From contig NZ_CP032695.1 of assembly GCF_003627755.1 (NCBI RefSeq), positions 1,302,001 to 1,366,000 on the forward strand: 64,000 nt of DNA. Direction: 5' to 3'. This DNA comes from Rhizobium jaguaris. Its GTDB lineage: Bacteria; Pseudomonadota; Alphaproteobacteria; Rhizobiales; Rhizobiaceae. This document shows, one piece after another, positions 1-64,000 of the stretch (position 1 is its first letter; every line of letters starts with the position of its first letter). The position numbers were made by a program, and so were the translations under genes. The notes under the pieces were generated by a model. That model was not told where the DNA came from, made no database searches, and saw nothing but the letters and a program-made list of their open reading frames with translations.

Positions 1-295
1 ACAGGCAGGACCTTGGTCTGATGGAGAACAAAGAACGGCGAGGGCGGGCAACGTCGAGGCCGGCGATCAAATCGCGCCGCACAGATAGGCCGGAGCACCG
101 CCACGTCCGGGTGACCGTAGATCCATTCAAAGCGATATGAAGTCATAGGCTTCAATAGCGCGTGCCAACAGGATTCCGTGAACGATGCCGGCTGTCGATG
201 TGTACAACAAGTGACCATGTCACCTGAGTGCAATCGATTGGAGATAATAAAGTAGTCCGATAGTTGGTTTGGCTTATGCATTTATCGAGGTTGAG
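1..295. other. Upstream stretch without a recognised gene
   Basis: I see no convincing coding sequence, RNA gene or repeat here. The only long open frame runs antisense across the next gene and has no ribosome binding site or recognisable domain. The last few tens of bases are AT-richer than the surroundings and presumably carry the promoter of the following gene. Confidence 0.4.
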
Positions 296-712
296 ATGAG
301 TAATCGGGCAAATAAGATACTTCCCCACCATCGGTTTTCGCATTCTCTCGGAGCGCCTTTGGCTCGGGTGCAAGGAGAGATAGCGCATGTGTTCGAGGCC
401 CCTGAGAACCACCACGGTGCAAACCACCAGCATTTCACGGTGAAGATCGAAACGGTCCTGAAGTTTGATGGCGGCGACGCTGATATCAGTGGCCAGACAG
501 TCTTCATTGCCGTGCGTTTTGGCGACAATGAGGGGCTCGACCATGAGATCCCCGATCTGAAAGCAGGCGAACCCATCGAGCTGCAGGGAGAGTATATTTC
601 CATCGCTTCAGCCTATCCCACTGAAGACAACAGCAACCCGGTACTGCCGGTCCTTCACTTCACACACCATCCTGTAGGGTATGTGCTGTATGAAGGCGTG
701 CACTATAGCTGA
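296..712 (+). CDS. DUF3465-like hypothetical protein
   Basis: A small protein of 138 residues. The middle reads like the DUF3465 family: a 'GEI..VFE' strand, a 'HQHFTVKI' segment, 'GQTVFIA', 'GEPIELQGEY' and a closing 'LHFTHHPVGY' motif, which resembles the family's usual 'HWTHHDP.G' ending. That pattern suggests a small beta-rich (OB-like) domain; its biochemical function is unknown. Unlike many members there is no obvious signal peptide. I chose ATG 296 because GAGG lies seven bases upstream; a TTG at 269 would add nine residues but has no good binding site. It stands alone between unrelated genes. Confidence 0.7.
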   Translation: MSNRANKILPHHRFSHSLGAPLARVQGEIAHVFEAPENHHGANHQHFTVKIETVLKFDGGDADISGQTVFIAVRFGDNEGLDHEIPDLKAGEPIELQGEYISIASAYPTEDNSNPVLPVLHFTHHPVGYVLYEGVHYS

Positions 713-877
713 CACCAGGCGTTCGCCTCGGTCTCAGCTGGAGAGACTCCAGTCGTCGCCCAAGAGGCCCGATGACGGCGTCTCCTATCGTGCTGACCAC
801 GCTTGACTCAATCATCATTTCTGCGACCGTGGGAAGACAATGTTGCGTCTGGTTTCTGCGGTAGAAAGGCTAATCGT

Positions 878-1912
878 ATGAACGAATTTTGGTCATTTCG
901 CTTCATGCGCTTTTTTTCGACGATTTTGATCGCAACGGTTGCCATAGCCTTTTCGCCGGCGTCAGCTGTTTTTGCACTTGATGCGGCTTCGCAAGCGAAA
1001 GCCCCGAATAGCCAGATCGAAAAACTCATCGGAACGCTGCGTCAGAACTATGACGGCGCCCAGAGCCTTCGCCAGCGGCGCGCCGCCTTCGAAAAGCTTA
1101 TGGCGTCTACGCCGGATCCGAAGCGTGTCCAGATCCGTCATGTCAATGCCAACGGTGTCGAGGCTGACCTGATATGGCCCGCGCGGTTGCACCATCCGAT
1201 CGGCCGGCGCGCGATCCTCTATCTGCATGGAGGCGGCTACTACAGCGGCTCGCTGAGGACGCACCGGAATATTGCGGGCTCCCTCGCGAAAGCCGCGTCG
1301 GCCGATGTCCTGCTGGTCGATTATCGCCTGTTGCCGGAACATCCGTTTCCAGCCCAGATCGATGACGCTCTGGCGGCATATCGTTGGCTTCTGGCTGAAG
1401 GATACAGGCCTGAGAACGTGGTGATCGCTGGAGAATCCGTAGGCGGAACCCTGGCAATTGAAGTTACGCTTAACCAGCTGCGGATCAACGGACCTTTGCC
1501 GGCGGCCGTGGTCGCGATGAGCCCGGTGACCGATTTCGCCGCAACAGGCGCGTCCATCACCACAAACGCCGAGAACGATCCGTTTATGGGCAAGGCCGAG
1601 CTGGAGGCCATCCGCAACGTCTATCTTGGCGACAAATCTCCGGACGATCCCGAGCGATCGCCGCTTTACGCCGATATGACCGGCTTTCCACCGCTACTCT
1701 TGCAGGTTGGTTCGCGGGAGACGCTGCTCGACGATACTCTCCGGCTCGAAGACAAGGCGCGCAAGGCAGGAGTCCACGTGAAGGCGGAAGTTTGGCCGGG
1801 CATGATCCATCAGTGGCAGATCTTCCCGTTCTGGATTGACGATGCGCGCAAGTCGAACGAAAAAGTAGCCGCGTTTGCCATTTCCCACTTTGCGGACCGG
1901 CCCGCGGAATAG
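878..1912 (+). CDS. Secreted alpha/beta hydrolase (HSL-type esterase)
   Basis: A serine esterase/lipase of the hormone-sensitive-lipase family, 344 residues. The oxyanion motif HGGG is at residues 117-120, the nucleophile elbow G-E-S-V-G-G puts the catalytic serine at 187, an acidic residue lies near 285, and the catalytic histidine is His311 in 'GMIHQW'. The N-terminus carries a hydrophobic stretch ending in 'SPASAVFA', so export to the periplasm is likely. That is less usual for this family, whose members are often cytoplasmic. ATG 878 or ATG 905 could be the start; 905 gives a compact signal peptide. The natural substrate, probably a short acyl ester, cannot be told from sequence. Confidence 0.85.
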   Translation: MNEFWSFRFMRFFSTILIATVAIAFSPASAVFALDAASQAKAPNSQIEKLIGTLRQNYDGAQSLRQRRAAFEKLMASTPDPKRVQIRHVNANGVEADLIWPARLHHPIGRRAILYLHGGGYYSGSLRTHRNIAGSLAKAASADVLLVDYRLLPEHPFPAQIDDALAAYRWLLAEGYRPENVVIAGESVGGTLAIEVTLNQLRINGPLPAAVVAMSPVTDFAATGASITTNAENDPFMGKAELEAIRNVYLGDKSPDDPERSPLYADMTGFPPLLLQVGSRETLLDDTLRLEDKARKAGVHVKAEVWPGMIHQWQIFPFWIDDARKSNEKVAAFAISHFADRPAE

Positions 1913-2118
1913 ACATCACAAATCCATGCTTAATGGCAAACGTTCCCGCGGCTCGTCAGACTGCGGCGGCGCGTCGAGATGTGACGCCATAGGCAGAACG
2001 CAATCAAGGTGCCTCAATGCCAAGACGCTTCAACTATCACTATCGGTACGCTGCGGATGCTCACGGCAGGCCGTTTGAAGTCTGCCGTGTCGATGAAGGT
2101 CGTTTGTCGCATATGACG

Positions 2119-2412
2119 TCAACGCGGCGGTTTGTCGTCGCGCCTTATCTTTTGCGCATCCAGATAGCCGTGCTCGAATGCCTTGGCGCGACTGCTACCT
2201 TCGGGATAGGGATTTTTATTGTCCGCAGCCTCCCTGTTTCCAGCTTCCGCTCCACGCTCATAGGCGGCCTCATCGCCATCTTCTGCGTCAGCGTCATTCC
2301 CTAGATTTTCCCTGTCCAGCTCGGGCGGATTCGCCGAGGGCGGCTGAATGGGATTTGGCAGCCCCGCTTCCGGCGCGGGCACCGGGGGCGACGTCGGATC
2401 ATATTTTGCCAT
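2119..2412 (-). CDS. Small acidic protein with Rmf/CrpP-like C-terminus
   Basis: A protein of 97 residues. The first half is proline-rich and low complexity ('SPPVPAPEAGLPNPIQPP'), followed by an acidic linker. The C-terminal part has the spacing of the ribosome modulation factor/CrpP fold: 'AYERGAEAGNREAA', then 'NPYPEGSSRAKAFEHGYLDAQ'. In that family the small domain binds ribosomes or nucleic acid and is used in stationary phase, so a ribosome-associated role is an inference. The start at 2412 is supported by GGGAGG nine to ten bases upstream. It is a single gene; a plus-strand open frame overlapping it (from 2017) has no homology and is not called. Confidence 0.65.
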   Translation of the reverse strand: MAKYDPTSPPVPAPEAGLPNPIQPPSANPPELDRENLGNDADAEDGDEAAYERGAEAGNREAADNKNPYPEGSSRAKAFEHGYLDAQKIRRDDKPPR

Positions 2413-2585
2413 GGTTTTTCCTCCCGAGAGAAAACGCCATGGCACGGTCGCGGTTCCCTGAGCGATCCCAACTTGCCTCGTCATGTCACCGCTTTTTCAA
2501 AAGCAGCTTAGACCGCAAATTCTCGCCATCCGCAAACGCATCGCGAAAACGGCTTCGATATCCCCGATCGCCGTCGACGCGGCTT

Positions 2586-2780
2586 TCAGTTCTTATCGGT
2601 GGCGTCCCATCGATCCAACTTGAGGGAAAGCTGCAAGCCGCGCGGTAACGGGGGTAAAGGCCGGCCGATGTCGACGCGACGCTTCCAGGCAGCGCGCCGT
2701 TCTTGTTCGCGTTCCCGAAGCGCCTTCGAGACCGCTACAAAGGCCATGGCGCGCTCTATGACTTGTTCCGATTTCGTCAT
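2586..2780 (-). CDS. Small basic hypothetical protein
   Basis: A protein of 64 residues beginning 'MTKSEQVIERAMAF', with an Arg/Glu-rich, probably helical centre ('LREREQERRAAWKRR') and a Pro/Leu-rich end. No family is recognised. The start at 2780 has GGAGGT at ideal spacing; upstream ATGs at 2792 and 2813 would place that binding site inside or after the start. The Shine-Dalgarno sequence is the main reason to believe it is expressed. Confidence 0.5.
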   Translation of the reverse strand: MTKSEQVIERAMAFVAVSKALREREQERRAAWKRRVDIGRPLPPLPRGLQLSLKLDRWDATDKN

Positions 2781-2882
2781 GGATACCTCCATATGTTCAC
2801 TATATGTTCTCATAATGGATGGTAACAGTCAAGCCGGCGATAAAATGCCCTTATCGCCGCGGATCGGGACGTGGGATCGGTC

Positions 2883-5291
2883 TCAAACCACTTCGATTTT
2901 GAAATCCGCGTCTTCCCACCGCTGTGTATCCGTCCAGAAGATCGTGAAGACGATCGTGCCCGGGCCGAGCGTCTTCGTCGGCAGGTCACAGATGTGAGTG
3001 CCGAAGTCCGTATCACGGCACTGGCTGTCGGTGAAGCTTGCCCATCCGTCGGTAGACCAGTGCACCAGGGCAGGCTCGGGCAGTTCGATGCGCAGGGCGC
3101 GGCCTGCCGGCATTTGGGCGCGCTTGTTGGTCGGGCGCCAGGCGAAGGGCGCGGGTGCCGGCTTTGCGCCCACGTAGCGGGCAAAGGTCTGGGGCGGCAT
3201 ATCGAAAATCACGCCGTCGCGGATCGAGCGCAGCAGCTTGATGTGTTCCGCATGAGCCCAGACCAAGGGCATGGCGCTGCCGGAGGGGCGGCCGAGAAAA
3301 AGCTCGCGTTCCGGTACGTCGTCGCTGTCCCATATCTGCTCGGGCAGGAGTCCGCCCTCGCTTGCAGAGGCTTCCAGCGCCGCCAACAGGCGCCGCGCCT
3401 CGTCCGGTCGCCCGGCGGCAAGTTCATAGTGAGCGCGCTCGCCGGTCAAGAGCGGCCAGAGCCTTCCGACACCGCTGCCGGCAAAGGGCGCGCCGCCGAT
3501 GCGCTCGCCGTAGCCGTCGTCATTGTAGCGGTACCAATAGGGTCCGGCGGGAAGGTCGCGCCGCAATTCCGCATCGATCGCCGCGACGGTGCCGAGGATG
3601 CGCGGATCGTCGGCGGCCCTGAGGCCGAACCGCACCAGCGCCAAGGCATCGGGACTGATAAGCAGGTCTGCCTCCACGACTTCATTCCCGTCGTCGCGAT
3701 TGCGGATTGGGATGAAGTCGCGCCCGAGCGACGAGCTGCTGTCCGTGGCCGAGGCGATGCGCACGTAATAGCCGTCGATGCCGAGACCGCGCGACAGTTC
3801 GGTATCGGTGGCATAGGTCCATTCCTCTATGCGCTCGTTCCAGCCGTCGGCCACCTCGCGCAGATATTGCGCCGTCGCCAGCCGACCGGCGGATTCCACC
3901 GCATCGGCCGCCGCGAGCAAGCCGGCGATCTCGACGGCGAGCGTGAACGGCGAGTAGCCGGCATCCTCCTCCCAGCGATCCTGCTGGGTGGCGGGACCGT
4001 TTCTGACGATATAGGCCGCGGCGGCCTCCATCATCGGCAGGTATCGGTCGCTCTCCGACGCGTCGATCGCGCCTGCGCGGAGCAACATATCATAGAGCAG
4101 GATGGGAAAGGCCGTCTCGTCCATCTGGATGCCGTGCCAATAGGGTCGGCCGTCGAGCCAGGCATTCTGTACCCAATGGCCATCCGCCTCTTGGATAGCC
4201 GAGAGATAGTCAAGCACGGAGCGCGCGTCAGTCTTGGCGCCTGCGGCAAGCAGCGCGCCGGCCGTTTCCACCAGATCACGCGTCCAAACCAAATGATAGC
4301 CGCCGAGATCATCGTCGCCCTTGTTGAAGCCCCACGGGATCGAAAGGCTGGCAATGATGGCGCCGGATGCATCATCCCGGTGGGTGGCGAGCACGCCGGT
4401 GCTGACGCGGTAGCGGTTGAGCTGGCTGGGGTCATGCGGCTCATCCAGGGCAAGCAGGCTGGCCTGCCACTCCCGCCAGCCGCTACGATAGTGCTTGAGC
4501 GCCGGCTTGAGGCCCTGTTCCAGGCTGAGGACGGCACGGAAGGCAGCCTCCTCGGGCTGGGTTCCGAAGCCGATGGCGATCAGCGCGCGCCCTTCGTTCG
4601 CCTCAATGTCGAGCGTCCCCGACAGCGCGACATTGCCGGACGCGGCATAGCGGTACTCCTCCTTCAGCCCTTCGCCGCGCGACAGCGTCTGCCAACCGTC
4701 GGAGAAGCCGACATAGCCGACAGAACGCGCAAGCCAGGGCACAGAGGCTGCGACCGCGAGCGCCCGCCCGGAACCCTCGGCAAAAAGCATCGGCCTGCCT
4801 TTGAAATCGCCGTGCCAGCCGGTGTTATCGGCGCCGCCGTTGACGAGATGCGGCGCCATGAGGGTATGCAGCCGGTAATCGGAGAGATCACCGATGAGCG
4901 CCTGGAAGCGGACGTCCTGCAGCACCACCTCACGCTCCGGGTCCGAAAGGATGGTTTTGGTGATGCGATAGCGACCGTCGCGGGCGGTATTGACGAGGCG
5001 GAACGCCGGGACGCCGTCTTCGATCGCCTGCACGCGATGATCGGCGTCGCGCTTTTCTTCGGAAAAATAGCCGTCAGCCGTCACAATGAAACCGAAATCG
5101 CGAACGCAGGCCATATCGAGCCGCGGCGCGTAGATCTCGTTGAGGATGCCATGGCTCGCCGTGAACCAAACGTTGCTTGCCGTGCTGACGGCGGTGCCGA
5201 CCGCGCTCTTGTCACTTGAAGTCCAGCGAGGCTCGATGCCGGGGGCACCAGGCGGGACTATGGAACCGGGTGGCAGTGTCGGAAAGGCCAA
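2883..5291 (-). CDS. GH15 glucoamylase/glucodextranase-type glucosidase
   Basis: A glycoside hydrolase of 802 residues. The N-terminal third is the beta-sandwich domain typical of bacterial glucoamylases. The (alpha/alpha)6 catalytic domain follows, with 'GGYHLVWTRDLVE', 'WHGIQMDETAFPI', 'WEEDAGYSPFT' (expected general acid Glu) and 'LLPEQIWD' (expected base Glu). A final beta domain of about 110 residues extends beyond the catalytic part. The enzyme should release glucose from the non-reducing ends of alpha-glucans. No signal peptide is visible, so it probably acts on internal glucan. The start is TTG at 5291, chosen because GGAGG sits eight bases upstream. It is divergent from the glucokinase-like gene at 5451, which could phosphorylate the released glucose. 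Confidence 0.9.
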   Translation of the reverse strand: MAFPTLPPGSIVPPGAPGIEPRWTSSDKSAVGTAVSTASNVWFTASHGILNEIYAPRLDMACVRDFGFIVTADGYFSEEKRDADHRVQAIEDGVPAFRLVNTARDGRYRITKTILSDPEREVVLQDVRFQALIGDLSDYRLHTLMAPHLVNGGADNTGWHGDFKGRPMLFAEGSGRALAVAASVPWLARSVGYVGFSDGWQTLSRGEGLKEEYRYAASGNVALSGTLDIEANEGRALIAIGFGTQPEEAAFRAVLSLEQGLKPALKHYRSGWREWQASLLALDEPHDPSQLNRYRVSTGVLATHRDDASGAIIASLSIPWGFNKGDDDLGGYHLVWTRDLVETAGALLAAGAKTDARSVLDYLSAIQEADGHWVQNAWLDGRPYWHGIQMDETAFPILLYDMLLRAGAIDASESDRYLPMMEAAAAYIVRNGPATQQDRWEEDAGYSPFTLAVEIAGLLAAADAVESAGRLATAQYLREVADGWNERIEEWTYATDTELSRGLGIDGYYVRIASATDSSSSLGRDFIPIRNRDDGNEVVEADLLISPDALALVRFGLRAADDPRILGTVAAIDAELRRDLPAGPYWYRYNDDGYGERIGGAPFAGSGVGRLWPLLTGERAHYELAAGRPDEARRLLAALEASASEGGLLPEQIWDSDDVPERELFLGRPSGSAMPLVWAHAEHIKLLRSIRDGVIFDMPPQTFARYVGAKPAPAPFAWRPTNKRAQMPAGRALRIELPEPALVHWSTDGWASFTDSQCRDTDFGTHICDLPTKTLGPGTIVFTIFWTDTQRWEDADFKIEVV

Positions 5292-5450
5292 GTGTCGATC
5301 CTCCGCTTAGTATGCGCTCCTCTTCGGTGAGCCATCCTGGATTGAATTTAAGCGATCCGCAATACGCCTGGACTTGACAGCCAATGCTAATGTTGCGCCC
5401 GATGGAGCGTGGGAACGATTGAGGGCACGGCCCTGAGAGGAGCGTAAAGC

Positions 5451-6194
5451 ATGGCTGACATAACTGAAGCACCGGCAGCGGAGCAAACACGCCACCATGG
5501 CAAGCCGAAGACGCACGCCGCGCCGGCCAGCCGCACCGTGCTCGCCGTGGATATCGGCGGGTCACATGTCAAGGTGGAACTCAGCAGCGGCACGGAGCGG
5601 CGTGCGGTCGCATCAGGGGACCAGATGACGGCGGCCAAGATGGTGGCGGCACTGCGCGATCTCACGGCCGACTGGCACTATGACGTTGTCGCCATGGGAT
5701 ACCCTGGACCTGTGGTCGCACATCGCGCCGCTGCCGATCCATTCAACCTTGGGCCGGGATGGAAGGATTTCGATTTCGAATCGGCCCTCGGCCGGCCCGT
5801 GCGGATGGTCAACGACGCGTTGATGCAGGCGATCGGCAGCTACGACGCGGGCCGCATGCTCTTCCTCGGTCTTGGCACCGGCCTCGGCTCGGCCATGATC
5901 GCCGAGAACGTTTGCATGCCCCTGGAATTGGCGCACATGCCCTACCGGAAGGCGACCTTCGAGGATTATGTCGGCGAACGCGGCCTGGAACGTCGTGGCA
6001 AGGGCAAATGGCGAAAATCGGTATTCGACGTTGCCGAGCGCTTGGGCAAGGCCCTGCTGCCGGACTATATCGTCATCGGCGGCGGCAACGTCGAACGGCT
6101 GAAGGAACTGCCGTCAAAGTGCCGACGCGGCAATAACGACAACGCCTTCCGTGGTGGTTTCCGGGTCTGGCTGGATGACCGCCTGCACATCTAA
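5451..6194 (+). CDS. ROK-family polyphosphate glucokinase-like protein
   Basis: A sugar kinase of 247 residues in the ROK family. The phosphate-binding signature 'AVDIGGSHVKVE' follows a 30-residue Ala/Pro-rich leader. The catalytic 'MVNDALMQAIG' and the adenosine motif 'LGLGTGLGSAMI' follow, with 'VIGGGNVERL' near the end. The ROK zinc-binding cysteine motif is absent. Together with the short length this resembles polyphosphate/ATP glucokinases rather than NagC-type repressors. ATG 5451 follows GAGAGGAG. It is divergently transcribed from the glucoamylase, 159 bp apart, so a shared promoter region is plausible. Phosphoryl donor and sugar specificity are inferred. Confidence 0.8.
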   Translation: MADITEAPAAEQTRHHGKPKTHAAPASRTVLAVDIGGSHVKVELSSGTERRAVASGDQMTAAKMVAALRDLTADWHYDVVAMGYPGPVVAHRAAADPFNLGPGWKDFDFESALGRPVRMVNDALMQAIGSYDAGRMLFLGLGTGLGSAMIAENVCMPLELAHMPYRKATFEDYVGERGLERRGKGKWRKSVFDVAERLGKALLPDYIVIGGGNVERLKELPSKCRRGNNDNAFRGGFRVWLDDRLHI

Positions 6195-6218
6195 TGGCGG
6201 TGGCTTGCATGCCGTCCG

Positions 6219-6920
6219 TCAAAATTTCTCGACCCAGGGCCTGACTTCCAGTTCCGAGGACCAGGCGCTGCGGTGCTGCCGCAGCAGGTCGATATAGCAT
6301 TGCGCTATGGCATCGGGGTCGAGTGTGCTGTCCGGCCGATCCGGCGGGTCAGGGCGATGTTCGGCGCGCACACCGCCGTCGACCACGACATGGGCCACAT
6401 GGATGCCCTGCGGTGCCAGCTCGCGCGCAGCGCTCTGCGCCAGGCCCCGCAATGCGAACTTGCCCATGGCGAAGGGCGCGGAGAGGGCAAAACCCTTGAT
6501 CCCCGCGGTGGCTCCGGTCAGGAGGATCGCGCCTTTGCCTGCCGGCACCATGCGCTTGGCCGCCTGCTGCACCGTATAGAAGGCGCCCAGCGCCGAGACG
6601 GCGACGGCCTGCTCGACCTGGGAGGGGTCCAGCTCGGCGATGGGGCCGCGAAGGCGACCGCTGGCATTGTAGAGGACGATCTCCGGCGCGCCGATCCGCG
6701 CATCGGTCTCGGCAAAGAGCCGTTCGATCTGGCCGGCGTCGCTGGCGTCGACCGGCAATGCGATGGCACCCGTCTGATCGACCAGCGGTGTCAGCTTGTC
6801 GACATGCCGGGCAGCGATCACGACCGGAATTTCGGCTGCGCGCAGGAGCCGTGTCAGGGATCCGCTGATACCTGGCCCGACACCAATGATGAGCGCGCTG
6901 CGATAAGGGATGTCGATCAT
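6219..6920 (-). CDS. Atypical short-chain dehydrogenase/reductase (Phe-x-x-x-Lys)
   Basis: A Rossmann-fold SDR of 233 residues. The dinucleotide loop is 'GVGPGISGSL' rather than TGxxxGxG. The position of the usual catalytic tyrosine reads 'PFAMGKFALRG', Phe-x-x-x-Lys. The 'GKFALRGLAQSAARELAPQGIHVAHVVVDGGV' region (split here only by eye) matches a known group of divergent SDRs that share this altered active site. NAD(P) binding is therefore likely, but classical dehydrogenase chemistry is doubtful. ATG 6920 has GGAGGTGAAGCC directly upstream. It lies downstream of, and in the same direction as, the CDF exporter at 6995-7945, with 74 bp between them, so co-transcription is possible. Confidence 0.8.
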   Translation of the reverse strand: MIDIPYRSALIIGVGPGISGSLTRLLRAAEIPVVIAARHVDKLTPLVDQTGAIALPVDASDAGQIERLFAETDARIGAPEIVLYNASGRLRGPIAELDPSQVEQAVAVSALGAFYTVQQAAKRMVPAGKGAILLTGATAGIKGFALSAPFAMGKFALRGLAQSAARELAPQGIHVAHVVVDGGVRAEHRPDPPDRPDSTLDPDAIAQCYIDLLRQHRSAWSSELEVRPWVEKF

Positions 6921-6994
6921 GGCTTCACCTCCGGGTGAGTTGGGAACAATATCGGGTTTCGGTACTCGACGCGGCCGGACAAGCCGAACGTCAC

Positions 6995-7945
6995 TCAACA
7001 CGCCTTGGATATATGTTCTGGCGACGGTGCCTTTTCTATCTGCAGTGTCGCGTGTCCGATCTCGAAGCGAGCGTTTATCTCGTCCGCGACGTGATCGATG
7101 AACTCGTCGCCGGGATGGCCGTCCGGCAGTACGAGATGGCAGGTCATGGCAGTCTCGGTCGTGCTCAAAGACCATACATGCAGATCGTGGACGTCGGCGA
7201 CGCCCGGCAGCTCGTGCAGGAAAGCGCGCAACTTGCCGAGGTCCACGTTTGCCGGAACAGCACCCAATGACATGGTAATCGCTCCCGTGAGTAGGCTCCA
7301 GGTGCCGTGGACAATCACGACGCTGATGACCAGAGTCATGAGAGGATCGACCCATATCCAACCGGTTACCAGGATGATCAGGCCGCCGACGACCACGCCC
7401 AGGGACACGAGAGCGTCGGCTGCCATGTGCAGATAGGCTCCGCGAACGTTGAGGTCTCCTTTCCGTCCGGAAGCGAATAACCAGGCACAGAAGCCGTTCA
7501 GTACGATGCCGCATGCGGCAACGATCATCACGGTACCGCCTGCGGCCGGCTGCGGTTCCGCGAAGCGCCGTATCGCCTCCCACGTCAAACCACCTGTCAC
7601 GACGAGCAGGAAGACGGCATTGAACAGAGCGGCAAGGATCGATGTTCCACCAAGCCCGTATGTGAAGCGGTTCGTCGGCTTCCTCCTTGCGAGGACGACT
7701 GCCGCCCAGGCGACGGCAAGTCCGAGCGCGTCCGACAGATTATGGCCCGCGTCGGCAATCAAGGCGACAGAATGGGCGAGCACGCCGTAGAGGACCTCGA
7801 TGACCACGAAGGCGGCGTTGAGGGCGATGCCGAGCGCGAAGGCCTTGCCGAAGTTCTGCGGCACGTGCGCATGCCCAAATTGGCCATGATCGTGGCCGTG
7901 GCCGGCGGTATGGGCGGAATGATCATGATCGTGGGTATGCGTCAT
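6995..7945 (-). CDS. Cation diffusion facilitator (zinc/cadmium/cobalt exporter)
   Basis: An inner-membrane metal/proton antiporter of 316 residues in the CzcD/ZitB group. The N-terminus is very His/Asp-rich (alternating H and D over the first 26 residues), a probable metal buffer. Six membrane segments follow. Paired HxxxD metal sites are visible: 'HNLSD' at about residues 68-72 in TM2 and 'HMAAD' near residue 175 in TM5, the zinc-type signature. A cytoplasmic C-terminal domain with 'HDLHVW' ends the protein. ATG 7945 was chosen because the MerR-type promoter lies just upstream; the longer reading would extend through it. The promoter indicates induction by metal through a MerR-family activator encoded outside the window. 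Confidence 0.92.
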   Translation of the reverse strand: MTHTHDHDHSAHTAGHGHDHGQFGHAHVPQNFGKAFALGIALNAAFVVIEVLYGVLAHSVALIADAGHNLSDALGLAVAWAAVVLARRKPTNRFTYGLGGTSILAALFNAVFLLVVTGGLTWEAIRRFAEPQPAAGGTVMIVAACGIVLNGFCAWLFASGRKGDLNVRGAYLHMAADALVSLGVVVGGLIILVTGWIWVDPLMTLVISVVIVHGTWSLLTGAITMSLGAVPANVDLGKLRAFLHELPGVADVHDLHVWSLSTTETAMTCHLVLPDGHPGDEFIDHVADEINARFEIGHATLQIEKAPSPEHISKAC

Positions 7946-7970
7946 GGCTGTTTCTCTCGATCGCCAAACA

Positions 7971-8001
7971 GGACTACTCCCTCTAGCCACTAGAGGTGCA
8001 A
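7971..8001 (-). promoter_or_regulatory. MerR-type metal-responsive promoter with 19-bp spacer
   Basis: Read on the minus strand: TTGCAC (-35), a 19-bp spacer containing the perfect dyad CTCTAG-TGG-CTAGAG, then TAGTCC (-10). The over-long 19-bp spacer with an embedded dyad is the hallmark of promoters activated by MerR-family regulators (ZntR, CueR, CadR, PbrR). The predicted transcript starts about 20 bases before the CDF start codon. No MerR-family gene is present in this window. Confidence 0.75.
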
Positions 8002-8167
8002 GCAGAATCGTCGCTTCAGTGACCGTAACTGGATCGCCGGCCATTTGTTCGTGGCATCATGAGCTGTGGTGGCATTTACTTTATAACGCGAAAAACTGGC
8101 TGGCACTCCGGAACAAAGCTTGGGAAATATCGTTCAATTCTGTTGGCTTCACATCGGAGATGTGTCG

Positions 8168-9007
8168 ATGTCCCCGCGTGCGCAATGGAAGGGCTATTTG
8201 CAATTCGGTCTGGTGACGTGCCCGGTGGCGCTTTATACCGCCACGTCGACATCAGAGCGTGTGTCTTTTCACACCATCAACCGCGCGACGGGCAATCGAG
8301 TCCGGCGTGAATTCATCGACAGCAGCACCGGGAAAGCCGTAGGGCGCGAGGATCAGGTCAAAGGCTATGAAGTCGGCAAGGATGACTATGTGATCTTTGA
8401 GCCTGACGAAGTCGCCGCCGTTGTCCCCGGAAGCGACAAGACCCTCCATCTCCAGGCATTCGTCGCATACGCTGATATCGACGACGTTTACTTCGACAAG
8501 CCCTATTATCTCGCGCCGAGCGATCGGGGCAGCGAAGAGGCGTTTGTGCTGATCCGGGCCGGCATGCAGAAAAAGAAGGCTGCGGCCATCGCGCGCACCG
8601 TCCTTTTCCGGCGCCTGCGCACCCTGTTGATCCGACCCTACGACAAGGGCCTGATCGCGACGACGCTGAATTACGATTATGAGGTCCGCTCCGCCGACAA
8701 GGCTTTCGAGGATGTGCCCGACATCAAGATCAAGGGTGAAATGCTCGATCTGGCAAAGCATATTATCGCCACGAAAAGCGGCACGTTCGACGCGCAGGCC
8801 TTTGATGATCGCTATGAGGCCGCACTCACCGAACTGATCAAGGCAAAGATCGAAGGCCGCAAAATTACCGTCCGCAAGGAGCGCAAGCCGGAAAAAGTCG
8901 TCGATCTCATGGAGGCGCTTCGCCAAAGCGCCGGCGTCACTGGAGAAAAGAAGCGGGCACCGAAACGCGCGGCGTCCAATGCCTCGCGGCCGCGAAAGGC
9001 TGGCTGA
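8168..9007 (+). CDS. ku: Ku protein of bacterial NHEJ (first copy)
   Basis: A homodimeric DNA-end-binding protein of 279 residues that threads onto double-strand breaks and recruits LigD. Family features are 'WKGYLQFGLVTCPVALY', 'FHTINRATGNRVRR', 'VKGYEVGKDDYVIFE' and 'YFDKPYYLAP'. The C-terminal tail is Lys/Arg-rich, the usual LigD/DNA-binding extension. ATG 8168 was chosen from homology (Met-Ser-Pro-Arg) and the GGAGA upstream; a TTG at 8120 would add sixteen atypical residues. The stop is three bases from the ligD start, so the two are co-translated. A second ku lies at 14045-14848 on the other strand. Confidence 0.93.
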   Translation: MSPRAQWKGYLQFGLVTCPVALYTATSTSERVSFHTINRATGNRVRREFIDSSTGKAVGREDQVKGYEVGKDDYVIFEPDEVAAVVPGSDKTLHLQAFVAYADIDDVYFDKPYYLAPSDRGSEEAFVLIRAGMQKKKAAAIARTVLFRRLRTLLIRPYDKGLIATTLNYDYEVRSADKAFEDVPDIKIKGEMLDLAKHIIATKSGTFDAQAFDDRYEAALTELIKAKIEGRKITVRKERKPEKVVDLMEALRQSAGVTGEKKRAPKRAASNASRPRKAG

Positions 9008-9010
9008 TCC

Positions 9011-11530
9011 ATGGTGCTCGAGACCTATCGCGAAAAGCGGGATTTTTCCAAGACATCCGAACCCAGGGGGCGCAAACGCAAGACGGCGGCGCACAACAGT
9101 TTCGTCATCCAGAAACACGCGGCCCGCCGTCTGCACTATGATTTTCGCCTGGAGCTTGACGGCGTCTTGAAGAGCTGGGCGGTTGCAAGGGGGCCGAGCC
9201 TGGTTCCGGGGGACAAGCGCCTGGCAGTCCAGGTCGAGGATCACCCGCTCGCCTACGGCGATTTCGAAGGCACTATTCCGAAAGGCGAATATGGCGGCGG
9301 CTCGGTGATCATCTGGGATCGCGGCACCTGGGAGCCGGATGGCGATCCGCACAAAGGCTTAGAAAAGGGCCACATCGAGCTCGAACTGCACGGGGAGAAG
9401 CTCCACGGCCGCTGGCATTTGGTTCGCATGGCCAGACGCGCTCGGGAAACGAAAGATAATTGGCTGCTCATCAAAGTCGACGACGAGGCGGCCCGGCCCG
9501 AGGGTGCGGATGACATTCTCGAGGAGCGGCCGGAATCGGTGAAGACCGGCCGGCTGATCGAGGAGCTCGAGGGAGAAGAGCCCGGTTGGTCTTCGAAGAC
9601 GGGCAGGATCAAGAAACCCCAGCGGTCCGCAACGAAAATTGTGGTCGATCCCTCGTCCGTGATGAAGGCCAGGAAGTCGGCCTTGCCCGATTTCGTCGAG
9701 CCGACATTGGCGATGCTGACGAACAAGCCGCCGAGTGGCAAGCAATGGCTTCATGAAATCAAGTTCGACGGCTATCGCCTGCAGGCCCGCATCGAGGACG
9801 GCCGCGTCAGATTGCTGACACGCACCGGTCTCGACTGGTCAGACAAGTTCGGGAAAGAACTTCTTACTGAATTCGCCGCTCTTCCGCTCAAGACGGCGCT
9901 TGTGGATGGCGAACTGGTGGTCGAGACCGCGTCCGGCGCGCCGGATTTCGCAGCCCTTCAGGCCGATCTTCGCGACGGCAGGAGCGATCGTTTCGTGTTC
10001 TACGCCTTCGATCTCCTCTATCTCGACGGATATGATCTGCGCGCAGCCCCTCTGATCGAGAGAAAAAAGATGCTGGAGAAAATCATACCTTCGGGGACCG
10101 GCAAGATCCGCTTCAGCATTGATTTCGATGTCGATGGCGATCTGCTGCTGGAGCATGCCCGCCGTCTGGGTCTGGAAGGCATCGTTTCGAAGCAAGCCGA
10201 TGAGCCTTATCGCTCCGGCCGCGGCAGAGGCTGGCTGAAATCGAAGGGTTCCTTCCGGCAGGAATTCGTGATCGCGGGTTATGTGCCGTCGTCGACGGCG
10301 CGCAAGGCGATCGGTTCTCTCGTGCTCGGCATTTTCGACAAGGGCAGGCTGCAATATGTCGGCCGCGTCGGCACGGGATTTACCAACAAGGTTGCGGAGG
10401 ATCTTTATTCACGACTTGAAGCCATGCGGGTCGATAAAAACCCGCTCGATCAACGTCTCAGCGCGGATGAAGCACGTGGCGTCCGTTTTGTGCGTCCGGA
10501 ACTGGTTGCGGAAATCGAGTTCCGCACATGGACAGGGGATAACCTGCTGCGGCACGCCGCATTTCGCGGTCTGCGCGAGGACAAGTCGGCGAACGAGGTT
10601 GTTCGAGAGACCTCCATCGACGCGCGTGCGGAACCCGAACTGCCAAAGCGGACCGTCATTCTCACGCATGCTGACCGTATCTACTGGCCAGACGAAGGCG
10701 TTACCAAGGAAGGTCTCGCCGATTACTACACCGATGTCTGGACATATATGGCGCCCTTCGTCGTCCAGCGGCCATTGGCACTGCTGCGTTGCCCCGATGG
10801 CATCAGCGGCCAGCACTTCTTCCAAAAGCATGCGTGGAAAGGCCTGAACGAGAGCATTGTCCTCATCCATGATCCCAAGGACGAGGACGACACTCCGCTG
10901 ATCAGCATCGACGATCTCGATGGCTTGCTCGGTCTCGTGCAGGCAGGATCGCTGGAGCTTCACCCCTGGGGCGTCACGGTCGCCGATTGGGAGCATCCCG
11001 AGACCATCATCATGGATCTTGACCCCGGACCCAACGTACCTTGGGAGCGAGTGATCGAAGCGGCGGAGGAAACGCGAGATCGCATGAGGTCGGCCGGCCT
11101 CGAAGCCTTCGTCAAGACATCAGGCGGCAAGGGCCTGCATGTCGTATCGCCATTGAAGCCAACAGCCGAATGGCCCGCCGTCAAAGCTTTCACGAAATCC
11201 ATTGCCGACCAGATGGCCGCGGACAGCCCCGAGCGCTATGTTTCCACCATCACCAAGTCGAAGCGGCAAGGCAAAATCCTGATCGACTACCTGCGCAATC
11301 AGCGCGGCTCAACGGCTGTCGCGCCCTATTCGACGCGAGCGCGTCCGGGGGCTGCGGTCTCGATGCCGCTGACCTGGGACGAACTTAGTCCGGCGATCGG
11401 GCCAGCCTATTTCACGGTCAATAATACGCCCACCCGGCTCGCGGCACTTCGGTCAGACCCCTGGGAGGATTTTCGAGCGGCGGCCGCTCCTTTGGAGAAA
11501 GCAAAATCCAAAAAGAGCGGAGTGCGCTAG
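9011..11530 (+). CDS. ligD: Multifunctional DNA ligase D (phosphoesterase-ligase-polymerase)
   Basis: The NHEJ ligase, 839 residues. Domain order is 3'-phosphoesterase (about 25-180; 'HAARRLHYDFRLELDG' at residue 36), ATP-dependent ligase (about 220-530; adenylated lysine K251 in 'KFDGYR'), then primase-polymerase (about 545-830; metal-binding Asp669 and Asp671 in 'IIMDLDPGP'). This is the order of Pseudomonas and rhizobial LigD, unlike the polymerase-first mycobacterial form. It trims, fills and seals broken ends held by Ku. ATG 9011 directly follows the ku stop. All three catalytic motifs are present, so the enzyme looks intact. Confidence 0.95.
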   Translation: MVLETYREKRDFSKTSEPRGRKRKTAAHNSFVIQKHAARRLHYDFRLELDGVLKSWAVARGPSLVPGDKRLAVQVEDHPLAYGDFEGTIPKGEYGGGSVIIWDRGTWEPDGDPHKGLEKGHIELELHGEKLHGRWHLVRMARRARETKDNWLLIKVDDEAARPEGADDILEERPESVKTGRLIEELEGEEPGWSSKTGRIKKPQRSATKIVVDPSSVMKARKSALPDFVEPTLAMLTNKPPSGKQWLHEIKFDGYRLQARIEDGRVRLLTRTGLDWSDKFGKELLTEFAALPLKTALVDGELVVETASGAPDFAALQADLRDGRSDRFVFYAFDLLYLDGYDLRAAPLIERKKMLEKIIPSGTGKIRFSIDFDVDGDLLLEHARRLGLEGIVSKQADEPYRSGRGRGWLKSKGSFRQEFVIAGYVPSSTARKAIGSLVLGIFDKGRLQYVGRVGTGFTNKVAEDLYSRLEAMRVDKNPLDQRLSADEARGVRFVRPELVAEIEFRTWTGDNLLRHAAFRGLREDKSANEVVRETSIDARAEPELPKRTVILTHADRIYWPDEGVTKEGLADYYTDVWTYMAPFVVQRPLALLRCPDGISGQHFFQKHAWKGLNESIVLIHDPKDEDDTPLISIDDLDGLLGLVQAGSLELHPWGVTVADWEHPETIIMDLDPGPNVPWERVIEAAEETRDRMRSAGLEAFVKTSGGKGLHVVSPLKPTAEWPAVKAFTKSIADQMAADSPERYVSTITKSKRQGKILIDYLRNQRGSTAVAPYSTRARPGAAVSMPLTWDELSPAIGPAYFTVNNTPTRLAALRSDPWEDFRAAAAPLEKAKSKKSGVR

Positions 11531-12435
11531 AGCCGAGCTTTGATGTAGTCTCGAAACGCCTTTGCGCGCGCGGTCATCTGCCGTCCGGGCGCGCTGATTG
11601 CGTGGAGCGTAAGGCCAGACCAACCCCAATCGGGCATGACGCGGACGAGCCTCCCAGCCGACAGCGAATTGACAACGACAATTTCGGGAAGAGGCGCGAT
11701 TCCAGCCCCTGCCTCGGCGAGTTTCAACACGCATGCGAAATCGCTTGCTCGTACATCGGCTCGCAAGGAAACCTTCTCTTCTCGCGCGCCATTGGAGAGC
11801 ACGAGGTGCGTCACGCCCGGCCGCTCCCTCGGTAGAACCAGTGCGTGTCGCTCGATATCCGCCGGAACCTCGATCGGACCGCTCCCTCGTAGATAGGATG
11901 GTGCCGCGAACATGCCGACTCTCATTTCCGCGATTGGAAATGCCTGAAACTGCATGTCGGGCATTTGCGCCAAGCTCACTCTAAGTGCGAGATCAATGCG
12001 ATGCGCGACAGGATCCAGTGTCGCGTCCGTTGCGATAACCTCAATGGCGATCTGCGGATAGTCTTGCCGAAACGACGTGATGATCTCCGGCAATACCTCG
12101 ATCGCAATATCAATGGGTGCGGTTATTCGGATGGTCCCACGCGCGATCGACCGAGACCTCCGTACACTCGCTCCGGCGTCATCGAGCAGTGCCAAAGCAG
12201 GCATGGCCTTATCGTAGAATTCCACTCCCTCCGCAGTACACGAGACGGAGCGAGGGGAGCGTGAAAGCAGCCGCACGCCAACAGCCTTTTCAAGCCGCGA
12301 AATCCGTCGACTGATGCTGCCTTTCGTCTCGTTCAGCTGCCGAGCCGCCGCCGACAGCGTTGCAAAGTCGACAACGGCGCAAAAGGCGCGCACATCATCG
12401 ATCGAGCCAGAGAAGGTTTCCATATCAGCAACCAT
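11527..12435 (-). CDS. LysR-family transcriptional regulator
   Basis: A DNA-binding regulator of 302 residues. The N-terminal winged helix-turn-helix reads 'DFATLSAAARQLNETKGS' followed by 'ISRRISRLEKAVGVRLL', then the linker helix and a periplasmic-binding-protein-like effector domain. 'NETKGSISRRI' resembles the group of LysR proteins with short C-terminal domains. The start is ATG 12435 or ATG 12423; neither has a strong binding site. It is divergent from the DoxX gene (12515), 79 bp apart, and its stop overlaps the ligD stop region by 4 bp convergently. It most likely controls the DoxX-DsrE-TlpA genes. Confidence 0.88.
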   Translation of the reverse strand: MVADMETFSGSIDDVRAFCAVVDFATLSAAARQLNETKGSISRRISRLEKAVGVRLLSRSPRSVSCTAEGVEFYDKAMPALALLDDAGASVRRSRSIARGTIRITAPIDIAIEVLPEIITSFRQDYPQIAIEVIATDATLDPVAHRIDLALRVSLAQMPDMQFQAFPIAEMRVGMFAAPSYLRGSGPIEVPADIERHALVLPRERPGVTHLVLSNGAREEKVSLRADVRASDFACVLKLAEAGAGIAPLPEIVVVNSLSAGRLVRVMPDWGWSGLTLHAISAPGRQMTARAKAFRDYIKARL

Positions 12436-12514
12436 GTGTTCCGAGATGCGGATCTGACGCAAATTCGTAAACCATGATTTTCTGTTTGCAATATCTCCCC
12501 GGAAGGAATTCGTG

Positions 12515-12898
12515 ATGTCTGAATATGCTTTGCCAAGAAAATCGTCGTTGAAGACTGCCGCTCTGATCGGCCTGCGCGTCATTCTCGCGGCCCTCTTTGC
12601 TGCCGCAGCGCTCGCAAAAATCGCTGGGGTGCCGCAAATGGTTCAGGAGTTCGACACAATCGGTCTCGGCCAATGGTTTCGCTATTTCACCGCCGTCGTT
12701 GAGCTGACCGGTGCGGGCCTTACCATCTGGCCACGCCGGTCGGCCTTTGGCGCTATTGTGCTCGCGGGCGTTTGCGTTGGAGCATTCTTCACCCAACTCC
12801 TGGCGCTGCATGGCGATGTCATACACACGATCATTTTGGGCGCTGCCGCAGGCGTCCTCGCCTTTGTACAGAGCAGCCAGCTCTTTCAGGCGCGCTGA
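12515..12898 (+). CDS. DoxX-family membrane protein
   Basis: A four-helix inner-membrane protein of 127 residues. Features are 'LIGLRVILAALFAAAALAKIAGVP', read as two parts of the first helix and loop, then 'FDTIGLGQWFRYFTAVVELTGAG', with charged loops and a final helix 'IILGAAAGVLAFV'. DoxX proteins are related to the small subunit of thiosulfate:quinone oxidoreductase, and in bacteria some act with thiol/redox partners. ATG 12515 has GGAAGGA seven bases upstream. It is the first gene of a three-gene unit with a DsrE-like and a TlpA-like protein, which supports a redox or sulfur role (inference). Confidence 0.82.
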   Translation: MSEYALPRKSSLKTAALIGLRVILAALFAAAALAKIAGVPQMVQEFDTIGLGQWFRYFTAVVELTGAGLTIWPRRSAFGAIVLAGVCVGAFFTQLLALHGDVIHTIILGAAAGVLAFVQSSQLFQAR

Positions 12899-12918
12899 CG
12901 GTCGGGTTCGAGTAACAC

Positions 12919-13416
12919 ATGAACAAGCGCAGCCCGATCAAATCCTCGCCGTCCACACTGGCGCCGGCGCTATTCGTTTTGGCAATCATCGCGATGCTGG
13001 GCTGGGCCTCGGCGATCGCGCCCGCCTTTGCAACGCAATCAAAGCCCTTGGAACATAAGGTCGTGTTTCAGGTGGACAGCAATGACGTTACGGTCATGAA
13101 ACACGCCATCAGCGGGTCCATTAACGCGGCCCAATATTATAAATCCAAGCACGAAGGCATTTCGATCGAGATCGTTGCCAACGCTACCGGGATCGAGATG
13201 TTTCGAGACGACACATCGCCATTGAAGGATGCAATAGCGGCCCTGCGCACGATGGTCCCAGGCATCGCGCTCAGCATGTGCGGTTCTTCCAAGGCGATTG
13301 CCGAGCAGAAAGAAGGCCACCCGCTGCCGCTAATCGAAGGGGTCACGGTCGTGCCCTATGGCGTCGGGCGGGTGATTGATCTTCAGGAACATGGTTGGGT
13401 CTATATTCATGCCTAG
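12919..13416 (+). CDS. Exported DsrE/DsrF-like protein
   Basis: A protein of 165 residues: an N-terminal hydrophobic helix (about residues 10-32, ending 'AIAPAFA', a signal peptide or anchor), then a DsrE/F-like domain with 'KVVFQVDSND', a nucleotide-fold-like 'ISIEIVANATGIEMF' and 'IALSMCGSSKAIAEQK'. The single conserved cysteine in 'SMCGSS' sits where DsrE-type sulfurtransferases carry a persulfide cysteine. Export is unusual for DsrE itself but common in this hypothetical subgroup. The gene is 20 bp downstream of DoxX and overlaps the next gene by 8 bp, so the three are almost certainly an operon. Function is inferred from fold and context. Confidence 0.72.
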   Translation: MNKRSPIKSSPSTLAPALFVLAIIAMLGWASAIAPAFATQSKPLEHKVVFQVDSNDVTVMKHAISGSINAAQYYKSKHEGISIEIVANATGIEMFRDDTSPLKDAIAALRTMVPGIALSMCGSSKAIAEQKEGHPLPLIEGVTVVPYGVGRVIDLQEHGWVYIHA

Positions 13417-14017
13417 CCATCAGTCGCGTGCAACATACAGCCGGCGAACATTGCTGCGCGGAATGGCCCGCGGCGCCGCGCTTTCCTTCCTGTCGCGGTC
13501 GGATCTTGCGAAGGCGACGGATGACCCTCCTGTCTTTGAAAACGTGCGGCATCAATTCACGCTGCTGGAGCCCGCAAGAATCCTGCAGCCGACAAAACTC
13601 GTGGATCTTCGTGGAAACGAGGTCGATTTTCACCCCGAGCCGGGGCGGGTAACGCTCATCAATCTCTGGGCCACCTGGTGCGTCGCCTGCCGCACCGACC
13701 TGTCGGCACTGGATAATTTTTCGCGGCAAATGGGCGGCCAAGCGACCGTCGTTGCCGTTTGTGTCGATCTGTCTGACGGTGCCCAGGTCACGGAATTTGT
13801 TCAAGACTTGGGGATCAGGCATCTTCGCGTCCTGATCGACCCGAGCGCGTCGCTTACGCAATCGCGATCATCCGCTGACGCGCTGCTGCCTCTATACGGT
13901 ATGCCGATCACCTATCTTATAACCCCGAAAGGTCGGATCGCGGGCTTTATTGAAGGGCCTTCCGACTGGCTTTCTCCTGAAGGTCATGCTCTGATAAATT
14001 ACTATGCTTCGCTTTGA
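13409..14017 (+). CDS. Tat-exported TlpA-like thioredoxin
   Basis: A periplasmic thiol-disulfide protein of 202 residues. The N-terminus has a twin-arginine signal, 'SRRTLLRG', followed by a mildly hydrophobic stretch. The thioredoxin fold carries the active site W-A-T-W-C-V-A-C near residue 88 and the cis-proline region 'YGMPITYLI'. 'FIEGPSDWLSPEG' is typical of the TlpA/ResA branch. It probably reduces or transfers disulfides, perhaps for the DsrE-like cysteine upstream. ATG 13409 overlaps the DsrE stop by 8 bp, indicating translational coupling. An in-frame TTG at 13376 would disrupt the signal peptide. Confidence 0.85.
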   Translation: MPSHQSRATYSRRTLLRGMARGAALSFLSRSDLAKATDDPPVFENVRHQFTLLEPARILQPTKLVDLRGNEVDFHPEPGRVTLINLWATWCVACRTDLSALDNFSRQMGGQATVVAVCVDLSDGAQVTEFVQDLGIRHLRVLIDPSASLTQSRSSADALLPLYGMPITYLITPKGRIAGFIEGPSDWLSPEGHALINYYASL

Positions 14018-14044
14018 TCGCAGTCTGTCGCGCCCGGAATTACG

Positions 14045-14848
14045 CTAGCGCTTGGCTTTCGAGGCAGCGGCCACGCTTTTTTTCAATGCGTCCATGATGT
14101 TGATGACATTGCTCGGTGGCGTTTCAGCCTCGGGCTTGGGTTTGGCCGCCCGTTTCCGGCCCTTCTTTTTTGCGGTTATCAGCTCCAGCAGTTTGTCCTG
14201 TACCGGATCGCTCGCCATTGACGGCGTCCAGGGTTTTGTCTGCTCGTCGATCAATTGCAGGACAAGCGACATCAAGGACGGATCGGCCTTGTTCGCGTTG
14301 ATCGTTTCGAAATAGGCCGCCTTATCGCGAACCTCGTCGCCGTAACGCAATGTCCACAATACGATTCCTTTGTCGCGGGGCTCGAGCATGACAGCCCGCT
14401 CGCGGCGATACATCACCAATCGGGAGATGCCGACCGTCCTGGTCGTTGCCATGGCGTCACGGATGACGCAGAAAGCCTCTTCGCCGACCGGATCGTCCGG
14501 GGTCAGATAGTGCGGCTGGTCGAGCCAGATCCATTCGATGGAATCGCGCGGCGCGAAGACATCGATATCGATCGTGCGGGTGCTTTCGAGCGCGACGGAC
14601 TCCAGCTCGTCGTCTTCGATCAATACATAGTCGCCCTCGCCACGCTCATAGCCTTTGACCTCGTCGTCCTCCTTCACCACCTTGCCGGTGACGGAGTCGA
14701 CATATTGGCTGACGACGCGGTTCCGGGTCTCGCGATTGAGAGTGTGGAAACGGATCTTCTCATTTTCCGATACAGCCGGCGCCATCGCGACCGGGCAGGT
14801 CACGAGCGAAAGCTTGAGATAGCCTTTCCAGAAAGAACGTTGAGCCAT
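14045..14848 (-). CDS. ku: Ku protein of bacterial NHEJ (second copy)
   Basis: A second Ku, 267 residues, clearly diverged from the copy at 8168. It shares 'FWKGYLKLSLVTCPVAM', 'FHTLNRETRNRVVSQYVD', 'VKGYERGEGDYVLIEDDEL' and 'WIWLDQPHYLTP'. The tail is Lys/Ala-rich ('KKKGRKRAAKPKPEAE') but of different sequence from the first copy, so its partner contacts may differ. The start at 14848 has GGGAGG at good spacing. It has no ligD next to it and is convergent with the TlpA-like gene. Several rhizobia carry multiple ku genes, some thought to form heterodimers. Confidence 0.93.
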   Translation of the reverse strand: MAQRSFWKGYLKLSLVTCPVAMAPAVSENEKIRFHTLNRETRNRVVSQYVDSVTGKVVKEDDEVKGYERGEGDYVLIEDDELESVALESTRTIDIDVFAPRDSIEWIWLDQPHYLTPDDPVGEEAFCVIRDAMATTRTVGISRLVMYRRERAVMLEPRDKGIVLWTLRYGDEVRDKAAYFETINANKADPSLMSLVLQLIDEQTKPWTPSMASDPVQDKLLELITAKKKGRKRAAKPKPEAETPPSNVINIMDALKKSVAAASKAKR

Positions 14849-15245
14849 GCGTCGACCTCCCAGTTTCACATCGAACGGCAGGCTTGACGCTTTGTTCCAT
14901 CTTATGATCGACCGTCTATTGCCGTGATCAGAGCAACGACCGAAAACTCATTTTTCCGCAGGTTTAGTCCCGGGAGCAAAGCCTTTCCGGTCATTTTTCG
15001 ACGTTTGTTACCGTAACGTACTTACAGTTTGCCGCGGTTGTGCCCATGCTTTGCTACAACACTTTGTGAGTCGTCACCGGGTGTTCGGCCATGCACGCAG
15101 GAGGCTGCAACGCAGCAACGGGATTGAAGCCTTTTTCGATGGCAAGCAGTCCTCCTCGGGATGGCCACTTCAGATACGTGCATGTGGGCTCGGGGCACTG
15201 CGCGAATTGCCCCAAGCCATGATCAATCCTGGAGGGGACATGACG
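14849..15245. other. Intergenic region before the barrel protein
   Basis: About 400 bases between divergent genes. It must hold the promoters of the second ku and of the barrel protein. I recognise no RNA gene, repeat or domain-bearing small frame. A GGAGGGG just before 15240 is the binding site of the next gene. Confidence 0.4.
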
Positions 15246-16037
15246 ATGAAATTCTGCCTCGGCTTTCTGCTGATGTTTTTGGGCGCCGTGACGGTCGGCG
15301 GGCCGCTGCAGGCGGCCGACCTGACGCCGCTTCTCAATCCGGAATCCAAACCCATCGCGACCCAAAGCGGATGGACGTTCACGTTCACGCCGTATTTCTG
15401 GGCAGCTGGAATGAAGGGCGATATTGCGCAATTCGGTTTGCCCGAAGTGCATGTCGACGCAGACTTCAGCGATATCTTTAACGTTCTCGATTTCGGGATC
15501 ATGGCGGCCGGCGAGGCGCGGTATGATCGCTATAGCATCTTCGGCGATATCATTTATGTGAAACTCTCCGAGGATGCCACCACGCCCAGAGGCATCTTCG
15601 CGAACAACATCGAAGTCACGTCGAAGACCTTCATGGGCCTTTTGGGTGGCGGATATGCGGTCATCGACGGGCCGGCCGGCCATCTCGACCTCGTCGGAGG
15701 TGCCAAGGTGTGGTCGGTCGACACAAACATTGCCTTCAATGGCGGCCTTCTTGGCGGCGTCAGCCGCGACGACAGCGCCACCTGGGTGGATGCAGTTGCC
15801 GGGGTGAGAGGAGACTACTTCTTCACACCCCACATCTATCTGACAGGTTGGGGCCTTGTCGGCGGCGGCGGAGCTGATATCGACTGGGATGTCGCCGCTG
15901 GCCTTGGATACAAGTTCAACAACACGATTTCGGCGGTTGCGGGCTATCGCGCGTTGGGGGTGGACTATAGCCACGACGGTTTCGTCTTCAACGTTGTCCA
16001 GCAGGGGCCAATCCTGGGGCTCACGATCCACTTCTAG
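15246..16037 (+). CDS. Outer-membrane beta-barrel-like protein
   Basis: A protein of 263 residues with a signal peptide ('MKFCLGFLLMFLGAVTVG' and a cut after 'LQAA'). The mature part is full of alternating aromatic/hydrophobic strands such as 'WTFTFTPYFWAAGM', 'YDRYSIFGDIIYVKL', 'YLTGWGLVGGGG' and 'GPILGLTIHF', ending in phenylalanine as outer-membrane proteins commonly do. It looks like an eight- to twelve-stranded barrel of unknown function. ATG 15246 is preferred because AGGGG lies eight bases upstream; ATG 15240 is only two bases from it. A palindromic repeat begins in its stop codon. Confidence 0.72.
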   Translation: MKFCLGFLLMFLGAVTVGGPLQAADLTPLLNPESKPIATQSGWTFTFTPYFWAAGMKGDIAQFGLPEVHVDADFSDIFNVLDFGIMAAGEARYDRYSIFGDIIYVKLSEDATTPRGIFANNIEVTSKTFMGLLGGGYAVIDGPAGHLDLVGGAKVWSVDTNIAFNGGLLGGVSRDDSATWVDAVAGVRGDYFFTPHIYLTGWGLVGGGGADIDWDVAAGLGYKFNNTISAVAGYRALGVDYSHDGFVFNVVQQGPILGLTIHF

Positions 16038-16086
16038 AGCATTCCGCCTGCAGGTGGAATCACCTGCGAGCGGATAAAATGCTCTA
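16035..16086. repeat. Palindromic intergenic repeat / likely terminator
   Basis: A 52-bp imperfect palindrome with outer arms TAGAGCATT and AATGCTCTA. An inner element GCAGGTG...CACCTGC lies around a short GAAT loop. It starts in the stop codon of the barrel gene and resembles the mobile palindromic units scattered between rhizobial genes, whose outer arms are also of the AGAGCAT type. It could end transcription from both sides. Confidence 0.6.
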
Positions 16087-16116
16087 GGGGAATGGTAATT
16101 TAGCCCAGCAAGCCGT

Positions 16117-18774
16117 TTATTCAGCCGCAGTCGCTAGGCATCCATCGATGATCCCACGGATTTCGGCGCGACAGGAGCCGCAATTGGTCCCAGCGTTCAG
16201 CGCTTTGCCGACGGCTTCGACGCTGTGGCAGCCATTGCGAACCGCACTGACGATCTGGTTGACGCCGACGCCGAAACACGAGCAAACGGTTGCACCGGGA
16301 TCAGGCGTATTGGTGCCCGGCCGGCCCGCGACGAGGGCAAAGCGTTTGCGCATATTGCTGTGCAATGCGGAGAGTTGCGCGATCGCCCAATTGCGGGCGA
16401 CGGCCACCGGCTGGCGGGCCAGAAACAGCGCCGCGAGCAGCCTGTCTCCGTCGAAGAACGCCAGACGCAGATCCCCGGAGGTTTGATCGGCATAGCCGAG
16501 CGGTTCGACATCTGGAGGAATGTCGAACGTCGCGTGACACCATTCCGCCCAATCTTCCACGGCATCGTCGAATGCCAGTTCCATCCGCCATCCGCCGTCG
16601 GCCTTGGCGAGAGCCCAATAGGCGGCTTCCAGTTGCTGCGGCTTTGCCACGGAAACGGCAAAGCCATAATGCGATGCCTTGAAAGGACGTGCTGCGACGG
16701 CGACATTTTTCGAAGCCGGCTGACCGGAAAACGGATCGGTCACGGGCGCGACGACGGTATCGATGCGCGCCTTTGCGGCGAAGCTGTCATTCCAATGCAT
16801 CGGCACGAACAGGCTGCTGCGCGCCTGCCGTTCCGTCACCAAGGCCCGAACGATGACCTTGCCTTGCGGGCTTTCGATCTCGATCAGGCTGGCGTCGCTG
16901 ACGCCGATTTCGATCGCATCGCGGGGATGGATTTCGGCGAAGGACTCGGCAATATGTGCCGACAGCCGGGCGCTTTTGCCGGTGCGGGTCATCGTGTGCC
17001 ACTGATCGCGGATACGGCCCGTATTGAGCGTGAACGGGAATTCCGCAGTCGTGCGATCTGAAACGGGCATCTTCACGGGCACGAAACGGGCCTTGCCGTC
17101 GGCATGAAAAAACCCGCCTTCGGCGAAGAAGCGTGTCGTCTGTAGCGCCGTTCCCGCAGGCTGCGGCCATTGGAACGGCGAAAGCGTTTCATAGTCTTCG
17201 GCCGTAATCTGCGCGCAGGCGCCGATATCGAAATCCCGGCTGCCGTTATTTTCAAAGCTGGAAAGGGCGGCATGTTCGGCAAAAATGCCGGCCGGCGAGT
17301 GGAAGGAGAAGGCCTCAGTGAACCCCATCCGACGACCCACTTCGGCCATCTGCCACCAGTCCGGTTTCGCCTCGCCGGGAGAGGGGAGAAACCCGCGCTG
17401 CCGGGAAATCCGACGCTCGGAATTGGTGACGGTGCCGTCCTTCTCGGCCCAGCCGGTGGAGGGCAGCAACACATCCGCATGTCGTGTCGTATCCGTCTGT
17501 CCCAGGACATCGGAAACGACGACGAAGGGACAGGCCTTGATTGCCGCTTCGACCGCATCGGCATCCGGCATCGAAACCACCGGATTGGTCGCCATGATCC
17601 ACAGGGCTTTGATGCGGCCATCGGCAACGGCGCGAAACATGTCGACGGCCTTGAGCCCCGGCCGCGCGGCGATGACGGGGGACTTCCAGAAGCGCTGCAC
17701 CCGATCCCGATCGTCGGCGTTTTCAATCGCCATGTGGGCGGCAAGCATGTTGGCGAGCCCGCCGACCTCGCGTCCGCCCATGGCATTGGGTTGACCGGTC
17801 AAGGAGAAAGGCCCCATGCCGGGGCGACCGATGCGTCCCGTGGCGAGATGGCAGTTGAGGATGGCGTTGACCTTGTCGGTGCCGGAGGACGATTGGTTGA
17901 CACCCTGGCTATAGCAAGTCACGACCTTTTCCGTCGTCTCGAACAGACGGAAGAATTCGCGCAGTTGCATCGCCGGCAGACCGGTCTTGTCGAGCAGGTC
18001 GCTGAAGCTCAGCGCCGAGGCTTCGGCGAAAACGTCCGAGAAGCCCTCGGTATGAGTCGCGATGAAATTCTGGTCGATGGCGGAGCTCTGGGCCAGACGG
18101 GCAAGCAGGCCCGTGAACAGCGCGACATCGCCATCCGGACGGATTGCCAGATGCAGGTCGGCGATATCGGAGGTCATCGTCCGGCGCGGATCGATGACGA
18201 CTACCTTCATTCCAGGGCGCTCGGCCTTGGCGGCCGCGAGGCGCTGGTAGAGGACCGGGTGACACCAGGCGAGATTGGAGCCGGTCAGGATCACCAGATC
18301 GGCCAGCTCGATGTCCTCATAGGTGCCGGGTACCGTGTCCGAACCGAAGGCGCGGCGGTGGCCCGCAACCGAGGACGACATGCAGAGGCGCGAATTGGTA
18401 TCGATGTTGGCTGAGCCGATAAAGCCCTTCATCAGCTTGTTGGCGAGATAATAATCTTCGGTCAGAAGCTGGCCGGAGACATAGAAGGCAACCGAATCTG
18501 GACCATGCGCAGCCACGGTTTCGGAAAAACGGTTCGCCACCAGATCGAGGGCGTCGTCCCAGCTCGCGCGTTCACCACCGACTTCCGGATAGAGAAGCCG
18601 ACCATCAAGATCGATCGTCTCCGCCAGCGCCGATCCCTTGGAACAGAGCCGCCCGTAATTGGAGGGATGATCGGGATCGCCTTTGACGGAAACCTTGCCG
18701 TCATCATCGACGCTGGCGATGACGCCGCAGCCGACGCCGCAATAGGGGCAGGTCGTTTTGGTCTCAGCGGACAT
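16117..18774 (-). CDS. nasA: Assimilatory nitrate reductase, molybdopterin catalytic subunit
   Basis: Reduces nitrate to nitrite in the cytoplasm; 885 residues. The N-terminal [4Fe-4S] site uses C9, C12, C16 and C44. The molybdopterin oxidoreductase domain follows ('YVSGQLLTEDYYLANKLMKG', 'LTGSNLAWCHPVL', 'TGQPNAMGGREVGG') and the dinucleotide-binding domain near residue 570-700. A C-terminal BFD-like [2Fe-2S] domain ('VCSCFGVG' and 'GTNCGSCRAEI') completes it. This is the NasA/NasC type that takes electrons through its own BFD domain. It is the last gene of narK-nirB-nirD-nasA; its start lies 46 bp after nirD. Confidence 0.95.
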   Translation of the reverse strand: MSAETKTTCPYCGVGCGVIASVDDDGKVSVKGDPDHPSNYGRLCSKGSALAETIDLDGRLLYPEVGGERASWDDALDLVANRFSETVAAHGPDSVAFYVSGQLLTEDYYLANKLMKGFIGSANIDTNSRLCMSSSVAGHRRAFGSDTVPGTYEDIELADLVILTGSNLAWCHPVLYQRLAAAKAERPGMKVVVIDPRRTMTSDIADLHLAIRPDGDVALFTGLLARLAQSSAIDQNFIATHTEGFSDVFAEASALSFSDLLDKTGLPAMQLREFFRLFETTEKVVTCYSQGVNQSSSGTDKVNAILNCHLATGRIGRPGMGPFSLTGQPNAMGGREVGGLANMLAAHMAIENADDRDRVQRFWKSPVIAARPGLKAVDMFRAVADGRIKALWIMATNPVVSMPDADAVEAAIKACPFVVVSDVLGQTDTTRHADVLLPSTGWAEKDGTVTNSERRISRQRGFLPSPGEAKPDWWQMAEVGRRMGFTEAFSFHSPAGIFAEHAALSSFENNGSRDFDIGACAQITAEDYETLSPFQWPQPAGTALQTTRFFAEGGFFHADGKARFVPVKMPVSDRTTAEFPFTLNTGRIRDQWHTMTRTGKSARLSAHIAESFAEIHPRDAIEIGVSDASLIEIESPQGKVIVRALVTERQARSSLFVPMHWNDSFAAKARIDTVVAPVTDPFSGQPASKNVAVAARPFKASHYGFAVSVAKPQQLEAAYWALAKADGGWRMELAFDDAVEDWAEWCHATFDIPPDVEPLGYADQTSGDLRLAFFDGDRLLAALFLARQPVAVARNWAIAQLSALHSNMRKRFALVAGRPGTNTPDPGATVCSCFGVGVNQIVSAVRNGCHSVEAVGKALNAGTNCGSCRAEIRGIIDGCLATAAE

Positions 18775-18820
18775 CGAGTTGCCCTCCGAGATCCGAAAAT
18801 TGAGCCGGGTGCAAAACCAT

Positions 18821-19165
18821 CTATTCCGCCGCCATCAGGAGGCTATCGAGCCTGATCGACAGCATTCCGTCCTCATTGCGCACCGGGATGGTCCGAACCG
18901 AACCTTCATCTGCTCCGAGTGCCTTGCCGGTCTCAAGCGAGATGACCCAATTGTGCAGCGGGCAGGTGACGGCCGCGCCATGCACGATCCCTTGCGAAAG
19001 CGGTCCGCCCTTGTGCGGGCAATGGTCCTCGATAGCGAAGACTTCGTTTTCGGCGGTCCGGAAGACTGCGATCTTGCCCTGCGGGGTCTTCACGCAGCGC
19101 GCGCCGCGCAGGGGGATATCCGAAATGTCGCCGATTGGATGCCAGTTTTCATTGGGCCAGTTCAT
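18821..19165 (-). CDS. nirD: Nitrite reductase small subunit with Rieske ligands
   Basis: The small partner of NirB, 114 residues. It keeps a complete Rieske [2Fe-2S] ligand set: C49 and H51 in 'DHCPHKGG', C68 and H71 in 'TCPLHNW'. The enterobacterial NirD has lost these residues, so here the subunit probably carries a cluster, as in other alphaproteobacterial NirD. ATG 19165 is preceded by AAGGAG at six bases. It begins 10 bases after the nirB stop and is translated as part of the same transcript. Confidence 0.93.
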   Translation of the reverse strand: MNWPNENWHPIGDISDIPLRGARCVKTPQGKIAVFRTAENEVFAIEDHCPHKGGPLSQGIVHGAAVTCPLHNWVISLETGKALGADEGSVRTIPVRNEDGMLSIRLDSLLMAAE

Positions 19166-19175
19166 GTCCATCTCC

Positions 19176-21626
19176 TTACTCGGCGGCCTGCGGGTAGCCG
19201 ATCGTTGCCATCGGCTTGAACTCATGCTTGTCTTTGCCGGAGACGCGCTCGGACCAGGGATCGACCTGGGCGAATTTCTGGCTGAAGACGAAGCGCTCGT
19301 AATAAGCCTTGCGCTTTTCACCGTCTTCCATGATCTGGCGGCGGATCTCGTCGAGGCCGATGCGCTTGGCCCATTTGTAGATGCGCTCGAGATAGCGGGC
19401 CTGCTCGCGATACATCTGCGTCAGCGCCACGATATGCTCCAGCGCCTCGTCCTCGGTCTTGACGAGGCCGAGTACCTCCGTGCCCTTGATGTCGAGACCG
19501 GCAGCACCTGCGAAATGGATTTCGAAACCGCTGTCGACACAGATGACGCCGATGTCCTTGCAGGTCGCCTCGGCGCAATTGCGCGGACAGCCGGAAACCG
19601 CCATCTTAAGCTTTGCCGGGGTCCAAGAGCCCCACATGAACTTCTCGATGCGAATGCCGAGGCCGGTGGAATCCTGCGTGCCGAAGCGGCACCAGTCGGA
19701 GCCGACGCAGGTCTTCACCGTGCGCAGGCCCTTGGCATAGGCCTGGCCGGAGATGAAGCCCGCCTTGCCGAGATCGGCCCAGACGGCGGGCAGGTCCTCC
19801 TTCTGCACGCCCAGCAGGTCGATGCGCTGGCCGCCGGTCACCTTGACCATCGGAATCTCGAATTTGTCGACAACATCGGCGATGGCGCGCAGTTCGTTCG
19901 AACTGGTTACGCCACCCCACATGCGCGGCACGACCGAATAGGTGCCATCCTTCTGAATATTGGCGTGAACACGCTCGTTGATGAAACGGGACTGATAGTC
20001 GTCGGCATATTCATCCGGCCAGTCGCAGACGAGGTAATAGTTCAACGCCGGCCGGCATTTCGCGCAGCCGCAGGACGTCTTCCATTCAAGTTCCTGCATA
20101 ACAGCAGGAATTGATTTCAACCCTTTGGCTTTTATGAGTCTTCTGACGTCGTCATGCCCAAGCTCTGTGCAGGCGCACATCGGCTGTACGGCCTTGGGAT
20201 TGTAGCTGTCGCCAAGCGTGATCGACATCAGTTGTTCAACGAGCCCCGTGCAGGAGCCGCACGAGGCGGACGCCTTGGTATGGGCGCGCACGTCGTCTAG
20301 GGACGTCAGCCCCTTGTCGGCGATTGTCGAGGTGATTTTGCCCTTACAAACGCCGTTGCAGCCGCAGATTTCCGCATCATCCGGCAAGGCTGCAACGGCC
20401 GCCATAGGGTCCAGCGGGGACCCTCCCTGGTAGGCCTGGCCGAAGATGAGCGTCTCGCGCATCTCCGAAATATCGGTCGCCTTCTTCTTCAGATCGTTGA
20501 ACCATGCGCCATCAGCCGTCTCACCATAAAGCACGGTGCCGATGATGCGATTATCCTTGAGGATCACACGCTTGTAGACGCCGGCTGCGGCGTCACGCAG
20601 CACGATTTCCTCGCGATCGTCGCCGTCCGCGAAGTCGCCGATCGAAAAGAGGTCGATGCCGGTGACCTTGAGCTTGGTTGGCGTGTCGGAATGCACGAAG
20701 CCGGCAGAGGTGTCGCCGGCAAGCTGCGCGGCGGCAACGCGCGCCATTTCATAGAGCGGCGCCACCAGACCGTAGACCTGACCGCCCACTTCGGCGCATT
20801 CGCCTAGCGCATAGATATCGCCGTCGGAGGTGCCCATACCGGCGTCGACGACGATGCCTCTGTTGACCGCGAGGCCGGCATCCTTCGCAAGACCGGCGCT
20901 CGGGCGGATGCCGGCCGCCATAACCACCAGCGTCGCAGGCACGATGGTGCCGTCGGCCAATTCCACACCTTCGACTTTGCCGTCGCCGACGATCGCCTTG
21001 GTATTGGCTTTGGTGATGACCTTGATGCCGCGCTCCTCCACGGCCTTTTGCAGAAGGTAGCCTGCAGCCGGATCGAGTTGGCGCTCCATCAGCGTCGGCA
21101 TGACGTGCAGCACGGTAACGTCCATGCCGCGCGAACTAAGGCCTGCCGCAGCTTCGAGACCAAGCAGACCGCCGCCGATGACGACCGCCTTGGCGCGGGA
21201 TTGCGCGGCAAGCAGCATGGCGTTGACGTCGTCGAGATCGCGATAGGTCAGGACGCCCGGCAAATCATTTCCGGGAACGGGAATGATGAAGGGCACGGAA
21301 CCGGTGGCGATCACCAGCTTGTCGTAGCTCTCGGTGACGCCATGATCCGACGACACGGTCTTGGCGGCGCGATCGATGGCGACGATCCTGTGACCCTTGT
21401 ACAAGGTGATGTTGTTCTTGATGTACCAGCCATCGCCGTGGATGATGATCTGTTCATAGTCCTTTTCGCCGGAAAGGACTGGCGACAGCATGATGCGGTC
21501 GTAATTGACGCGTGGCTCGGCGTTGAAGATCGTCACTTCATACTGGCCGGGCGCCTTTTCGAGGAGGTGTTCCAGCATTCGGCCGGGCGCCATGCCGTTG
21601 CCGATGATGACAAGTTTCTGGGTCAT
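19176..21626 (-). CDS. nirB: Assimilatory NADH nitrite reductase, large subunit
   Basis: Six-electron reduction of nitrite to ammonium, 816 residues. Order: FAD/NAD(P)H Rossmann domains ('VIIGNGMAPGRML' at the N-terminus, second 'VVIGGGLLGLEAA'), two BFD-like [2Fe-2S] segments ('CGCNGVCKGKI' and 'CGSCTGLVEQL'; 'MCACTELG' and 'CGCAKCRPALNYY'), ferredoxin-like half, then the siroheme/[4Fe-4S] site 'CVGSDWCRFG' with 'SGCPRNCAEA'. All expected cysteines are present. ATG 21626 follows GGAG. It lies 18 bases downstream of the transporter and is followed directly by nirD. Confidence 0.96.
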   Translation of the reverse strand: MTQKLVIIGNGMAPGRMLEHLLEKAPGQYEVTIFNAEPRVNYDRIMLSPVLSGEKDYEQIIIHGDGWYIKNNITLYKGHRIVAIDRAAKTVSSDHGVTESYDKLVIATGSVPFIIPVPGNDLPGVLTYRDLDDVNAMLLAAQSRAKAVVIGGGLLGLEAAAGLSSRGMDVTVLHVMPTLMERQLDPAAGYLLQKAVEERGIKVITKANTKAIVGDGKVEGVELADGTIVPATLVVMAAGIRPSAGLAKDAGLAVNRGIVVDAGMGTSDGDIYALGECAEVGGQVYGLVAPLYEMARVAAAQLAGDTSAGFVHSDTPTKLKVTGIDLFSIGDFADGDDREEIVLRDAAAGVYKRVILKDNRIIGTVLYGETADGAWFNDLKKKATDISEMRETLIFGQAYQGGSPLDPMAAVAALPDDAEICGCNGVCKGKITSTIADKGLTSLDDVRAHTKASASCGSCTGLVEQLMSITLGDSYNPKAVQPMCACTELGHDDVRRLIKAKGLKSIPAVMQELEWKTSCGCAKCRPALNYYLVCDWPDEYADDYQSRFINERVHANIQKDGTYSVVPRMWGGVTSSNELRAIADVVDKFEIPMVKVTGGQRIDLLGVQKEDLPAVWADLGKAGFISGQAYAKGLRTVKTCVGSDWCRFGTQDSTGLGIRIEKFMWGSWTPAKLKMAVSGCPRNCAEATCKDIGVICVDSGFEIHFAGAAGLDIKGTEVLGLVKTEDEALEHIVALTQMYREQARYLERIYKWAKRIGLDEIRRQIMEDGEKRKAYYERFVFSQKFAQVDPWSERVSGKDKHEFKPMATIGYPQAAE

Positions 21627-21644
21627 GAGGAGCTCCGATCCGAA

Positions 21645-22916
21645 TTATTGGGCAAAAACGCTGGCGTTTGCGCTCGATGCGCTGTTGCGCTGCAATTGCC
21701 GGATGGAGAGATGCATCCATACCAGCGAGATCGTGACGATCGCGAAGAGCAGCATGAAACAGCTCGACCAAAGGCCGGTCATGTCCTTGAGCAGGCCGAA
21801 GGCGATCGGCAGGACGAAGCCGCCAAGGCCGCCCATCATGCCGACGATACCGCCAACCGCGCCGACAGCGCCGGGATAATAGGCGGGAATGTGCTTGTAG
21901 ACGGCCGCCTTGCCGAGGCTCATGAAGAAGCCAAGGATGAAGATGACGACGATGAAGATAGCCGGCGTGATGCCGAAGGCTGGGCCTGCTGCCGCGGCGG
22001 CCGGCAGCGAAAGGATTAGGGTTGTGAGCGCCGACACCGCCAGCATCGTGTACATGACGCTTCGGGCGCCCTTCTTGTCGGAAACCATGCCGCCGAAGGC
22101 GCGGAAGATGCTGCCCGGGATCGAATAGGCGGCAGCGACCATGCCGGCAGTCTCGAGGTTGAAGCCGTAGACGCCGACCAGATAACGGGGCAGCCAGAGC
22201 GACAGGGCGACGAAGCCGCCGAACGCGAAGAAGTAATAGAGCGAGAAGCGCCAGACCTGCACGTTCTTCAACGGCGCGAATTCCTGCAAAAGGCTCTTGG
22301 ATGCGCCGCCGCCGTTGCGACGAGCGCGGAAAGCCGGATCATCGGTCGTGGTGAACCAGAAGACGATCGCCATGGCGGCAAGCACCAGCGCCCAGATCTC
22401 GGCAACGGCCTGCCAGCCCCAGGCGAGGAGGACGAAGGGGGCTGCGAACTTGGTCACCGCGGCACCGACATTGCCGGCGCCGAAGATGCCAAGCGCCGTT
22501 CCCTGCTTCTCCGGCGGGAAGAAGGGCGAGACGTAGGCAACACCAACCGCGAATGAGCCGCCAGCAAGGCCGACACCGAGGCCGGCGATCAGCATCTGCG
22601 TATAGGTGTGGGCATAGGAGAGCAGGAAGGTCGCCAATGCGGCGGCCAGCATGGTGAGCGTGTAGACGAGACGGCCGCCATAGCGGGTGGTCCAGATGCC
22701 GAGAACGATGCGGACGATCGAACCGGTCAGGACCGGGGTGCCAACGAGCAAGCCGAACTCGGCCTCGTTCAGCCCGAGCTCCTGTTTGATACGAATGCCG
22801 ATGATCGCGAAGATCGTCCAGACCGCAAAACAGATCGTGAATGCGAGTGTCGATATCCACAGTGCGCGTTGTGGTGCATCAGCAGGCAATGGCGGCGTTT
22901 GGTCAAAAGCGGGCAT
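21645..22916 (-). CDS. narK: Nitrate/nitrite MFS transporter
   Basis: An inner-membrane transporter of 423 residues with about twelve helices, in the NarK/NasA nitrate-nitrite porter family. The family signatures are 'IGIRIKQELGLNEAEFGLL', 'FGAGNVGAAVTKF' and the second-half 'GAVGAVGGIVGMMGGLGGF' glycine-rich helix. It brings nitrate into the cell for NasA and may expel nitrite. It is the first structural gene after the sigma-54 promoter and the ANTAR leader. Downstream is nirB after 18 bases, so the operon is narK-nirB-nirD-nasA. Confidence 0.92.
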   Translation of the reverse strand: MPAFDQTPPLPADAPQRALWISTLAFTICFAVWTIFAIIGIRIKQELGLNEAEFGLLVGTPVLTGSIVRIVLGIWTTRYGGRLVYTLTMLAAALATFLLSYAHTYTQMLIAGLGVGLAGGSFAVGVAYVSPFFPPEKQGTALGIFGAGNVGAAVTKFAAPFVLLAWGWQAVAEIWALVLAAMAIVFWFTTTDDPAFRARRNGGGASKSLLQEFAPLKNVQVWRFSLYYFFAFGGFVALSLWLPRYLVGVYGFNLETAGMVAAAYSIPGSIFRAFGGMVSDKKGARSVMYTMLAVSALTTLILSLPAAAAAGPAFGITPAIFIVVIFILGFFMSLGKAAVYKHIPAYYPGAVGAVGGIVGMMGGLGGFVLPIAFGLLKDMTGLWSSCFMLLFAIVTISLVWMHLSIRQLQRNSASSANASVFAQ

Positions 22917-22962
22917 AGCTTCTCCGTGCGCGACAACGTCGCGCCTTCCCTCGGTTCGAATT

Positions 22963-23030
22963 AAAACAAAAAAGCTGCTGGTCAGGGTTCGCGCACGCTG
23001 AAAGCGTGTTCGTCAATCCTGATCAGCAGC
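22963..23030 (-). terminator. Leader intrinsic terminator of the nas operon
   Basis: On the minus strand, upstream of narK, a 13-bp stem with one mismatch (GCTGCTGATCAGG with CCTGACCAGCAGC), an inner CACGCT-TTC-AGCGTG hairpin, then TTTTTTGTTTT. It sits before the first structural gene, so it must be read through for expression. Its 5' arm overlaps the second ANTAR hairpin (23023-23039), so the two structures exclude each other. Confidence 0.85.
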
Positions 23031-23059
23031 TTTGCTTGAGACGCCCCACGTTGGACGCC
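23023..23059 (-). promoter_or_regulatory. Double hexaloop ANTAR-binding RNA (NasT target)
   Basis: Two adjacent RNA hairpins on the nas leader. P1 (23040-23059): stem GGCGTCC/GGGCGTC (with two wobble pairs) and hexaloop AACGTG. P2 (23023-23039): stem TC(A)AGC/GCTGA with one bulge, and hexaloop AAAGCT. Both loops fit the A-N-N-G-N-N rule for ANTAR antiterminators. P2 uses bases of the terminator 5' arm, so NasT binding should release the terminator. The protein pair NasS-NasT is encoded immediately upstream. Confidence 0.8.
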
Positions 23060-23094
23060 AATGGGTGAGCCTTGTCGGCCTCATCAATAAGAAA

Positions 23095-23110
23095 GCAAGC
23101 GGCGTGCCAA
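23095..23110 (-). promoter_or_regulatory. Sigma-54 (-24/-12) promoter of the nas operon
   Basis: The minus strand reads TTGGCACG-CCGC-TTGCT, an essentially perfect RpoN -24/-12 element. Transcription should start near 23085, giving a leader of about 170 nt that contains the ANTAR hairpins and terminator. A perfect inverted repeat GTTATTG-N3-CAATAAC (23161-23177) and a GGTGCA half-site (23210-23215) lie upstream, where NtrC or another activator might bind. Confidence 0.8.
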
Positions 23111-23234
23111 ATCGATGGAGGCCGGAAAGCCTTGCAATATCAACGGGAAATATGAAGAGGGTTATTGACCCAATAACGGGATGGTCAAATCTTGGGCGGC
23201 CTTTGCTGCGGTGCACATTAATCGAGCAGGGTGC

Positions 23235-24461
23235 TCAGTCGCCTTTTGCCGCCCTCTGCGCTTCGATATAGGCATCGATCTTATCCGGATCGAACAGGCC
23301 ACCATCGAAGAAGCCATCAGGGCCGAGCGTCAGGCTGGCGCCGGTGGAACCAACAGGCGTTTCCACGCGAAGAGCGCCTTCGACCTTGGCGCTGGCGCCG
23401 GGCAGGGGCACGCCAAGCGGCTGCAATGCCGTCCGGTATATGTCCGGCCTGTAGGTGTTGCGGGCAATGGTCTCGTTGCCTTCGTCGTGGACGACCTGTC
23501 CCCAACGCACCATTTGCGTATAGAACCACAGGGCATGGCTTTTCCACGGGAAGGTTGCCGCCTTGCCGCGGGGAACGAAGAAGTCCTTGACACTCGTGAT
23601 CTGGCCGCCGCCCACCTGCAGATCGCCGGAAAGCGCCGGCAATAGCCAATCGACGGGGCGGCCGATATAGGCCGGCTTGGCGAGCGTCGACGCCAAAGTT
23701 TCCCTGTTCTGCGGATCGGAGCACCAGATAGCCGAGCGGTACAAGGCGCGCAGAAGTGCGGCCATCGCGTCAGGATGATCGTCAGCCCAGCCGGCATTGG
23801 CGCCGAGCACTTTTTCCGGGCTGGATTTCCAGATCGCCGCCTTGACCGTTGCGATATGGCCTTTGCCGCTGACGACACCCGCCGTATTCCAGGGCTCACC
23901 GACACAATATCCGTCGATCTGGCCGGCACCGAGCGCATCCGGCATTTCCGGCGGTGGCAGGATGATGATCTCGATGTCGCGATCTGGATCTATGCCGCTG
24001 GCCGCAAGCCAATAGCGCAGTTCGTAATTGTGCCCGGAATGGGGATGGACGACGGCAAAACGCAGCGGGCGTCCCGGGCGGCCGACGACGACCTTATGAA
24101 GGGCTTTGCCGTTGCGACCGGCATCGAGGTCATCGCTTGCGCCGGCAGCGGCCATTTCGGTCCAAAGCGCTGACGAAACCGTCACCGCATTTCCGCCGAG
24201 ACCGAGCGCCATCGGCACGATCATCTTCGGTGCAAGCGGTGTCAGCCCAAGATTGCAGGCAATCGGCATCGGAGCGAGCATATGCGCGACATTGTAACGG
24301 CTGACCGCAAGCCGGTCGCGAATATTGGCCCAGGAGACCTCTCGCACCAACCTGAGGTCGATCGCCTCGGCCTCGGCGAAACCCTTTTCCTTGGCGATGA
24401 CGAGCAGCGCGCTGTCGAGGAGGGGCAGGAACCCGGCAACGATTTCGTGGTTCTGCGTCAT
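23235..24461 (-). CDS. nasS: NasS nitrate/nitrite sensor (NrtA/CmpA family)
   Basis: A cytoplasmic nitrate-binding protein of 408 residues. It has the fold and length of periplasmic NrtA/CmpA binding proteins ('AGFLPLLDSALLVIAKEKGF', 'VVHPHSGHNYELRYWLAASG', 'GYCVGEPWNTAGV') but no signal peptide. That is the mark of NasS, which holds NasT when nitrate is absent and releases it when nitrate binds. ATG 24461 follows GGGAGA and overlaps the nasT stop by the ATGA arrangement, so the two are made in step. It is separated from narK by the regulatory leader. Confidence 0.92.
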   Translation of the reverse strand: MTQNHEIVAGFLPLLDSALLVIAKEKGFAEAEAIDLRLVREVSWANIRDRLAVSRYNVAHMLAPMPIACNLGLTPLAPKMIVPMALGLGGNAVTVSSALWTEMAAAGASDDLDAGRNGKALHKVVVGRPGRPLRFAVVHPHSGHNYELRYWLAASGIDPDRDIEIIILPPPEMPDALGAGQIDGYCVGEPWNTAGVVSGKGHIATVKAAIWKSSPEKVLGANAGWADDHPDAMAALLRALYRSAIWCSDPQNRETLASTLAKPAYIGRPVDWLLPALSGDLQVGGGQITSVKDFFVPRGKAATFPWKSHALWFYTQMVRWGQVVHDEGNETIARNTYRPDIYRTALQPLGVPLPGASAKVEGALRVETPVGSTGASLTLGPDGFFDGGLFDPDKIDAYIEAQRAAKGD

Positions 24462-25060
24462 ACGTTTTCTCCCGGATCGAGCAGGCCGATCGCCGTTACC
24501 AGACTTTGCGCGATGTCGATGATCTTGCGGTTCTGGTTCATGGCCGTCTTGCGCATCAGCGCATAGGCCATTTCTTCCGAAATGCCCCGTGATTTCATCA
24601 GCAGGCCCTTGGCGCGGTCGATCACCTTGCGATTTTCGAGTTCGCCTCGGGTCTCTTCGAGTTCGCGATTAAGGCGCGCGAATGCATTGAAGCGGCTGAT
24701 GGCCATTTTCAGGATCGGACGTACGCGTTCCTGCTTCAATCCGTCGACGATATAGGCAGAAACACCGGCATCGACAGCCGCTTCGATCGAGGCTTCGTCC
24801 GATCTGTCGACGAACATGGCAATCGGCCGCTTCACGGAGCGCGAGAGCTGAAACATGTTTTCGAGCATGTCTCGATTGGGATTTTCCAGATCGATGACGA
24901 TCACATCCGGATTGATCTCGCTGATCCTGCGGGCGATGCCGTTGATATCATGAACGATCGTGACGTTCTCGTATCCGGCCTCGCGCAATCCGGCCTCGAT
25001 GATCGACGCGCGAATGCGGTTCTCGTCTATGACCAACACGGCAAGGGTATGAGATTTCAT
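24458..25060 (-). CDS. nasT: NasT ANTAR antiterminator response regulator
   Basis: An RNA-binding antiterminator of 200 residues. The first 120 residues are a receiver-like domain with Asp57 in 'VIVIDLENP', then a short coiled coil ('RLNRELEETRGELENRK'). The C-terminal ANTAR domain follows: 'VIDRAKGLLMKSRGISEEMAYALMRKTAM'. It binds paired hexaloop hairpins and prevents transcription termination. Such hairpins lie in the narK leader. ATG 25060 gives the usual family length; the stop overlaps the nasS start. Regulation is through NasS rather than phosphorylation. Confidence 0.93.
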   Translation of the reverse strand: MKSHTLAVLVIDENRIRASIIEAGLREAGYENVTIVHDINGIARRISEINPDVIVIDLENPNRDMLENMFQLSRSVKRPIAMFVDRSDEASIEAAVDAGVSAYIVDGLKQERVRPILKMAISRFNAFARLNRELEETRGELENRKVIDRAKGLLMKSRGISEEMAYALMRKTAMNQNRKIIDIAQSLVTAIGLLDPGENV

Positions 25061-25162
25061 TGTCGCATATCGCCTCTGGCCCAAGCTCACAGGCTGAAAC
25101 AACGCTCAACCGCCATAGCCGCCGTCTGCTTCCTTACGATCGGTTCGCCGCAATCGCAAGGC

Positions 25163-25207
25163 AAGGGGATTTAAAATCCCTCGACTTCGGTCATACGGGT
25201 TCACGTC
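25163..25207 (+). pseudogene. tRNA-Leu(UAA)-like 3' fragment
   Basis: The stretch holds an anticodon arm (GGGGA-TTTAAAA-TCCCT, anticodon TAA), a variable arm with a TTCG turn, and a T-arm start ACGGGTTCA. It closely resembles the anticodon-to-T-loop part of leucine tRNAs such as E. coli leuZ. No 5' half (acceptor, D-arm) precedes it, and the T-stem and acceptor 3' side do not continue. It is therefore a remnant, not a working tRNA, and could mark an old integration site. Confidence 0.5.
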
Positions 25208-25233
25208 GTGGAGTGTGCCCAGTCCCATGAGCA

Positions 25234-26295
25234 TCAATGCAGCGAATGGCTTTGCGGTGCTTCGCGCCCGTTCAACTCGCGCCACTGGAGTGGCGTCAGC
25301 CCCTCCCAATCACGAAAGGCACGGTAGAAGGAACTACGATCCTGATAGCCCAGCAGACACGCTACCTCGTCGATGTCAGTGGATGGATTGGAGAGGAGTT
25401 GCCGTCCCAGTTCCTGGCGCGCTTCCGACAGAAGCTCGCGGAACGTCTTGCCCTCGTCGGTGATGCGGCGCTGGAGCGTTCGTTCGCTCATATTGAGATC
25501 CCGGGCGATCTGCGACAGCTCGGGGCGCCCGCTTGCCAGACTTCGTTTCAGCACGACCTTGACCTGGGCGCCGACAGAACTACGCGCCTCCAGTTCACCC
25601 ATGGCAGCGGCAAGCGCCGGCGTGAGGATATCCAGGAGCTCGGGGTTGTGCCCCGGAAAGGGCCGGTCAAGATCGGCGGACTTCAGGAGGAGCTTGTTGC
25701 GTGGCGCTCCATATCGGATGGGGCATCCGAAGAAGAGCCGATAGAGATCGCTCTTTGGGCCGGCACGCATGAACTCGACCCGGATAGGAGCCAGAGGCTG
25801 GCCGGTGCCACGGCGGCCGAGTTCAACCAGGAACGCAAAGGCGACATCCGTGGCGATGCCCGGTTCCGTCTCGGTCGCGTGAATCCAGTTACTCGTGATT
25901 GAGACTTCACCATTCTCCTCGCTGAAGCTCAACTGTTCGGGTGTGCAGAGCCGCTTGAAGCGCGCAACGCGATAGAGGCCGTCGCGATAATCCCTGGCAT
26001 GCAAGGCCGCCAAAGTGGACGGCGGATGGATGGCTGTATCAGCTTCGCGGACCAGCCGAAGCCCGAGTGCAGGCTCCGGCGCCAGCTCTTCAAGCGCCCG
26101 GAATATCGCGAAATACTGCGCCGTCGTCACCATGCCGTTCTCGCCCAGATGCAGCGTGCCGGGAAGCCGGGCCTGACGTAGGACCGCAGACGGCGGTAAA
26201 CCGATCCTCTCGACCGCACGCCAGAATGCCTGAGGAACCCTGCATTTATCCGCCGGTATTGCCGTCATCCGGGTTGGCCTTTTCGGAATGCGCAT
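25234..26295 (-). CDS. AraC-family regulator (arabinose-binding-like N-terminus)
   Basis: A transcription factor of 353 residues in the OruR/ArgR-like group. The N-terminal 200 residues form the effector domain ('RVPQAFWRAVERIGLPPSAVL', 'YFAIFRALEELAPEPALGLRL'). Two AraC helix-turn-helix motifs lie at the end: 'LSQIARDLNMSERTLQRRI' and 'IDEVACLLGYQDRSSFYRAF'. ATG 26295 and ATG 26268 are both possible; neither has a strong binding site. It follows the SDR gene by 29 bases on the same strand, so it probably belongs to the same transcript and regulates it. Confidence 0.87.
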   Translation of the reverse strand: MRIPKRPTRMTAIPADKCRVPQAFWRAVERIGLPPSAVLRQARLPGTLHLGENGMVTTAQYFAIFRALEELAPEPALGLRLVREADTAIHPPSTLAALHARDYRDGLYRVARFKRLCTPEQLSFSEENGEVSITSNWIHATETEPGIATDVAFAFLVELGRRGTGQPLAPIRVEFMRAGPKSDLYRLFFGCPIRYGAPRNKLLLKSADLDRPFPGHNPELLDILTPALAAAMGELEARSSVGAQVKVVLKRSLASGRPELSQIARDLNMSERTLQRRITDEGKTFRELLSEARQELGRQLLSNPSTDIDEVACLLGYQDRSSFYRAFRDWEGLTPLQWRELNGREAPQSHSLH

Positions 26296-26324
26296 AAAGG
26301 GATGTCGAGTTGATTGCCTAAACT

Positions 26325-27155
26325 TTATCGCATCTGGCTCATGATAATGCGATCGAACATGCGGTCGCCAAACCACTTGCGAATCGCGATCATCGGCTTG
26401 GCGTATTTGCCGGCAACATAGCGCGTGCGTGGCCGTCTTGCGCTGACTGCCGTGGAGACGACATCCGCAATGACCTTCGGATCCGTGCCGCGGCCATGGC
26501 CATAGGTCGCCTTGGTGATCTTGGCGACGGCCTGCGAAGCCTTGGCGTAGGCTCCAGCACCCGAGCGCTTGACAAGGCCGTCGGCGACCACATCGCCGAA
26601 TCCGGTCTCGATCAGGCCCGGTTCCACGATCACGACATTGATGCCGAAGGGCGCTAGTTCCAGCCGCAGGCTATCCGACCAGCCCTCGAGCGCATGCTTG
26701 GTGGCATGATACCATGCACCAAGCAATGTATAGATCTTGCCGCCCATCGACGTGATGTTGACGATGGTCCCCGATCCCCTCTGGCGCATCGCCGGCAAGA
26801 GCAGTTGGGTCAAGCGGGCCGGGCCGAACACGTTGACAGCGAACTGGTATCTTGCCTCGTCGAGCGGAATGTCCTCGACCGGCCCGTAGAGTCCAAAGCC
26901 TGCGTTGTTGACAAGGACATCGATGCCGCCGCTTTCCGCCAGAATAGTGGCGACGGCAGCCTGGATCTCGTCATCGCTGGAAATATCCATCTGCAGGGCA
27001 CGGGCGCCGATTTTCTCGAGATCGCGCATCTTGTCGACGTTGCGAGCCGCCACGTAGACCCTGAAGCCGTCGCTCATGAGGCGCTTGGCAATTTCCCTGC
27101 CCATGCCGGAGGATGCGCCGGTCACAAGTGCTGTTTTCTTGCGATTGTCGATCAT
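26325..27155 (-). CDS. Classical short-chain dehydrogenase/reductase
   Basis: An NAD(P)-dependent SDR of 276 residues with every classical motif: cofactor loop 'TGASSGMG', 'NNAGFG', the serine in 'NITSMGG' and catalytic Y-x-x-x-K in 'WYHATKHALEG'. 'VAARNVDKM' after strand 2 (Arg) suggests NADPH. The C-terminal extension with 'KWFGDRMFDRIIM' resembles SDRs acting on lipids or ketones; the true substrate is unknown. The start ATG 27155 sits after AGAGAGG. It is transcribed with the AraC gene downstream. Confidence 0.88.
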   Translation of the reverse strand: MIDNRKKTALVTGASSGMGREIAKRLMSDGFRVYVAARNVDKMRDLEKIGARALQMDISSDDEIQAAVATILAESGGIDVLVNNAGFGLYGPVEDIPLDEARYQFAVNVFGPARLTQLLLPAMRQRGSGTIVNITSMGGKIYTLLGAWYHATKHALEGWSDSLRLELAPFGINVVIVEPGLIETGFGDVVADGLVKRSGAGAYAKASQAVAKITKATYGHGRGTDPKVIADVVSTAVSARRPRTRYVAGKYAKPMIAIRKWFGDRMFDRIIMSQMR

Positions 27156-27493
27156 GTTTGCCTCTCTGTTTGTGAGATCACAGATAGGGCCCCGCCAGCG
27201 TCAGTTCATTGGCGGAACATGCCATCACTGTTGCATATCGCGCCAATCATGACATCCATAGCACCTCCAAAGTTGCCGCCCAGGAAGCAGTGCCTTGCGT
27301 AGCCGATGAGATAAACCGGCCGCGGTTCCAGTCTCATTCCGAGGAAAGCAACTCTGTTGCACTTAAAAAATTGGGCGGGTGCCGCCTCATGCAGCACCCG
27401 CCCGACGCCGAACCGCAGAGTTCCCATCGCATGCGGGGGGGCGCTGCAAATGTTGGGAGACCCGCCGGCCAGCACATGTCCGCGATAGCGGAA
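27156..27493. other. Intergenic region between SDR and DUF2147 genes
   Basis: About 340 bases with no gene I can support. It holds the terminator of the DUF2147 gene (27362-27403) and, towards 27160-27200, the likely promoter of the SDR gene. Confidence 0.5.
27362..27403 (-). terminator. Intrinsic terminator after the DUF2147 gene
   Basis: On the minus strand a perfect 10-bp GC-rich stem (GGGCGGGTGC / GCACCCGCCC) with an 11-nt loop, followed by AATTTTTTAAG. It lies about 90 bases downstream of the DUF2147 stop codon. Confidence 0.85.
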
Positions 27494-27967
27494 CTATCCG
27501 CCGACGCGATGGAAAGCCCGCGTCTGTCCGAGAGCGGAGATGCCGATATAGCCGCGGAGATTCATTTTGGTGCCCTGCATGGTGATCTGGCAATTATAGG
27601 TGCGGCCCGAGGAGCCATCGTAAAGAGAGCCGTCAGTCCAGCTCCCATCATTCCAATGTAGGCCGGTGATGAAGACGACATTCTTCATTGAGCGAGAGCG
27701 CAAGGCCGGATCAGGATTTTTGGCGTCCTTCTTGAAGGTGACGTTATCCGCCTCCATCAGTTCATTGCCATGCAGCAGGCGCGCGCGGAACTCCGTTCCC
27801 GCCTTGAACATATTGAGCCTTACACTGCCATCGTCGGCCTGCCATGTGCCGACGATGGCGTCGGCTGGTGAGGCCTGCTCGGCATGAGCCGCCGGCACAA
27901 CGGCCAGTCCGATCGTTGCCAATGCCAGGAATATAGCTGATCGCCTTGAGACCTTTGACACGTTCAT
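27494..27967 (-). CDS. Secreted DUF2147 protein
   Basis: A protein of 157 residues with a clear signal peptide ('AIFLALATIGLAVVPAAHA'). The DUF2147 domain follows: 'IVGTWQADDGSVRLNMFKAG', 'MKNVVFITGLHWNDGSWTDGSLYD', 'SGRTYNCQITMQGTKMNLRGYIG'. The family is a small lipocalin-like beta barrel in the periplasm, of unknown ligand. It is a single gene ending in a strong terminator. Confidence 0.88.
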   Translation of the reverse strand: MNVSKVSRRSAIFLALATIGLAVVPAAHAEQASPADAIVGTWQADDGSVRLNMFKAGTEFRARLLHGNELMEADNVTFKKDAKNPDPALRSRSMKNVVFITGLHWNDGSWTDGSLYDGSSGRTYNCQITMQGTKMNLRGYIGISALGQTRAFHRVGG

Positions 27968-28424
27968 AAGGTAAAACCTCCTGAATAAACCAATGTTGGT
28001 GCAGTCAGCGAAAGAAAGACGAGTGCCTCTGTTCCGGCGCGCCGTCTTACGCGCGACTGCGGTACAGGCCGACTTGCGTGAGCCTGGGAGTAAGTCCGTC
28101 GCTGTTTGCTGTTTCCGGACCCAACGAACGTTAATGGGCTGCCGGCGATCCGGCAGTGACCGAACACGTCAATCGGGTTGCGCAGTCCGCCAACGAGACA
28201 TTTCTCAATGTTGGCGGGTCGCTTCCGGTAGGCTGCAGCCGGTGCGAGATTTCGACACAAGGCCGGAAATTTGTAAGCCAATGTATAGAGATGCCCGCTG
28301 TACACATTGGCGGACAAATTGGTCGTCCATCCCTGTCCCGCGCGGCTGGACACCCGGAGAATGGCGATAGATAGTTTGCATCGTAATAAATATCGCACAA
28401 ACTATCTCATGAAAGGATTTCTCC
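27968..28424. other. Intergenic region before the secreted hydrolase
   Basis: About 460 bases between divergent genes. No supported gene is seen; frames on both strands lack homology and binding sites. The right end contains the inverted repeat at 28369-28407. Confidence 0.5.
28369..28407. promoter_or_regulatory. Inverted repeat, candidate operator
   Basis: Perfect 10-bp arms AGATAGTTTG and CAAACTATCT separated by 19 bases (the centre is AT-rich, 'CGTAATAAATATCG'). It ends 17 bases before the GTG start of the hydrolase, where a repressor would block transcription or initiation. No regulator gene is adjacent. Confidence 0.5.
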
Positions 28425-29195
28425 GTGATCAAACAGATTCTGTTTCGGGCGGCTGTAGCTCTTGCGGTAACGACGGCAGGTTCATGGTCCATTGCCGCCG
28501 CTGCCGAAGTGAAGAACGTCGTCATCGTTCACGGCGCCTTTGCCGATGGTTCCGGCTGGCGCAGCGTATCCGACCTTCTGACCAAGGACGGGTACAAGGT
28601 TACGATCGTGCAGGAACCGCTCACGTCACTGGCTGACGATGTCGCGGCGACCAAGCGTGTCCTCGACCTGCAAAATGGTCCAACTGTACTGGTCGGCCAT
28701 AGTTATGGCGGTATGGTTGTCAGCGATGCCGGGAATGCCACCAATGTCGCCGCGCTCGTCTATGTTGCGGCTTTTCAGCCCGACAAGGGCGAAAGCCTGG
28801 TGACCCTCGCTCAGAGCAAGCCTGTCGAGAACATGAGGAAGGACAGCGTCAAAGCAACGCCGGACGGTTTCCTCTATTTGGACCCGGAGGCGGTGCATGA
28901 AGCGTTTGCCGCCGACCTGCCACAGGCTGAGGCGAATTTCATCGCCAGGTCTCAGGTCTTTGCCTCGCAGAAGGCATTCGGCGCCGAAGCGGGTGAGCCG
29001 GCTTGGAAAAAGAAGCCGAGCTTCGCGCTTGTTGCAACGGAAGACCGGTCGATCAACCCGGACCTCGAGCGTAGCATGGCAAAGCGTGCCGGAAGCAAGA
29101 CCTATGAGATTAAGGCAAGCCACGTCGTGTATTTGTCCAAGCCGAAAGACGTTGCAAAGGTGATCGAGGAGGCTGCAAAGGCCGTGTCCAAGTAA
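28425..29195 (+). CDS. Secreted alpha/beta hydrolase
   Basis: A serine hydrolase of 256 residues with a signal peptide ('AAVALAVTTAGSWSIAAAA'). The fold is the small MekB/EstC-like type: 'VVIVHGAFADGSGWRSV' (oxyanion turn), nucleophile 'LVGHSYGGMV', 'FQPDKGES', acid in 'VATEDRSINPD', histidine in 'IKASHVVYLSKP'. The triad looks complete. The substrate is unknown. The start is GTG 28425, with AAAGGA eight bases upstream and no in-frame ATG nearby. The inverted repeat just upstream suggests tight repression. Confidence 0.87.
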   Translation: MIKQILFRAAVALAVTTAGSWSIAAAAEVKNVVIVHGAFADGSGWRSVSDLLTKDGYKVTIVQEPLTSLADDVAATKRVLDLQNGPTVLVGHSYGGMVVSDAGNATNVAALVYVAAFQPDKGESLVTLAQSKPVENMRKDSVKATPDGFLYLDPEAVHEAFAADLPQAEANFIARSQVFASQKAFGAEAGEPAWKKKPSFALVATEDRSINPDLERSMAKRAGSKTYEIKASHVVYLSKPKDVAKVIEEAAKAVSK

Positions 29196-29282
29196 GAACT
29201 GTCGTTCGCATGTTGGCTTATCCAAGCGTAAAGGGACTATGCCCTTGCCGGCTGTCTGGTCTTTGCAACACGGCGGAGCGGG

Positions 29283-29588
29283 TTAGATCCCCGATCCGTC
29301 GAGCTGCTGGGCGTCGTCGCCTTCCCAGGGCGACGGCATTGAGGCGCGGCCGAGATTGGCCGAGGGCATCGGCATCCAGCATTTCAGCTCCGGCTCGGCA
29401 TATTCAATGACGCGGCCGGGGGAGGAATCAGAGGCGCGCCAGCCTTCTGCGCCGAACCGATCGCCATTCGACCAGTAGGCGAGGTCAACTTCCGCCGGCC
29501 CCTGTTCGGACGGGCGGACCGTGACGAGGATCCGACTGCCGTCTTTTGGCGCGCTTGCCATGTGGCGCCACTGGTCTGGCTCGTCCAT
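29283..29588 (-). CDS. Hypothetical protein with DUF551-like layout
   Basis: A protein of 101 residues: 'WRHMASAPKDGSRILVTVRP' near the start, 'VDLAYWSNGDRFGAEGW' in the middle, 'CWMPMPSANL' near the end. This W...P.DG..ILV ... YW ... WMP.P layout is like the DUF551 and related small proteins often seen on mobile DNA and in soil bacteria; the match is weak. ATG 29588 has AGGAGG at ideal spacing, so translation is likely. Confidence 0.6.
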   Translation of the reverse strand: MDEPDQWRHMASAPKDGSRILVTVRPSEQGPAEVDLAYWSNGDRFGAEGWRASDSSPGRVIEYAEPELKCWMPMPSANLGRASMPSPWEGDDAQQLDGSGI

Positions 29589-29807
29589 CGTTTTTCCTCC
29601 TGCGTTGCTAGGGGTTGAAGTGTCGCCTCGCCATCGAAAGCGGTCAACCCAAACTTTGCATATCCGATCCCCTTTCGATCGGCTGCGCAATCCCCTAGTT
29701 CCGCACGTGTAGGAATACGCGGTTCTCACCTTTTCTTGGCTTGGAAACACTGGTGCAGACAGCGGAACACCATAGGGTGACCACTGGCCGGGCCAAGCTT
29801 TAGGTGG

Positions 29808-29837
29808 AAAGAGGACTGCTATTCTGCAGTCCTCTTT
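29808..29837. terminator. Terminator hairpin after the TonB receptor
   Basis: A perfect 12-bp stem (AAAGAGGACTGC / GCAGTCCTCTTT) with a 6-nt loop, 42 bases beyond the stop of the receptor gene on the minus strand. Pyrimidine-rich sequence follows on both sides, so it may act in both directions. Confidence 0.8.
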
Positions 29838-29878
29838 CCTCTATTACTTCTGAATAAAAGTGTAGTTGTATCCTGGTG

Positions 29879-32038
29879 TTACCACTTCTTGCTGAGCTTG
29901 AACGTAATGGTCCGCGCCTCGCCGTAACCGCAGACGTTTTCCCCTGCGCAGCCCGCGACATAGTCCTTGTCGAAGAGGTTGGCGACGTTGAGGGACGCGC
30001 CCCAGCCCTTTTTCTCGTAGCGGATCCCGGCATCGAAGAGCGTTGCGGAAGGCACGCGCAAAGTGTTGGCCTCGTCTGCCCAGGACTTGCCCTGATAGCG
30101 CACGCCGGCGCCGATGCTGAGGCCGTCAAGTGCGTCGCTCGTAAAGGCGTAGTCGAGCCAGAGCGAAGCGGTCGAGTTCGGCACGAGGTAGGGCGAATTG
30201 CCGACGACGGAGGAATCGATGTCCTTGGTGATTTCGAGATCGGTGTAGGAGTAGGAGCCGAGCAGCTTCCAATTGTCGTCGAGATTGACCTTGCCTTCGA
30301 ATTCGACGCCGCGTGAACGCACTTCGCCGATCTGGCGCTGAAGGAAAGTGACAGGGTCGGTCAGCGCCATGTTCTTGCGGTTGATCTGGAAGATCGATGC
30401 GGTGAACAGGCCATCGATGAAGTCGGGTTCGTATTTGACGCCGGCTTCATACTGCTCGCCCTTCTCGGGCGTCAGGCCGCCGCCGGTGACACTGGTGCCG
30501 ATCAGAGGATTGAAGAAGGTACCGGCGCTGACATAGGGGGTGACGCCGTTGGCGAACTCGTAGGCAAGGCCCGCCCGCCCGCTCGCCGCCTTTTCATTGG
30601 TGCTATAGGTGGTGCCGACCTTCGCGTCGGAATCGATATCGACAAAGTCGTAACGGCCGTTCAGCGTCAACAGCCATCCGCCGCCGAAGCGCATCTGGTC
30701 CTGCGTATAGATGCCAAGCTGCTGCTGGGTGAGCACCTGGTTGAGGTAGACGAAGTTGGCACCCTGCGGCGCGCCATAGACCGGATTGGTGGCACTGATC
30801 GGATTGGAGCCGCAGCAGGCTTGGATCTGGTCGAGCCGGTAGATCGAATAGTCCGAGCCGATCATGAAATTATGGCTGATGGCGCCAGTATCGAATTCGT
30901 TTTGCGCGCGGGTATCGACCGAGAAGGTGTCGACCTTCGATCGTTCGAAGAAGCCGATGCGGTTGAGCATATAATCCGGATCGTCATAGGACGGATCGAG
31001 CGGATTGCCGTCCACATAACCGTTCAGATACGGACCTTCCTCACGCTTGTAGAGATGGCCGTAGCGCGCGTTTTGCGACACGGTCCAGCCGCCGTCGAGC
31101 TTATGCGAGAACTCGTAGCCAAACATCTGCTGGGCATATTTGAGGTTGTCGATGTCCGGCTCTCCATAGAAGGCCTTGCGGCTGATCTTGCCGAAAGGCG
31201 CATCGACCACGGTGCCGACATAGGGGAAGAAGCCGTTGCCGCTATGGACCTCATCGAGGCCGCTGACCATCCCGTAGACGGTGAGCTTGGTGGAGTCGTC
31301 CGGAGAGATGGTGACCTGTGGCATGATGAAGCCGCGCAGGTCATGCGTATTGTCGCTGTAGGTGTCGCCGCCGGCGACTTTGCCGGTCAGCCGGTAGCGA
31401 TAGACGCCGTCAGCCGAGAGTTTGTCGGAAAAATCGAAGCCCAGGAAGGCGTTGCCGAGATTGTTGATGCCGATCTCGGTGTAATAGTACGGATCGTCGG
31501 TCGGCTCCTTGCGTACCATGTTGACAAGACCGCCGGGATTGGCGCCGCCATAGATCACCGAGGAAGGTCCCTTCAGCACTTCCACGCGCTCGAGCATGAA
31601 GGGATCGATCTGGAAACCGCCGAAACCATAGCTGTAGAGCGTCAGCCCGTTCATGAAAACGCCGGTCTGCGTGGCGTCGAAGCCGCGAATATAAAACCAG
31701 TCGGTATCGCCGTCATTGCCGAAGGGCTGCGTGGTGACGCCCGGCGTGTAGCGCAATGCTTCATCGACCTTGTTGGTGATGCCGCGATCGTTCATTTCCT
31801 GCCGGCCGATGACGGAGACCGATTGCGGCACCTCGGTGATCGGCATATCCGCCTTGGAACCGGTCGTCGTCTTCTTGGCAACATAGCCTTTGACCGGTGC
31901 CGTGCCGCTCGTTTCGCCGTTATCCTGACCTGATTGGACGACCAGCGGCTTCAGTTCCGTTGGATTCTCCTGCGCCACCGCCTGCGAGCCCAGCGCCATT
32001 GTCGCGACGGCAACACCTGCCGCCAATACCCGTTTCAT
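29879..32038 (-). CDS. TonB-dependent siderophore receptor
   Basis: An outer-membrane ferric-siderophore receptor of 719 residues. Signal peptide ('AAGVAVATMALGSQAVA'), a short N-terminal region, the plug domain ('ITEVPQSVSVIGRQEM', 'LRYTPGV', 'YIRGFDATQTGVFMNG', 'ERVEVLKGPSSVIYGGANPGG'), then the 22-stranded barrel ending 'ARTITFKLSKKW'. The plug pattern is of the FhuA/FoxA hydroxamate or catecholate class; specificity cannot be fixed from sequence. ATG 32038 begins the signal peptide. The AraC gene 200 bp upstream and the IRO box between them point to iron and siderophore control. Confidence 0.93.
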   Translation of the reverse strand: MKRVLAAGVAVATMALGSQAVAQENPTELKPLVVQSGQDNGETSGTAPVKGYVAKKTTTGSKADMPITEVPQSVSVIGRQEMNDRGITNKVDEALRYTPGVTTQPFGNDGDTDWFYIRGFDATQTGVFMNGLTLYSYGFGGFQIDPFMLERVEVLKGPSSVIYGGANPGGLVNMVRKEPTDDPYYYTEIGINNLGNAFLGFDFSDKLSADGVYRYRLTGKVAGGDTYSDNTHDLRGFIMPQVTISPDDSTKLTVYGMVSGLDEVHSGNGFFPYVGTVVDAPFGKISRKAFYGEPDIDNLKYAQQMFGYEFSHKLDGGWTVSQNARYGHLYKREEGPYLNGYVDGNPLDPSYDDPDYMLNRIGFFERSKVDTFSVDTRAQNEFDTGAISHNFMIGSDYSIYRLDQIQACCGSNPISATNPVYGAPQGANFVYLNQVLTQQQLGIYTQDQMRFGGGWLLTLNGRYDFVDIDSDAKVGTTYSTNEKAASGRAGLAYEFANGVTPYVSAGTFFNPLIGTSVTGGGLTPEKGEQYEAGVKYEPDFIDGLFTASIFQINRKNMALTDPVTFLQRQIGEVRSRGVEFEGKVNLDDNWKLLGSYSYTDLEITKDIDSSVVGNSPYLVPNSTASLWLDYAFTSDALDGLSIGAGVRYQGKSWADEANTLRVPSATLFDAGIRYEKKGWGASLNVANLFDKDYVAGCAGENVCGYGEARTITFKLSKKW

Positions 32039-32130
32039 CGATACGCCTTTAGTCAATCCCTGCATTTCCGTCATCAGCCCTAACTTGGCGACACCCAGAT
32101 CAACCCAGGTGGCCGTTCCTCAAAATAAGC

Positions 32131-32145
32131 TGAGCAATTAACTCA
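32131..32145. promoter_or_regulatory. RirA-type iron-responsive (IRO) box
   Basis: TGAGCAATTAACTCA fits the rhizobial IRO consensus TGA-N9-TCA bound by RirA. It lies about 95 bases upstream of the receptor start codon, in the 199-bp gap after the AraC gene. Expression should rise when iron is scarce. Confidence 0.6.
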
Positions 32146-32237
32146 TATTTAAGCGGACGGCTTGTCTCGGAATCGGGGAATTGAACGTTTTTGGGCAATT
32201 CTCCACAGTGCCGGCAATTGCCCGCAGGGTGTGGCTT

Positions 32238-33122
32238 TTAGGCAATCTGGCTTCGTTTCCAGTTTGCCGGAGTGATGCCGACATTCTTGCGGAAGACGCG
32301 GGTGAAATGCGCCTGATCGGCAAAGCCGGTCTCGACGGCGATATTGGTGAGCGGCGTGTCGCCTTTCAGCAGTAACTGCTTGGCTCGCTCAAGCCGAGCC
32401 TTGGTCTGCCACTGGTGTGGCGGCAGGCCGGTCGACGCCTTGAAGGCGTGGCTGAAATGCGATTGCGACAGCCCCGTCAGCGACGCCAGCTCTTCCAAGC
32501 GAATGTTCCGAAGGCAATTTTCCTCGATGTAGCCGACAGCGCGGCGCAGTTGCCAGGAGGCCAGCTCACTACGCCTACGCGGCTGCGATCCCCGAAGCTG
32601 CAGCACATTGATCAGCAGCGAAAGTGTCAAGCCGTCGCCATAAAGATCATGCAGGGGTTCCGGATTCTCACATTCGGCAGCGATCAATTCGGCCAGCGCC
32701 ATCAGCCGCGGGTCGGAGAAATGCAGGCGTGGACTGTCGAGGCGGGTCTGGTCGAGATCCTCCATCAGGCGCTGGCCGATGACCTCTGCGTCGAAATGAA
32801 TATCGAGATGGCGCACGAAATCGATTCCGTCGAGATCGGCCCAGAGCTCCATTCCCGCAGGTATGTAGGAAATCCTTTCATGCTCCAACTCCTGCTGCCG
32901 GCTTTGGAGCCGCGGCGAGAGCCTGACGCTGCTCGTGCCGGAGCCGCGCTGATCGAGCAGTATGAAGAGCCTCGGATCGTCGGCGACATAGTACCCGCCG
33001 GCACGGGCTGCACAATTGACGTTCCAGACGTCGGCAACGATGCCATTCCACCGGCGTCGGTGAACGCCGCCAATGACCGAAAAACCGCCGATCCTGTTCT
33101 GCATCCTTGGCTGAAACGTCAT
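32238..33122 (-). CDS. AraC-family regulator of the siderophore receptor
   Basis: A transcription factor of 294 residues. The N-terminal cupin-like half has 'RLFILLDQRGSGTSSV' and 'ISYIPAGMELWADL'. The C-terminal AraC domain shows both helix-turn-helix motifs: 'IRLEELASLTGLSQSHFSHAF' (split over two helices) and 'TNIAVETGFADQAHFTRVF'. AraC proteins beside TonB receptors usually sense the incoming ferric siderophore. ATG 33122 was chosen; a TTG at 33170 would extend into AT-rich promoter sequence. An inverted repeat TGATATA...TATATCA (33144-33182) lies just upstream. Confidence 0.88.
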   Translation of the reverse strand: MTFQPRMQNRIGGFSVIGGVHRRRWNGIVADVWNVNCAARAGGYYVADDPRLFILLDQRGSGTSSVRLSPRLQSRQQELEHERISYIPAGMELWADLDGIDFVRHLDIHFDAEVIGQRLMEDLDQTRLDSPRLHFSDPRLMALAELIAAECENPEPLHDLYGDGLTLSLLINVLQLRGSQPRRRSELASWQLRRAVGYIEENCLRNIRLEELASLTGLSQSHFSHAFKASTGLPPHQWQTKARLERAKQLLLKGDTPLTNIAVETGFADQAHFTRVFRKNVGITPANWKRSQIA

Positions 33123-33382
33123 CGCCAGCTTCCGGCTCCGTTTTGATATAATCCTTCGTAATAAACTCAAGTTAATATATCAGCGAAACCCTTGTGGCAA
33201 TGCGGCAAACTCCCGAAGGCGGTAGCGCAGCGACCTTCCAAGAACGCCCCAATTTTGAGCCCCGCCACGGGCCGTCTTTGCCTAGTCTTCGCAATAGGTT
33301 GCCGGTACTTCTGCGAGCGGAGTGTGAATCCCACGCCTGCCGCTGACAAAGCGGCATACAATCGACGTTGATAGGACCCCTC

Positions 33383-33883
33383 ATGAAAATAAAGCTTCTC
33401 ATTGCCGCGGTTTTCGCAGCAACTTTTCCGCTTCTCGCTCACGGCGAAACCCTGCAGTTCCCGAGCGAGGAACCGATTGCCGAAGTCTCGATTCCCCATA
33501 GCTGGGGGCCTAAGGAAACGGAAACCGGCGTCGATGCAACCTCGCCCGACTCCGCAATCTATTTCTCCATCGACATCGCCAGCGACAAGTCGATTGATAA
33601 AACCCTCGACGACGTCATCGACTTTCTAATGAAAAACGGCGTCGAAATCGACGATAAGTCCAAGCATGAATTTCCGGATTCCGTACTCAACGGCATGAAG
33701 ATGGCGCACCTCGAATGGGATGGCAAAGACAAGGACGGCCCGGTCGACGTCGAACTCGGTTTGCTCCAGCCATCCGAGCACAAGCTTCTGATCGTCACCT
33801 ATTGGGGTTCGAAGGACACTCAGGACAAGCATGACGAAGCGGTGCAGAATATTATGAATTCGCTTAAGCCGATCAACGATTGA
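33383..33883 (+). CDS. Secreted hypothetical protein
   Basis: A protein of 166 residues with a signal peptide ('MKIKLLIAAVFAATFPLLAHG'). The mature part is acidic and soluble ('SIDIASDKSIDKTLDDVIDFLMKNG', 'LEWDGKDKDGPVDVELGLLQPSEHKLLIVTYW', each split by short turns). The family is not recognised. It resembles small periplasmic proteins with an alpha/beta domain and no metal or catalytic motif. ATG 33383 follows AGGA. It is divergent from the AraC gene, 260 bp apart. Confidence 0.7.
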   Translation: MKIKLLIAAVFAATFPLLAHGETLQFPSEEPIAEVSIPHSWGPKETETGVDATSPDSAIYFSIDIASDKSIDKTLDDVIDFLMKNGVEIDDKSKHEFPDSVLNGMKMAHLEWDGKDKDGPVDVELGLLQPSEHKLLIVTYWGSKDTQDKHDEAVQNIMNSLKPIND

Positions 33884-34107
33884 GCCTTCATTTGCGGAGA
33901 ACAGCAAAGGCAGCCGCTTATAATGTTGCCTTTGCTTTTTGCGATTACCTTATCAAGGCGCGGATGGCCGCCGATGAACAGATGCTCGTCCTGCTCAGCT
34001 CTCCGAAGATGACAAATGGCGTGCTGCAGAGCCAACCCGGCAGCGTTTCAGGTCGCTGTCAGAAGGCGCCTATAAATTACAGGCGATAACCAGGTAGATC
34101 GGTGAAG

Positions 34108-34584
34108 ATGGCGCACTGGATCGTCGACAGCTATGAGATGAAAACGATTATCCTCGGACCGGATATGCGGACCATCTTCGTCGTCGATGGCGCTTTGCCG
34201 GAAGAGAGCGCGGTATTCCCGAACTGGGCGAACGAACAGGTTATCATTGCGCAGGTGATGGTCGCCTATGTTGAAGGAAAGGCGTACCGCCTTGATATGG
34301 TTCAGGGCTATTTCGAGGATCTGAACGAAGCCGGCAGGCTGAAACATAATTCGCAGCTGAATCTGTTTCACACAATCGCCAGGCAGTTTTTCTCGACGAT
34401 GCCTGGGAGAGGCCCACGATCGATAGCGCTCGGCGAGACGCTGGGACAAACGATGTGGCACTGCAGCCCGAGGGAGAACACAGCGACTTATGAGCGGCTG
34501 CAAGGCTATTTCATAGACGGCCGAAACGATCCTTTTATCGAGCAACTTCATCCTTACGAGGCCATACATCCAACATTTCATTGA
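34108..34584 (+). CDS. Hypothetical protein
   Basis: A possible protein of 158 residues beginning 'MAHWIVDSYEMKTIILG'. It is rich in aromatic and charged residues ('NEQVIIAQVMVAYVEGKAYRL', split at AYVEG), which is what a real soluble protein would show, but no family is recognised. A minus-strand frame covers the same bases and is less convincing. The binding site (GGTGAAG) is poor. It stands alone between two intergenic regions. Confidence 0.4.
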   Translation: MAHWIVDSYEMKTIILGPDMRTIFVVDGALPEESAVFPNWANEQVIIAQVMVAYVEGKAYRLDMVQGYFEDLNEAGRLKHNSQLNLFHTIARQFFSTMPGRGPRSIALGETLGQTMWHCSPRENTATYERLQGYFIDGRNDPFIEQLHPYEAIHPTFH

Positions 34585-34804
34585 CGTGTCGGAAAATGCA
34601 GAAACCTGCGCGCCGAGGATGACACGCGCGTTGCGATAGCTTGCTCCTTCGAACACCGCTGGAATTCGCGCTGTCCCAACTCAAATTCACATCAAAGAAA
34701 AAGCGTCGTGCTGACCTCGGCAGACCGACAGCGGCTTGAATTTTTGTCCGTCATCCGCCACCTCTTCGGCTCGACTTCTAAAATTTCCAGGAGACCAGAC
34801 GCAC

Positions 34805-36694
34805 ATGACGACGACCACCGCAGAAAATCCCGCTGAGAGCCACGTCTTTGAGGCAGACGTTGCCCGCCTTCTGCACATGATGGTTCACTCGGTTTATTCG
34901 GATAAGGATGTTTTCCTACGGGAACTGATTTCGAATGCGGCTGATGCCTGCGAAAAGCTTCGCTATGAGGCAATTGCCACACCTGTATTGCTCGCAAGCG
35001 ATCCCGACAGCCGTATCGTATTGACGCTCGATGAGGAGGGCGGCCGGCTTCTCGTCGAAGACAACGGTATCGGCATGAGCCGCGATGAGATGATCGAAGC
35101 GCTTGGAACGATCGCTCGCTCCGGCACGCGGGCGTTCATGGAACGCATCGAGGCAAACAAGCAGGGCGAAGGTGCGCAACTCATCGGGCAGTTCGGCGTC
35201 GGCTTCTATTCCTGCTTCATGGTCGCCGAGCGTGTCGATGTCGTATCGCGCCGCGCGGGCGCGGATAATGCCTGGCTTTGGTCTTCCGACGGCAAGGGCG
35301 GCTACAGCGTCAGCCCAATCGACATAAGCGAGGCGCCGGCACGCGGAACACGCATTACCCTGCATCTCATGGACGATGCAAAGAGTTATGCCTCCCGCTG
35401 GAGCATTGAGCGGATCGTTAAAGAACAGTCGGGGCATGTACCGGTCCCGATCCGGATTGCAGAAAAGCCCGGCGCCGAACCGACACAATTGACCGACGGA
35501 ACCGCGCTCTGGACCAAGTCGAAGAACGACATTACCGGCGAGGAATATATCGACTTCTATCGCGGCGTGTCCGGTCAGTATGACGAGCCGGCTCTGACGG
35601 TGCATTTCCGTGCCGAGGGCCGCCATGAATATTCCGCACTCGCCTTCGTGCCCGGCTCGCAGCCATTCGACCTCTTCGATCCCGATCGAAAAGGCCGCAT
35701 GAAGCTCTATGTGAAGCGCGTCTTCATCACCGATGAGGCGGAATTGCTGCCGCGCTACCTGCGCTTCGTGCGCGGTCTCGTCGATACTGCCGATCTGCCG
35801 TTGAATGTGTCGCGCGAAATGATCCAGGAGAGCCCGATCCTGACGGCGATCCGCAAGGGTGTCACCAATCGCATCATCACGGCGATCGAGAAGCAGGCGG
35901 AGAGCGACAAGGACGCCTTCCTGAAAATCTGGGAGAACTTCGGCAGCCTCATCAAGGAAGGCCTCTATGAGGACTTCGAGCGCCGCTCGCAACTTCTGGC
36001 CCTCTCACGCTTCCGCACGACTGTGTCTGGGGACGGCTATCGTTCGCTCGCCGATTACGTCAAAGATGCCAAGGAAGGCCAGCGGTCGATCTACTATCTC
36101 GTCGGTGGCAGCCTGGATCAGCTGAAGGCTTCGCCACAGCTTGAAGGCTTCCGTGCCCGCGGCATCGAAGTTCTGCTGCTGACCGATTCCGTCGACAGCT
36201 TCTGGGTCACCAACGCCCCGGAATTCGAGGGCAAGAGCTTCAAGTCGATCACCCAGGGCTCCGCGGATCTCGCGCAGTTCAACAGGCAGGATGAAGGCAA
36301 GCCGGAAAGCGAAAGCGCTTCCGCCGAAGTGCAAGCCTTCCTCGACTATGCCAAGCAGAAGCTCGCCGCTGAGGTATCCGATGTGCGCGCATCCGATCGC
36401 CTGATCGAAAGCGCCGTCTGCCTCGTTGCTTCAGAGCAGGGCTATGACCGGCAGCTCGAGAAGATCCTGCAGGGGGCCGGCCGTCTGGAATCTGGCGCCA
36501 AGCCGATCCTCGAAATCAACATGGATCATCCCGTCGTCAAGGCCATCGCCGCCAAGGCGGATGCGCAGTCGCTGCGCGACGATGCGGCATTCCTGCTACT
36601 CGATCAGGCACGGGTTTTGGACGGTGACAAGCCGGCCGATCCGCGCGCCTTCGCTGAGCGGTTGGCGCGGTTGATGGAACGAGCATTGCAGTAG
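34805..36694 (+). CDS. htpG: Hsp90-family chaperone HtpG
   Basis: An ATP-dependent cytoplasmic chaperone of 629 residues. The GHKL ATPase domain has 'FLRELISNAADACEKLRY', 'VEDNGIGMSRDEM' and 'IGQFGVGFYSCFM'. The middle domain has 'YVKRVFITDEAELLPRYLRF' and 'LNVSREMIQESP', including the catalytic arginine region. The C-terminal dimer domain completes the usual length. ATG 34805 follows AGGAGA. It is followed by a strong hairpin at 36723-36755. Confidence 0.96.
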   Translation: MTTTTAENPAESHVFEADVARLLHMMVHSVYSDKDVFLRELISNAADACEKLRYEAIATPVLLASDPDSRIVLTLDEEGGRLLVEDNGIGMSRDEMIEALGTIARSGTRAFMERIEANKQGEGAQLIGQFGVGFYSCFMVAERVDVVSRRAGADNAWLWSSDGKGGYSVSPIDISEAPARGTRITLHLMDDAKSYASRWSIERIVKEQSGHVPVPIRIAEKPGAEPTQLTDGTALWTKSKNDITGEEYIDFYRGVSGQYDEPALTVHFRAEGRHEYSALAFVPGSQPFDLFDPDRKGRMKLYVKRVFITDEAELLPRYLRFVRGLVDTADLPLNVSREMIQESPILTAIRKGVTNRIITAIEKQAESDKDAFLKIWENFGSLIKEGLYEDFERRSQLLALSRFRTTVSGDGYRSLADYVKDAKEGQRSIYYLVGGSLDQLKASPQLEGFRARGIEVLLLTDSVDSFWVTNAPEFEGKSFKSITQGSADLAQFNRQDEGKPESESASAEVQAFLDYAKQKLAAEVSDVRASDRLIESAVCLVASEQGYDRQLEKILQGAGRLESGAKPILEINMDHPVVKAIAAKADAQSLRDDAAFLLLDQARVLDGDKPADPRAFAERLARLMERALQ

Positions 36695-37007
36695 GCAAAG
36701 GCGGCTTCTGCAATCCAATGTTCCGCGGCGGATGGATCGTTGCCATCCGCCGCGGCAAATGGCGAAGCAGCCTGCCTCGGCTGTCTTGAAGACACTCCAA
36801 TGCGGGCGGGGGGCTTTGTGCCGGGAGCCACCGCTTTCGGCCAGCCGCTCACCTTCGTGCGATAACGACATTCAGAGACGTGGAGGCTTCGGGACAGGCG
36901 ATTATGGGCTACAAACCATAGCGCCCGCTTAACTCTCGGGAAACCATATTTGGCAACAAGGAAGCCAGCGGGCTCTGCGCTGAGTCATCCTCTGACCGAG
37001 ATTTTCA
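36695..37007. other. Intergenic region between htpG and the chemoreceptor
   Basis: About 310 bases. The htpG hairpin at 36723-36755 is the only clear element; no gene is supported. The promoter of the chemoreceptor presumably lies towards the right end. Confidence 0.45.
36723..36755. terminator. Terminator-like hairpin after htpG
   Basis: A perfect 13-bp GC-rich stem CCGCGGCGGATGG / CCATCCGCCGCGG with a 7-nt loop, 28 bases past the htpG stop. There is no U-tract, so it may act with Rho or protect the mRNA 3' end. Confidence 0.65.
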
Positions 37008-38498
37008 ATGACCTCTGAACATTCGACGAATACTCTTCACCAACGTCTTGATTTCATCGAGTTCGACGCCGAGACGCGTGACACGCTCAGGGAATTGCGG
37101 CCCTTGATCGCGGAAAAACTTGGCGGTGCTCTGGATAAACTCTATGGGAAGATCGCGAAGGCGGCTGGCGTAGCCGGCTTGTTCCATAGTGAAAGCCACA
37201 TGGCCGGAGCGAAGAGGAAGCAGCAGGATCATTGGGCCAACCTCGCCAATGGAAACTTCGATGCGCCTTACGTCGAGGGTGTACGTGCCATCGGCAGAAC
37301 GCATGCCCGCGTCGGCCTCGAGCCCCGCTGGTACATTGGCGGCTATGCGATCGTCATGTCGGAACTGATCAAGGGCATTGTTGAAAAGCAATCGTCGACG
37401 TTCTTTCGCCGTGGTCGGGGAAAGAAGCTGGCGGCAGGAATTTCTGCCGTCGTAAAGGTAGCGATGTTGGACATGGATTATTCCATCAGCGTCTACCTCG
37501 AAGCCCTCGAAGACAAGCGCAAAGCGCTCGAAGAGGAACGGCAGCGCACCGAAGCAGACCAGGCGCTGGCTCTCGCCCATCTGCGTCGGGCGCTGGCGGC
37601 GCTTGCCAAGGGCGATCTTGATGCAAAACTCCCGGCAGACCTGCCGGGAACCTTCCAGGAAATGGCTTCGGACTACAATCAGGCAGTCGGCGCGTTGCGC
37701 AACTCCTTCGCGTCTGTTCACAGTACATCTGGCGAGATCCTGGCCGGAACCGAAACGATATCGAAGGCAACAGACGACTTGGCGTTGCGGACCGCCCAGC
37801 AGGCGGCGGGTGTCGAGCAGAGTTCAGCTGCCCTTCAGCAACTCACCGTCAGTGTCGGCCAAACGGCTGCGAATGCCGAGAAGGCCTCTAAGGCTGTTCG
37901 CGAAACCCAGCAGCGGGCAAGGAGCTCAGGCCAATTGGTCACCGATGCCGCCTCGGCCATGGCCGCGATCGAGCAGTCGTCAAGCGAGATTTCGAAGATT
38001 ATCGGCGTGATCGACGAGATCGCCTTTCAAACGAATCTGCTCGCGCTCAACGCCGGTGTCGAAGCGGCTCGTGCCGGAGACGCGGGCAAGGGCTTTGCGG
38101 TTGTGGCCCAAGAGGTCCGGCAACTGGCACAGCGAAGCGCCGAGGCCGCCAAGGAGATCAAGCAGCTTATTTCGGAAAGCTCCGATCAGGTGAACAAGGG
38201 CGTCGGTATTGTCAGCGATACGGGCGAAGCGCTGAGCGATATGATCGGCCGGATCGATGTCATCAACCAGTTCGTTTCCGACATCGCAGGCACAGCGCGC
38301 GATCAGGCTACCGGCGTCGACGAGGTCAATGTCGCGATCCGCGGCATGGACACGATCACCCAGCAGAATTCCGGCATGGTCGAACGCACCTCCGCGGAGA
38401 CACGCCGACTTCGCAACGAAGTCGAAAATCTCGTACATCTCCTCCAGCGTTTTGGTGCCGCCGGCGGAAAAGCCAAACAGCTGAGCCGGGCCGCCTGA
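37008..38498 (+). CDS. Soluble globin-coupled chemoreceptor (HemAT-like)
   Basis: A methyl-accepting chemotaxis protein of 496 residues without membrane helices. The first 165 residues are a protoglobin sensor ('[18 protein letters not shown]', '[22 protein letters not shown]', where the His is the likely haem ligand). A helical linker and a HAMP-like segment follow (about 180-260). The signalling tip reads '[18 protein letters not shown]' and '[20 protein letters not shown]'. It should bind haem and signal oxygen or a related gas to CheA from the cytoplasm. ATG 37008 has only a weak binding site. Confidence 0.92.
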
Positions 38499-38540
38499 TC
38501 CAGCGGAGAAGGCTGCGGACGATCGGTCCTAAGGGCGAAA

Positions 38541-38607
38541 GAGGGGCGGCAAACGGCCCCTCCAAGGCTGTTCTCACTTGACGGCACCTGGAAAAACAAA
38601 GGTGCCG
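38541..38607. terminator. Two hairpins after the chemoreceptor
   Basis: A 7-bp stem GAGGGGC/GCCCCTC (38541-38562) and an 8-bp stem CGGCACCT/AGGTGCCG (38582-38607) lie between the chemoreceptor and the convergent response-regulator gene. They probably end transcription from one or both sides. Confidence 0.5.
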
Positions 38608-38680
38608 GTCGCCTTGATAAAGGGATCACTACAAAAGCTGCTCGCCTGTATTCAGAAACAGCGGCTCAAATATCTCGCGG

Positions 38681-39313
38681 TTATTCCGTTAGTCTGTCCG
38701 AAATCCTGATCAGGTCGGCCAAAGTTCGAGCCTGCATCTTGCGCATGACCTGACCGCGCCGGACCTTAACCGTAATCTCGCTCACGCCAAGAGACCCAGC
38801 GATCTGCTTGTTCAACAAACCGCGGACCACAAGCCGCATAACGTCTTGCTCGCCCGCAGTGAGGTCGAGCCAGCGGTCTCGAAGTTCCGCCGTGACATGG
38901 TCTTCAGCGCGCCGCAGGGTATCATTTCTGATCCCCTGGTGGATGGCATCGAGCAGGTCCTGGTCACGGAATGGCTTGGTCAGGAACTCGATGGCGCCGT
39001 CCTTCATCGCGCGCACTGACATCTCGATATCGCCATGACCGGTGATGAAGATGATCGGAAGGCGAATGCCGAGCCGCGTCATCTCCCGCTGGAAGTCCAA
39101 TCCGCTCTGACCGGGCATGCGGATATCGAGCACCAGGCAGGCCGGTGCGTCGGCGAGGCCATTGTCGAGGAATGCTTGGGTCGATCCGAACGAGATCACG
39201 TTGAGGTCGACGGAGGCCAGCAGATCCTCCAGGGCATTGCGCACGGATTCGTCATCATCAATGACGTAGACGATCGGCTTCGTCGTCTCGCCGCTCGGAG
39301 GCGGCACTCTCAT
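38681..39313 (-). CDS. FixJ-like response regulator
   Basis: A two-component regulator of 210 residues. Receiver domain with the phospho-acceptor Asp in 'CLVLDIRMPGQSG' near residue 62 and Lys in 'LTKPFRDQDLL'. A LuxR-type helix-turn-helix lies at the C-terminus: 'LTAGEQDVMRLVVRGLLNKQIAGSLGVSEITVKV', split here at RGLLN. This is the FixJ/TodT arrangement. ATG 39313 overlaps the stop of the kinase gene as ATGA, so the pair is translated together. Targets are unknown; the divergent ABC transporter is a candidate. Confidence 0.92.
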   Translation of the reverse strand: MRVPPPSGETTKPIVYVIDDDESVRNALEDLLASVDLNVISFGSTQAFLDNGLADAPACLVLDIRMPGQSGLDFQREMTRLGIRLPIIFITGHGDIEMSVRAMKDGAIEFLTKPFRDQDLLDAIHQGIRNDTLRRAEDHVTAELRDRWLDLTAGEQDVMRLVVRGLLNKQIAGSLGVSEITVKVRRGQVMRKMQARTLADLIRISDRLTE

Positions 39314-40392
39314 GCCAAGTTCCTCTCGGCGACTGGCAAGCTGACGCGAAAGGTCGCGCCCATGCGCGGCGTCGACGTGACCGCAATCTGACCGCCATGT
39401 GCTTCGACGAACGAACGGCTGATCGACAGACCGATACCCATGCCGCCTTCCTTGGTGGTCCAGAAGGCCTCGAATAGATGATCGAGTGCCGCCGGCTTGA
39501 TGCCGACTCCTGAATCGGTCACCGTGAAAGCGATCCTGTCCCGATCTTCCTGGAACGTCGTTATCTCAAGTTCCCTCTTGAAGGTTGGCATGACATGCAT
39601 CGCTTCTATCGCGTTGAGCAGCAGATTCCCGACCACCTGCAGGATCTGCACCCTGTCGACGAGCACTTGGGGCAGGTCCTCGGCGAGGCTCAGATGCAAT
39701 ATGATGTTGTTTCTCTCCGTCTCGTTCTGCGCGATGGCTATCGCCTCGCCGATCGTATCATTGAGGTTCAATGCTTCCCTGTGCAGCGGCTCGCTCTTGG
39801 CCAAGCTTCGGACCCGGGTAATGACATCGCCGGCGCGGTTGGCATCATGAACGATCCGGTCGACGGCTTGCCGGGCCTTGTCGATATTCGGTGGATCACG
39901 ATCGAGCCAGCGCCGGCAGGCTCCCCCGCTGGTGGCGATCGCCGCCAGAGGCTGGTTGACCTCATGGGCGATCGACGCTGTCAACGCACCCAGACTGGTC
40001 AAGCGCGCGACGCGCACCATTTGCGCCTGCGCTTCGAAGGCGGAAGCCTGAGCCGCCACGGTCTTGAGGACGAGATAGGTCGTGGTTGCGATGGCGGCGA
40101 TGCTGATGCCGCAATTCATGAGCCCAGCCTCGAACGAACCGTGCCGCGATAGGAGCAGGCTGAGGCCCGTCAGGCCCACACACAGGCCTGCCAAAAGGAT
40201 CACACCGCGGGTTGACATGTAGCCGATCGCCAGGAGGATGATCAGAATATAGAAGACCGCTATTGCGATCTCGAACTTGGTAACCGTGTCAGCGACAAAC
40301 ACCGCCACCAATAAAAACAATATCACTGCGGCTCTAAGCTTCGGCCGGTTGTGCCGCGGTGCGGGCATTGCATCTCGTGCGCTGCTGGTCAT
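39310..40392 (-). CDS. Membrane histidine kinase (FixL-like kinase core)
   Basis: A sensor kinase of 360 residues. Four hydrophobic helices lie between about residues 18 and 125 with very short periplasmic loops and no PAS or haem domain. It therefore probably senses within the membrane. The H-box 'SIAHEVNQPLAAIATSGG' near residue 155, N-box 'NLLLNAIEAM', 'VTDSGVGI' and 'GGMGIGLSISRS' are all intact and resemble FixL/TodS kinase cores. ATG 40392 follows AGGA at seven bases. It is coupled to the response regulator and divergent from the ABC permease at 40845. Confidence 0.9.
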   Translation of the reverse strand: MTSSARDAMPAPRHNRPKLRAAVILFLLVAVFVADTVTKFEIAIAVFYILIILLAIGYMSTRGVILLAGLCVGLTGLSLLLSRHGSFEAGLMNCGISIAAIATTTYLVLKTVAAQASAFEAQAQMVRVARLTSLGALTASIAHEVNQPLAAIATSGGACRRWLDRDPPNIDKARQAVDRIVHDANRAGDVITRVRSLAKSEPLHREALNLNDTIGEAIAIAQNETERNNIILHLSLAEDLPQVLVDRVQILQVVGNLLLNAIEAMHVMPTFKRELEITTFQEDRDRIAFTVTDSGVGIKPAALDHLFEAFWTTKEGGMGIGLSISRSFVEAHGGQIAVTSTPRMGATFRVSLPVAERNLA

Positions 40393-40844
40393 CAGAACGT
40401 CCTGTACCTCGTCAGATGCCAACCGCCCGCGCGGCCCGATACCCTGGACACCGATGTTGACACGCCGATGGCACAGTCCAGGAGCGGTTGGTCTATATTG
40501 AACAACGATCAGGGCTCCCAATCTCGTCGTTAGTGGGTTTGTCCGCCGTTAGCTTGACAATCACACGAAACATTTGTCTCCCCGCTGGGGTCAAACGACA
40601 ACGCAAATCTTCCGGACTATACGAACGTATATCGCCGATATCCCTAGGTTTGCCGGTTCTTACCTGTTGCAACGTGGCTCGGCTGCTATGGGCGCCTTAT
40701 ACTTCTTGCATTCGGGACCGGATACCATGGAGAGCGGTCTATCGGACAACCAGCAGAACAGTGCAGCGAAGCAGCGCGCCTTTCACACGGGGCATCTGCC
40801 TCTCTGGTTTCAACATCACGTTTAACGCGAACAGAGTTTTGCCC
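40393..40844. other. Long intergenic region before the ABC permease
   Basis: About 450 bases between the divergent kinase and permease genes. Open frames exist but show no homology or good binding sites. Several short GC-rich inverted repeats are visible around 40720-40790, but I cannot match them to a known riboswitch. It is long enough for a regulated promoter with an untranslated leader. Confidence 0.4.
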
Positions 40845-42578
40845 ATGACGTTTCAGACATTCGCTCCGCTTGCCGTCCGGCGTTCCATACTGCCAAGCCT
40901 GTGGGACCTGTTTGCACTGCTGATCATCGTCGGCGTGATCGTTCTCGTTGTCTATGGCGCCGAAGTCACGACGGTTCCCCTGTCGACGCTCGATATTGCG
41001 CCGCTTTCGCTCGATCCCTCGCGATTGCCGATCTACGCGCTGCGCACCATGCTGCGCATGTTGCTGGCGATCGTCTTCTCCTTGATCTTCACGCTCATTT
41101 ACGCCTCCGTCGCTGCCAAGAGCCGGCGAGCCGAAATGGTCCTGATCCCCATCCTCGACATCCTGCAGTCGGTGCCGATCCTGGGGTTCCTCACCTTCAC
41201 CGTGACCTTTTTCCTCAACCTGTTTCCCGGCAGCGTGTTGGGGGCGGAGTTCGCATCCGTGTTTGCCATCTTCACCAGCCAGGCTTGGAACATGACGTTC
41301 AGCATGTACCAGTCGATGCGCAACCAGCCCAAGGACCTGGAGGAAGCGACGCGGAGCTTTCATTTGACCGGCTGGCAGCGCTTCTGGCGGCTGGACGTGC
41401 CCTTCGCCATGCCAGGGCTGGTGTGGAACACCATGATGTCGATGTCCGGCGGCTGGTTCTTCGTTGTCGCTTCGGAGGCGATCACGGTCGGCGACACCAC
41501 CGTCACCCTGCCGGGTGTCGGCTCCTACGTGGCGCTGGCCATCAAGCAGCAGAACATCATGGCGGTCCTTTATGCCGTCGTTACCATGCTGTTGGTGATT
41601 GTTCTTTATGACCAATTCCTGTTCCGTCCCCTGGTCGCTTGGGCGGACAAGTTCCGCTTCGAGACCACCACCTCCGGCGTTGTGCCGACGTCGTGGATCC
41701 TCGATCTTTTCCGTCGGGCACGGATTACCCGTCTTCTCGCCGCTCCGTTCCAAAGGCTGGCGCGATTGGTCTGGACCTTGCGGTTGCCTGCACTGCCATC
41801 GCTTAGGTCCCGACAAGCCACTGTGGCTGCCTCCCGCGCGATGGATTGGATTTGGATGGCGCTAGTGATTGCCGCCGCCGCATGGGCCGCCTATCTCAGC
41901 ATAAATTATCTCAGGGCAAGCATCGGCTGGTCAGATGTGGCGACGGCCATCACGGACGGCTTCATCACTTTGTTGCGCGTCATCGTCCTAATGGCACTTG
42001 CCACCCTAATCTGGGTGCCGATCGGGGTGTGGATCGGCCTGCGCCCAAAGCTTGCGGAGAAGGTTCAGCCTCTGGCCCAATTCCTGGCAGCCTTTCCGGC
42101 CAATATCGCCTTTCCGGTGTTCGTCGTGCTGATCGTCCACTTCGGGCTCAACGCGGATATCTGGCTGAGCCCGCTGATGATCCTTGGCACGCAGTGGTAC
42201 ATCCTGTTCAACATCATTGCGGGGGCTTCGGCCTTCCCGAGCGATCTCAAGGAAGCTGCCCGTAGCTTCCACATTCAGGGATGGCGTTGGTGGCTGAAGG
42301 TGATCCTGCCGGGCATCTTTCCCTATTACATCACGGGCGCCATCACCGCTTCGGGCGGCTCCTGGAACGCCAGCATCGTGGCTGAGGTCGCAAGCTGGGG
42401 CGACACGCAGCTCACTACGCCCGGCCTGGGCTCCTACATCGCGCAGGCCACCACGGCCGGCGACTTCCCGCGCGTGGTGCTCGGCATCGTTGTGATGTGT
42501 ACCTTCGTCACCTTGTTCAACCGCCTCTGCTGGCGCCCGCTTTACGGCTTCGGCGAACGTCGGCTGCGCCTCGGCTGA
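40845..42578 (+). CDS. Fused double-permease of a NitT/TauT-type ABC transporter
   Basis: An inner-membrane protein of 577 residues holding two complete permease modules. Each has a BPD-type EAA loop: 'LEEATRSFHLTGWQRFW' near residue 165 and 'LKEAARSFHIQGWRWWL' near residue 470. About six helices surround each loop, and a linker (about 265-325) with charged residues joins them. Two fused modules mean that one polypeptide forms the whole channel. The family is the nitrate/sulfonate/bicarbonate group. No substrate-binding protein is nearby. The ATPase follows 31 bases downstream. Confidence 0.88.
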   Translation: MTFQTFAPLAVRRSILPSLWDLFALLIIVGVIVLVVYGAEVTTVPLSTLDIAPLSLDPSRLPIYALRTMLRMLLAIVFSLIFTLIYASVAAKSRRAEMVLIPILDILQSVPILGFLTFTVTFFLNLFPGSVLGAEFASVFAIFTSQAWNMTFSMYQSMRNQPKDLEEATRSFHLTGWQRFWRLDVPFAMPGLVWNTMMSMSGGWFFVVASEAITVGDTTVTLPGVGSYVALAIKQQNIMAVLYAVVTMLLVIVLYDQFLFRPLVAWADKFRFETTTSGVVPTSWILDLFRRARITRLLAAPFQRLARLVWTLRLPALPSLRSRQATVAASRAMDWIWMALVIAAAAWAAYLSINYLRASIGWSDVATAITDGFITLLRVIVLMALATLIWVPIGVWIGLRPKLAEKVQPLAQFLAAFPANIAFPVFVVLIVHFGLNADIWLSPLMILGTQWYILFNIIAGASAFPSDLKEAARSFHIQGWRWWLKVILPGIFPYYITGAITASGGSWNASIVAEVASWGDTQLTTPGLGSYIAQATTAGDFPRVVLGIVVMCTFVTLFNRLCWRPLYGFGERRLRLG

Positions 42579-42609
42579 TCGAATCCCTAGCGTTCAAAGG
42601 AAAGTTTCC

Positions 42610-43920
42610 ATGCTCGACCAAATCGCAAAAGCTCCGCTCATCGATATCCAGCAAGTCTGCCGCTCCTTCCCCAAACCGAGCGGCAAGGATGTCGTCGTTC
42701 TCGAAAATGTCGACCTGTCGATCAAGGAGGGCGAAATCGTCGGCCTGCTCGGCCGGTCTGGTTCCGGCAAGTCGACCCTGTTGCGCATCATCGCCGGCCT
42801 GATCTCGCCGTCGTCCGGCCAGGCGCAATGTCGTGGCGCGACCATCGACGGCCCACCGGTCGGCATCTCGATGGTATTCCAGTCCTTCGCACTGTTTCCC
42901 TGGCTGACGGTTCTGCAGAATGTGGAGCTGGGGCTCGAGGCCAAGGGCGTCGACCGTGCCGAACGGCGCAAGCTCGCTCTTGCAGCGATCGACCTTATCG
43001 GCCTTGACGGCTTCGAGAACGCCTTTCCCAAGGAACTATCCGGTGGCATGCGCCAACGCGTCGGCTTTGCTCGCGCACTGGTGGTCCATCCCGACCTTCT
43101 GCTGATGGATGAGCCGTTCTCGGCTCTGGACGTGCTCACCGCTGAGACGCTTCGCACCGACATGATCGATTTGTGGATCGAAGGGCGTCTACCGATCAAG
43201 TCCGTGCTGATTGTCACCCACAATATCGAGGAGGCAGTGCTGATGTGCGATCGCATCCTCGTTTTTTCATCCAATCCCGGCCGTGTGGCGCGCGAGCTGA
43301 AGGTCGATCTGCCGCATCCGCGCAACCGGCTCGACCCGGCATTCCGCCAACTCGTCGACAATATCTACGCCCTGATGACGCAGCGCACGGAGCCGAGGAC
43401 GCCGGCCATGGAAGGGATCCCCGGCACCGGAATGGGGATGGTCCTGGAGCCAGTCTCCACCAATATTCTCTCCGGCCTGATCGAGGCGCTTGCGGGTGCA
43501 CCCTATCACGGGCAGGCCGATCTGCCCGTGCTCGCCGGCACGCTGCAGTTAGAAGCGGACGAACTTTTTCACCTTGGTGAGGCGCTGCAATTGTTGCGCT
43601 TCGCCCAGCTCAGCGAAGGCGACATCGTGCTGACCGATGCGGGCAAGAAGTTTGCACACATGGAGACCGATTCTCGCAAGAAGCTCTTCGCCGAACATTT
43701 GCTCACCTATGTTCCGGTCATCGGTCTGATCCGCCGCGTGCTCGACGAACGTCCGAACCACACAGCACCTGCCACACGTTTTCGCAACGAGTTGGAGGAC
43801 TACATGACGGAGTCCTACGCTGATGATACGCTGAAGACGATCGTGTCCTGGTCGCGATATGCGGAACTCTTCGCCTATGACGAGCAAACGGAGATGTTCA
43901 GCCTCGAAAATCCCCAGTAA
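42610..43920 (+). CDS. ABC ATPase with C-terminal AAA-associated domain
   Basis: The energising subunit, 436 residues. ATPase domain (1-260): Walker A 'GRSGSGKST' at residues 48-56, Q-loop 'QSFALFPWLTVLQNVEL', signature 'LSGGMRQRVGFARAL', Walker B 'LLLMDEPFSALD', switch His in 'VTHNIEEA'. The remaining 160 residues form the AAA-associated C-terminal domain seen in this transporter group ('VSTNILSGLIEALAGAPYHG', 'LTYVPVIGLIRRVLDERPNH'), which may sense the substrate or regulate turnover. ATG 42610 overlaps no other gene and follows AAAGGAAAG. Confidence 0.92.
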   Translation: MLDQIAKAPLIDIQQVCRSFPKPSGKDVVVLENVDLSIKEGEIVGLLGRSGSGKSTLLRIIAGLISPSSGQAQCRGATIDGPPVGISMVFQSFALFPWLTVLQNVELGLEAKGVDRAERRKLALAAIDLIGLDGFENAFPKELSGGMRQRVGFARALVVHPDLLLMDEPFSALDVLTAETLRTDMIDLWIEGRLPIKSVLIVTHNIEEAVLMCDRILVFSSNPGRVARELKVDLPHPRNRLDPAFRQLVDNIYALMTQRTEPRTPAMEGIPGTGMGMVLEPVSTNILSGLIEALAGAPYHGQADLPVLAGTLQLEADELFHLGEALQLLRFAQLSEGDIVLTDAGKKFAHMETDSRKKLFAEHLLTYVPVIGLIRRVLDERPNHTAPATRFRNELEDYMTESYADDTLKTIVSWSRYAELFAYDEQTEMFSLENPQ

Positions 43921-44066
43921 TGGCGGCCCGACAAACTAAGCTCCATCCCGACGGAGGCCGGGCCAACTTCTAGCCCTCGTTGCTTAGGAATGTTCGATAC
44001 GATCGTGCGACTCGAGCTAGGGGCCGGCGCCTTCGTTGACCCCGACAAGGCGAGATGCGGCTGAAT

Positions 44067-45434
44067 CTACTGGCCCGACTTGAGCCCGCCGAGAAGCGTC
44101 GGAATGAGCTCGGACACCGTGGGATGGATCGGCACGGCCCATTTCAGAACCGGATAGGGCGTCCCCGCATGCATGGCATCAATGAAGCCGTGGATGGCTT
44201 CGTCGCCTTCGACACCGAGGATTGCGGCACCCAGTATCTGTCCGTTGTCGATGTCGGCGACGACCTTCATCAGGCCCTTGGTTTCACCCTTTTCTATGGC
44301 GCGTCCGACCTGGCTCATCGGTATGGTCGATGTCGAGATGGAGCGCCCGGTCGCCCGCGCTTCTCGTTCCGTCATTCCGACGCGCCCGAGCGGTGGATCG
44401 ATATAGAGCGCATAGGCCGGGATACGCTCACTGACCTTTCGATCTTCACCATCCAGCAGATTGGCGGCGACAATCTCGAAATCATTATAAGACGTATGCG
44501 TGAAAGCGCCGCGGCCGTTGCAATCGCCAAGTGCCCATATGCCGTCGACATTGGTGGAGAGATGATCGTCGACGATGACATAGCCCTTGTTGTCCAGCGC
44601 CACGCCTGCCTCCGAAAGACCAAGATCGTCGGTGTTTGGCCGGCGTCCCGTCGCGATGAGGAGATGGCTTGCTTCGACGTCCGGATTGCCGGCGGTCGAG
44701 ATGCGGATGTCCTCGCCGCTTTTCGACAGTTTGATGTCCTCAGCATTCGTGTGGATCGATATGCCTTCGGAGCGAAGAACGTCCGCGATTGCCTGGCAGA
44801 TATCGTCATCCTCTCGCGGGGCCAGTCGCGGGCCGCGTTCGATGATGCTGACTTCAGTGCCGAAACGCCGGTACATCTGCGCGAACTCAAGGCCGATATA
44901 GCCGGCGCCGATGATGGCGAGATGGCGGGGCAGGGCGGTCAGATGAATGATGGAGGTACTTGTCAGATATTCGACGTCCGAGAGCCCAGGCAGCGGCGGA
45001 ATGGCCGGCCTCGCACCGACGTTGAGAAAGATCCGCGGCGCGGTCAATGTTTCCTCTCCGACGCGGATGGTCTTCGCGTTCTCAAAGCGCGCATGTCCCC
45101 GTATCAGGGAAATTCCGTCCGTGGACTTCAGCCACGTCGTCAGCGAATCCCTGGCATTATTTATGACGGTCGCGGCGCGTTTCTCGACTGCGGCCATATC
45201 CGTCGATATCCCGCCGTCCGTGTGGATACCATAGTCCGCGCCTCGCCGTATCACGTGAGCGGTGCGGGCGCTCGCGACCAGGGTTTTGGTCGGCATGCAG
45301 CCGGCATTGACGCAGGTCCCCCCGACGAATTTCCGCTCTATCAGAGCCACCGTCATGCCCGCAGCCGCAAAACGCCCGGCAAGTGATGGCCCTGCCTGCC
45401 CTGCACCGATGATAATCGCGTCGAAGGTCTTCAT
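44067..45434 (-). CDS. Mercuric-reductase-like FAD disulfide oxidoreductase
   Basis: A flavoprotein of 455 residues in the pyridine-nucleotide disulfide oxidoreductase class. N-terminal FAD loop 'AIIIGAGQAGPSLAG', redox-active disulfide 'GGTCVNAGCMPTKTLV' near residues 40-50, NAD(P) loop 'AIIGAGYIGLEFAQMY', FAD loop 'IWALGDCNGRGAF', dimer interface 'GATGRSIS'. It lacks the N-terminal heavy-metal domain and the C-terminal Cys pair of true MerA. It is therefore a MerA-like reductase of unknown disulfide, quinone or metal substrate. ATG 45434 has GGATGG upstream. It converges with the ABC operon. Confidence 0.87.
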   Translation of the reverse strand: MKTFDAIIIGAGQAGPSLAGRFAAAGMTVALIERKFVGGTCVNAGCMPTKTLVASARTAHVIRRGADYGIHTDGGISTDMAAVEKRAATVINNARDSLTTWLKSTDGISLIRGHARFENAKTIRVGEETLTAPRIFLNVGARPAIPPLPGLSDVEYLTSTSIIHLTALPRHLAIIGAGYIGLEFAQMYRRFGTEVSIIERGPRLAPREDDDICQAIADVLRSEGISIHTNAEDIKLSKSGEDIRISTAGNPDVEASHLLIATGRRPNTDDLGLSEAGVALDNKGYVIVDDHLSTNVDGIWALGDCNGRGAFTHTSYNDFEIVAANLLDGEDRKVSERIPAYALYIDPPLGRVGMTEREARATGRSISTSTIPMSQVGRAIEKGETKGLMKVVADIDNGQILGAAILGVEGDEAIHGFIDAMHAGTPYPVLKWAVPIHPTVSELIPTLLGGLKSGQ

Positions 45435-46070
45435 GGTTTTCCATCCCGCAGTTTGATGTCTGTCTTTCACACCGGGTCGGACTGGATGCCGGCACCCCTC
45501 AGCCTGTCGCAGTCTACCAGAGTTGAGCAAAACCTGGGTCGAAAACCTGAAGGAGCAATCGGATGGCTTTCGCAAAAAGCACCTGACTGCGGCAAATCAA
45601 CGCGCATTTGCGTTTTATTATTTAGAATATCCTAACCCAAGGTGAGCTATCCGGCGATCCAGGGCGTCTTTTCGCCATCGGGAAGCATCGCAGCCGGGAG
45701 CGCCGTCACAAACACGGCCCCGCACAAATGTTTCCGCACCTTGACGGCGGGCGTCGCTAAGCCATGTCTGACCGCATATGTGTGGCAAGGAGACAGCATG
45801 CGAAACGCCAAGGTTGGATTCACTGAGACTGAGAGCGAAGTCAATTTCGACTTCATTAGACGCGGAGGATGGTCGAAGCTCACCTATCGAGCGGTCGACC
45901 TTTAGGCTGCAGGCTTAATCGTGGCGCGGAAGTTGCCGTCGTCACCACCGGAATGCCGCTCGACCTTCGTGCGTATTTCCAGGCTCCGGGCACCCGGCAA
46001 GAGAACCGCGTTGACGAACTTCAGAGGCATCTCTGCTGCGTGCGAAGGATAACTTAAGGATTTAGGCAAC
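45435..46070. other. Intergenic region upstream of prsD
   Basis: About 640 bases between divergent genes. The only frame I would consider is the 35-residue one at 45798-45905. No RNA gene or repeat is recognised. Promoters of the flavoprotein and of prsDE must lie here. Confidence 0.4.
45798..45905 (+). CDS. Possible small protein (35 residues)
   Basis: ATG 45798 is preceded by AAGGAG at six bases, the best binding site in the gap. The product is a short, mixed-charge peptide ('MRNAKVGFTETESEV', 'NFDFIRRGGWSKLTY') with no known family. The signal is the ribosome binding site alone; there is no homology support. Confidence 0.3.
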   Translation: MRNAKVGFTETESEVNFDFIRRGGWSKLTYRAVDL

Positions 46071-47816
46071 GTGCTTGCTGTTCCGAAAGAACCACCGCAG
46101 AAATTCATCTCCGTGATGCTGTCGTCCCTTCGAAAGGCGTTTTTCAGCATTGGCATTGCCAGCGCCGCGATAAACATGCTGGCGCTGACCGGCTCTTTTT
46201 TCATGCTGCAGGTTTACGATCGCGTCATTCCTGGCCGCAGCCTTCCAACGCTCGCGGGCCTGGCGATTATCGCCGCCACCCTGTTCATGTTCCAGGGAGC
46301 CCTCGAACTGTTGCGCTCGATGCTGCTTGCTCGCGTGGGCATATCTCTCGATGAGCGGCTGAACCGAAAGGTGTTCGGCTCGCTCATCTACCTGCCAACG
46401 AGATTGCAATCGTCCGATGATGGGCTGCAGTCCGTCCGCGATCTGGAACAGGTCCGATCGTTTCTGGCTGGAGGCGGCTCGACCGCGTTGTTCGACCTGC
46501 CCTGGATGCCATTCTACCTGATCCTATGTTTTCTCTTCCATTTCTGGATCGGCCTGACCGCCTTATGCGGCGCCATCGTGCTCATCGCCCTGACAGCTCT
46601 TGCAGAGACGCTGTCGCAAAAACCGGCAGAGCAAGCCGCAAAGTCCTCTGCGGCTCGTCTTGGTTTTGCACAAGCGGCGCGGCGGAACTGGGAGGCGGTG
46701 GTCGCAATGGGTTTCAGTGGCCGTCTCACCGAGAAATGGACCGCCATGAATGAAGCATATCTGGGAAATCAGCTCTCGGCCGGCAACATCGTCAGCACGC
46801 TGACCACGATTGCGAAGATATTGCGGATGATGCTGCAGTCCGGTGTGTTGGCTGTCGGCGCGATCCTTGTCATCAAGCAGGAAGCGACGGGCGGCATCAT
46901 CATCGCCAGCTCGATCATGGTCACCCGCGCACTTGCTCCGGTAGAACTTGCAATCGGGCACTGGAAAGGTTTTGTCGCCGCCCGCCAAAGCTGGTCGCGC
47001 CTCGCCAAGCTGCTGGATCTGATCCCCGCCGAACACCGGGCTGTCGCCCTGCCGCCGCCGCAAAAGGAGCTCGGCGTCGAAAACATAAGTCTCACCTCTC
47101 CTGGCAGCCGCGACTTCATCCTCCGCAACATTTCGTTCAAGATATCTGCGGGGACAGTGCTGGGTGTGATCGGCCCCAGCGCGTCGGGAAAATCGTCGCT
47201 TGCCAGAGCGATCACGGGACTATGGCCGGTTGTGATCGGCGCGATCAGGCTCGACCAGGCAGCCCTATCGCAATGGGAGCGGAGCGATCTTGGACGGCAC
47301 GTCGGATATCTGCCTCAGGACGTCGGTTTGTTCGACGGATCGATTGCCGAAAATATTTCCCGGTTCGCGAAGGACATGCAGCCTGGACCAATTATAGCGG
47401 CGGCGAAGGCCGCCGGCGTATACGACATGATCGTCAAGCTGCCGGATGGATTTGATACGGTCATCGGCGAGGGAGGCTCGCGGCTTTCCGCCGGCCAGCG
47501 GCAGCGCATTGCCTTGGCACGAGCCCTTTACGGCGATCCATTCCTGGTGGTTCTTGACGAGCCGAATTCCAATCTGGATGCCGAGGGAGAGGCATCCTTG
47601 ACCACAGCCCTGATGGGCATCCGGGCTCGCGGCGGCATTGCCATTGTCGTTGCGCACAGGCCGAGTGCTCTGGCCGCCGCAGACAAGGTCGCAATCATTG
47701 TCAACGGCCAATTGCAGGCGTTTGGACCAAAGGATGAGATTCTCGGCGCATCCATGAGACATTCGGTGGCCGGGCCAGTGCGTTTGATGATAGCCGGCGA
47801 GGATGTGAGCGGATGA
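46071..47816 (+). CDS. prsD: Type I secretion ABC transporter PrsD
   Basis: The inner-membrane exporter of a type I system, 581 residues. Six helices start at about residue 25 ('SIGIASAAINMLALTGSFFML', split over helix and loop). 'VYDRVIPGRSLPTL' and the C-terminal ATPase follow: Walker A 'GPSASGKSS' near residue 370, signature 'LSAGQRQRIALARAL', Walker B 'FLVVLDEPNSNLD'. PrtD/PrsD proteins export RTX substrates without a leader peptidase. The start is GTG 46071; ATG 46116 has no binding site. The stop overlaps prsE as ATGA. The RTX glycanase at 51196 is the obvious substrate. Confidence 0.9.
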   Translation: MLAVPKEPPQKFISVMLSSLRKAFFSIGIASAAINMLALTGSFFMLQVYDRVIPGRSLPTLAGLAIIAATLFMFQGALELLRSMLLARVGISLDERLNRKVFGSLIYLPTRLQSSDDGLQSVRDLEQVRSFLAGGGSTALFDLPWMPFYLILCFLFHFWIGLTALCGAIVLIALTALAETLSQKPAEQAAKSSAARLGFAQAARRNWEAVVAMGFSGRLTEKWTAMNEAYLGNQLSAGNIVSTLTTIAKILRMMLQSGVLAVGAILVIKQEATGGIIIASSIMVTRALAPVELAIGHWKGFVAARQSWSRLAKLLDLIPAEHRAVALPPPQKELGVENISLTSPGSRDFILRNISFKISAGTVLGVIGPSASGKSSLARAITGLWPVVIGAIRLDQAALSQWERSDLGRHVGYLPQDVGLFDGSIAENISRFAKDMQPGPIIAAAKAAGVYDMIVKLPDGFDTVIGEGGSRLSAGQRQRIALARALYGDPFLVVLDEPNSNLDAEGEASLTTALMGIRARGGIAIVVAHRPSALAAADKVAIIVNGQLQAFGPKDEILGASMRHSVAGPVRLMIAGEDVSG

Positions 47817-49123
47817 TGAATACGGGCTTGTCTTCCACCGAGCGTGCGATCCGCCGCCTGTCCATTTTCGTGCTGGTAACAATTCTTCTTCTTTTCGGCG
47901 TCATGGGCGGTCTTGCCGCGGCAACGAAGATTTCGGGCGCGGTCATTGCTCCCGGTACCTTGGTCGTCGACAGCTATGTGAAGAGCGTCCAGCACCTCAA
48001 GGGAGGGATCGTTGGCGAAATCCGCGTGAAAAATGGAGACCACGTCGACGCCGACCAGATATTGATCCGGCTAGACGATACGCAAACGAGAGCCAATCTC
48101 GGCATCATCAGAAAGCGTCTGAATGAGCTTTCCGCCAGAACAGCGCGTCTCGTCGCAGAGCGCGACGACAAGAGTGCGATCAGCTTTCCAGCGGATCTTC
48201 TGTCCAACACCGGCGACGATAACGTCGCGAGCATACTTGCCGGCGAGCGTCAACTTTTCAGCGACCGGTTGGCATCGCGACAAGGCCAGAAGTCGCAGTT
48301 GCGCGAGAGAATTCAACAGTTGAAACAGGAAGTGGACGGCTTCGTCGCGCAGGAGAAGGGGAAACGAACCGAGATCGAGCTCGTCAACAAGGAACTCGGC
48401 AGTCTCCAGCGACTGTTCGATCAAGGAATCGTCCCGGCGGCGAAAGTCTATTCTCTGCAGCGAGACAGCGCTCGCCTGACGGGGGAGCTCGGTAATCTTG
48501 TCTCGTCGATCGCGCAGACCAATGGCAAGATTACCGAAACAGAACTGCAAATCATTCAGATCGACAATGACCACAGCTCGGAAGTCGCCGACCAACTGCG
48601 GCAGGCCGAAAGCGACACCGGTCAATTTTCGGAGCGGCTCATTGCAGCCGAGGATGATCTCAAGCGGGTGGACATAAGGGCGCCGCAGTCAGGCATTGTC
48701 GATCAGTTGACTGTCCATTCGGCCGGTGCCGTGATTGGCCCGAAAGAAGCGATCATGCAGATCGTCCCGGACAAGGACGCATTGGTTGCCGAACTGAAAC
48801 TCTCGCCGCAGGATATCGACCAGATCGCCGTCGGGCAGGTGGTCGCGCTGCGATTCTCCGCCTTCAACCAGCGCATTACACCCGAACTCAATGGGCGCGT
48901 CGAAACCATTTCGGCCGATCTGACGACCGATCAGCATACGGGCCAGGGCTATTACATCGTTCGCGCCAAAGTGCCGAAGGAAGAGTGGGATCGATTGGGG
49001 AAGCTGACGCCTCTCCCCGGCATGCCGGTGGAGGCATTCATGCAGACCGGCCGGAGAAGCGTTCTTGCCTATCTGACCAAGCCAATGACCGATCAGATAA
49101 AGCGTGCATTCAGAGAGGATTAG
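47813..49123 (+). CDS. prsE: Type I secretion membrane-fusion protein PrsE
   Basis: The HlyD-family adaptor, 436 residues. One N-terminal membrane helix ('SIFVLVTILLLFGVMGGLAA'), a lipoyl-type hairpin with long coiled coils (about 90-270, Gln/Lys/Glu-rich with 'LRERIQQLKQEVDGFV'), and the beta domain 'VDIRAPQSGIVDQLTVHSAG' repeated in form near residue 330. It links PrsD to an outer-membrane TolC-type channel, which is not in this window. The start overlaps the prsD stop by four bases. Together the two form the PrsDE exporter known in rhizobia for glycanases. Confidence 0.92.
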   Translation: MMNTGLSSTERAIRRLSIFVLVTILLLFGVMGGLAAATKISGAVIAPGTLVVDSYVKSVQHLKGGIVGEIRVKNGDHVDADQILIRLDDTQTRANLGIIRKRLNELSARTARLVAERDDKSAISFPADLLSNTGDDNVASILAGERQLFSDRLASRQGQKSQLRERIQQLKQEVDGFVAQEKGKRTEIELVNKELGSLQRLFDQGIVPAAKVYSLQRDSARLTGELGNLVSSIAQTNGKITETELQIIQIDNDHSSEVADQLRQAESDTGQFSERLIAAEDDLKRVDIRAPQSGIVDQLTVHSAGAVIGPKEAIMQIVPDKDALVAELKLSPQDIDQIAVGQVVALRFSAFNQRITPELNGRVETISADLTTDQHTGQGYYIVRAKVPKEEWDRLGKLTPLPGMPVEAFMQTGRRSVLAYLTKPMTDQIKRAFRED

Positions 49124-49147
49124 GAGGCTTCTTCGAGCGGGCGCTCC

Positions 49148-49777
49148 TTAAGCCGGAGTGCCGCTTGAGGATTTGATGGCGCCGCCGCCTTTCTGTCCAT
49201 CGTCGAAATCGATATCGATGACCATGCCTGGCACAAGCCTGGAAACAAGGTGTCTTAGATCGCTTTGCCGGACCGCGACGCATCCTGCTGTTCCCGACAT
49301 GTCGGCTCTGGCAGCGTGAACGAAAAGGGCGCTTCCCCGGTAGGGCTCGACGCTGGCGTCGTTGTAACCAATCGGCACGACGATATCGAAAAGGGGCTCC
49401 GGCCGTACCCTGTTTAAACGCTCTGCGTCCGGAGCGCCGCCGGGGGTGATCGTCAGGCGGTTGTAAGATGGGCTCTCCGCGTCCTCTTCCCAAACCATTT
49501 CGTCAGTCATAGGGACGAACGGAAATGGCAATCCGGAAGGGGGAGGCGTCCATCGGCTGGAATTGTAAAAACCGTACCGAAGCGGGAATATGCCGATGGG
49601 AGTGCAGCCATCGCCCTCGCGCTTCAGTGAGGCCGCAATCAATCCACCACGTCCCACAATACAAGGGGCCGTCCATTCGCCGATCGATAGTGTTCCATAA
49701 TGCAACTCCGTCGAGTTGCGTGGAACACGAACCTTGACCGTTGGCAGGTGATCATGATGGGGAACGACTGCGGTCAC
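49148..49777 (-). CDS. L,D-transpeptidase (YkuD family)
   Basis: A 209-residue enzyme with the YkuD catalytic signature: His in 'LFVHAARADMSGTAGC', with the catalytic Cys 14 residues later, followed by 'VAVRQSDLRHLV'. The 'KREGDGCTPIGIFPL' motif is the typical entry to the domain. It likely cross-links peptidoglycan or attaches it to other polymers. No signal peptide is visible in this reading. I chose GTG 49777 because GGAG lies nine bases upstream; a TTG at 49855 would add 26 residues without homology. It converges with prsE, 24 bp apart. Confidence 0.82.
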   Translation of the reverse strand: MTAVVPHHDHLPTVKVRVPRNSTELHYGTLSIGEWTAPCIVGRGGLIAASLKREGDGCTPIGIFPLRYGFYNSSRWTPPPSGLPFPFVPMTDEMVWEEDAESPSYNRLTITPGGAPDAERLNRVRPEPLFDIVVPIGYNDASVEPYRGSALFVHAARADMSGTAGCVAVRQSDLRHLVSRLVPGMVIDIDFDDGQKGGGAIKSSSGTPA

Positions 49778-49876
49778 AAGAAGAAACTCCAATATGCCGG
49801 GCTCATTTGAGTGCTCATGAATTATCTTCGTAACCTGGATTGGCCCGGTCGGCAAAGACCGCGCTCATAAGGGCAC

Positions 49877-50488
49877 TCAGCCGGTTTGCGCTTCAAGCAA
49901 ACACCTTCTTGCTCCCTCAATGTGGTCCTTCAGCAAATTCACCGCTTCGTCAGCCCGTTTTTCAATGTATGCGCAGGTAATCTTCTCGTGGTCGTCAAGC
50001 CAGGACGGCGTCTCATCGATCAGCTTGTCGTACCGCACCGAATACATAATGCAATTTCTGCGCAATTCCTCGATCATCGCAACCTGTCGCTGACGACCTG
50101 CGGGCGCATATAGCGTTGAATGGAAGAACCAATCGCCCTCGATCCATCCTGATCTGCCAGCTTCCAGAGCTGATTTTTGAAGGGCATACCTGACGTCCGC
50201 ATAATACGCCTCGCTGACCGACGCCATCGCATGCCGCAGGAGATCGCATTCCAATAGAATTCTTAAATCGAACACGTGCGAGAGCTCATCTCGATTGAGT
50301 TCGATCACCTGCGCCCCCTTGCCTGGCACGAGAGCGACCAATCTTTCCGAGGCGAGTTGCTGCAACGCGTCTCGCACCGGTATGCGACTCACCCCAAATC
50401 GCGCAGCCAGGTCGGTTTGAGACAACCAAGTCCCAGGCGAAAGTACGCCTTTGAGGATTTCCAGTTTCAATTGTTCGGCAACCGACAT
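49877..50488 (-). CDS. GntR-family (FCD) transcriptional regulator
   Basis: A regulator of 203 residues. The N-terminal winged helix reads 'LSPGTWLSQTDLAARFGVSRI' and 'PVRDALQQLASERLV'. The all-helical FCD effector domain follows with 'FDLRILLECDLLRHAM' and 'DDHEKITCAYIEKRADEAVN'. FCD regulators sense small acids or sugars and usually control a divergent gene. Here that is the OsmC protein at 50579, and a 16-bp palindrome sits between them. ATG 50488 has a weak GGATGGG binding site. Confidence 0.88.
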   Translation of the reverse strand: MSVAEQLKLEILKGVLSPGTWLSQTDLAARFGVSRIPVRDALQQLASERLVALVPGKGAQVIELNRDELSHVFDLRILLECDLLRHAMASVSEAYYADVRYALQKSALEAGRSGWIEGDWFFHSTLYAPAGRQRQVAMIEELRRNCIMYSVRYDKLIDETPSWLDDHEKITCAYIEKRADEAVNLLKDHIEGARRCLLEAQTG

Positions 50489-50508
50489 CTTGCTTACCCA
50501 TCCAATTG

Positions 50509-50524
50509 TGTATACGCGTATACA
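50509..50524. promoter_or_regulatory. GntR-type palindromic operator
   Basis: TGTATACGCGTATACA is a perfect 16-bp palindrome in the 90-bp gap between the divergent gntR and osmC genes. GntR/FCD regulators bind GTATAC-type palindromes, so it is the likely operator for both genes, with autoregulation. Confidence 0.7.
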
Positions 50525-50578
50525 TATCATAAATCGCTACGCATATGAAGAGAGCGATATGCGCCATGGAGGCTTATC

Positions 50579-51028
50579 ATGAAGATGACGGTTGAGGTTC
50601 ATTGGGAGCGTGAAGATGCGGTATTCACTGACAAGCGTTACAGCCGTGCGCATATTTGGCGCTTTGACGGCGGCCAAGTCGTGCCAGCGTCGGCTTCGCC
50701 GCATATCGTTCCGCTTCCTTATTCTGTGGAAGCCAATGTCGACCCAGAAGAGGCCTACATCGCGGCGATATCCAGTTGCCATATGTTGACTTTTCTCTCG
50801 CTCGCGGCGCCCAAGGGTATTGTCGTCGAGAGCTACACCGACAAGGCGATCGGCGTGATGGAGAAGGTCGACGGAAAATTGATCGTCAGCCGCGTCGAGC
50901 TCAAACCGACTATTGTCTACGCCGGGGGGCAGCCGACCTCCGTAGTGGAAGCGGAGCTGCACCATTTGGCGCATGAACAGTGCTTCATTGCCAATTCGGT
51001 CAAGACGGAAATTCAGGTCGCCGCGTGA
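50579..51028 (+). CDS. OsmC-family peroxide-reducing protein
   Basis: A protein of 149 residues of the OsmC/Ohr fold. The two reactive cysteines are in 'AISSCHMLTFLSLAAPKG' near residue 66 and 'HEQCFIANSVKTEI' near residue 136. OsmC proteins reduce organic hydroperoxides. ATG 50579 has GGAGG at ideal spacing. It is divergent from the GntR regulator and shares the palindromic operator, which suggests induction by a small organic compound rather than by OxyR or OhrR. Confidence 0.9.
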   Translation: MKMTVEVHWEREDAVFTDKRYSRAHIWRFDGGQVVPASASPHIVPLPYSVEANVDPEEAYIAAISSCHMLTFLSLAAPKGIVVESYTDKAIGVMEKVDGKLIVSRVELKPTIVYAGGQPTSVVEAELHHLAHEQCFIANSVKTEIQVAA

Positions 51029-51108
51029 GACATCCATTCCGCCGTGATTGATCAGCGGACATCTGGGGCCGAAAAGGGGCGGACACCGGAACCTATTGCA
51101 TTGCTAAT

Positions 51109-51151
51109 CCAGCCTTGAGCGCCTACTTCAAGCGGGCACTCAAGGCTGGAC
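51109..51151. terminator. Bidirectional hairpin between osmC and the glycanase
   Basis: Perfect 12-bp arms TCCAGCCTTGAG and CTCAAGGCTGGA separated by 19 bases, in the gap between convergent genes. It has no U-tract, so it may block both transcripts as a cruciform or Rho-assisted stop. Confidence 0.5.
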
Positions 51152-51195
51152 AAAAGATGGGGCGCGGGGAAGCCTATCGCTTCAGGCTCTTGTCA

Positions 51196-52635
51196 CTAAA
51201 TATGCCAGTCCGGAGTGTGGGCAGCCGCGGCAGCGGCCGTCTGGGTGAGATGGTCGTTCAGCTGATAGGCCTTGATGTAGTCGATTTTCATCTCAGACCC
51301 GTTCGGTAGGCCATCGGTCGGAGTGCCTGCTACGCCGCCGACTGCCTGATCCACCAGCATATACATCGGGCCGTGCATATCGGCTGGCGTTGCGGTGTGT
51401 GCGATTGCTACATCGTCGAAATACCAGACGATTTGATCCTGATCCCACAGCACGCCGTAATTGTGAAAACCATCGGTACTGGGAACTTGCACCGGAATGG
51501 TTTGCATCGTGTGTGTGCCCGTCGCGTTCGAGTGAACCGTGGCGTTGACCGTGTTCGGATCCTGCCCGCGCATTTCGACCACATCGAGTTCCGGCGGCCA
51601 GGAGCCATCTTCCGGCAGAAGCCAGAAAGCCGGCCATGTGCCCTGATCATGCGGCATCTCAGCCCGCATTTCGAAATATCCATAGGTCTGGGCAAACGAC
51701 GAATGGGTGGTCAGGATGCCGGATGTATAGTTATGGCCGTCCAGGAGCGATTTCAGCGAATCGGGCGTCGGTTTGGCTGTAATCGTCAGCACGCCGTTCG
51801 AAACGGAAAATGGATTGGCCGATGCGGTCGGGCCATAGAGCGGATTGACAAACCACTGCAACTCGCCGTCCCCGCTTATGCTGCTGCCCTTGTCCGGCGC
51901 CCACCAATATTTTGCATCCCAGGTGCCTTGCGTGCCCTGGTGAAGGGAAAGCGTATTGAAATCGTCCGAAAAGGTCTGGGTGAGCGCGGAACGGTCGAGG
52001 CCGAGCTGAAATTGGTCCGCGTGCAGATCGGCAACCGTCTTGTTGGCGAAAACCAGGCTCTCGCCGCCACCAAGATCAAGCCGCAGATTGGCACCTTGCT
52101 GGGTAAGATGACTGACGACCTGATCGAAGGACGTCAGCCCATAATGGTTCAGACGCACCTTGTCGTCGCTGCTGAAATCGGTGATCAGGTCGCTGCCATT
52201 ACCCTTGGTGAAGATGAAGGTATCGGCACCGCCGCCGCCGGTCAGGACGTCGTTGCCCGCGCCGCCATCGATGGTCTGGCTGCCCGGCCCACCGGTAATA
52301 ATGTTGTCCGCGCTGTTGCCGAAGGCATGACGGCCATCACCGGTCACCGTGAGGTTCTCGAAATTGTCGGGCAGCGTGTAATCCATCCATGTGACGATGG
52401 TGTCGACCCCTCCGCCTGGCGCTTCGGACGCGTGATTGAGGCTCGAATAGAGATAGTAGATATCATCTCCAGTGCCGCCCACCATCGTTACGTTGACGGA
52501 GCCGTCACCGTACATCGAATCATTTCCAGCCGTGCCGTTAAGCGTCGGACCAGAGCCTGTGGCGGAAAACCAACTTGTCGAAGTTCCGCTGTAGTAGAGC
52601 GGTTGGCCTAGAGCATTGAGAACTGAATTGGGCAT
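51196..52635 (-). CDS. exsH: RTX GH16 endo-glycanase, ExsH-like, type I secreted
   Basis: A secreted glycanase of 479 residues. The N-terminal half has RTX nonapeptide-type calcium sites ('GGTGDDIYYLY', 'GGAGNDVLTGGGGADTFIF'). The C-terminal half (about 220-465) is a GH16 domain with catalytic 'ELDVVEMRG' (E-x-D-x-x-E) and aromatic sugar-binding strands such as 'GYFEMRAEMP' and 'GTWPAFWLLPEDG'. This domain order and length match S. meliloti ExsH, which trims succinoglycan for biofilm and symbiosis. There is no Sec signal peptide; prsD-prsE lies 2 kb away. No binding site is especially strong at the ATG 52635. Confidence 0.9.
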   Translation of the reverse strand: MPNSVLNALGQPLYYSGTSTSWFSATGSGPTLNGTAGNDSMYGDGSVNVTMVGGTGDDIYYLYSSLNHASEAPGGGVDTIVTWMDYTLPDNFENLTVTGDGRHAFGNSADNIITGGPGSQTIDGGAGNDVLTGGGGADTFIFTKGNGSDLITDFSSDDKVRLNHYGLTSFDQVVSHLTQQGANLRLDLGGGESLVFANKTVADLHADQFQLGLDRSALTQTFSDDFNTLSLHQGTQGTWDAKYWWAPDKGSSISGDGELQWFVNPLYGPTASANPFSVSNGVLTITAKPTPDSLKSLLDGHNYTSGILTTHSSFAQTYGYFEMRAEMPHDQGTWPAFWLLPEDGSWPPELDVVEMRGQDPNTVNATVHSNATGTHTMQTIPVQVPSTDGFHNYGVLWDQDQIVWYFDDVAIAHTATPADMHGPMYMLVDQAVGGVAGTPTDGLPNGSEMKIDYIKAYQLNDHLTQTAAAAAAHTPDWHI

Positions 52636-53060
52636 CGAAACCTCTTCCGTTGTGCTTGGCTGTCTCCCCCAAAAGCGCTAACATTCCTCCGCGCTTAAGT
52701 TAGAGGGATAACATTTTCCGCACCGCAGCACACCCCCCGAAGACGTTAATTTCAGCTTTTTATGAAATTTGCCGGTTCAGAGATCCGTCATGCTTAATCG
52801 TGCGGCAAGATCGCATGCTGCTTCCCACGTCGCGTGCCGTTTCGTGGTGCGGAGGAGAAAGCGCGCCGAGTAGTAGATACGGTGGATCAATGCGGCAGGG
52901 CGCATTTCCGGCCGGCGCGCCTATGATCCAGTCGGCTGAACATTAACAGATTTTAATGGATCCCTTAAGAAACAGATAACGAACATCCGGTCAGATTGCC
53001 CCAGCCAAAGAGCCCTCCGCTCCATTGGCTTCGGCATGTCATATGAAAGGGCAGGAAATC
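52636..53060. other. Divergent intergenic region, glycanase and IalB-like genes
   Basis: About 425 bases without a supported gene. The right part is AT-rich around 52940-52980 and may carry the promoter of the IalB-like gene. I see no clear operator or RNA. Confidence 0.45.
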
Positions 53061-53561
53061 ATGTTCGCCAAAAAACTCCCCACCGCGCTCGCGCTCGTAT
53101 TGTTAGGCTTTTCCACCGCATATGCCGAGCCGCCGGCCCGCATCGGGCAATTTGATGCTTGGGGCGCCTATTCCTATCGGTCCGGAAGTGAAGTTAGCTG
53201 CTATGTCCTATCGACACCCACTAGTCAGGTACCGTCGACGGTTGACCATGGGAGCAATTTCTTCATCGTCGCGCGCGGTCCCGACGGAAAGGCATATATG
53301 CCTGAAGTTGCCATGGGCTACGATCTGAAGCAGGGCGCGCCAATACAAGCCACGATTGGTGATGCCACCTTCACCATGTTCGCCAAGGACAGACATGGCT
53401 GGGTCGAGGATCAATCACAGGAGCCCACCATGGTGGATGCCATGAAGTCGGGCAACGAGCTTAGCGTGCAAGCCACGTCGCGGCGTGGAACGGCGACTAG
53501 CTATTCCTACTCACTCTCCGGCATTACCGCAGCGTTGAAACAAATAAAGGTGTGCGAATGA
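53061..53561 (+). CDS. IalB-like secreted protein
   Basis: A protein of 166 residues with a signal peptide ('LPTALALVLLGFSTAYA'). The mature part resembles the alphaproteobacterial invasion-associated locus B family: 'FDAWGAYSY', 'CYVLSTPTSQVPSTVDHGSNF', split at SQVP, 'DATFTMFAKDRHGWVEDQ' and a closing cysteine in 'IKVCE' that can pair with the first cysteine. IalB proteins are outer-membrane or periplasmic and of uncertain function outside pathogens. ATG 53061 follows AGGAA; earlier starts at 53025 and 53043 are less likely. Confidence 0.83.
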   Translation: MFAKKLPTALALVLLGFSTAYAEPPARIGQFDAWGAYSYRSGSEVSCYVLSTPTSQVPSTVDHGSNFFIVARGPDGKAYMPEVAMGYDLKQGAPIQATIGDATFTMFAKDRHGWVEDQSQEPTMVDAMKSGNELSVQATSRRGTATSYSYSLSGITAALKQIKVCE

Positions 53562-53824
53562 AATAGCAGGCCGTCGTGAAATCCGCAGGCTTCAGTAACG
53601 GGCGCCAGCCACGAACAAAAGCCCGCCGCAGACCGGGAGTCAGTAGTCGCGGCGGGCTCACGCTCCAGTGGCCGGCGTGGTACACCGTGAGCTGCGGGGC
53701 GCAAACGTCCCGATGGTATGAACTCAGACGAAGCGCTTTGGTTCCCGTCGCAGCGGTGCGATATTTCGTTCGCCCGTACTGATGGGTGGATATGACCGGA
53801 AGGCCGCAGTGGCTTGAGCAATGC

Positions 53825-54079
53825 CTACTGCAACAAAGATATCCCGGCTTCTTTTGCTGCTTTGATGAATGCCTCCCGGGCAGCCTCTGGGCAGGTCACA
53901 CCCATCATCGCATCGAGGCATATTCGCACCGCGGTCACGTACTCTTCACCATCTTCAATCGGCCAGTGCTCCAGCAGAGTCTCAGCGGCCTCTCGTACCG
54001 AATTGACCCGCCGATAACCGTCCGTACCTCCCATCACCAGCGTTACGGCAGAAAATGGCTGCAAGGTGTCTCGATTCAA
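53825..54079 (-). CDS. DUF982 protein (first copy)
   Basis: A rhizobial small protein of 84 residues with the DUF982 core: 'VREAAETLLEHWPIEDGEEYVTAV', split at HWP, and 'CLDAMMGVTCPEAAREAFIKAA'. Such proteins are abundant on rhizobial replicons and their function is unknown. The start is TTG 54079, nine bases after GGAGG; an ATG at 54086 is in another frame. A paralogue lies at 54335. Confidence 0.75.
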   Translation of the reverse strand: MNRDTLQPFSAVTLVMGGTDGYRRVNSVREAAETLLEHWPIEDGEEYVTAVRICLDAMMGVTCPEAAREAFIKAAKEAGISLLQ

Positions 54080-54334
54080 AACGCATTACCTCCGAAACAT
54101 ATAGATTTCGGTAACCTTGCAAAAAACGTTCCGGGGAGGCGGCAGGGCCTGTCCGCCCTTGGTCGCCAATCGCCAGAATATGACCCGAGAGAGCCAAGAC
54201 CCCATGTTAATGCCGCTGGCGGTAACGCGAGCGTGGTTGGGCTTAACGCGGCCAAAGCTCAAACTGTGGGGAAAATATCTCGGTAAAGCCGCACTTGGCG
54301 TCCCCGCCGGCGAAAGAGCGATCAGCCAACAGCC

Positions 54335-54577
54335 TCATCGACAAACCAGAAGTGCCTCGATCGAGGCCATCTCGAAGGCGTCCCGTGCCTCGCTCGCCGT
54401 ACATTCATGTTCGAGCGCGGCGTTGCAGACCTTCTTGGCCTCTCTCAAAAAGACACCATCGGTGATGGGCCATTCTTTTTCCAGGCACCCTACGGCCTCA
54501 GCCGGGCTTTTGACGGCCTTTTGTTTCCCGCTGCTGACAATGACGGAGACGGGTGCCTCCCATGCGAGAGCGCTCAT
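54335..54577 (-). CDS. DUF982 protein (second copy)
   Basis: A protein of 80 residues with the same DUF982 core: 'SPAEAVGCLEKEWPITDGVF' and 'CNAALEHECTASEARDAFEMA'. It is clearly diverged from the first copy, so the duplication is old or the two came in separately. ATG 54577 has AAGGAGG at good spacing. It is 255 bp upstream of the first copy on the same strand. Confidence 0.8.
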   Translation of the reverse strand: MSALAWEAPVSVIVSSGKQKAVKSPAEAVGCLEKEWPITDGVFLREAKKVCNAALEHECTASEARDAFEMASIEALLVCR

Positions 54578-54773
54578 TCTGTTCCTCCTTTGTCTTTCAG
54601 ATAAGGTTAGACAAACGATGGCTTTTACCGCTCTGTTCCAAGAGCAAGATCAAAAAATTCCATCTCCGTAAGAAAAAGCTGCACAAGTAAGCCGAATTAC
54701 AAATCAGGGTTACAAATAAGGCAGCTTTTCGACAGGAGAGCGTATGCCCTAAAGGCAGATAACTGGCCGGTCG

Positions 54774-54780
54774 GCCGAAC
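54774..54780. repeat. Left target-site duplication of the IS21 element
   Basis: GCCGAAC directly before the element. The same seven bases follow the other end at 57378-57384. The exact match fixes the insertion boundaries. Confidence 0.85.
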
Positions 54781-54906
54781 TGCCGATTCCGATGAAGCCG
54801 CCCCTTTGTTCCGAGATGATTGCGCCCCTTGATTCCGGGATGATCTCGCCCCCTGTTTAGTGGGGTCTGCAGGCGATGATTGTTGTCAGTCCATTTAGGC
54901 GGGGTG

Positions 54907-55644
54907 TCAAGCTTTTCGGGGCAGGTTTCGGCGTAGGCTATCGCCGCTCAATTCGATGCGATGGGCGTTGTGAACGAGGCGATCCAGGATGGCATCAGCA
55001 TAAGTCGGGTTTCCTATGACGTCGTGCCATGCCGACACCGGAAGTTGGCTGGTAATGATGGTTGATCTGCGGCCGTAGCGATCTTCCAGGATTTCGAGGA
55101 GGTCGTGCCGGGCCTGTTCGTTGAGCGGTTCGAGACCCCAGTCGTCGAGGATCAGGACTTGAACATGGCCCAGGGTACGTTGCAGCCGAGCATACCTGCC
55201 GTCGCCGCGAGCAAGTGCGAGCTGAGCAAACAGTCGTGGGACACGCTGATAGAGAACGGAACGATCGTCACGGCAAGCCTTGTGGCCGAGAGCGCAGGCT
55301 AACCAGCTTTTTCCGACACCCGAGGGTCCGCAAATGGCCAGATTGTCATGAGCGTTGATCCAGTCGCCGCCGAGCAGCTTCATGAAGAGCGCGCGATCAA
55401 GGCCGCGCTCGCTGCGGTAGTCGACATCTTCCGGGGTGGCCTGGTGGCGAAGCTTGGCAAACCTGAGGCGTGCGGCAAGCTTACGATCGTAGCGGGAACT
55501 CCACTCCCGTTCGAGCAGCAGTCCTAGCCACTCGGCATGCGAGAGATGTTCGGCTTCGCCGTTGGTGACGAGCTCCCCGAAGGCCTTTGCCATGCCGGCC
55601 AGGCCCATGGAATTGAGTTTGTCGAGTGTTGGATGGGCAAGCAT
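54907..55644 (-). CDS. istB: IS21 helper ATPase IstB
   Basis: The AAA+ helper of IS21 transposition, 245 residues. Walker A 'GPSGVGKSWLACALGHKA', Walker B 'VLILDDWGLEPLNEQARHDLLE', split at LEPLN, sensor region 'STIITSQLPVSAWHDVI'. IstB selects target DNA and stimulates IstA. The start ATG 55644 lies 12 bases after the istA stop, so both are expressed together. All motifs are intact. Confidence 0.95.
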   Translation of the reverse strand: MLAHPTLDKLNSMGLAGMAKAFGELVTNGEAEHLSHAEWLGLLLEREWSSRYDRKLAARLRFAKLRHQATPEDVDYRSERGLDRALFMKLLGGDWINAHDNLAICGPSGVGKSWLACALGHKACRDDRSVLYQRVPRLFAQLALARGDGRYARLQRTLGHVQVLILDDWGLEPLNEQARHDLLEILEDRYGRRSTIITSQLPVSAWHDVIGNPTYADAILDRLVHNAHRIELSGDSLRRNLPRKA

Positions 55645-55656
55645 TCTTTGTTCTCC

Positions 55657-57207
55657 TTAGTGGTAATAGCGAGGTCCACGGATGTTTTCGTGTTGGATAG
55701 GCTCATGCGAAGGTGGTCCATTGGTGGAGGCGGCTCGATCGAGATGATTGTCGAGGATGGAGCGCACCGAACCGTAGGTCCGGGCCCCGATCTCAAGCGC
55801 ACGGCTGCAAGCAGCGTTCACTCTGTCGCGGCCAAAGCTTTTGTTCAGGCGGATAATTCCCATGCAGGCTCGAAAGCCCTGCTCCGGGTGCGGCCTGTCG
55901 GCGAGGATCTTCTCACACAGCAATGCAACCTCCGGCCCGATGGAAGAGGCCTCGCGTTGAATGCGTTCGATCGTCCAGTCGGCAAAGCGGCGGTGGGCCG
56001 AGGGCATGTGATCGGGGATTGTGGTGTGCTTGCCGTTACCGCTGGAGCGGCGATGAGCGGCTATTCGCTCGCCTTTGTGGAATATCTCGATCGTATTGGC
56101 GGTGATGCGCGCCTCGACTTGCTCGCGAGCAAAGCGATAGGGAACGGAGTAATAATGCCGCTCGATCTCGACGTGGTAATCCAATCCAGCACGCCGGATA
56201 CGCCATTCCGCAAAGACATAGCGTTCAACGGGCAATGGCCTTAAAGCGGGCCGGTCGAGCTCTTCGAACAATTGGCGGCGCGTGACGCCAACCCGGCGAA
56301 GGACACGCCTGTCGTTCAAATCATATAGCAAGTCGGCAATCGCCGCATTGACTTCGGCCAGACTGTAGAAGGTGCGATGGCGGAGGCGGCCCAGCAGCCA
56401 ACGCTCGACGATACGAACCGCAGCCTCGACTTTCGCCTTGTCGCGGGGGCGTCTCGGCCTCGTCGGCAGGACGGCGCTGCCATAATGCGCTGCCATCGCG
56501 CAATACGTCCGGTTGACCTGGGGATCGAAGTGGCACGCCTTGATGATCGCCACCTTGGCATTGTCGGGAACCAGCAACGCCGGCGCACCGCCGAAGAACT
56601 CCAGCGCCTGAACATGGCATTCGACCCAGTCCGGAAGCGTCTCGGTCCAGCGCGCCTGCGCGAACGAAAGACTGGATGCCCCCAGGACAGCGACAAATAA
56701 ATGGGCCTGCCGTGTTTTGCCCGACAGCCGATCAACGACAACAGTGACCGTGTCGCCGGCGTAGTCGACGAACAATTTGTCGCCCGCCATATGATCCTGC
56801 CGCATCGTCACCGGCAGCTTCAACGCCCAGCCGCGATAGAGGTCACAATATCGGCTGTAGCGGTAACCATCGGGATAACGGCTTATGTATTCGTCCCAGA
56901 GAATTTGCAGCGTCACGTGCTTGCGCTTGAGCTCGCGATGGACTTGCACCCAGTCAGGCTCCGGTGCGCGACGATGACCCGTCTTCGTCCCAGCCGCACG
57001 GTAGAGCGCCGCCTCCAGGACGGCATCACTCACGTCATCATCCAACGGCCACGAAAGCCCCGCAGCCGCCGCCCGTCGCAGCGTCTCGCGCACCGTCGAG
57101 GCTGCTGCTCCGACCCGAACCGCAATCGATTTGTGGCCCAGCCCTTGCTCGGACCGATATCTCAGTATCTCGCGGACACGCCGCATCTCCAGTCTCTCCG
57201 CAGGCAT
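55657..57207 (-). CDS. istA: IS21 transposase IstA
   Basis: The DDE transposase, 516 residues. An N-terminal helix-turn-helix ('LGHKSIAVRVGAAASTVRETL') binds the terminal repeats. The catalytic core has 'KLFVDYAGDTV' (Asp), 'LLVPDNAKVAI' (Asp) and 'PRDKAKVEAAVRIVE' (Glu). The integrase core sits in the middle and a beta-barrel tail follows. No frameshift or stop is seen, so the element could be active. ATG 57207 follows GGAAGGAACGGG. Confidence 0.95.
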   Translation of the reverse strand: MPAERLEMRRVREILRYRSEQGLGHKSIAVRVGAAASTVRETLRRAAAAGLSWPLDDDVSDAVLEAALYRAAGTKTGHRRAPEPDWVQVHRELKRKHVTLQILWDEYISRYPDGYRYSRYCDLYRGWALKLPVTMRQDHMAGDKLFVDYAGDTVTVVVDRLSGKTRQAHLFVAVLGASSLSFAQARWTETLPDWVECHVQALEFFGGAPALLVPDNAKVAIIKACHFDPQVNRTYCAMAAHYGSAVLPTRPRRPRDKAKVEAAVRIVERWLLGRLRHRTFYSLAEVNAAIADLLYDLNDRRVLRRVGVTRRQLFEELDRPALRPLPVERYVFAEWRIRRAGLDYHVEIERHYYSVPYRFAREQVEARITANTIEIFHKGERIAAHRRSSGNGKHTTIPDHMPSAHRRFADWTIERIQREASSIGPEVALLCEKILADRPHPEQGFRACMGIIRLNKSFGRDRVNAACSRALEIGARTYGSVRSILDNHLDRAASTNGPPSHEPIQHENIRGPRYYH

Positions 57208-57377
57208 CCCGTTCCTTCCTTGTCATCATTGACGGAAGGAACTTCACACCGGCAGAACACCCTTGCCACATCCCTCCGTAGGGGCGGCATCATCTCGGAA
57301 CAAGGGGGCGACTAATTCTCGGAATTGGGGGGCGACATCATTTCGGAATCAGGGGGCGGATTGCCTCGGAATTTGCA

Positions 57378-57384
57378 GCCGAAC
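57378..57384. repeat. Right target-site duplication of the IS21 element
   Basis: GCCGAAC directly after the element end, identical to 54774-54780. Without the IS and one copy, the sequence would read continuously. Confidence 0.85.
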
Positions 57385-57535
57385 CGACGCTGTCCAGTCA
57401 AAGCGTAAAATAGTAGCACAAGATTGTCGAAAGAACGGCATCTGGTTGTTTTGAGATGAGACGATGCGGAACTTGATTCGATCATCAATGTTCCTGAAAC
57501 GGGCTGCTCCGCCCGCCTTTTGAGGAGGTCTTGTC

Positions 57536-57583
57536 ATGAATGACCGAAATCGTATGTCGACGGCTGTCGAAAGCGCCGGCTGA
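57536..57583 (+). CDS. Possible 15-codon leader frame
   Basis: ATG 57536 after GAGGAGG, encoding MNDRNRMSTAVESAG then TGA, ending five bases before the GTG of the GXWXG gene. It may couple translation to the next gene or be the remnant of an earlier start. Only the Shine-Dalgarno site and position support it. Confidence 0.3.
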   Translation: MNDRNRMSTAVESAG

Positions 57584-57588
57584 GCGAC

Positions 57589-58131
57589 GTGGAAAACACG
57601 CGGCAAATTCCAAGCAGTTTCCGATCGCAGGCCGAAGCCTTTGGCTATTTCGATTGCCTGGACGCAGCCTCGGTCGGCGAACTCACCGGTCTTTGGCAGG
57701 GTCATGGCATCGCGTCCGGCCACCCGCTGGACGGCGTCCTGGAAAATCTCGGATGGTACGGCAAGCGCTTCAGGTCTGATCGTAGAGCCGATGCTCTGCT
57801 ATTTGCGGTAGGACCTCACCGGCTCGTGGCGATCGACCCGGGAATGATCCCTTTGAAACTCGCCTTCCGCTTTCATCGCGTCGGGCGGACCAGGGCGGCG
57901 CGCGGCTGGTTTTCGTATCTGCAGAAGATGTGGCGGGCAAAGGGGCCGGTCGCCTCCCTGCGATCGATGTCCTTCCGAGGCAAGACGAGCGCTGCAATGG
58001 TCTATGACAGTCAGCCGATCACCGACTATTTCCGCAGAATTGATGATGATCGGCTCCTCGGCGTGATGGCAGCCGAGGGCGACGATCGGCATTATTTTTT
58101 TGTTCTCATGCGCATAAAGACGGAGGCCTAG
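57589..58131 (+). CDS. GXWXG/DUF4334 protein
   Basis: A protein of 180 residues of the GXWXG-DUF4334 architecture: 'LDAASVGELTGLWQGHGIASGHPLDG' (split at WQG) carries the G-x-W-x-G element. 'LENLGWYGKRFRS' follows, then the DUF4334 part with 'FRGKTSAAMVYDSQPITDYFR' (split at YDSQ) and 'RHYFFVLMRI'. The fold is predicted to be a small ligand-binding beta structure; function unknown. The start is GTG 57589, without a strong site of its own; a 15-codon frame with a good site ends just before it (57536-57583). Confidence 0.8.
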   Translation: MENTRQIPSSFRSQAEAFGYFDCLDAASVGELTGLWQGHGIASGHPLDGVLENLGWYGKRFRSDRRADALLFAVGPHRLVAIDPGMIPLKLAFRFHRVGRTRAARGWFSYLQKMWRAKGPVASLRSMSFRGKTSAAMVYDSQPITDYFRRIDDDRLLGVMAAEGDDRHYFFVLMRIKTEA

Positions 58132-58196
58132 GACGCCGGAGCCGGCCCGCTTTCGACAGTCGGCAGGCCGTCAATGGCTTCTGTGGCCGGCTTCCC

Positions 58197-58637
58197 TCAC
58201 GCGCTTTTCGGTTTCTTCTGGGCGCGGGCGGGGCGAGCGGCAGCGCGCGCCGATGTATTCACTGCCACGGCGGCGCGAATGAGCGCCTTCAACGCATCTT
58301 CATCGATCGCGTCGCTCTCGCGAAAATCGATGGCACGCCGGGTATTGCCTTCGAGGCTGGAATTGAAGAGACCGGAAGGATCTTCCAAAGAGGCGCCCTT
58401 GGCGAAGGTCATCTTGACGACTTCCTTGTAGGTCTCACCGGTGCAGATTATTCCGGCGTGCGACCACACAGGAACCCCTCTCCACTTCCATTCCTCGACC
58501 ACTTCCGGGTCGGCCTGTTTGATGAGAGTCCGGATCCGAGCGAGCGTCTCGCCCCGCCAATCATTCAGCTGCTTGATTCTCGCATCTATCAGCTGAGAGG
58601 GAGAGTCTTCTCCTTCTTTTGAGACGCTGTTCTCCAT
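58197..58637 (-). CDS. DUF1801 protein (first copy)
   Basis: A protein of 146 residues with the DUF1801/YdhG-like domain: 'LNDWRGETLARIRTLIKQADPEV', split at RIRT, 'EEWKWRGVPVWSHAGIICTGE', split at VWSH, 'YKEVVKMTFAKGASLED'. The tail is Ala/Lys/Arg-rich and could bind nucleic acid. Function unknown. ATG 58637 has GAAGGCGAC upstream; ATG 58658 is possible. A second DUF1801 gene lies 157 bp upstream on the same strand. Confidence 0.82.
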   Translation of the reverse strand: MENSVSKEGEDSPSQLIDARIKQLNDWRGETLARIRTLIKQADPEVVEEWKWRGVPVWSHAGIICTGETYKEVVKMTFAKGASLEDPSGLFNSSLEGNTRRAIDFRESDAIDEDALKALIRAAVAVNTSARAAARPARAQKKPKSA

Positions 58638-58794
58638 CGTTGTTGTCGCCTTCCTCATGGCTTGTTACCCACCCGGCGCTTCAGTACCGTTTATTAGCGT
58701 TTGGCGCCACCGCATGTTGTTTCTATCGGGTCTTCGATGGTCAATCCAGACCCGCAGATCGTCCTCGCGCCGTGCACACACGTTTAATGGCTGC

Positions 58795-59265
58795 TCACAT
58801 TCGCTCGCCCGGCAATTGGCTGGCCTGCTTCACCCAGGCCGCGAGCTGAGCTTCGTCAAGCTGGTCGTCCTCGCGGATGTTGAGGTAGCGTGTGTCCTTG
58901 CTCTTGGACTCGCCGGGGGGAACAGGTCGCAGCGACGTGCCGCGGAAAAAAGCCACTTTGACATAATTCGTGAATGTATGGATGCCGAGGAACCAGCCGC
59001 CGCCCTCGATTCCATATAGCGGCGAGTTCCACTTTACCGCCTTATGCACGCCGGGAACGGTGCGTGCGATCAGCGCGTCCAGGCGGCGCCCGACATCGCC
59101 TTTCCAGCCCGGCAAAGCCGCGATGTAGGCCTGCACAGGGGCGTCGCCGTCGGCCTTCGCGATCTGAGGATTGCCGCCTGCGAGGAGGGCTGGCTCCTCA
59201 GCAACCCGCTTGATGGTGGTCTTTTTTGCGACCTTCGCCGACCTCTCTGGTGCCTTGCTGGCCAT
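58795..59265 (-). CDS. DUF1801 protein (second copy)
   Basis: A 156-residue protein of the same family: 'VQAYIAALPGWKGDVGRRLD', 'TVPGVHKAVKWNSPLYGIEG', 'WFLGIHTFTNYVKVAFFRG'. The basic N-terminal leader ('KAPERSAKVAKKTTIKRV') is the mirror of the basic tail in the other copy. Function is unknown. ATG 59265 follows AAGGAGCAAAC. Tandem copies suggest a duplicated stress-associated gene, as these proteins are often found near NHEJ or general-stress genes (context here does not prove it). Confidence 0.84.
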   Translation of the reverse strand: MASKAPERSAKVAKKTTIKRVAEEPALLAGGNPQIAKADGDAPVQAYIAALPGWKGDVGRRLDALIARTVPGVHKAVKWNSPLYGIEGGGWFLGIHTFTNYVKVAFFRGTSLRPVPPGESKSKDTRYLNIREDDQLDEAQLAAWVKQASQLPGERM

Positions 59266-59549
59266 CGTGTTTGCTCCTTGAATTTACCTCATCCGGTTGG
59301 CAATGCGTCGTCGTTATCAGCCATATGCGGCGGTGACGCATTTCGTATGACTACCGTCTTTAGATACCTGCGCTATTTAACTTTGTAAGTGGCATGGAAG
59401 ACGTCACATCTCGCTGTCCGAGTGTAGCGCAGGATAAGCGAGCCGTACCGTTATGGTACCAAGGTGGCTGAATGAACGGCTTGTTCGGGTAGTGTTCAGG
59501 TAAGTGTCGTATCGTTCACTCAAGGAACCGACATCAGAAGGAGCAAAAG

Positions 59550-59894
59550 ATGTTTGGACGTCTCGCAGCAGTTTCTTACATAGCGTTGGCTGGATTGGCA
59601 GCGTCGCAATTGCTTCCCTCGGTCGCAATGGCGCAGTATTTCGACGATAACCAGGACAACGGGCCGCCGCCGTGGGCCCATCACCAGGATCAATACTGGG
59701 ATCACTCGCAGAGAGACTATTACGGTGGCGGCTGCAGCCGGCGTGAGCTCATGGCAGCCGCGCGTGACGAAGGCTTCCGGCGCATCGATTCAGTCCAGAT
59801 GAATGGACGGCGCATCGTCGTCCGTGGCTGGAATGACGGCGGCCCTGACCGCATGGTCTTTGCCAACCGGCGCGGCTGCCCGGTTATCGACTGA
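59550..59894 (+). CDS. Small secreted protein, aromatic/His-rich linker
   Basis: A protein of 114 residues with a signal peptide ('YIALAGLAASQLLPSVAMA'). A linker rich in D, Q, H and Y follows ('YFDDNQDNGPPPWAHHQDQY'), then a conserved-looking domain 'CSRRELMAAARDEGFRRIDS' and 'GRRIVVRGWNDGGPDRMVF', with two cysteines that could form a disulfide. The domain looks like the small PepSY-like or YpeB-type fold common in Rhizobiales secreted proteins; this is a guess. ATG 59550 follows AAGGAG. Confidence 0.72.
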   Translation: MFGRLAAVSYIALAGLAASQLLPSVAMAQYFDDNQDNGPPPWAHHQDQYWDHSQRDYYGGGCSRRELMAAARDEGFRRIDSVQMNGRRIVVRGWNDGGPDRMVFANRRGCPVID

Positions 59895-60232
59895 GGCGTC
59901 AGTCGTTCTTCATCGCGAGCCGAGTTAGCCGGCGGGGTAGGGTGCGCTTGAAGTATCGCCCGGCCGCGCTTGAATAAGTCCGGCCCAGCCCCGCACTCGT
60001 CAATCATTTCCTGCGGCCTTGAGAGAGGAACGTGAGATGGAAATAGTGGTTGGCGGGTTATCCGGTGGAAACGGGCGGGAAGGGCCTTTCGATTAGCGTT
60101 CAACGAGATCGACGTTATCAATCCCTCACTAAGCTGAAGGGATGGAAGCTCCCGGCGTCGACGTGTTCACGCGGAGACGCTTGCTATCCAAAATCAGCGA
60201 GGCCCGACAGATATGCCGGGTCTCGGTTGCTG
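59895..60232. other. Convergent intergenic region
   Basis: About 340 bases between the convergent small-protein genes. I see no gene or strong terminator. Short GC-rich repeats are present but weak. Confidence 0.4.
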
Positions 60233-60523
60233 CTAGTCGCAGCGTCGAATCGTCCTTGTGACCCGATCACCATCTTCATTTATGCGGGTAATGCTCTTGG
60301 TATAGCACCGGTCGCGGTCATAATAACGATCGCGCTCGCGAAGTCTGCCGATCGAGATACCCTGATCGCTTATGATCACGCCGGCGCGATCACGATGGTG
60401 CGGGTAATAATAGCCGTCATCATACGAGGGGCCGCCGACAATGACGTCCTGCGCGAATGCAGGGACGGCAACGGAACCCACAGCGAGAACTGCCAGTGCG
60501 CATCCTATGATTGCGTTTCGCAT
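60233..60523 (-). CDS. Small secreted Tyr/Arg-rich protein
   Basis: A protein of 96 residues with a signal peptide ('AIIGCALAVLAVGSVAVPAFA'). The mature part is rich in Tyr, Asp and Arg ('YDDGYYYPHHRDRAG', 'RLRERDRYYDRDRCY'), with two cysteines. Such proteins are common in Rhizobiales and uncharacterised. ATG 60523 has AAGGAGG at good spacing. It resembles the neighbour at 59550 in size and type but not in sequence. Confidence 0.72.
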   Translation of the reverse strand: MRNAIIGCALAVLAVGSVAVPAFAQDVIVGGPSYDDGYYYPHHRDRAGVIISDQGISIGRLRERDRYYDRDRCYTKSITRINEDGDRVTRTIRRCD

Positions 60524-60670
60524 GAGTTTATCCTCCTTGCTTGCATGTTTAAGCAACGACTGAGGAGAGACATGGTTCCAAGATTTGATCGTCGTCGAAC
60601 ATCGCGCTGATGCGATTGGTAAGCCGTTTAGCGGGCGATTGCCGAGGATCGATGCCTGTTCTGAGCGGCG

Positions 60671-61693
60671 TCAACGCCAGCCGAGGGTAGGGGCGACGTG
60701 AGTCAGGATGGCTTCGATGACATGTGCGTTATAGTCCACGCCGAGCTGGTTGGGGACTGTCAGAAGCAGCGTATCAGCCTCGGCAATAGCCTCGTCCTTC
60801 GCCAGTTGCTCGATAAGAGCGTGCGGCTCAGCGGCGTAGCTGCGACCGAAGATCGCTCGGGTCTTCTCGTCGATGAAGCCGATCTTGTCTTCGTTCTGGT
60901 TGCCGTATCCGAAATAGGCTCGGTCGCGATCATCCACCAATGCAAAAATGCTTCGGCTGACCGATACCCGCGACTCGCGTTTATGGCCGGCGGCCTTCCA
61001 CGCCTCGCGAAACACCCTGATCTGATCGGCCTGCTGGACGTGGAACGGAAGCCCGCTCTCGTCATCCTTGAGCGTGGAGCTCTGCAGGTTCATCCCCAGC
61101 TTGGCCGCCCATGCGGCGGTGGCGTTTGAACTGGCGCCCCACCAGATCCGGTCGCGCAGGCCCTCGGAATGCGGCTCGACGCGCAGAAGGCCGGGAGGGT
61201 TGGGGAACATCGGCCGTGGGTTGGGCTGCGCGAAGCCTTCGCCGCGCAACACATCGAGCAGAACCTCGGCGTGGCGCCGGGCCATCTCAGACTCGGTCTC
61301 GCCTTCGGTCGGCGCATAACCGAAGTGGCGCCATCCATCGATAACTTGTTCGGGGGACCCGCGGCTGATGCCGAGCTGCAGACGTCCGCCGGCGATGAGG
61401 TCGGCAGCACCTGCATCTTCGGCCATATAGAGTGGATTTTCGTAGCGCATGTCGATGACCGCCGTGCCGATCTCGATACGGCTGGTCTTCGCGCCGACGG
61501 CCGCCAGCAGCGGGAACGGCGAGGCAAGCTGCCGGGCGAAATGATGCACGCGAAAATAGGCTCCGTCGGCGCCGAGTTCCTCGGCCGCGACGGCGAGGTC
61601 GATGGACTGCAGAAGCGCGTCGGATGCGGACCGCGTCTGCGATTGGGTCGAGGGCGTCCAGTGCCCGAACGATAGGAAGCCGATTTTCTTCAT
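60671..61693 (-). CDS. LLM-class flavin-dependent oxidoreductase
   Basis: A luciferase-like monooxygenase of 340 residues with the TIM-barrel motifs 'FLSFGHWTPSTQSQTRS', 'AVAAEELGADGAYFRVHHFA' (split at YFR), 'RIEIGTAVIDMRYENPLYMAE' (split at DMR), 'GRLQLGISRGSP'. It uses FMN supplied by a separate reductase. The substrate is unknown. ATG 61693 sits near AGGC, a weak site. No reductase gene is adjacent. Confidence 0.9.
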   Translation of the reverse strand: MKKIGFLSFGHWTPSTQSQTRSASDALLQSIDLAVAAEELGADGAYFRVHHFARQLASPFPLLAAVGAKTSRIEIGTAVIDMRYENPLYMAEDAGAADLIAGGRLQLGISRGSPEQVIDGWRHFGYAPTEGETESEMARRHAEVLLDVLRGEGFAQPNPRPMFPNPPGLLRVEPHSEGLRDRIWWGASSNATAAWAAKLGMNLQSSTLKDDESGLPFHVQQADQIRVFREAWKAAGHKRESRVSVSRSIFALVDDRDRAYFGYGNQNEDKIGFIDEKTRAIFGRSYAAEPHALIEQLAKDEAIAEADTLLLTVPNQLGVDYNAHVIEAILTHVAPTLGWR

Positions 61694-61853
61694 CGTTATG
61701 TAGCCTCAAAACTGTGACATGCTCAGCTTATCTCTTGGCACAATTCCGGCTCAACATACAGCATGGTGAAATCTGGATCTCGGCGGTGATACGACGAATA
61801 GAAACGAGAACCGGAACACCAAGCTGCATGGGGACGGACCCAACGGAGGCAAG

Positions 61854-63050
61854 CTACCGTTGCGATCTGCTGGTTGACCTTGCGGCTGAAGGCCTTAACG
61901 CGACAAGCGAAAGCAGCCCAAGAAACGCAATTGCCGTACCTGCTGATGCCAGAGGCCATAAGCCCATCCCTATGAATGGGGCGGTAATCGCTGTTCCAAT
62001 CGCAGCCGTGCCCAGAATGCTGGCTATGACAAGGGCAGCACCCCGCGAATGGTCACCTTGCGATGCTACGATCGCTTGATGAAACCCGACCGGCCCCCTG
62101 GTGCCGAATCCGAGATTGACGATGATCCATAAGGCAACAAGCACCGCGAAGTTCTCTCCCCCCGCCGCGGCATAGACAAGGATGAGAAAGAAAGCCGGCG
62201 TCAGGACGCAAGTTCCTGTGGCGATGACGCGGTCCGTTCCGAATCTTCTTGCCAGGCTGCTCGACAGATTTGCCCCGATAACGAACATCGCAATGCCGCA
62301 GACCTGAAGAATAACGAAATATTGGATCCCTTTGCCGAGCGGCCCGGTCAGCACGGCCGGGGCGCCGAATACAAAAACAAGAATGCTTCCAAGCGAAAAA
62401 GCCTGGCTCAGCGCATACCGGAGAAACGCGCGGTCTCGGATGATTGTCATGTAGCTTTGATGCGGGGTCGGAGCCCGGTCTCGCCCGGGAAATGAGGCCA
62501 CATAGCGCCATGTAACGGCTGACACTGCAAGGCCCAGACCGCCAAGGACGGCGAAAGAGATTTGCCATCCGCCAAGTGCTAGAAGATAAGCCCCGGCTAT
62601 GGGGGCCAAAGCGGGCGTCAGGGATTCGATCGAACCAAGCCTGCCAAGCACGGTTGCCGCCCTATCATGTGAGTTGGAACTGCTGATGAAGCCAGGGGCA
62701 AAGACCGCGGGACCGGAACCGAACGCGCCTTGTGCGAGGCGCAGAACGATCAGCCACTCGATCGAGGGCACAAGTACCGCGAGGAAAGACGTCAGTGTGA
62801 AAAGGCCAAGCGACCACACCAGCAATTTTCTCGGATCAAATCGAGCGCCAAGCTCTCCGAATGCGATCAGGCCGATCAGGGTCCCGAGAGCGTAGGCCGC
62901 CAATACCAATTGTGCCAGCGCGGTCGTTCCTCCCAACGACTGCGGCAGGCTCGGAACGGCAGGAAGGACGAGATCCGTACCCGCAATACCAAGCACGGTT
63001 CCGCATGCGATCAACGCGAACATCGCGCCAGGAGGGAGGTTTTTGGTCAT
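61854..63050 (-). CDS. MFS drug/metabolite exporter
   Basis: A transporter of 398 residues with twelve predicted helices, of the Bcr/CflA type in the DHA1 family. 'GTDLVLPAVPSLPQSLGG' lies near the start, and the motif-A loop 'GELGARFDPRKLLVW' connects helices 2 and 3. It should expel drugs or small metabolites by proton exchange. ATG 63050 has GGAG upstream. It has no adjacent regulator in this window, and it follows the cyclase gene at a distance of about 90 bp on the same strand. Confidence 0.88.
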   Translation of the reverse strand: MTKNLPPGAMFALIACGTVLGIAGTDLVLPAVPSLPQSLGGTTALAQLVLAAYALGTLIGLIAFGELGARFDPRKLLVWSLGLFTLTSFLAVLVPSIEWLIVLRLAQGAFGSGPAVFAPGFISSSNSHDRAATVLGRLGSIESLTPALAPIAGAYLLALGGWQISFAVLGGLGLAVSAVTWRYVASFPGRDRAPTPHQSYMTIIRDRAFLRYALSQAFSLGSILVFVFGAPAVLTGPLGKGIQYFVILQVCGIAMFVIGANLSSSLARRFGTDRVIATGTCVLTPAFFLILVYAAAGGENFAVLVALWIIVNLGFGTRGPVGFHQAIVASQGDHSRGAALVIASILGTAAIGTAITAPFIGMGLWPLASAGTAIAFLGLLSLVALRPSAARSTSRSQR

Positions 63051-63141
63051 GCCCCGCTCTTAGCAAAGCCTCGTCAGACCTCCAAGTTCAGAAAGATGAT
63101 GTGCCCCATCAGCAACTTTGATGGGCGAAAGTCCGCGCCGG

Positions 63142-64000
63142 TCACTCGGCCAAAGTATAGATTTCTGCCGGCCGGGTGACGCCCTTAAGCGAGAAGGTGC
63201 CCACTTTTTCGAATCCAGCTTGAAAGTGCAATGCAAAGGCCTCGGACGCCAACAGGCTGCGGTTAACGGTGTCGCACAGCTTCTCGATGCGAGCCGCCTC
63301 ATTGACTGCCTTTCCAATCGCCGTGAAATCGAGGCGGCGGACGGCGCCGACGTTTCCATAGAAGACCTCGCCAACATGCAGAACGATATCGACGAGGATT
63401 TCTGGCTGCGCGGCAGCCACTCGCCTACGATTGAGTGTCGCATTGGCTTCCTGTGCCTTCTTGGCTGCAGACAGGGCCTGGCGGCACGCCTCGGCGGGAT
63501 TTTCCACATCGGCCGGAAAAATAGCCAGCAGGCTGTCGCCCATGAATTTCAGGATTTCGCCGCCGTCCTGCTCGACAGGCCGTCCGATCGCCTCAAAATG
63601 CTCGTTCAGCCATGCCACAATATGGTTCGGTGCGTGATTTTCGTTGAGCAAGGTAAAGTTCTTGAGGTCGGCCAGCAGGATAGCCGCATAGATGGCGGCG
63701 CCTTCACCGCGCTGTGTCTGTCCGCTGAGAATTCGCCCGCTGGTGCGGGTGCCGGTATAGACTGCAAGCATATCCGTAGCGATGCGCGTTGCCGCGATCC
63801 GGTAGCAGGCAAGCGCAAGGCTGGGTAAGAAAATATCGAGATCGGCAATTTGTCGTTCCGAGAAACCCACAGGACCCTCACCGGCAAGAGAGAACCCGAC
63901 ACCTGCCAAGGCGGTTCCTTCTGGGTAGGCCGTGAGCTTCAGCAAGTAATCGGTCGCTCCCAGATCAGATAATTCCTTCAGCAGTGGGTAGAGTGCGGCG
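63142..64000 (-). CDS. Class III adenylate/guanylate cyclase, partial at window end
   Basis: The C-terminal 285 residues of a larger protein; the frame is open to the window edge. The class III cyclase domain shows both metal aspartates ('ILLADLKNFT', 'KFMGDSLLAIF'), the lysine in 'GEILKFMGD', and the transition-state 'AVNEAARIE' (Asn, Arg). It ends 'GVTRPAEIYTLAE'. All catalytic residues are visible, so it is probably active. The N-terminal part beyond the window should be a sensor domain. Rhizobia carry many such cyclases with different sensors. Confidence 0.88.
   Translation of the reverse strand, partial: AALYPLLKELSDLGATDYLLKLTAYPEGTALAGVGFSLAGEGPVGFSERQIADLDIFLPSLALACYRIAATRIATDMLAVYTGTRTSGRILSGQTQRGEGAAIYAAILLADLKNFTLLNENHAPNHIVAWLNEHFEAIGRPVEQDGGEILKFMGDSLLAIFPADVENPAEACRQALSAAKKAQEANATLNRRRVAAAQPEILVDIVLHVGEVFYGNVGAVRRLDFTAIGKAVNEAARIEKLCDTVNRSLLASEAFALHFQAGFEKVGTFSLKGVTRPAEIYTLAE

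Follow-up and report, generated by a model that had tools for sequence, protein, structure and literature searches.

A well-supported case of a NasT-responsive ANTAR attenuator before the nas operon of Rhizobium jaguaris

Introduction

What does the DNA between nasS and narK of Rhizobium jaguaris do, and might it decide whether the operon that begins with narK is transcribed? The question arises from a window of 64,000 nucleotides, the whole stretch of DNA analysed, in which a first-pass annotation placed an ANTAR antitermination leader before the nas operon. Support for that proposal comes from the structure of the leader, the overlap between one of its hairpins and a terminator, covariation among relatives and co-occurrence with nasS. 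The leader very probably attenuates transcription of the nas operon in response to NasT, with sigma54-type initiation followed by nitrate-gated antitermination through NasS-NasT. The mechanism is already known; the leader is a fresh, well-supported case of a NasT-responsive ANTAR attenuator. It provides a clean rhizobial example of two successive gates, a likely sigma54 one for nitrogen status at initiation and one for nitrate at elongation, next to nasTS, and the conservation of the canonical leader supplies a comparative set.

Gene neighbourhood and leader layout

The genome comprises 8.03 Mb in 4 contigs; among named relatives, Rhizobium sp. BK313 comes nearest by its NasS (93%). The features of the locus, in the direction of transcription, are as follows.

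24458..25102, minus strand: nasT, receiver plus ANTAR protein of 214 aa (PF03861 72.8 bits, PF00072 38.7 bits)
23235..24461, minus strand: nasS, NMT1-like protein of 408 aa (PF13379 235.8 bits), overlapping the end of nasT
23095..23109, minus strand: sigma54-type promoter TGGCAC-N5-TTGC (GG 23108-23107, GC 23096-23095; score 19/19)
23066..23083, minus strand: small GC-rich hairpin UGAG-G-CC, loop GACAA, GGCUCA (MFE fold), at the predicted 5' end of the transcript
23040..23059, minus strand: P1 hairpin, hexaloop AACGTG with A1 and G4 (sequence and covariation)
23025..23036, minus strand: P2 antiterminator hairpin, hexaloop AAAGCT with A1 and G4 (sequence and covariation)
22971..23033, minus strand: intrinsic terminator stem, 5' arm 23033-23018 (from the P2 loop), 3' arm 22986-22971
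22963..22973, minus strand: U-tract TTTTTTGTTTT (sequence)
21645..22916, minus strand: narK, NarK-family nitrate/nitrite MFS transporter (TIGR00886 212.6 bits, below the curated cut-off of 311.7)
19176..21626, minus strand: nirB, assimilatory nitrite reductase large subunit (TIGR02374 896.1 bits, above cut-off)
18821..19321, minus strand: nirD, nitrite reductase small subunit (TIGR02378 110.5 bits, residues 59-157)
16117..18774, minus strand: nasA, assimilatory nitrate reductase (molybdopterin oxidoreductase domains and Fer2_BFD)

The gene order is thus nasT-nasS-leader-narK-nirB-nirD-nasA, which confirms the first-pass placement of the leader before narK-nirB-nirD-nasA; the matches to PF03861, PF00072 and PF13379 likewise bear out its assignment of NasT, an ANTAR protein, and NasS just upstream. 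The ANTAR domain of NasT scores above the Pfam cut-off. As expected of a NasS-NasT system, an ANTAR NasT and an NMT1-like NasS are encoded by overlapping genes beside assimilatory nitrate and nitrite genes. NasS is presumably the nitrate/nitrite sensor, a role taken from the literature. The true start of nirD is probably further inside the annotated open reading frame. The assignment of nasA comes partly from gene order, because its best NCBIfam matches fall below their cut-offs.

On the minus strand, between the end of nasS at 23235 and the start of narK at 22916, the order of elements is sigma54-type element, small GC hairpin, P1, P2, terminator and U-tract. The dual-hexaloop region with the terminator, read directly from the sequence, spans 23085-22963. 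P1 consists of the arms GGCGTCC (23059-23053) and GGGCGTC (23046-23040) around the loop at 23052-23047, with seven pairs, two of them G-U. P2 is shorter, with three pairs between AGC (23036-23034) and GCT (23027-23025) around the loop at 23033-23028. The linker between the two hairpins is 3 nt, and the loops start 19 nt apart. The terminator, whose 5' arm begins with the first base of the P2 loop, forms 15 pairs with a single mismatch (A23023/C22981). Bases 23033-23025, which make up the loop and 3' arm of P2, are also the first nine bases of the terminator, and P2 and the terminator therefore cannot coexist. The minus-strand reading thus agrees with the first-pass description of two adjacent hairpins whose loops both fit A-N-N-G-N-N, the second overlapping the 5' arm of a terminator with a U-tract. 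Two six-base loops with A1 and G4, a short linker and a P2 exclusive with an intrinsic terminator are the hallmarks of an ANTAR-target dual hexaloop. In several same-genus leaders a GGCC-loop-GGCC hairpin was seen by eye, uncounted, at the position of the small hairpin 23066-23083.

Folding and chance

The 169-nt leader has a minimum free energy (MFE) of -67.6 kcal/mol (z -2.94; 2 of 200 shuffles were as good). For 23083-22963 the MFE structure, with P1 and the terminator, reaches -51.9 kcal/mol, versus -36.2 kcal/mol with P1 and P2 enforced. P2 by itself is weak, with its three pairs worth -2.2 kcal/mol. When the RNA is folded length by length, P2 has a probability of 0.93-0.98 while the 3' end lies between 23025 and 22983, with a dip to 0.37-0.68 at 23001-22995; it falls to 0.01 at 22977, and at 22971 the terminator stands at 1.00 and P2 at 0.00. 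The folding check proposed with the first-pass annotation thus shows P2 dominant until the 3' arm of the terminator emerges, and the terminator thereafter.

To gauge chance, a scanner was set to seek the complete arrangement, in which a pair of A-N-N-G-N-N hairpins with loop spacing of 17-24 nt is joined by a terminator starting in the P2 loop. It matches the stretch of 350 nt downstream of nasS and 0 of 2000 dinucleotide shuffles of that stretch. Among regions downstream of nasS it matches 69 of 110, and 0 of 2200 shuffles of them; the thresholds of the scanner were chosen after leaders had been seen. A looser scan without the terminator condition finds a match in 78 of the 110 regions. Eight of the 32 loci without a match are recovered at E<=0.001 by the canonical model described below, and 22 of the remaining 24 are nasS relatives at 40-46% identity. 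Rfam 15 gave no match in the leader at gathering scores. A sigma70/terminator scan detected nothing at the leader, probably because the loop of the terminator exceeds the length that the scan allows.

Conservation and covariation of canonical leaders

Removal of four duplicates (L035, L041, L056, L065) and the 32 match-less loci left 74 leaders from the loose scan. Of these, 59 were chosen by hand for the alignment of P1 and P2 (58 distinct sequences) and 37, mostly from closer relatives, for that of the terminator.

In the 58 distinct leaders, 96.7% of the P1/P2 cells are paired, versus at most 59.8% in slid controls, and five of the ten pairs change on both sides (four of seven in P1 alone). 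Four of five measures were reached by none of 500 shuffles; the fifth counts the pairs in which both sides have changed, and 29 shuffles reached its value of 5. P2 is paired in 100% of cells: its outer pair is G-C in 48 leaders, A-U in 8 and G-U in 2, and its two inner pairs are invariant. In 49 of 58 relatives a U-G wobble occupies the third pair below the P1 loop (23055/23044), possibly a recognition feature.

The terminator shows 92.4% of cells paired in the 37 leaders (slid controls at most 56.7%), with 10 of 16 pairs changed on both sides. In 26 of the 37 the position of the mismatch seen here, A23023/C22981, likewise does not pair, and the run of T after the terminator is invariant in the aligned relatives. 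Of most interest is the three-way position 23036/23025/22979, which is common to P2 and the terminator and reads G-C-G in 25 leaders, A-T-A in 9, G-T-G in 2 and G-C-T in 1 (n=37). This leader has A-T-A and a close relative (L033) has G-T-G. Such a three-way covarying position is strong evidence that P2 and the terminator are both under selection. The alignment of relatives, another check named by the first-pass annotation, thus shows the loops, the P2/terminator overlap and the terminator conserved with compensatory changes. A lack of conservation of the loops or the overlap, the outcome it had said would count against it, was looked for and not found.

Among matches to the canonical model, the P1 loop has A1 in 89/89 and G4 in 89/89, and the P2 loop has A1 in 86/89 and G4 in 89/89; these counts are partly circular, because most leaders were seeded by a scan that demands A1 and G4. 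The P2 loop starts with G in L009, L063 and L074 (GAAGCT, GATGCC and GACGCC, respectively), with G4 kept. These three leaders are natural exceptions to the A1 rule, and position 1 of P2 is not absolutely invariant. Loop starts are 17-24 nt apart in 72 leaders, a count that leaves out L045 and L084, for which the scan picked the wrong hairpin pair.

The best-surviving alternative, though very unlikely, is that the leader mainly affects the stability or translation of narK RNA and not termination. A further GC hairpin, GCGCGAC-GTT-GTCGCGC, lies between the U-tract and narK and could serve such a role, and an added translational layer has been proposed in Paracoccus (PMC5424462). The conserved exclusion of P2 and terminator, with its three-way covarying position, and the invariant T run argue against this and for attenuation by termination.

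A sigma54-type promoter and predicted nitrogen control

The motif TGGCAC-N5-TTGC, with GG and GC ten bases apart, is the sigma54 -24/-12 consensus. Positions 23109-23095 match it exactly, with the best possible score of 19/19. In the same 72 leaders (again without L045 and L084 and their wrongly picked pairs), a sigma54-type score of 17.5 or more occurs within 110 nt upstream of the hairpins in 56, versus 18 of 7200 mononucleotide shuffles; the other 16 leaders have no such score. The conserved element likely sets the 5' end of the leader, and its position predicts a +1 near 23083. Its presence also suggests nitrogen control at initiation, for which the predicted activator would be a regulator of nitrogen status of the NtrC type. 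A reading by eye for NtrC sites upstream gave nothing conserved enough to claim. An imperfect TTGACC/GGTCAA repeat, also noted there by eye, has a changed sequence in L174 and L177, two close relatives.

Occurrence across genomes

Two models were used. The canonical model, R1, was made from 59 leaders found by the scan requiring A1 and G4, some of which come from genomes of the family sample; the variant model, R2, was made from 18 same-genus genomes. In the family sample nasS is present in 59 of 121 genomes (E<=1e-60), and R1 matches at E<=1e-6 in 33 of the 121, all with nasS. Weaker R1 matches (1e-6 to 1e-3) occur in three genomes with nasS, beside the gene in two, and in five without it. 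A canonical or variant leader at E<=1e-6 is found in 48 of the 59 genomes with nasS versus 0 of the 62 without (Fisher p 2e-23), a statistic that is partly circular, given the leaders from which the two models were made. In a same-genus sample of 60 genomes, nasS is found in 58 and R1 in 39. The model searches score a fraction of their first-look candidates.

In the R. jaguaris genome itself R1 gives one strong match of 55.9 bits (E 4e-12), and the next scores 20.0 bits. This genome has one convincing NasT leader among the 150 of 9091 first-look candidates scored and the nine next-best sites read. Those nine were judged by eye to be chance matches, with no U-tract terminator after them. R2 has no match in the genome at E<=0.001.

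The genome also encodes a second ANTAR protein above the Pfam cut-off (G000:C1:4285667-4285822; L002, L123). Its AmiR-like gene adjoins an AmiC-like gene and an ABC-permease-like gene, both identified by eye, and a scan of both strands of 20 kb showed one weak candidate leader near it, at about L123:5800.

The R1 search of loci covered 84 of 112, in two collections that overlap (L007 and L043 are on one contig). At L043 (the same contig as L007), L039 and L090 the leader is found some 1.1-1.2 kb past nasS. Two leaders are present at each of eight loci, and at six of these (L044, L055, L060, L083, L085, L072) the second precedes a narK match. Since leaders stand far from nasS or before narK, the leader goes with the operon and not with nasS. 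In the same-genus R1 set a leader was seen before narK in L184 and L189 only. At L075 and L080, sub-threshold R1 matches (E 0.004-0.005) lie at the expected place; the match at L105 (E 3e-4), far from nasS, was judged to be chance.

Convincing extra canonical leaders are present at L182:2923-2969 (G134), L187:1912-1958 (G081), L067:1379-1425 and L068:1178-1224, the last two from Martelella. The next long open reading frame is close by in L067 and L187 and about 0.6 kb further in L182. By eye, from an N-terminal motif, the frames downstream of these four leaders look like nitrate reductases. In L067 and L187 nasT follows the reductase-like frame, and NasT may therefore lie in its own regulon. 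Extra R1 matches at L183, L186 and L188 are false, as convincing P1/P2 pairs with a terminator are absent there.

These distributions bear on a second alternative, namely that the hairpin and U-tract form a constitutive terminator of nasT-nasS and that the hexaloops are incidental. The hairpin is indeed directly downstream of nasS, and nasTS needs a terminator somewhere. Yet a perfect sigma54-type element separates nasS from the hairpins, so the terminator should be within the narK transcript. P1 and P2 are, moreover, conserved as hairpins, and leaders are also found before narK far from nasS and before the reductase-like frames of L182, L187 and L067. A constitutive terminator is extremely unlikely on this evidence. 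Just as improbable is real attenuation relieved by a factor other than NasT (Rho/NusA context or a second ANTAR protein): the genome does encode such a protein, beside the AmiC-like gene seen by eye, but leaders track nasS across genomes, this one adjoins nasTS, and the literature ties NasT to nas leaders (PMC3795266, PMC5424462, PMC4724949).

Proposed mechanism

The preferred reading, a NasT-responsive attenuator, would operate as follows. Sigma54 holoenzyme activated by an NtrC-type regulator would start the transcript near 23083. With no nitrate, NasS would hold NasT, the terminator 23033-22971 with its U-tract would form, and RNA polymerase would stop before narK. With nitrate or nitrite present, NasS would release NasT, and free NasT would bind the nascent RNA at P1 first and at P2 next. 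P2 held closed would make the 5' arm of the terminator unavailable, and the operon would be transcribed. Nitrate-dependent release of NasT, loop binding and actual termination are proposed from the literature on related systems; they would act through elements that were computed here, i.e., the promoter match, both hairpins, the terminator overlap, its conservation and covariation, and the link to nasS.

Variant architectures in relatives

Nineteen same-genus genomes have nasS and no R1 match. Eighteen were examined (L190-L207), and G163, which is fragmented with a partial nasS, was left out. In all 18 a variant leader is flanked by nasS on one side and, on the other, by a second nasS-like gene (30-36% identity), presumed to be nrtA, and all 18 have a sigma54 element. 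The layout is P1 with the loop AAYGGC, a spacer hairpin with a loop of 5-7 nt, and P2 of the form GAC[ATYGAC]GTC. The end of the P2 loop and the 3' arm pair with GCGGCGTT, and P2 lies inside the terminator in the fold of L193. The terminator ends in GCGGCG or GCGACG plus a run of T (L190-L207, L216-L225).

At E<=1e-6, R2 matches in 16 family genomes, all with nasS; weaker matches occur in six genomes with nasS and two without. At E<=0.001 it matches in 45 of the 60 same-genus genomes, in several of them beside the second nasS-like gene on a contig other than that of nasS. The variant set (n=28) consists of the 18 training leaders and the 10 best of 25 family matches (L216-L225, other genera); these leaders sit before the second nasS-like gene or after nasS. 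Loop starts are 46-51 nt apart in the 28, versus 17-24 nt in canonical leaders. A1 and G4 are present in both loops in 28/28, and positions 2 and 3 of the P2 loop vary; this count is less biased than the canonical one, as 18 leaders were chosen for having nasS and no canonical match and 10 by R2 score.

In the 10 non-training sequences four of six pairs of the spacer stem change on both sides, in an alignment fitted to the model, which leans the counts toward the structure. A U-tract was seen by eye in 10/10. Covariation is weaker in the 18 training leaders: for two of five measures, 86 and 136 of 500 shuffles do at least as well. Since the P2 stem is invariant in both sets, the variant P2 rests on its loop pattern and not on covariation.

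A third form was also found. Upstream of the canonical P1-P2 pair, near the 5' end of the leader, 18 of 29 same-genus R1 leaders (29 of the 39 R1-positive genomes, with a pattern chosen after the leaders had been read) have an extra A1/G4 hexaloop hairpin of the type GATC-AAYGGC-GATC, which resembles the variant P1. These are L154, L155, L157, L159-L167, L172, L173, L175, L179, L181 and L141. In leaders with the extra hexaloop, 73-169 nt separate the sigma54 element from the R1 start, compared with 26-33 nt otherwise.

In vitro, 20 nt added to the linker abolishes antitermination by EutV (PMC8934654), and a survey of actinobacteria accepted linkers of 2-25 nt in curation (PMC8164766). The longer linker of the variant holds a conserved folded hairpin, which suggests that folded distance is what counts. 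It seems somewhat likely that Rhizobiaceae NasT leaders have at least two architectures, the canonical one (19 nt here) and one of 46-51 nt with a covarying spacer hairpin, besides the extra-hexaloop form. If these work, the EutV linker limit would apply to unfolded length, and the variant would satisfy it by having its additional RNA folded; the hexaloops might be used in turn, in line with the successive-binding model. One question in the ANTAR field is why there are two hexaloops when one dimer contacts one at a time (PMC8934654). The variant is relevant to the way in which ANTAR dimers make use of a pair of hexaloops, and the spacer-hairpin and three-hexaloop forms are natural experiments that could help tell simultaneous from successive binding. 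Among the literature matches listed, no title announces a NasT leader of either form.

Comparison with known systems

An Azotobacter NasT leader is reportedly the subject of one study. Closer comparison is possible with four systems.

The nasA leader of Paracoccus denitrificans is alike in the order nasT-nasS-leader-nas operon, in the ANTAR protein NasT and in NtrBC control of nas genes (PMC3795266, PMC5424462). Its NasT binds the nasA leader, NasS-NasT dissociates with nitrate or nitrite (PMC3795266), and a cascade with NtrC first and NasT-mediated antitermination second has been described (PMC5424462). Of its leader hairpins, HI is needed for nitrate induction and HII may attenuate (PMC3795266, PMC5424462); a mutant in HI showed no growth on nitrate (PMC5424462). 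The R. jaguaris leader, set beside it at the level of layout, differs in its explicit hexaloops and P2/terminator overlap, with the sigma54 element directly 5'.

Klebsiella NasR and nasF likewise control an assimilatory nitrate operon through ANTAR antitermination gated by nitrate. NasR, however, is described as sensing nitrate by its own NIT domain, without a NasS partner (PMC3369931, PMC3795266, PMC5424462).

In Bradyrhizobium, a rhizobial NasT acts on leader hairpins and a narK-led operon is nitrate-induced via NasT in aerobic assimilation (PMC6759348, PMC4724949). A nasT mutant had undetectable narK-lacZ in aerobic growth (PMC4724949), and under denitrifying conditions narK rose without nasT (PMC6759348). 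Most NasT-affected genes there have no hairpin (PMC6759348). In that genus the narK operon lies apart from nasTS, and the targets of NasT are several (nosR, narK, nirA, coxS) (PMC6759348, PMC4724949), whereas here nasTS is linked and one convincing target was found among the candidates scored.

The EutV antiterminators of Enterococcus faecalis share two A1/G4 hexaloop hairpins with P2 inside the terminator (PMC3369931, PMC8934654), and EutV requires A1 and G4 of both hexaloops (PMC3369931). EutV is activated by phosphorylation, whereas the partner here is NasS (PMC3369931, PMC8934654). The loops of eutP start 24 nt apart (A29, A53), versus 19 nt here (PMC3369931). In the eut leaders the natural linker length is 5-12 nt, and induction falls at 3 or 14 nt; as a counterpoint to the likeness, the linker here is 3 nt, a length at which the altered eutP leader showed lowered induction (PMC3369931).
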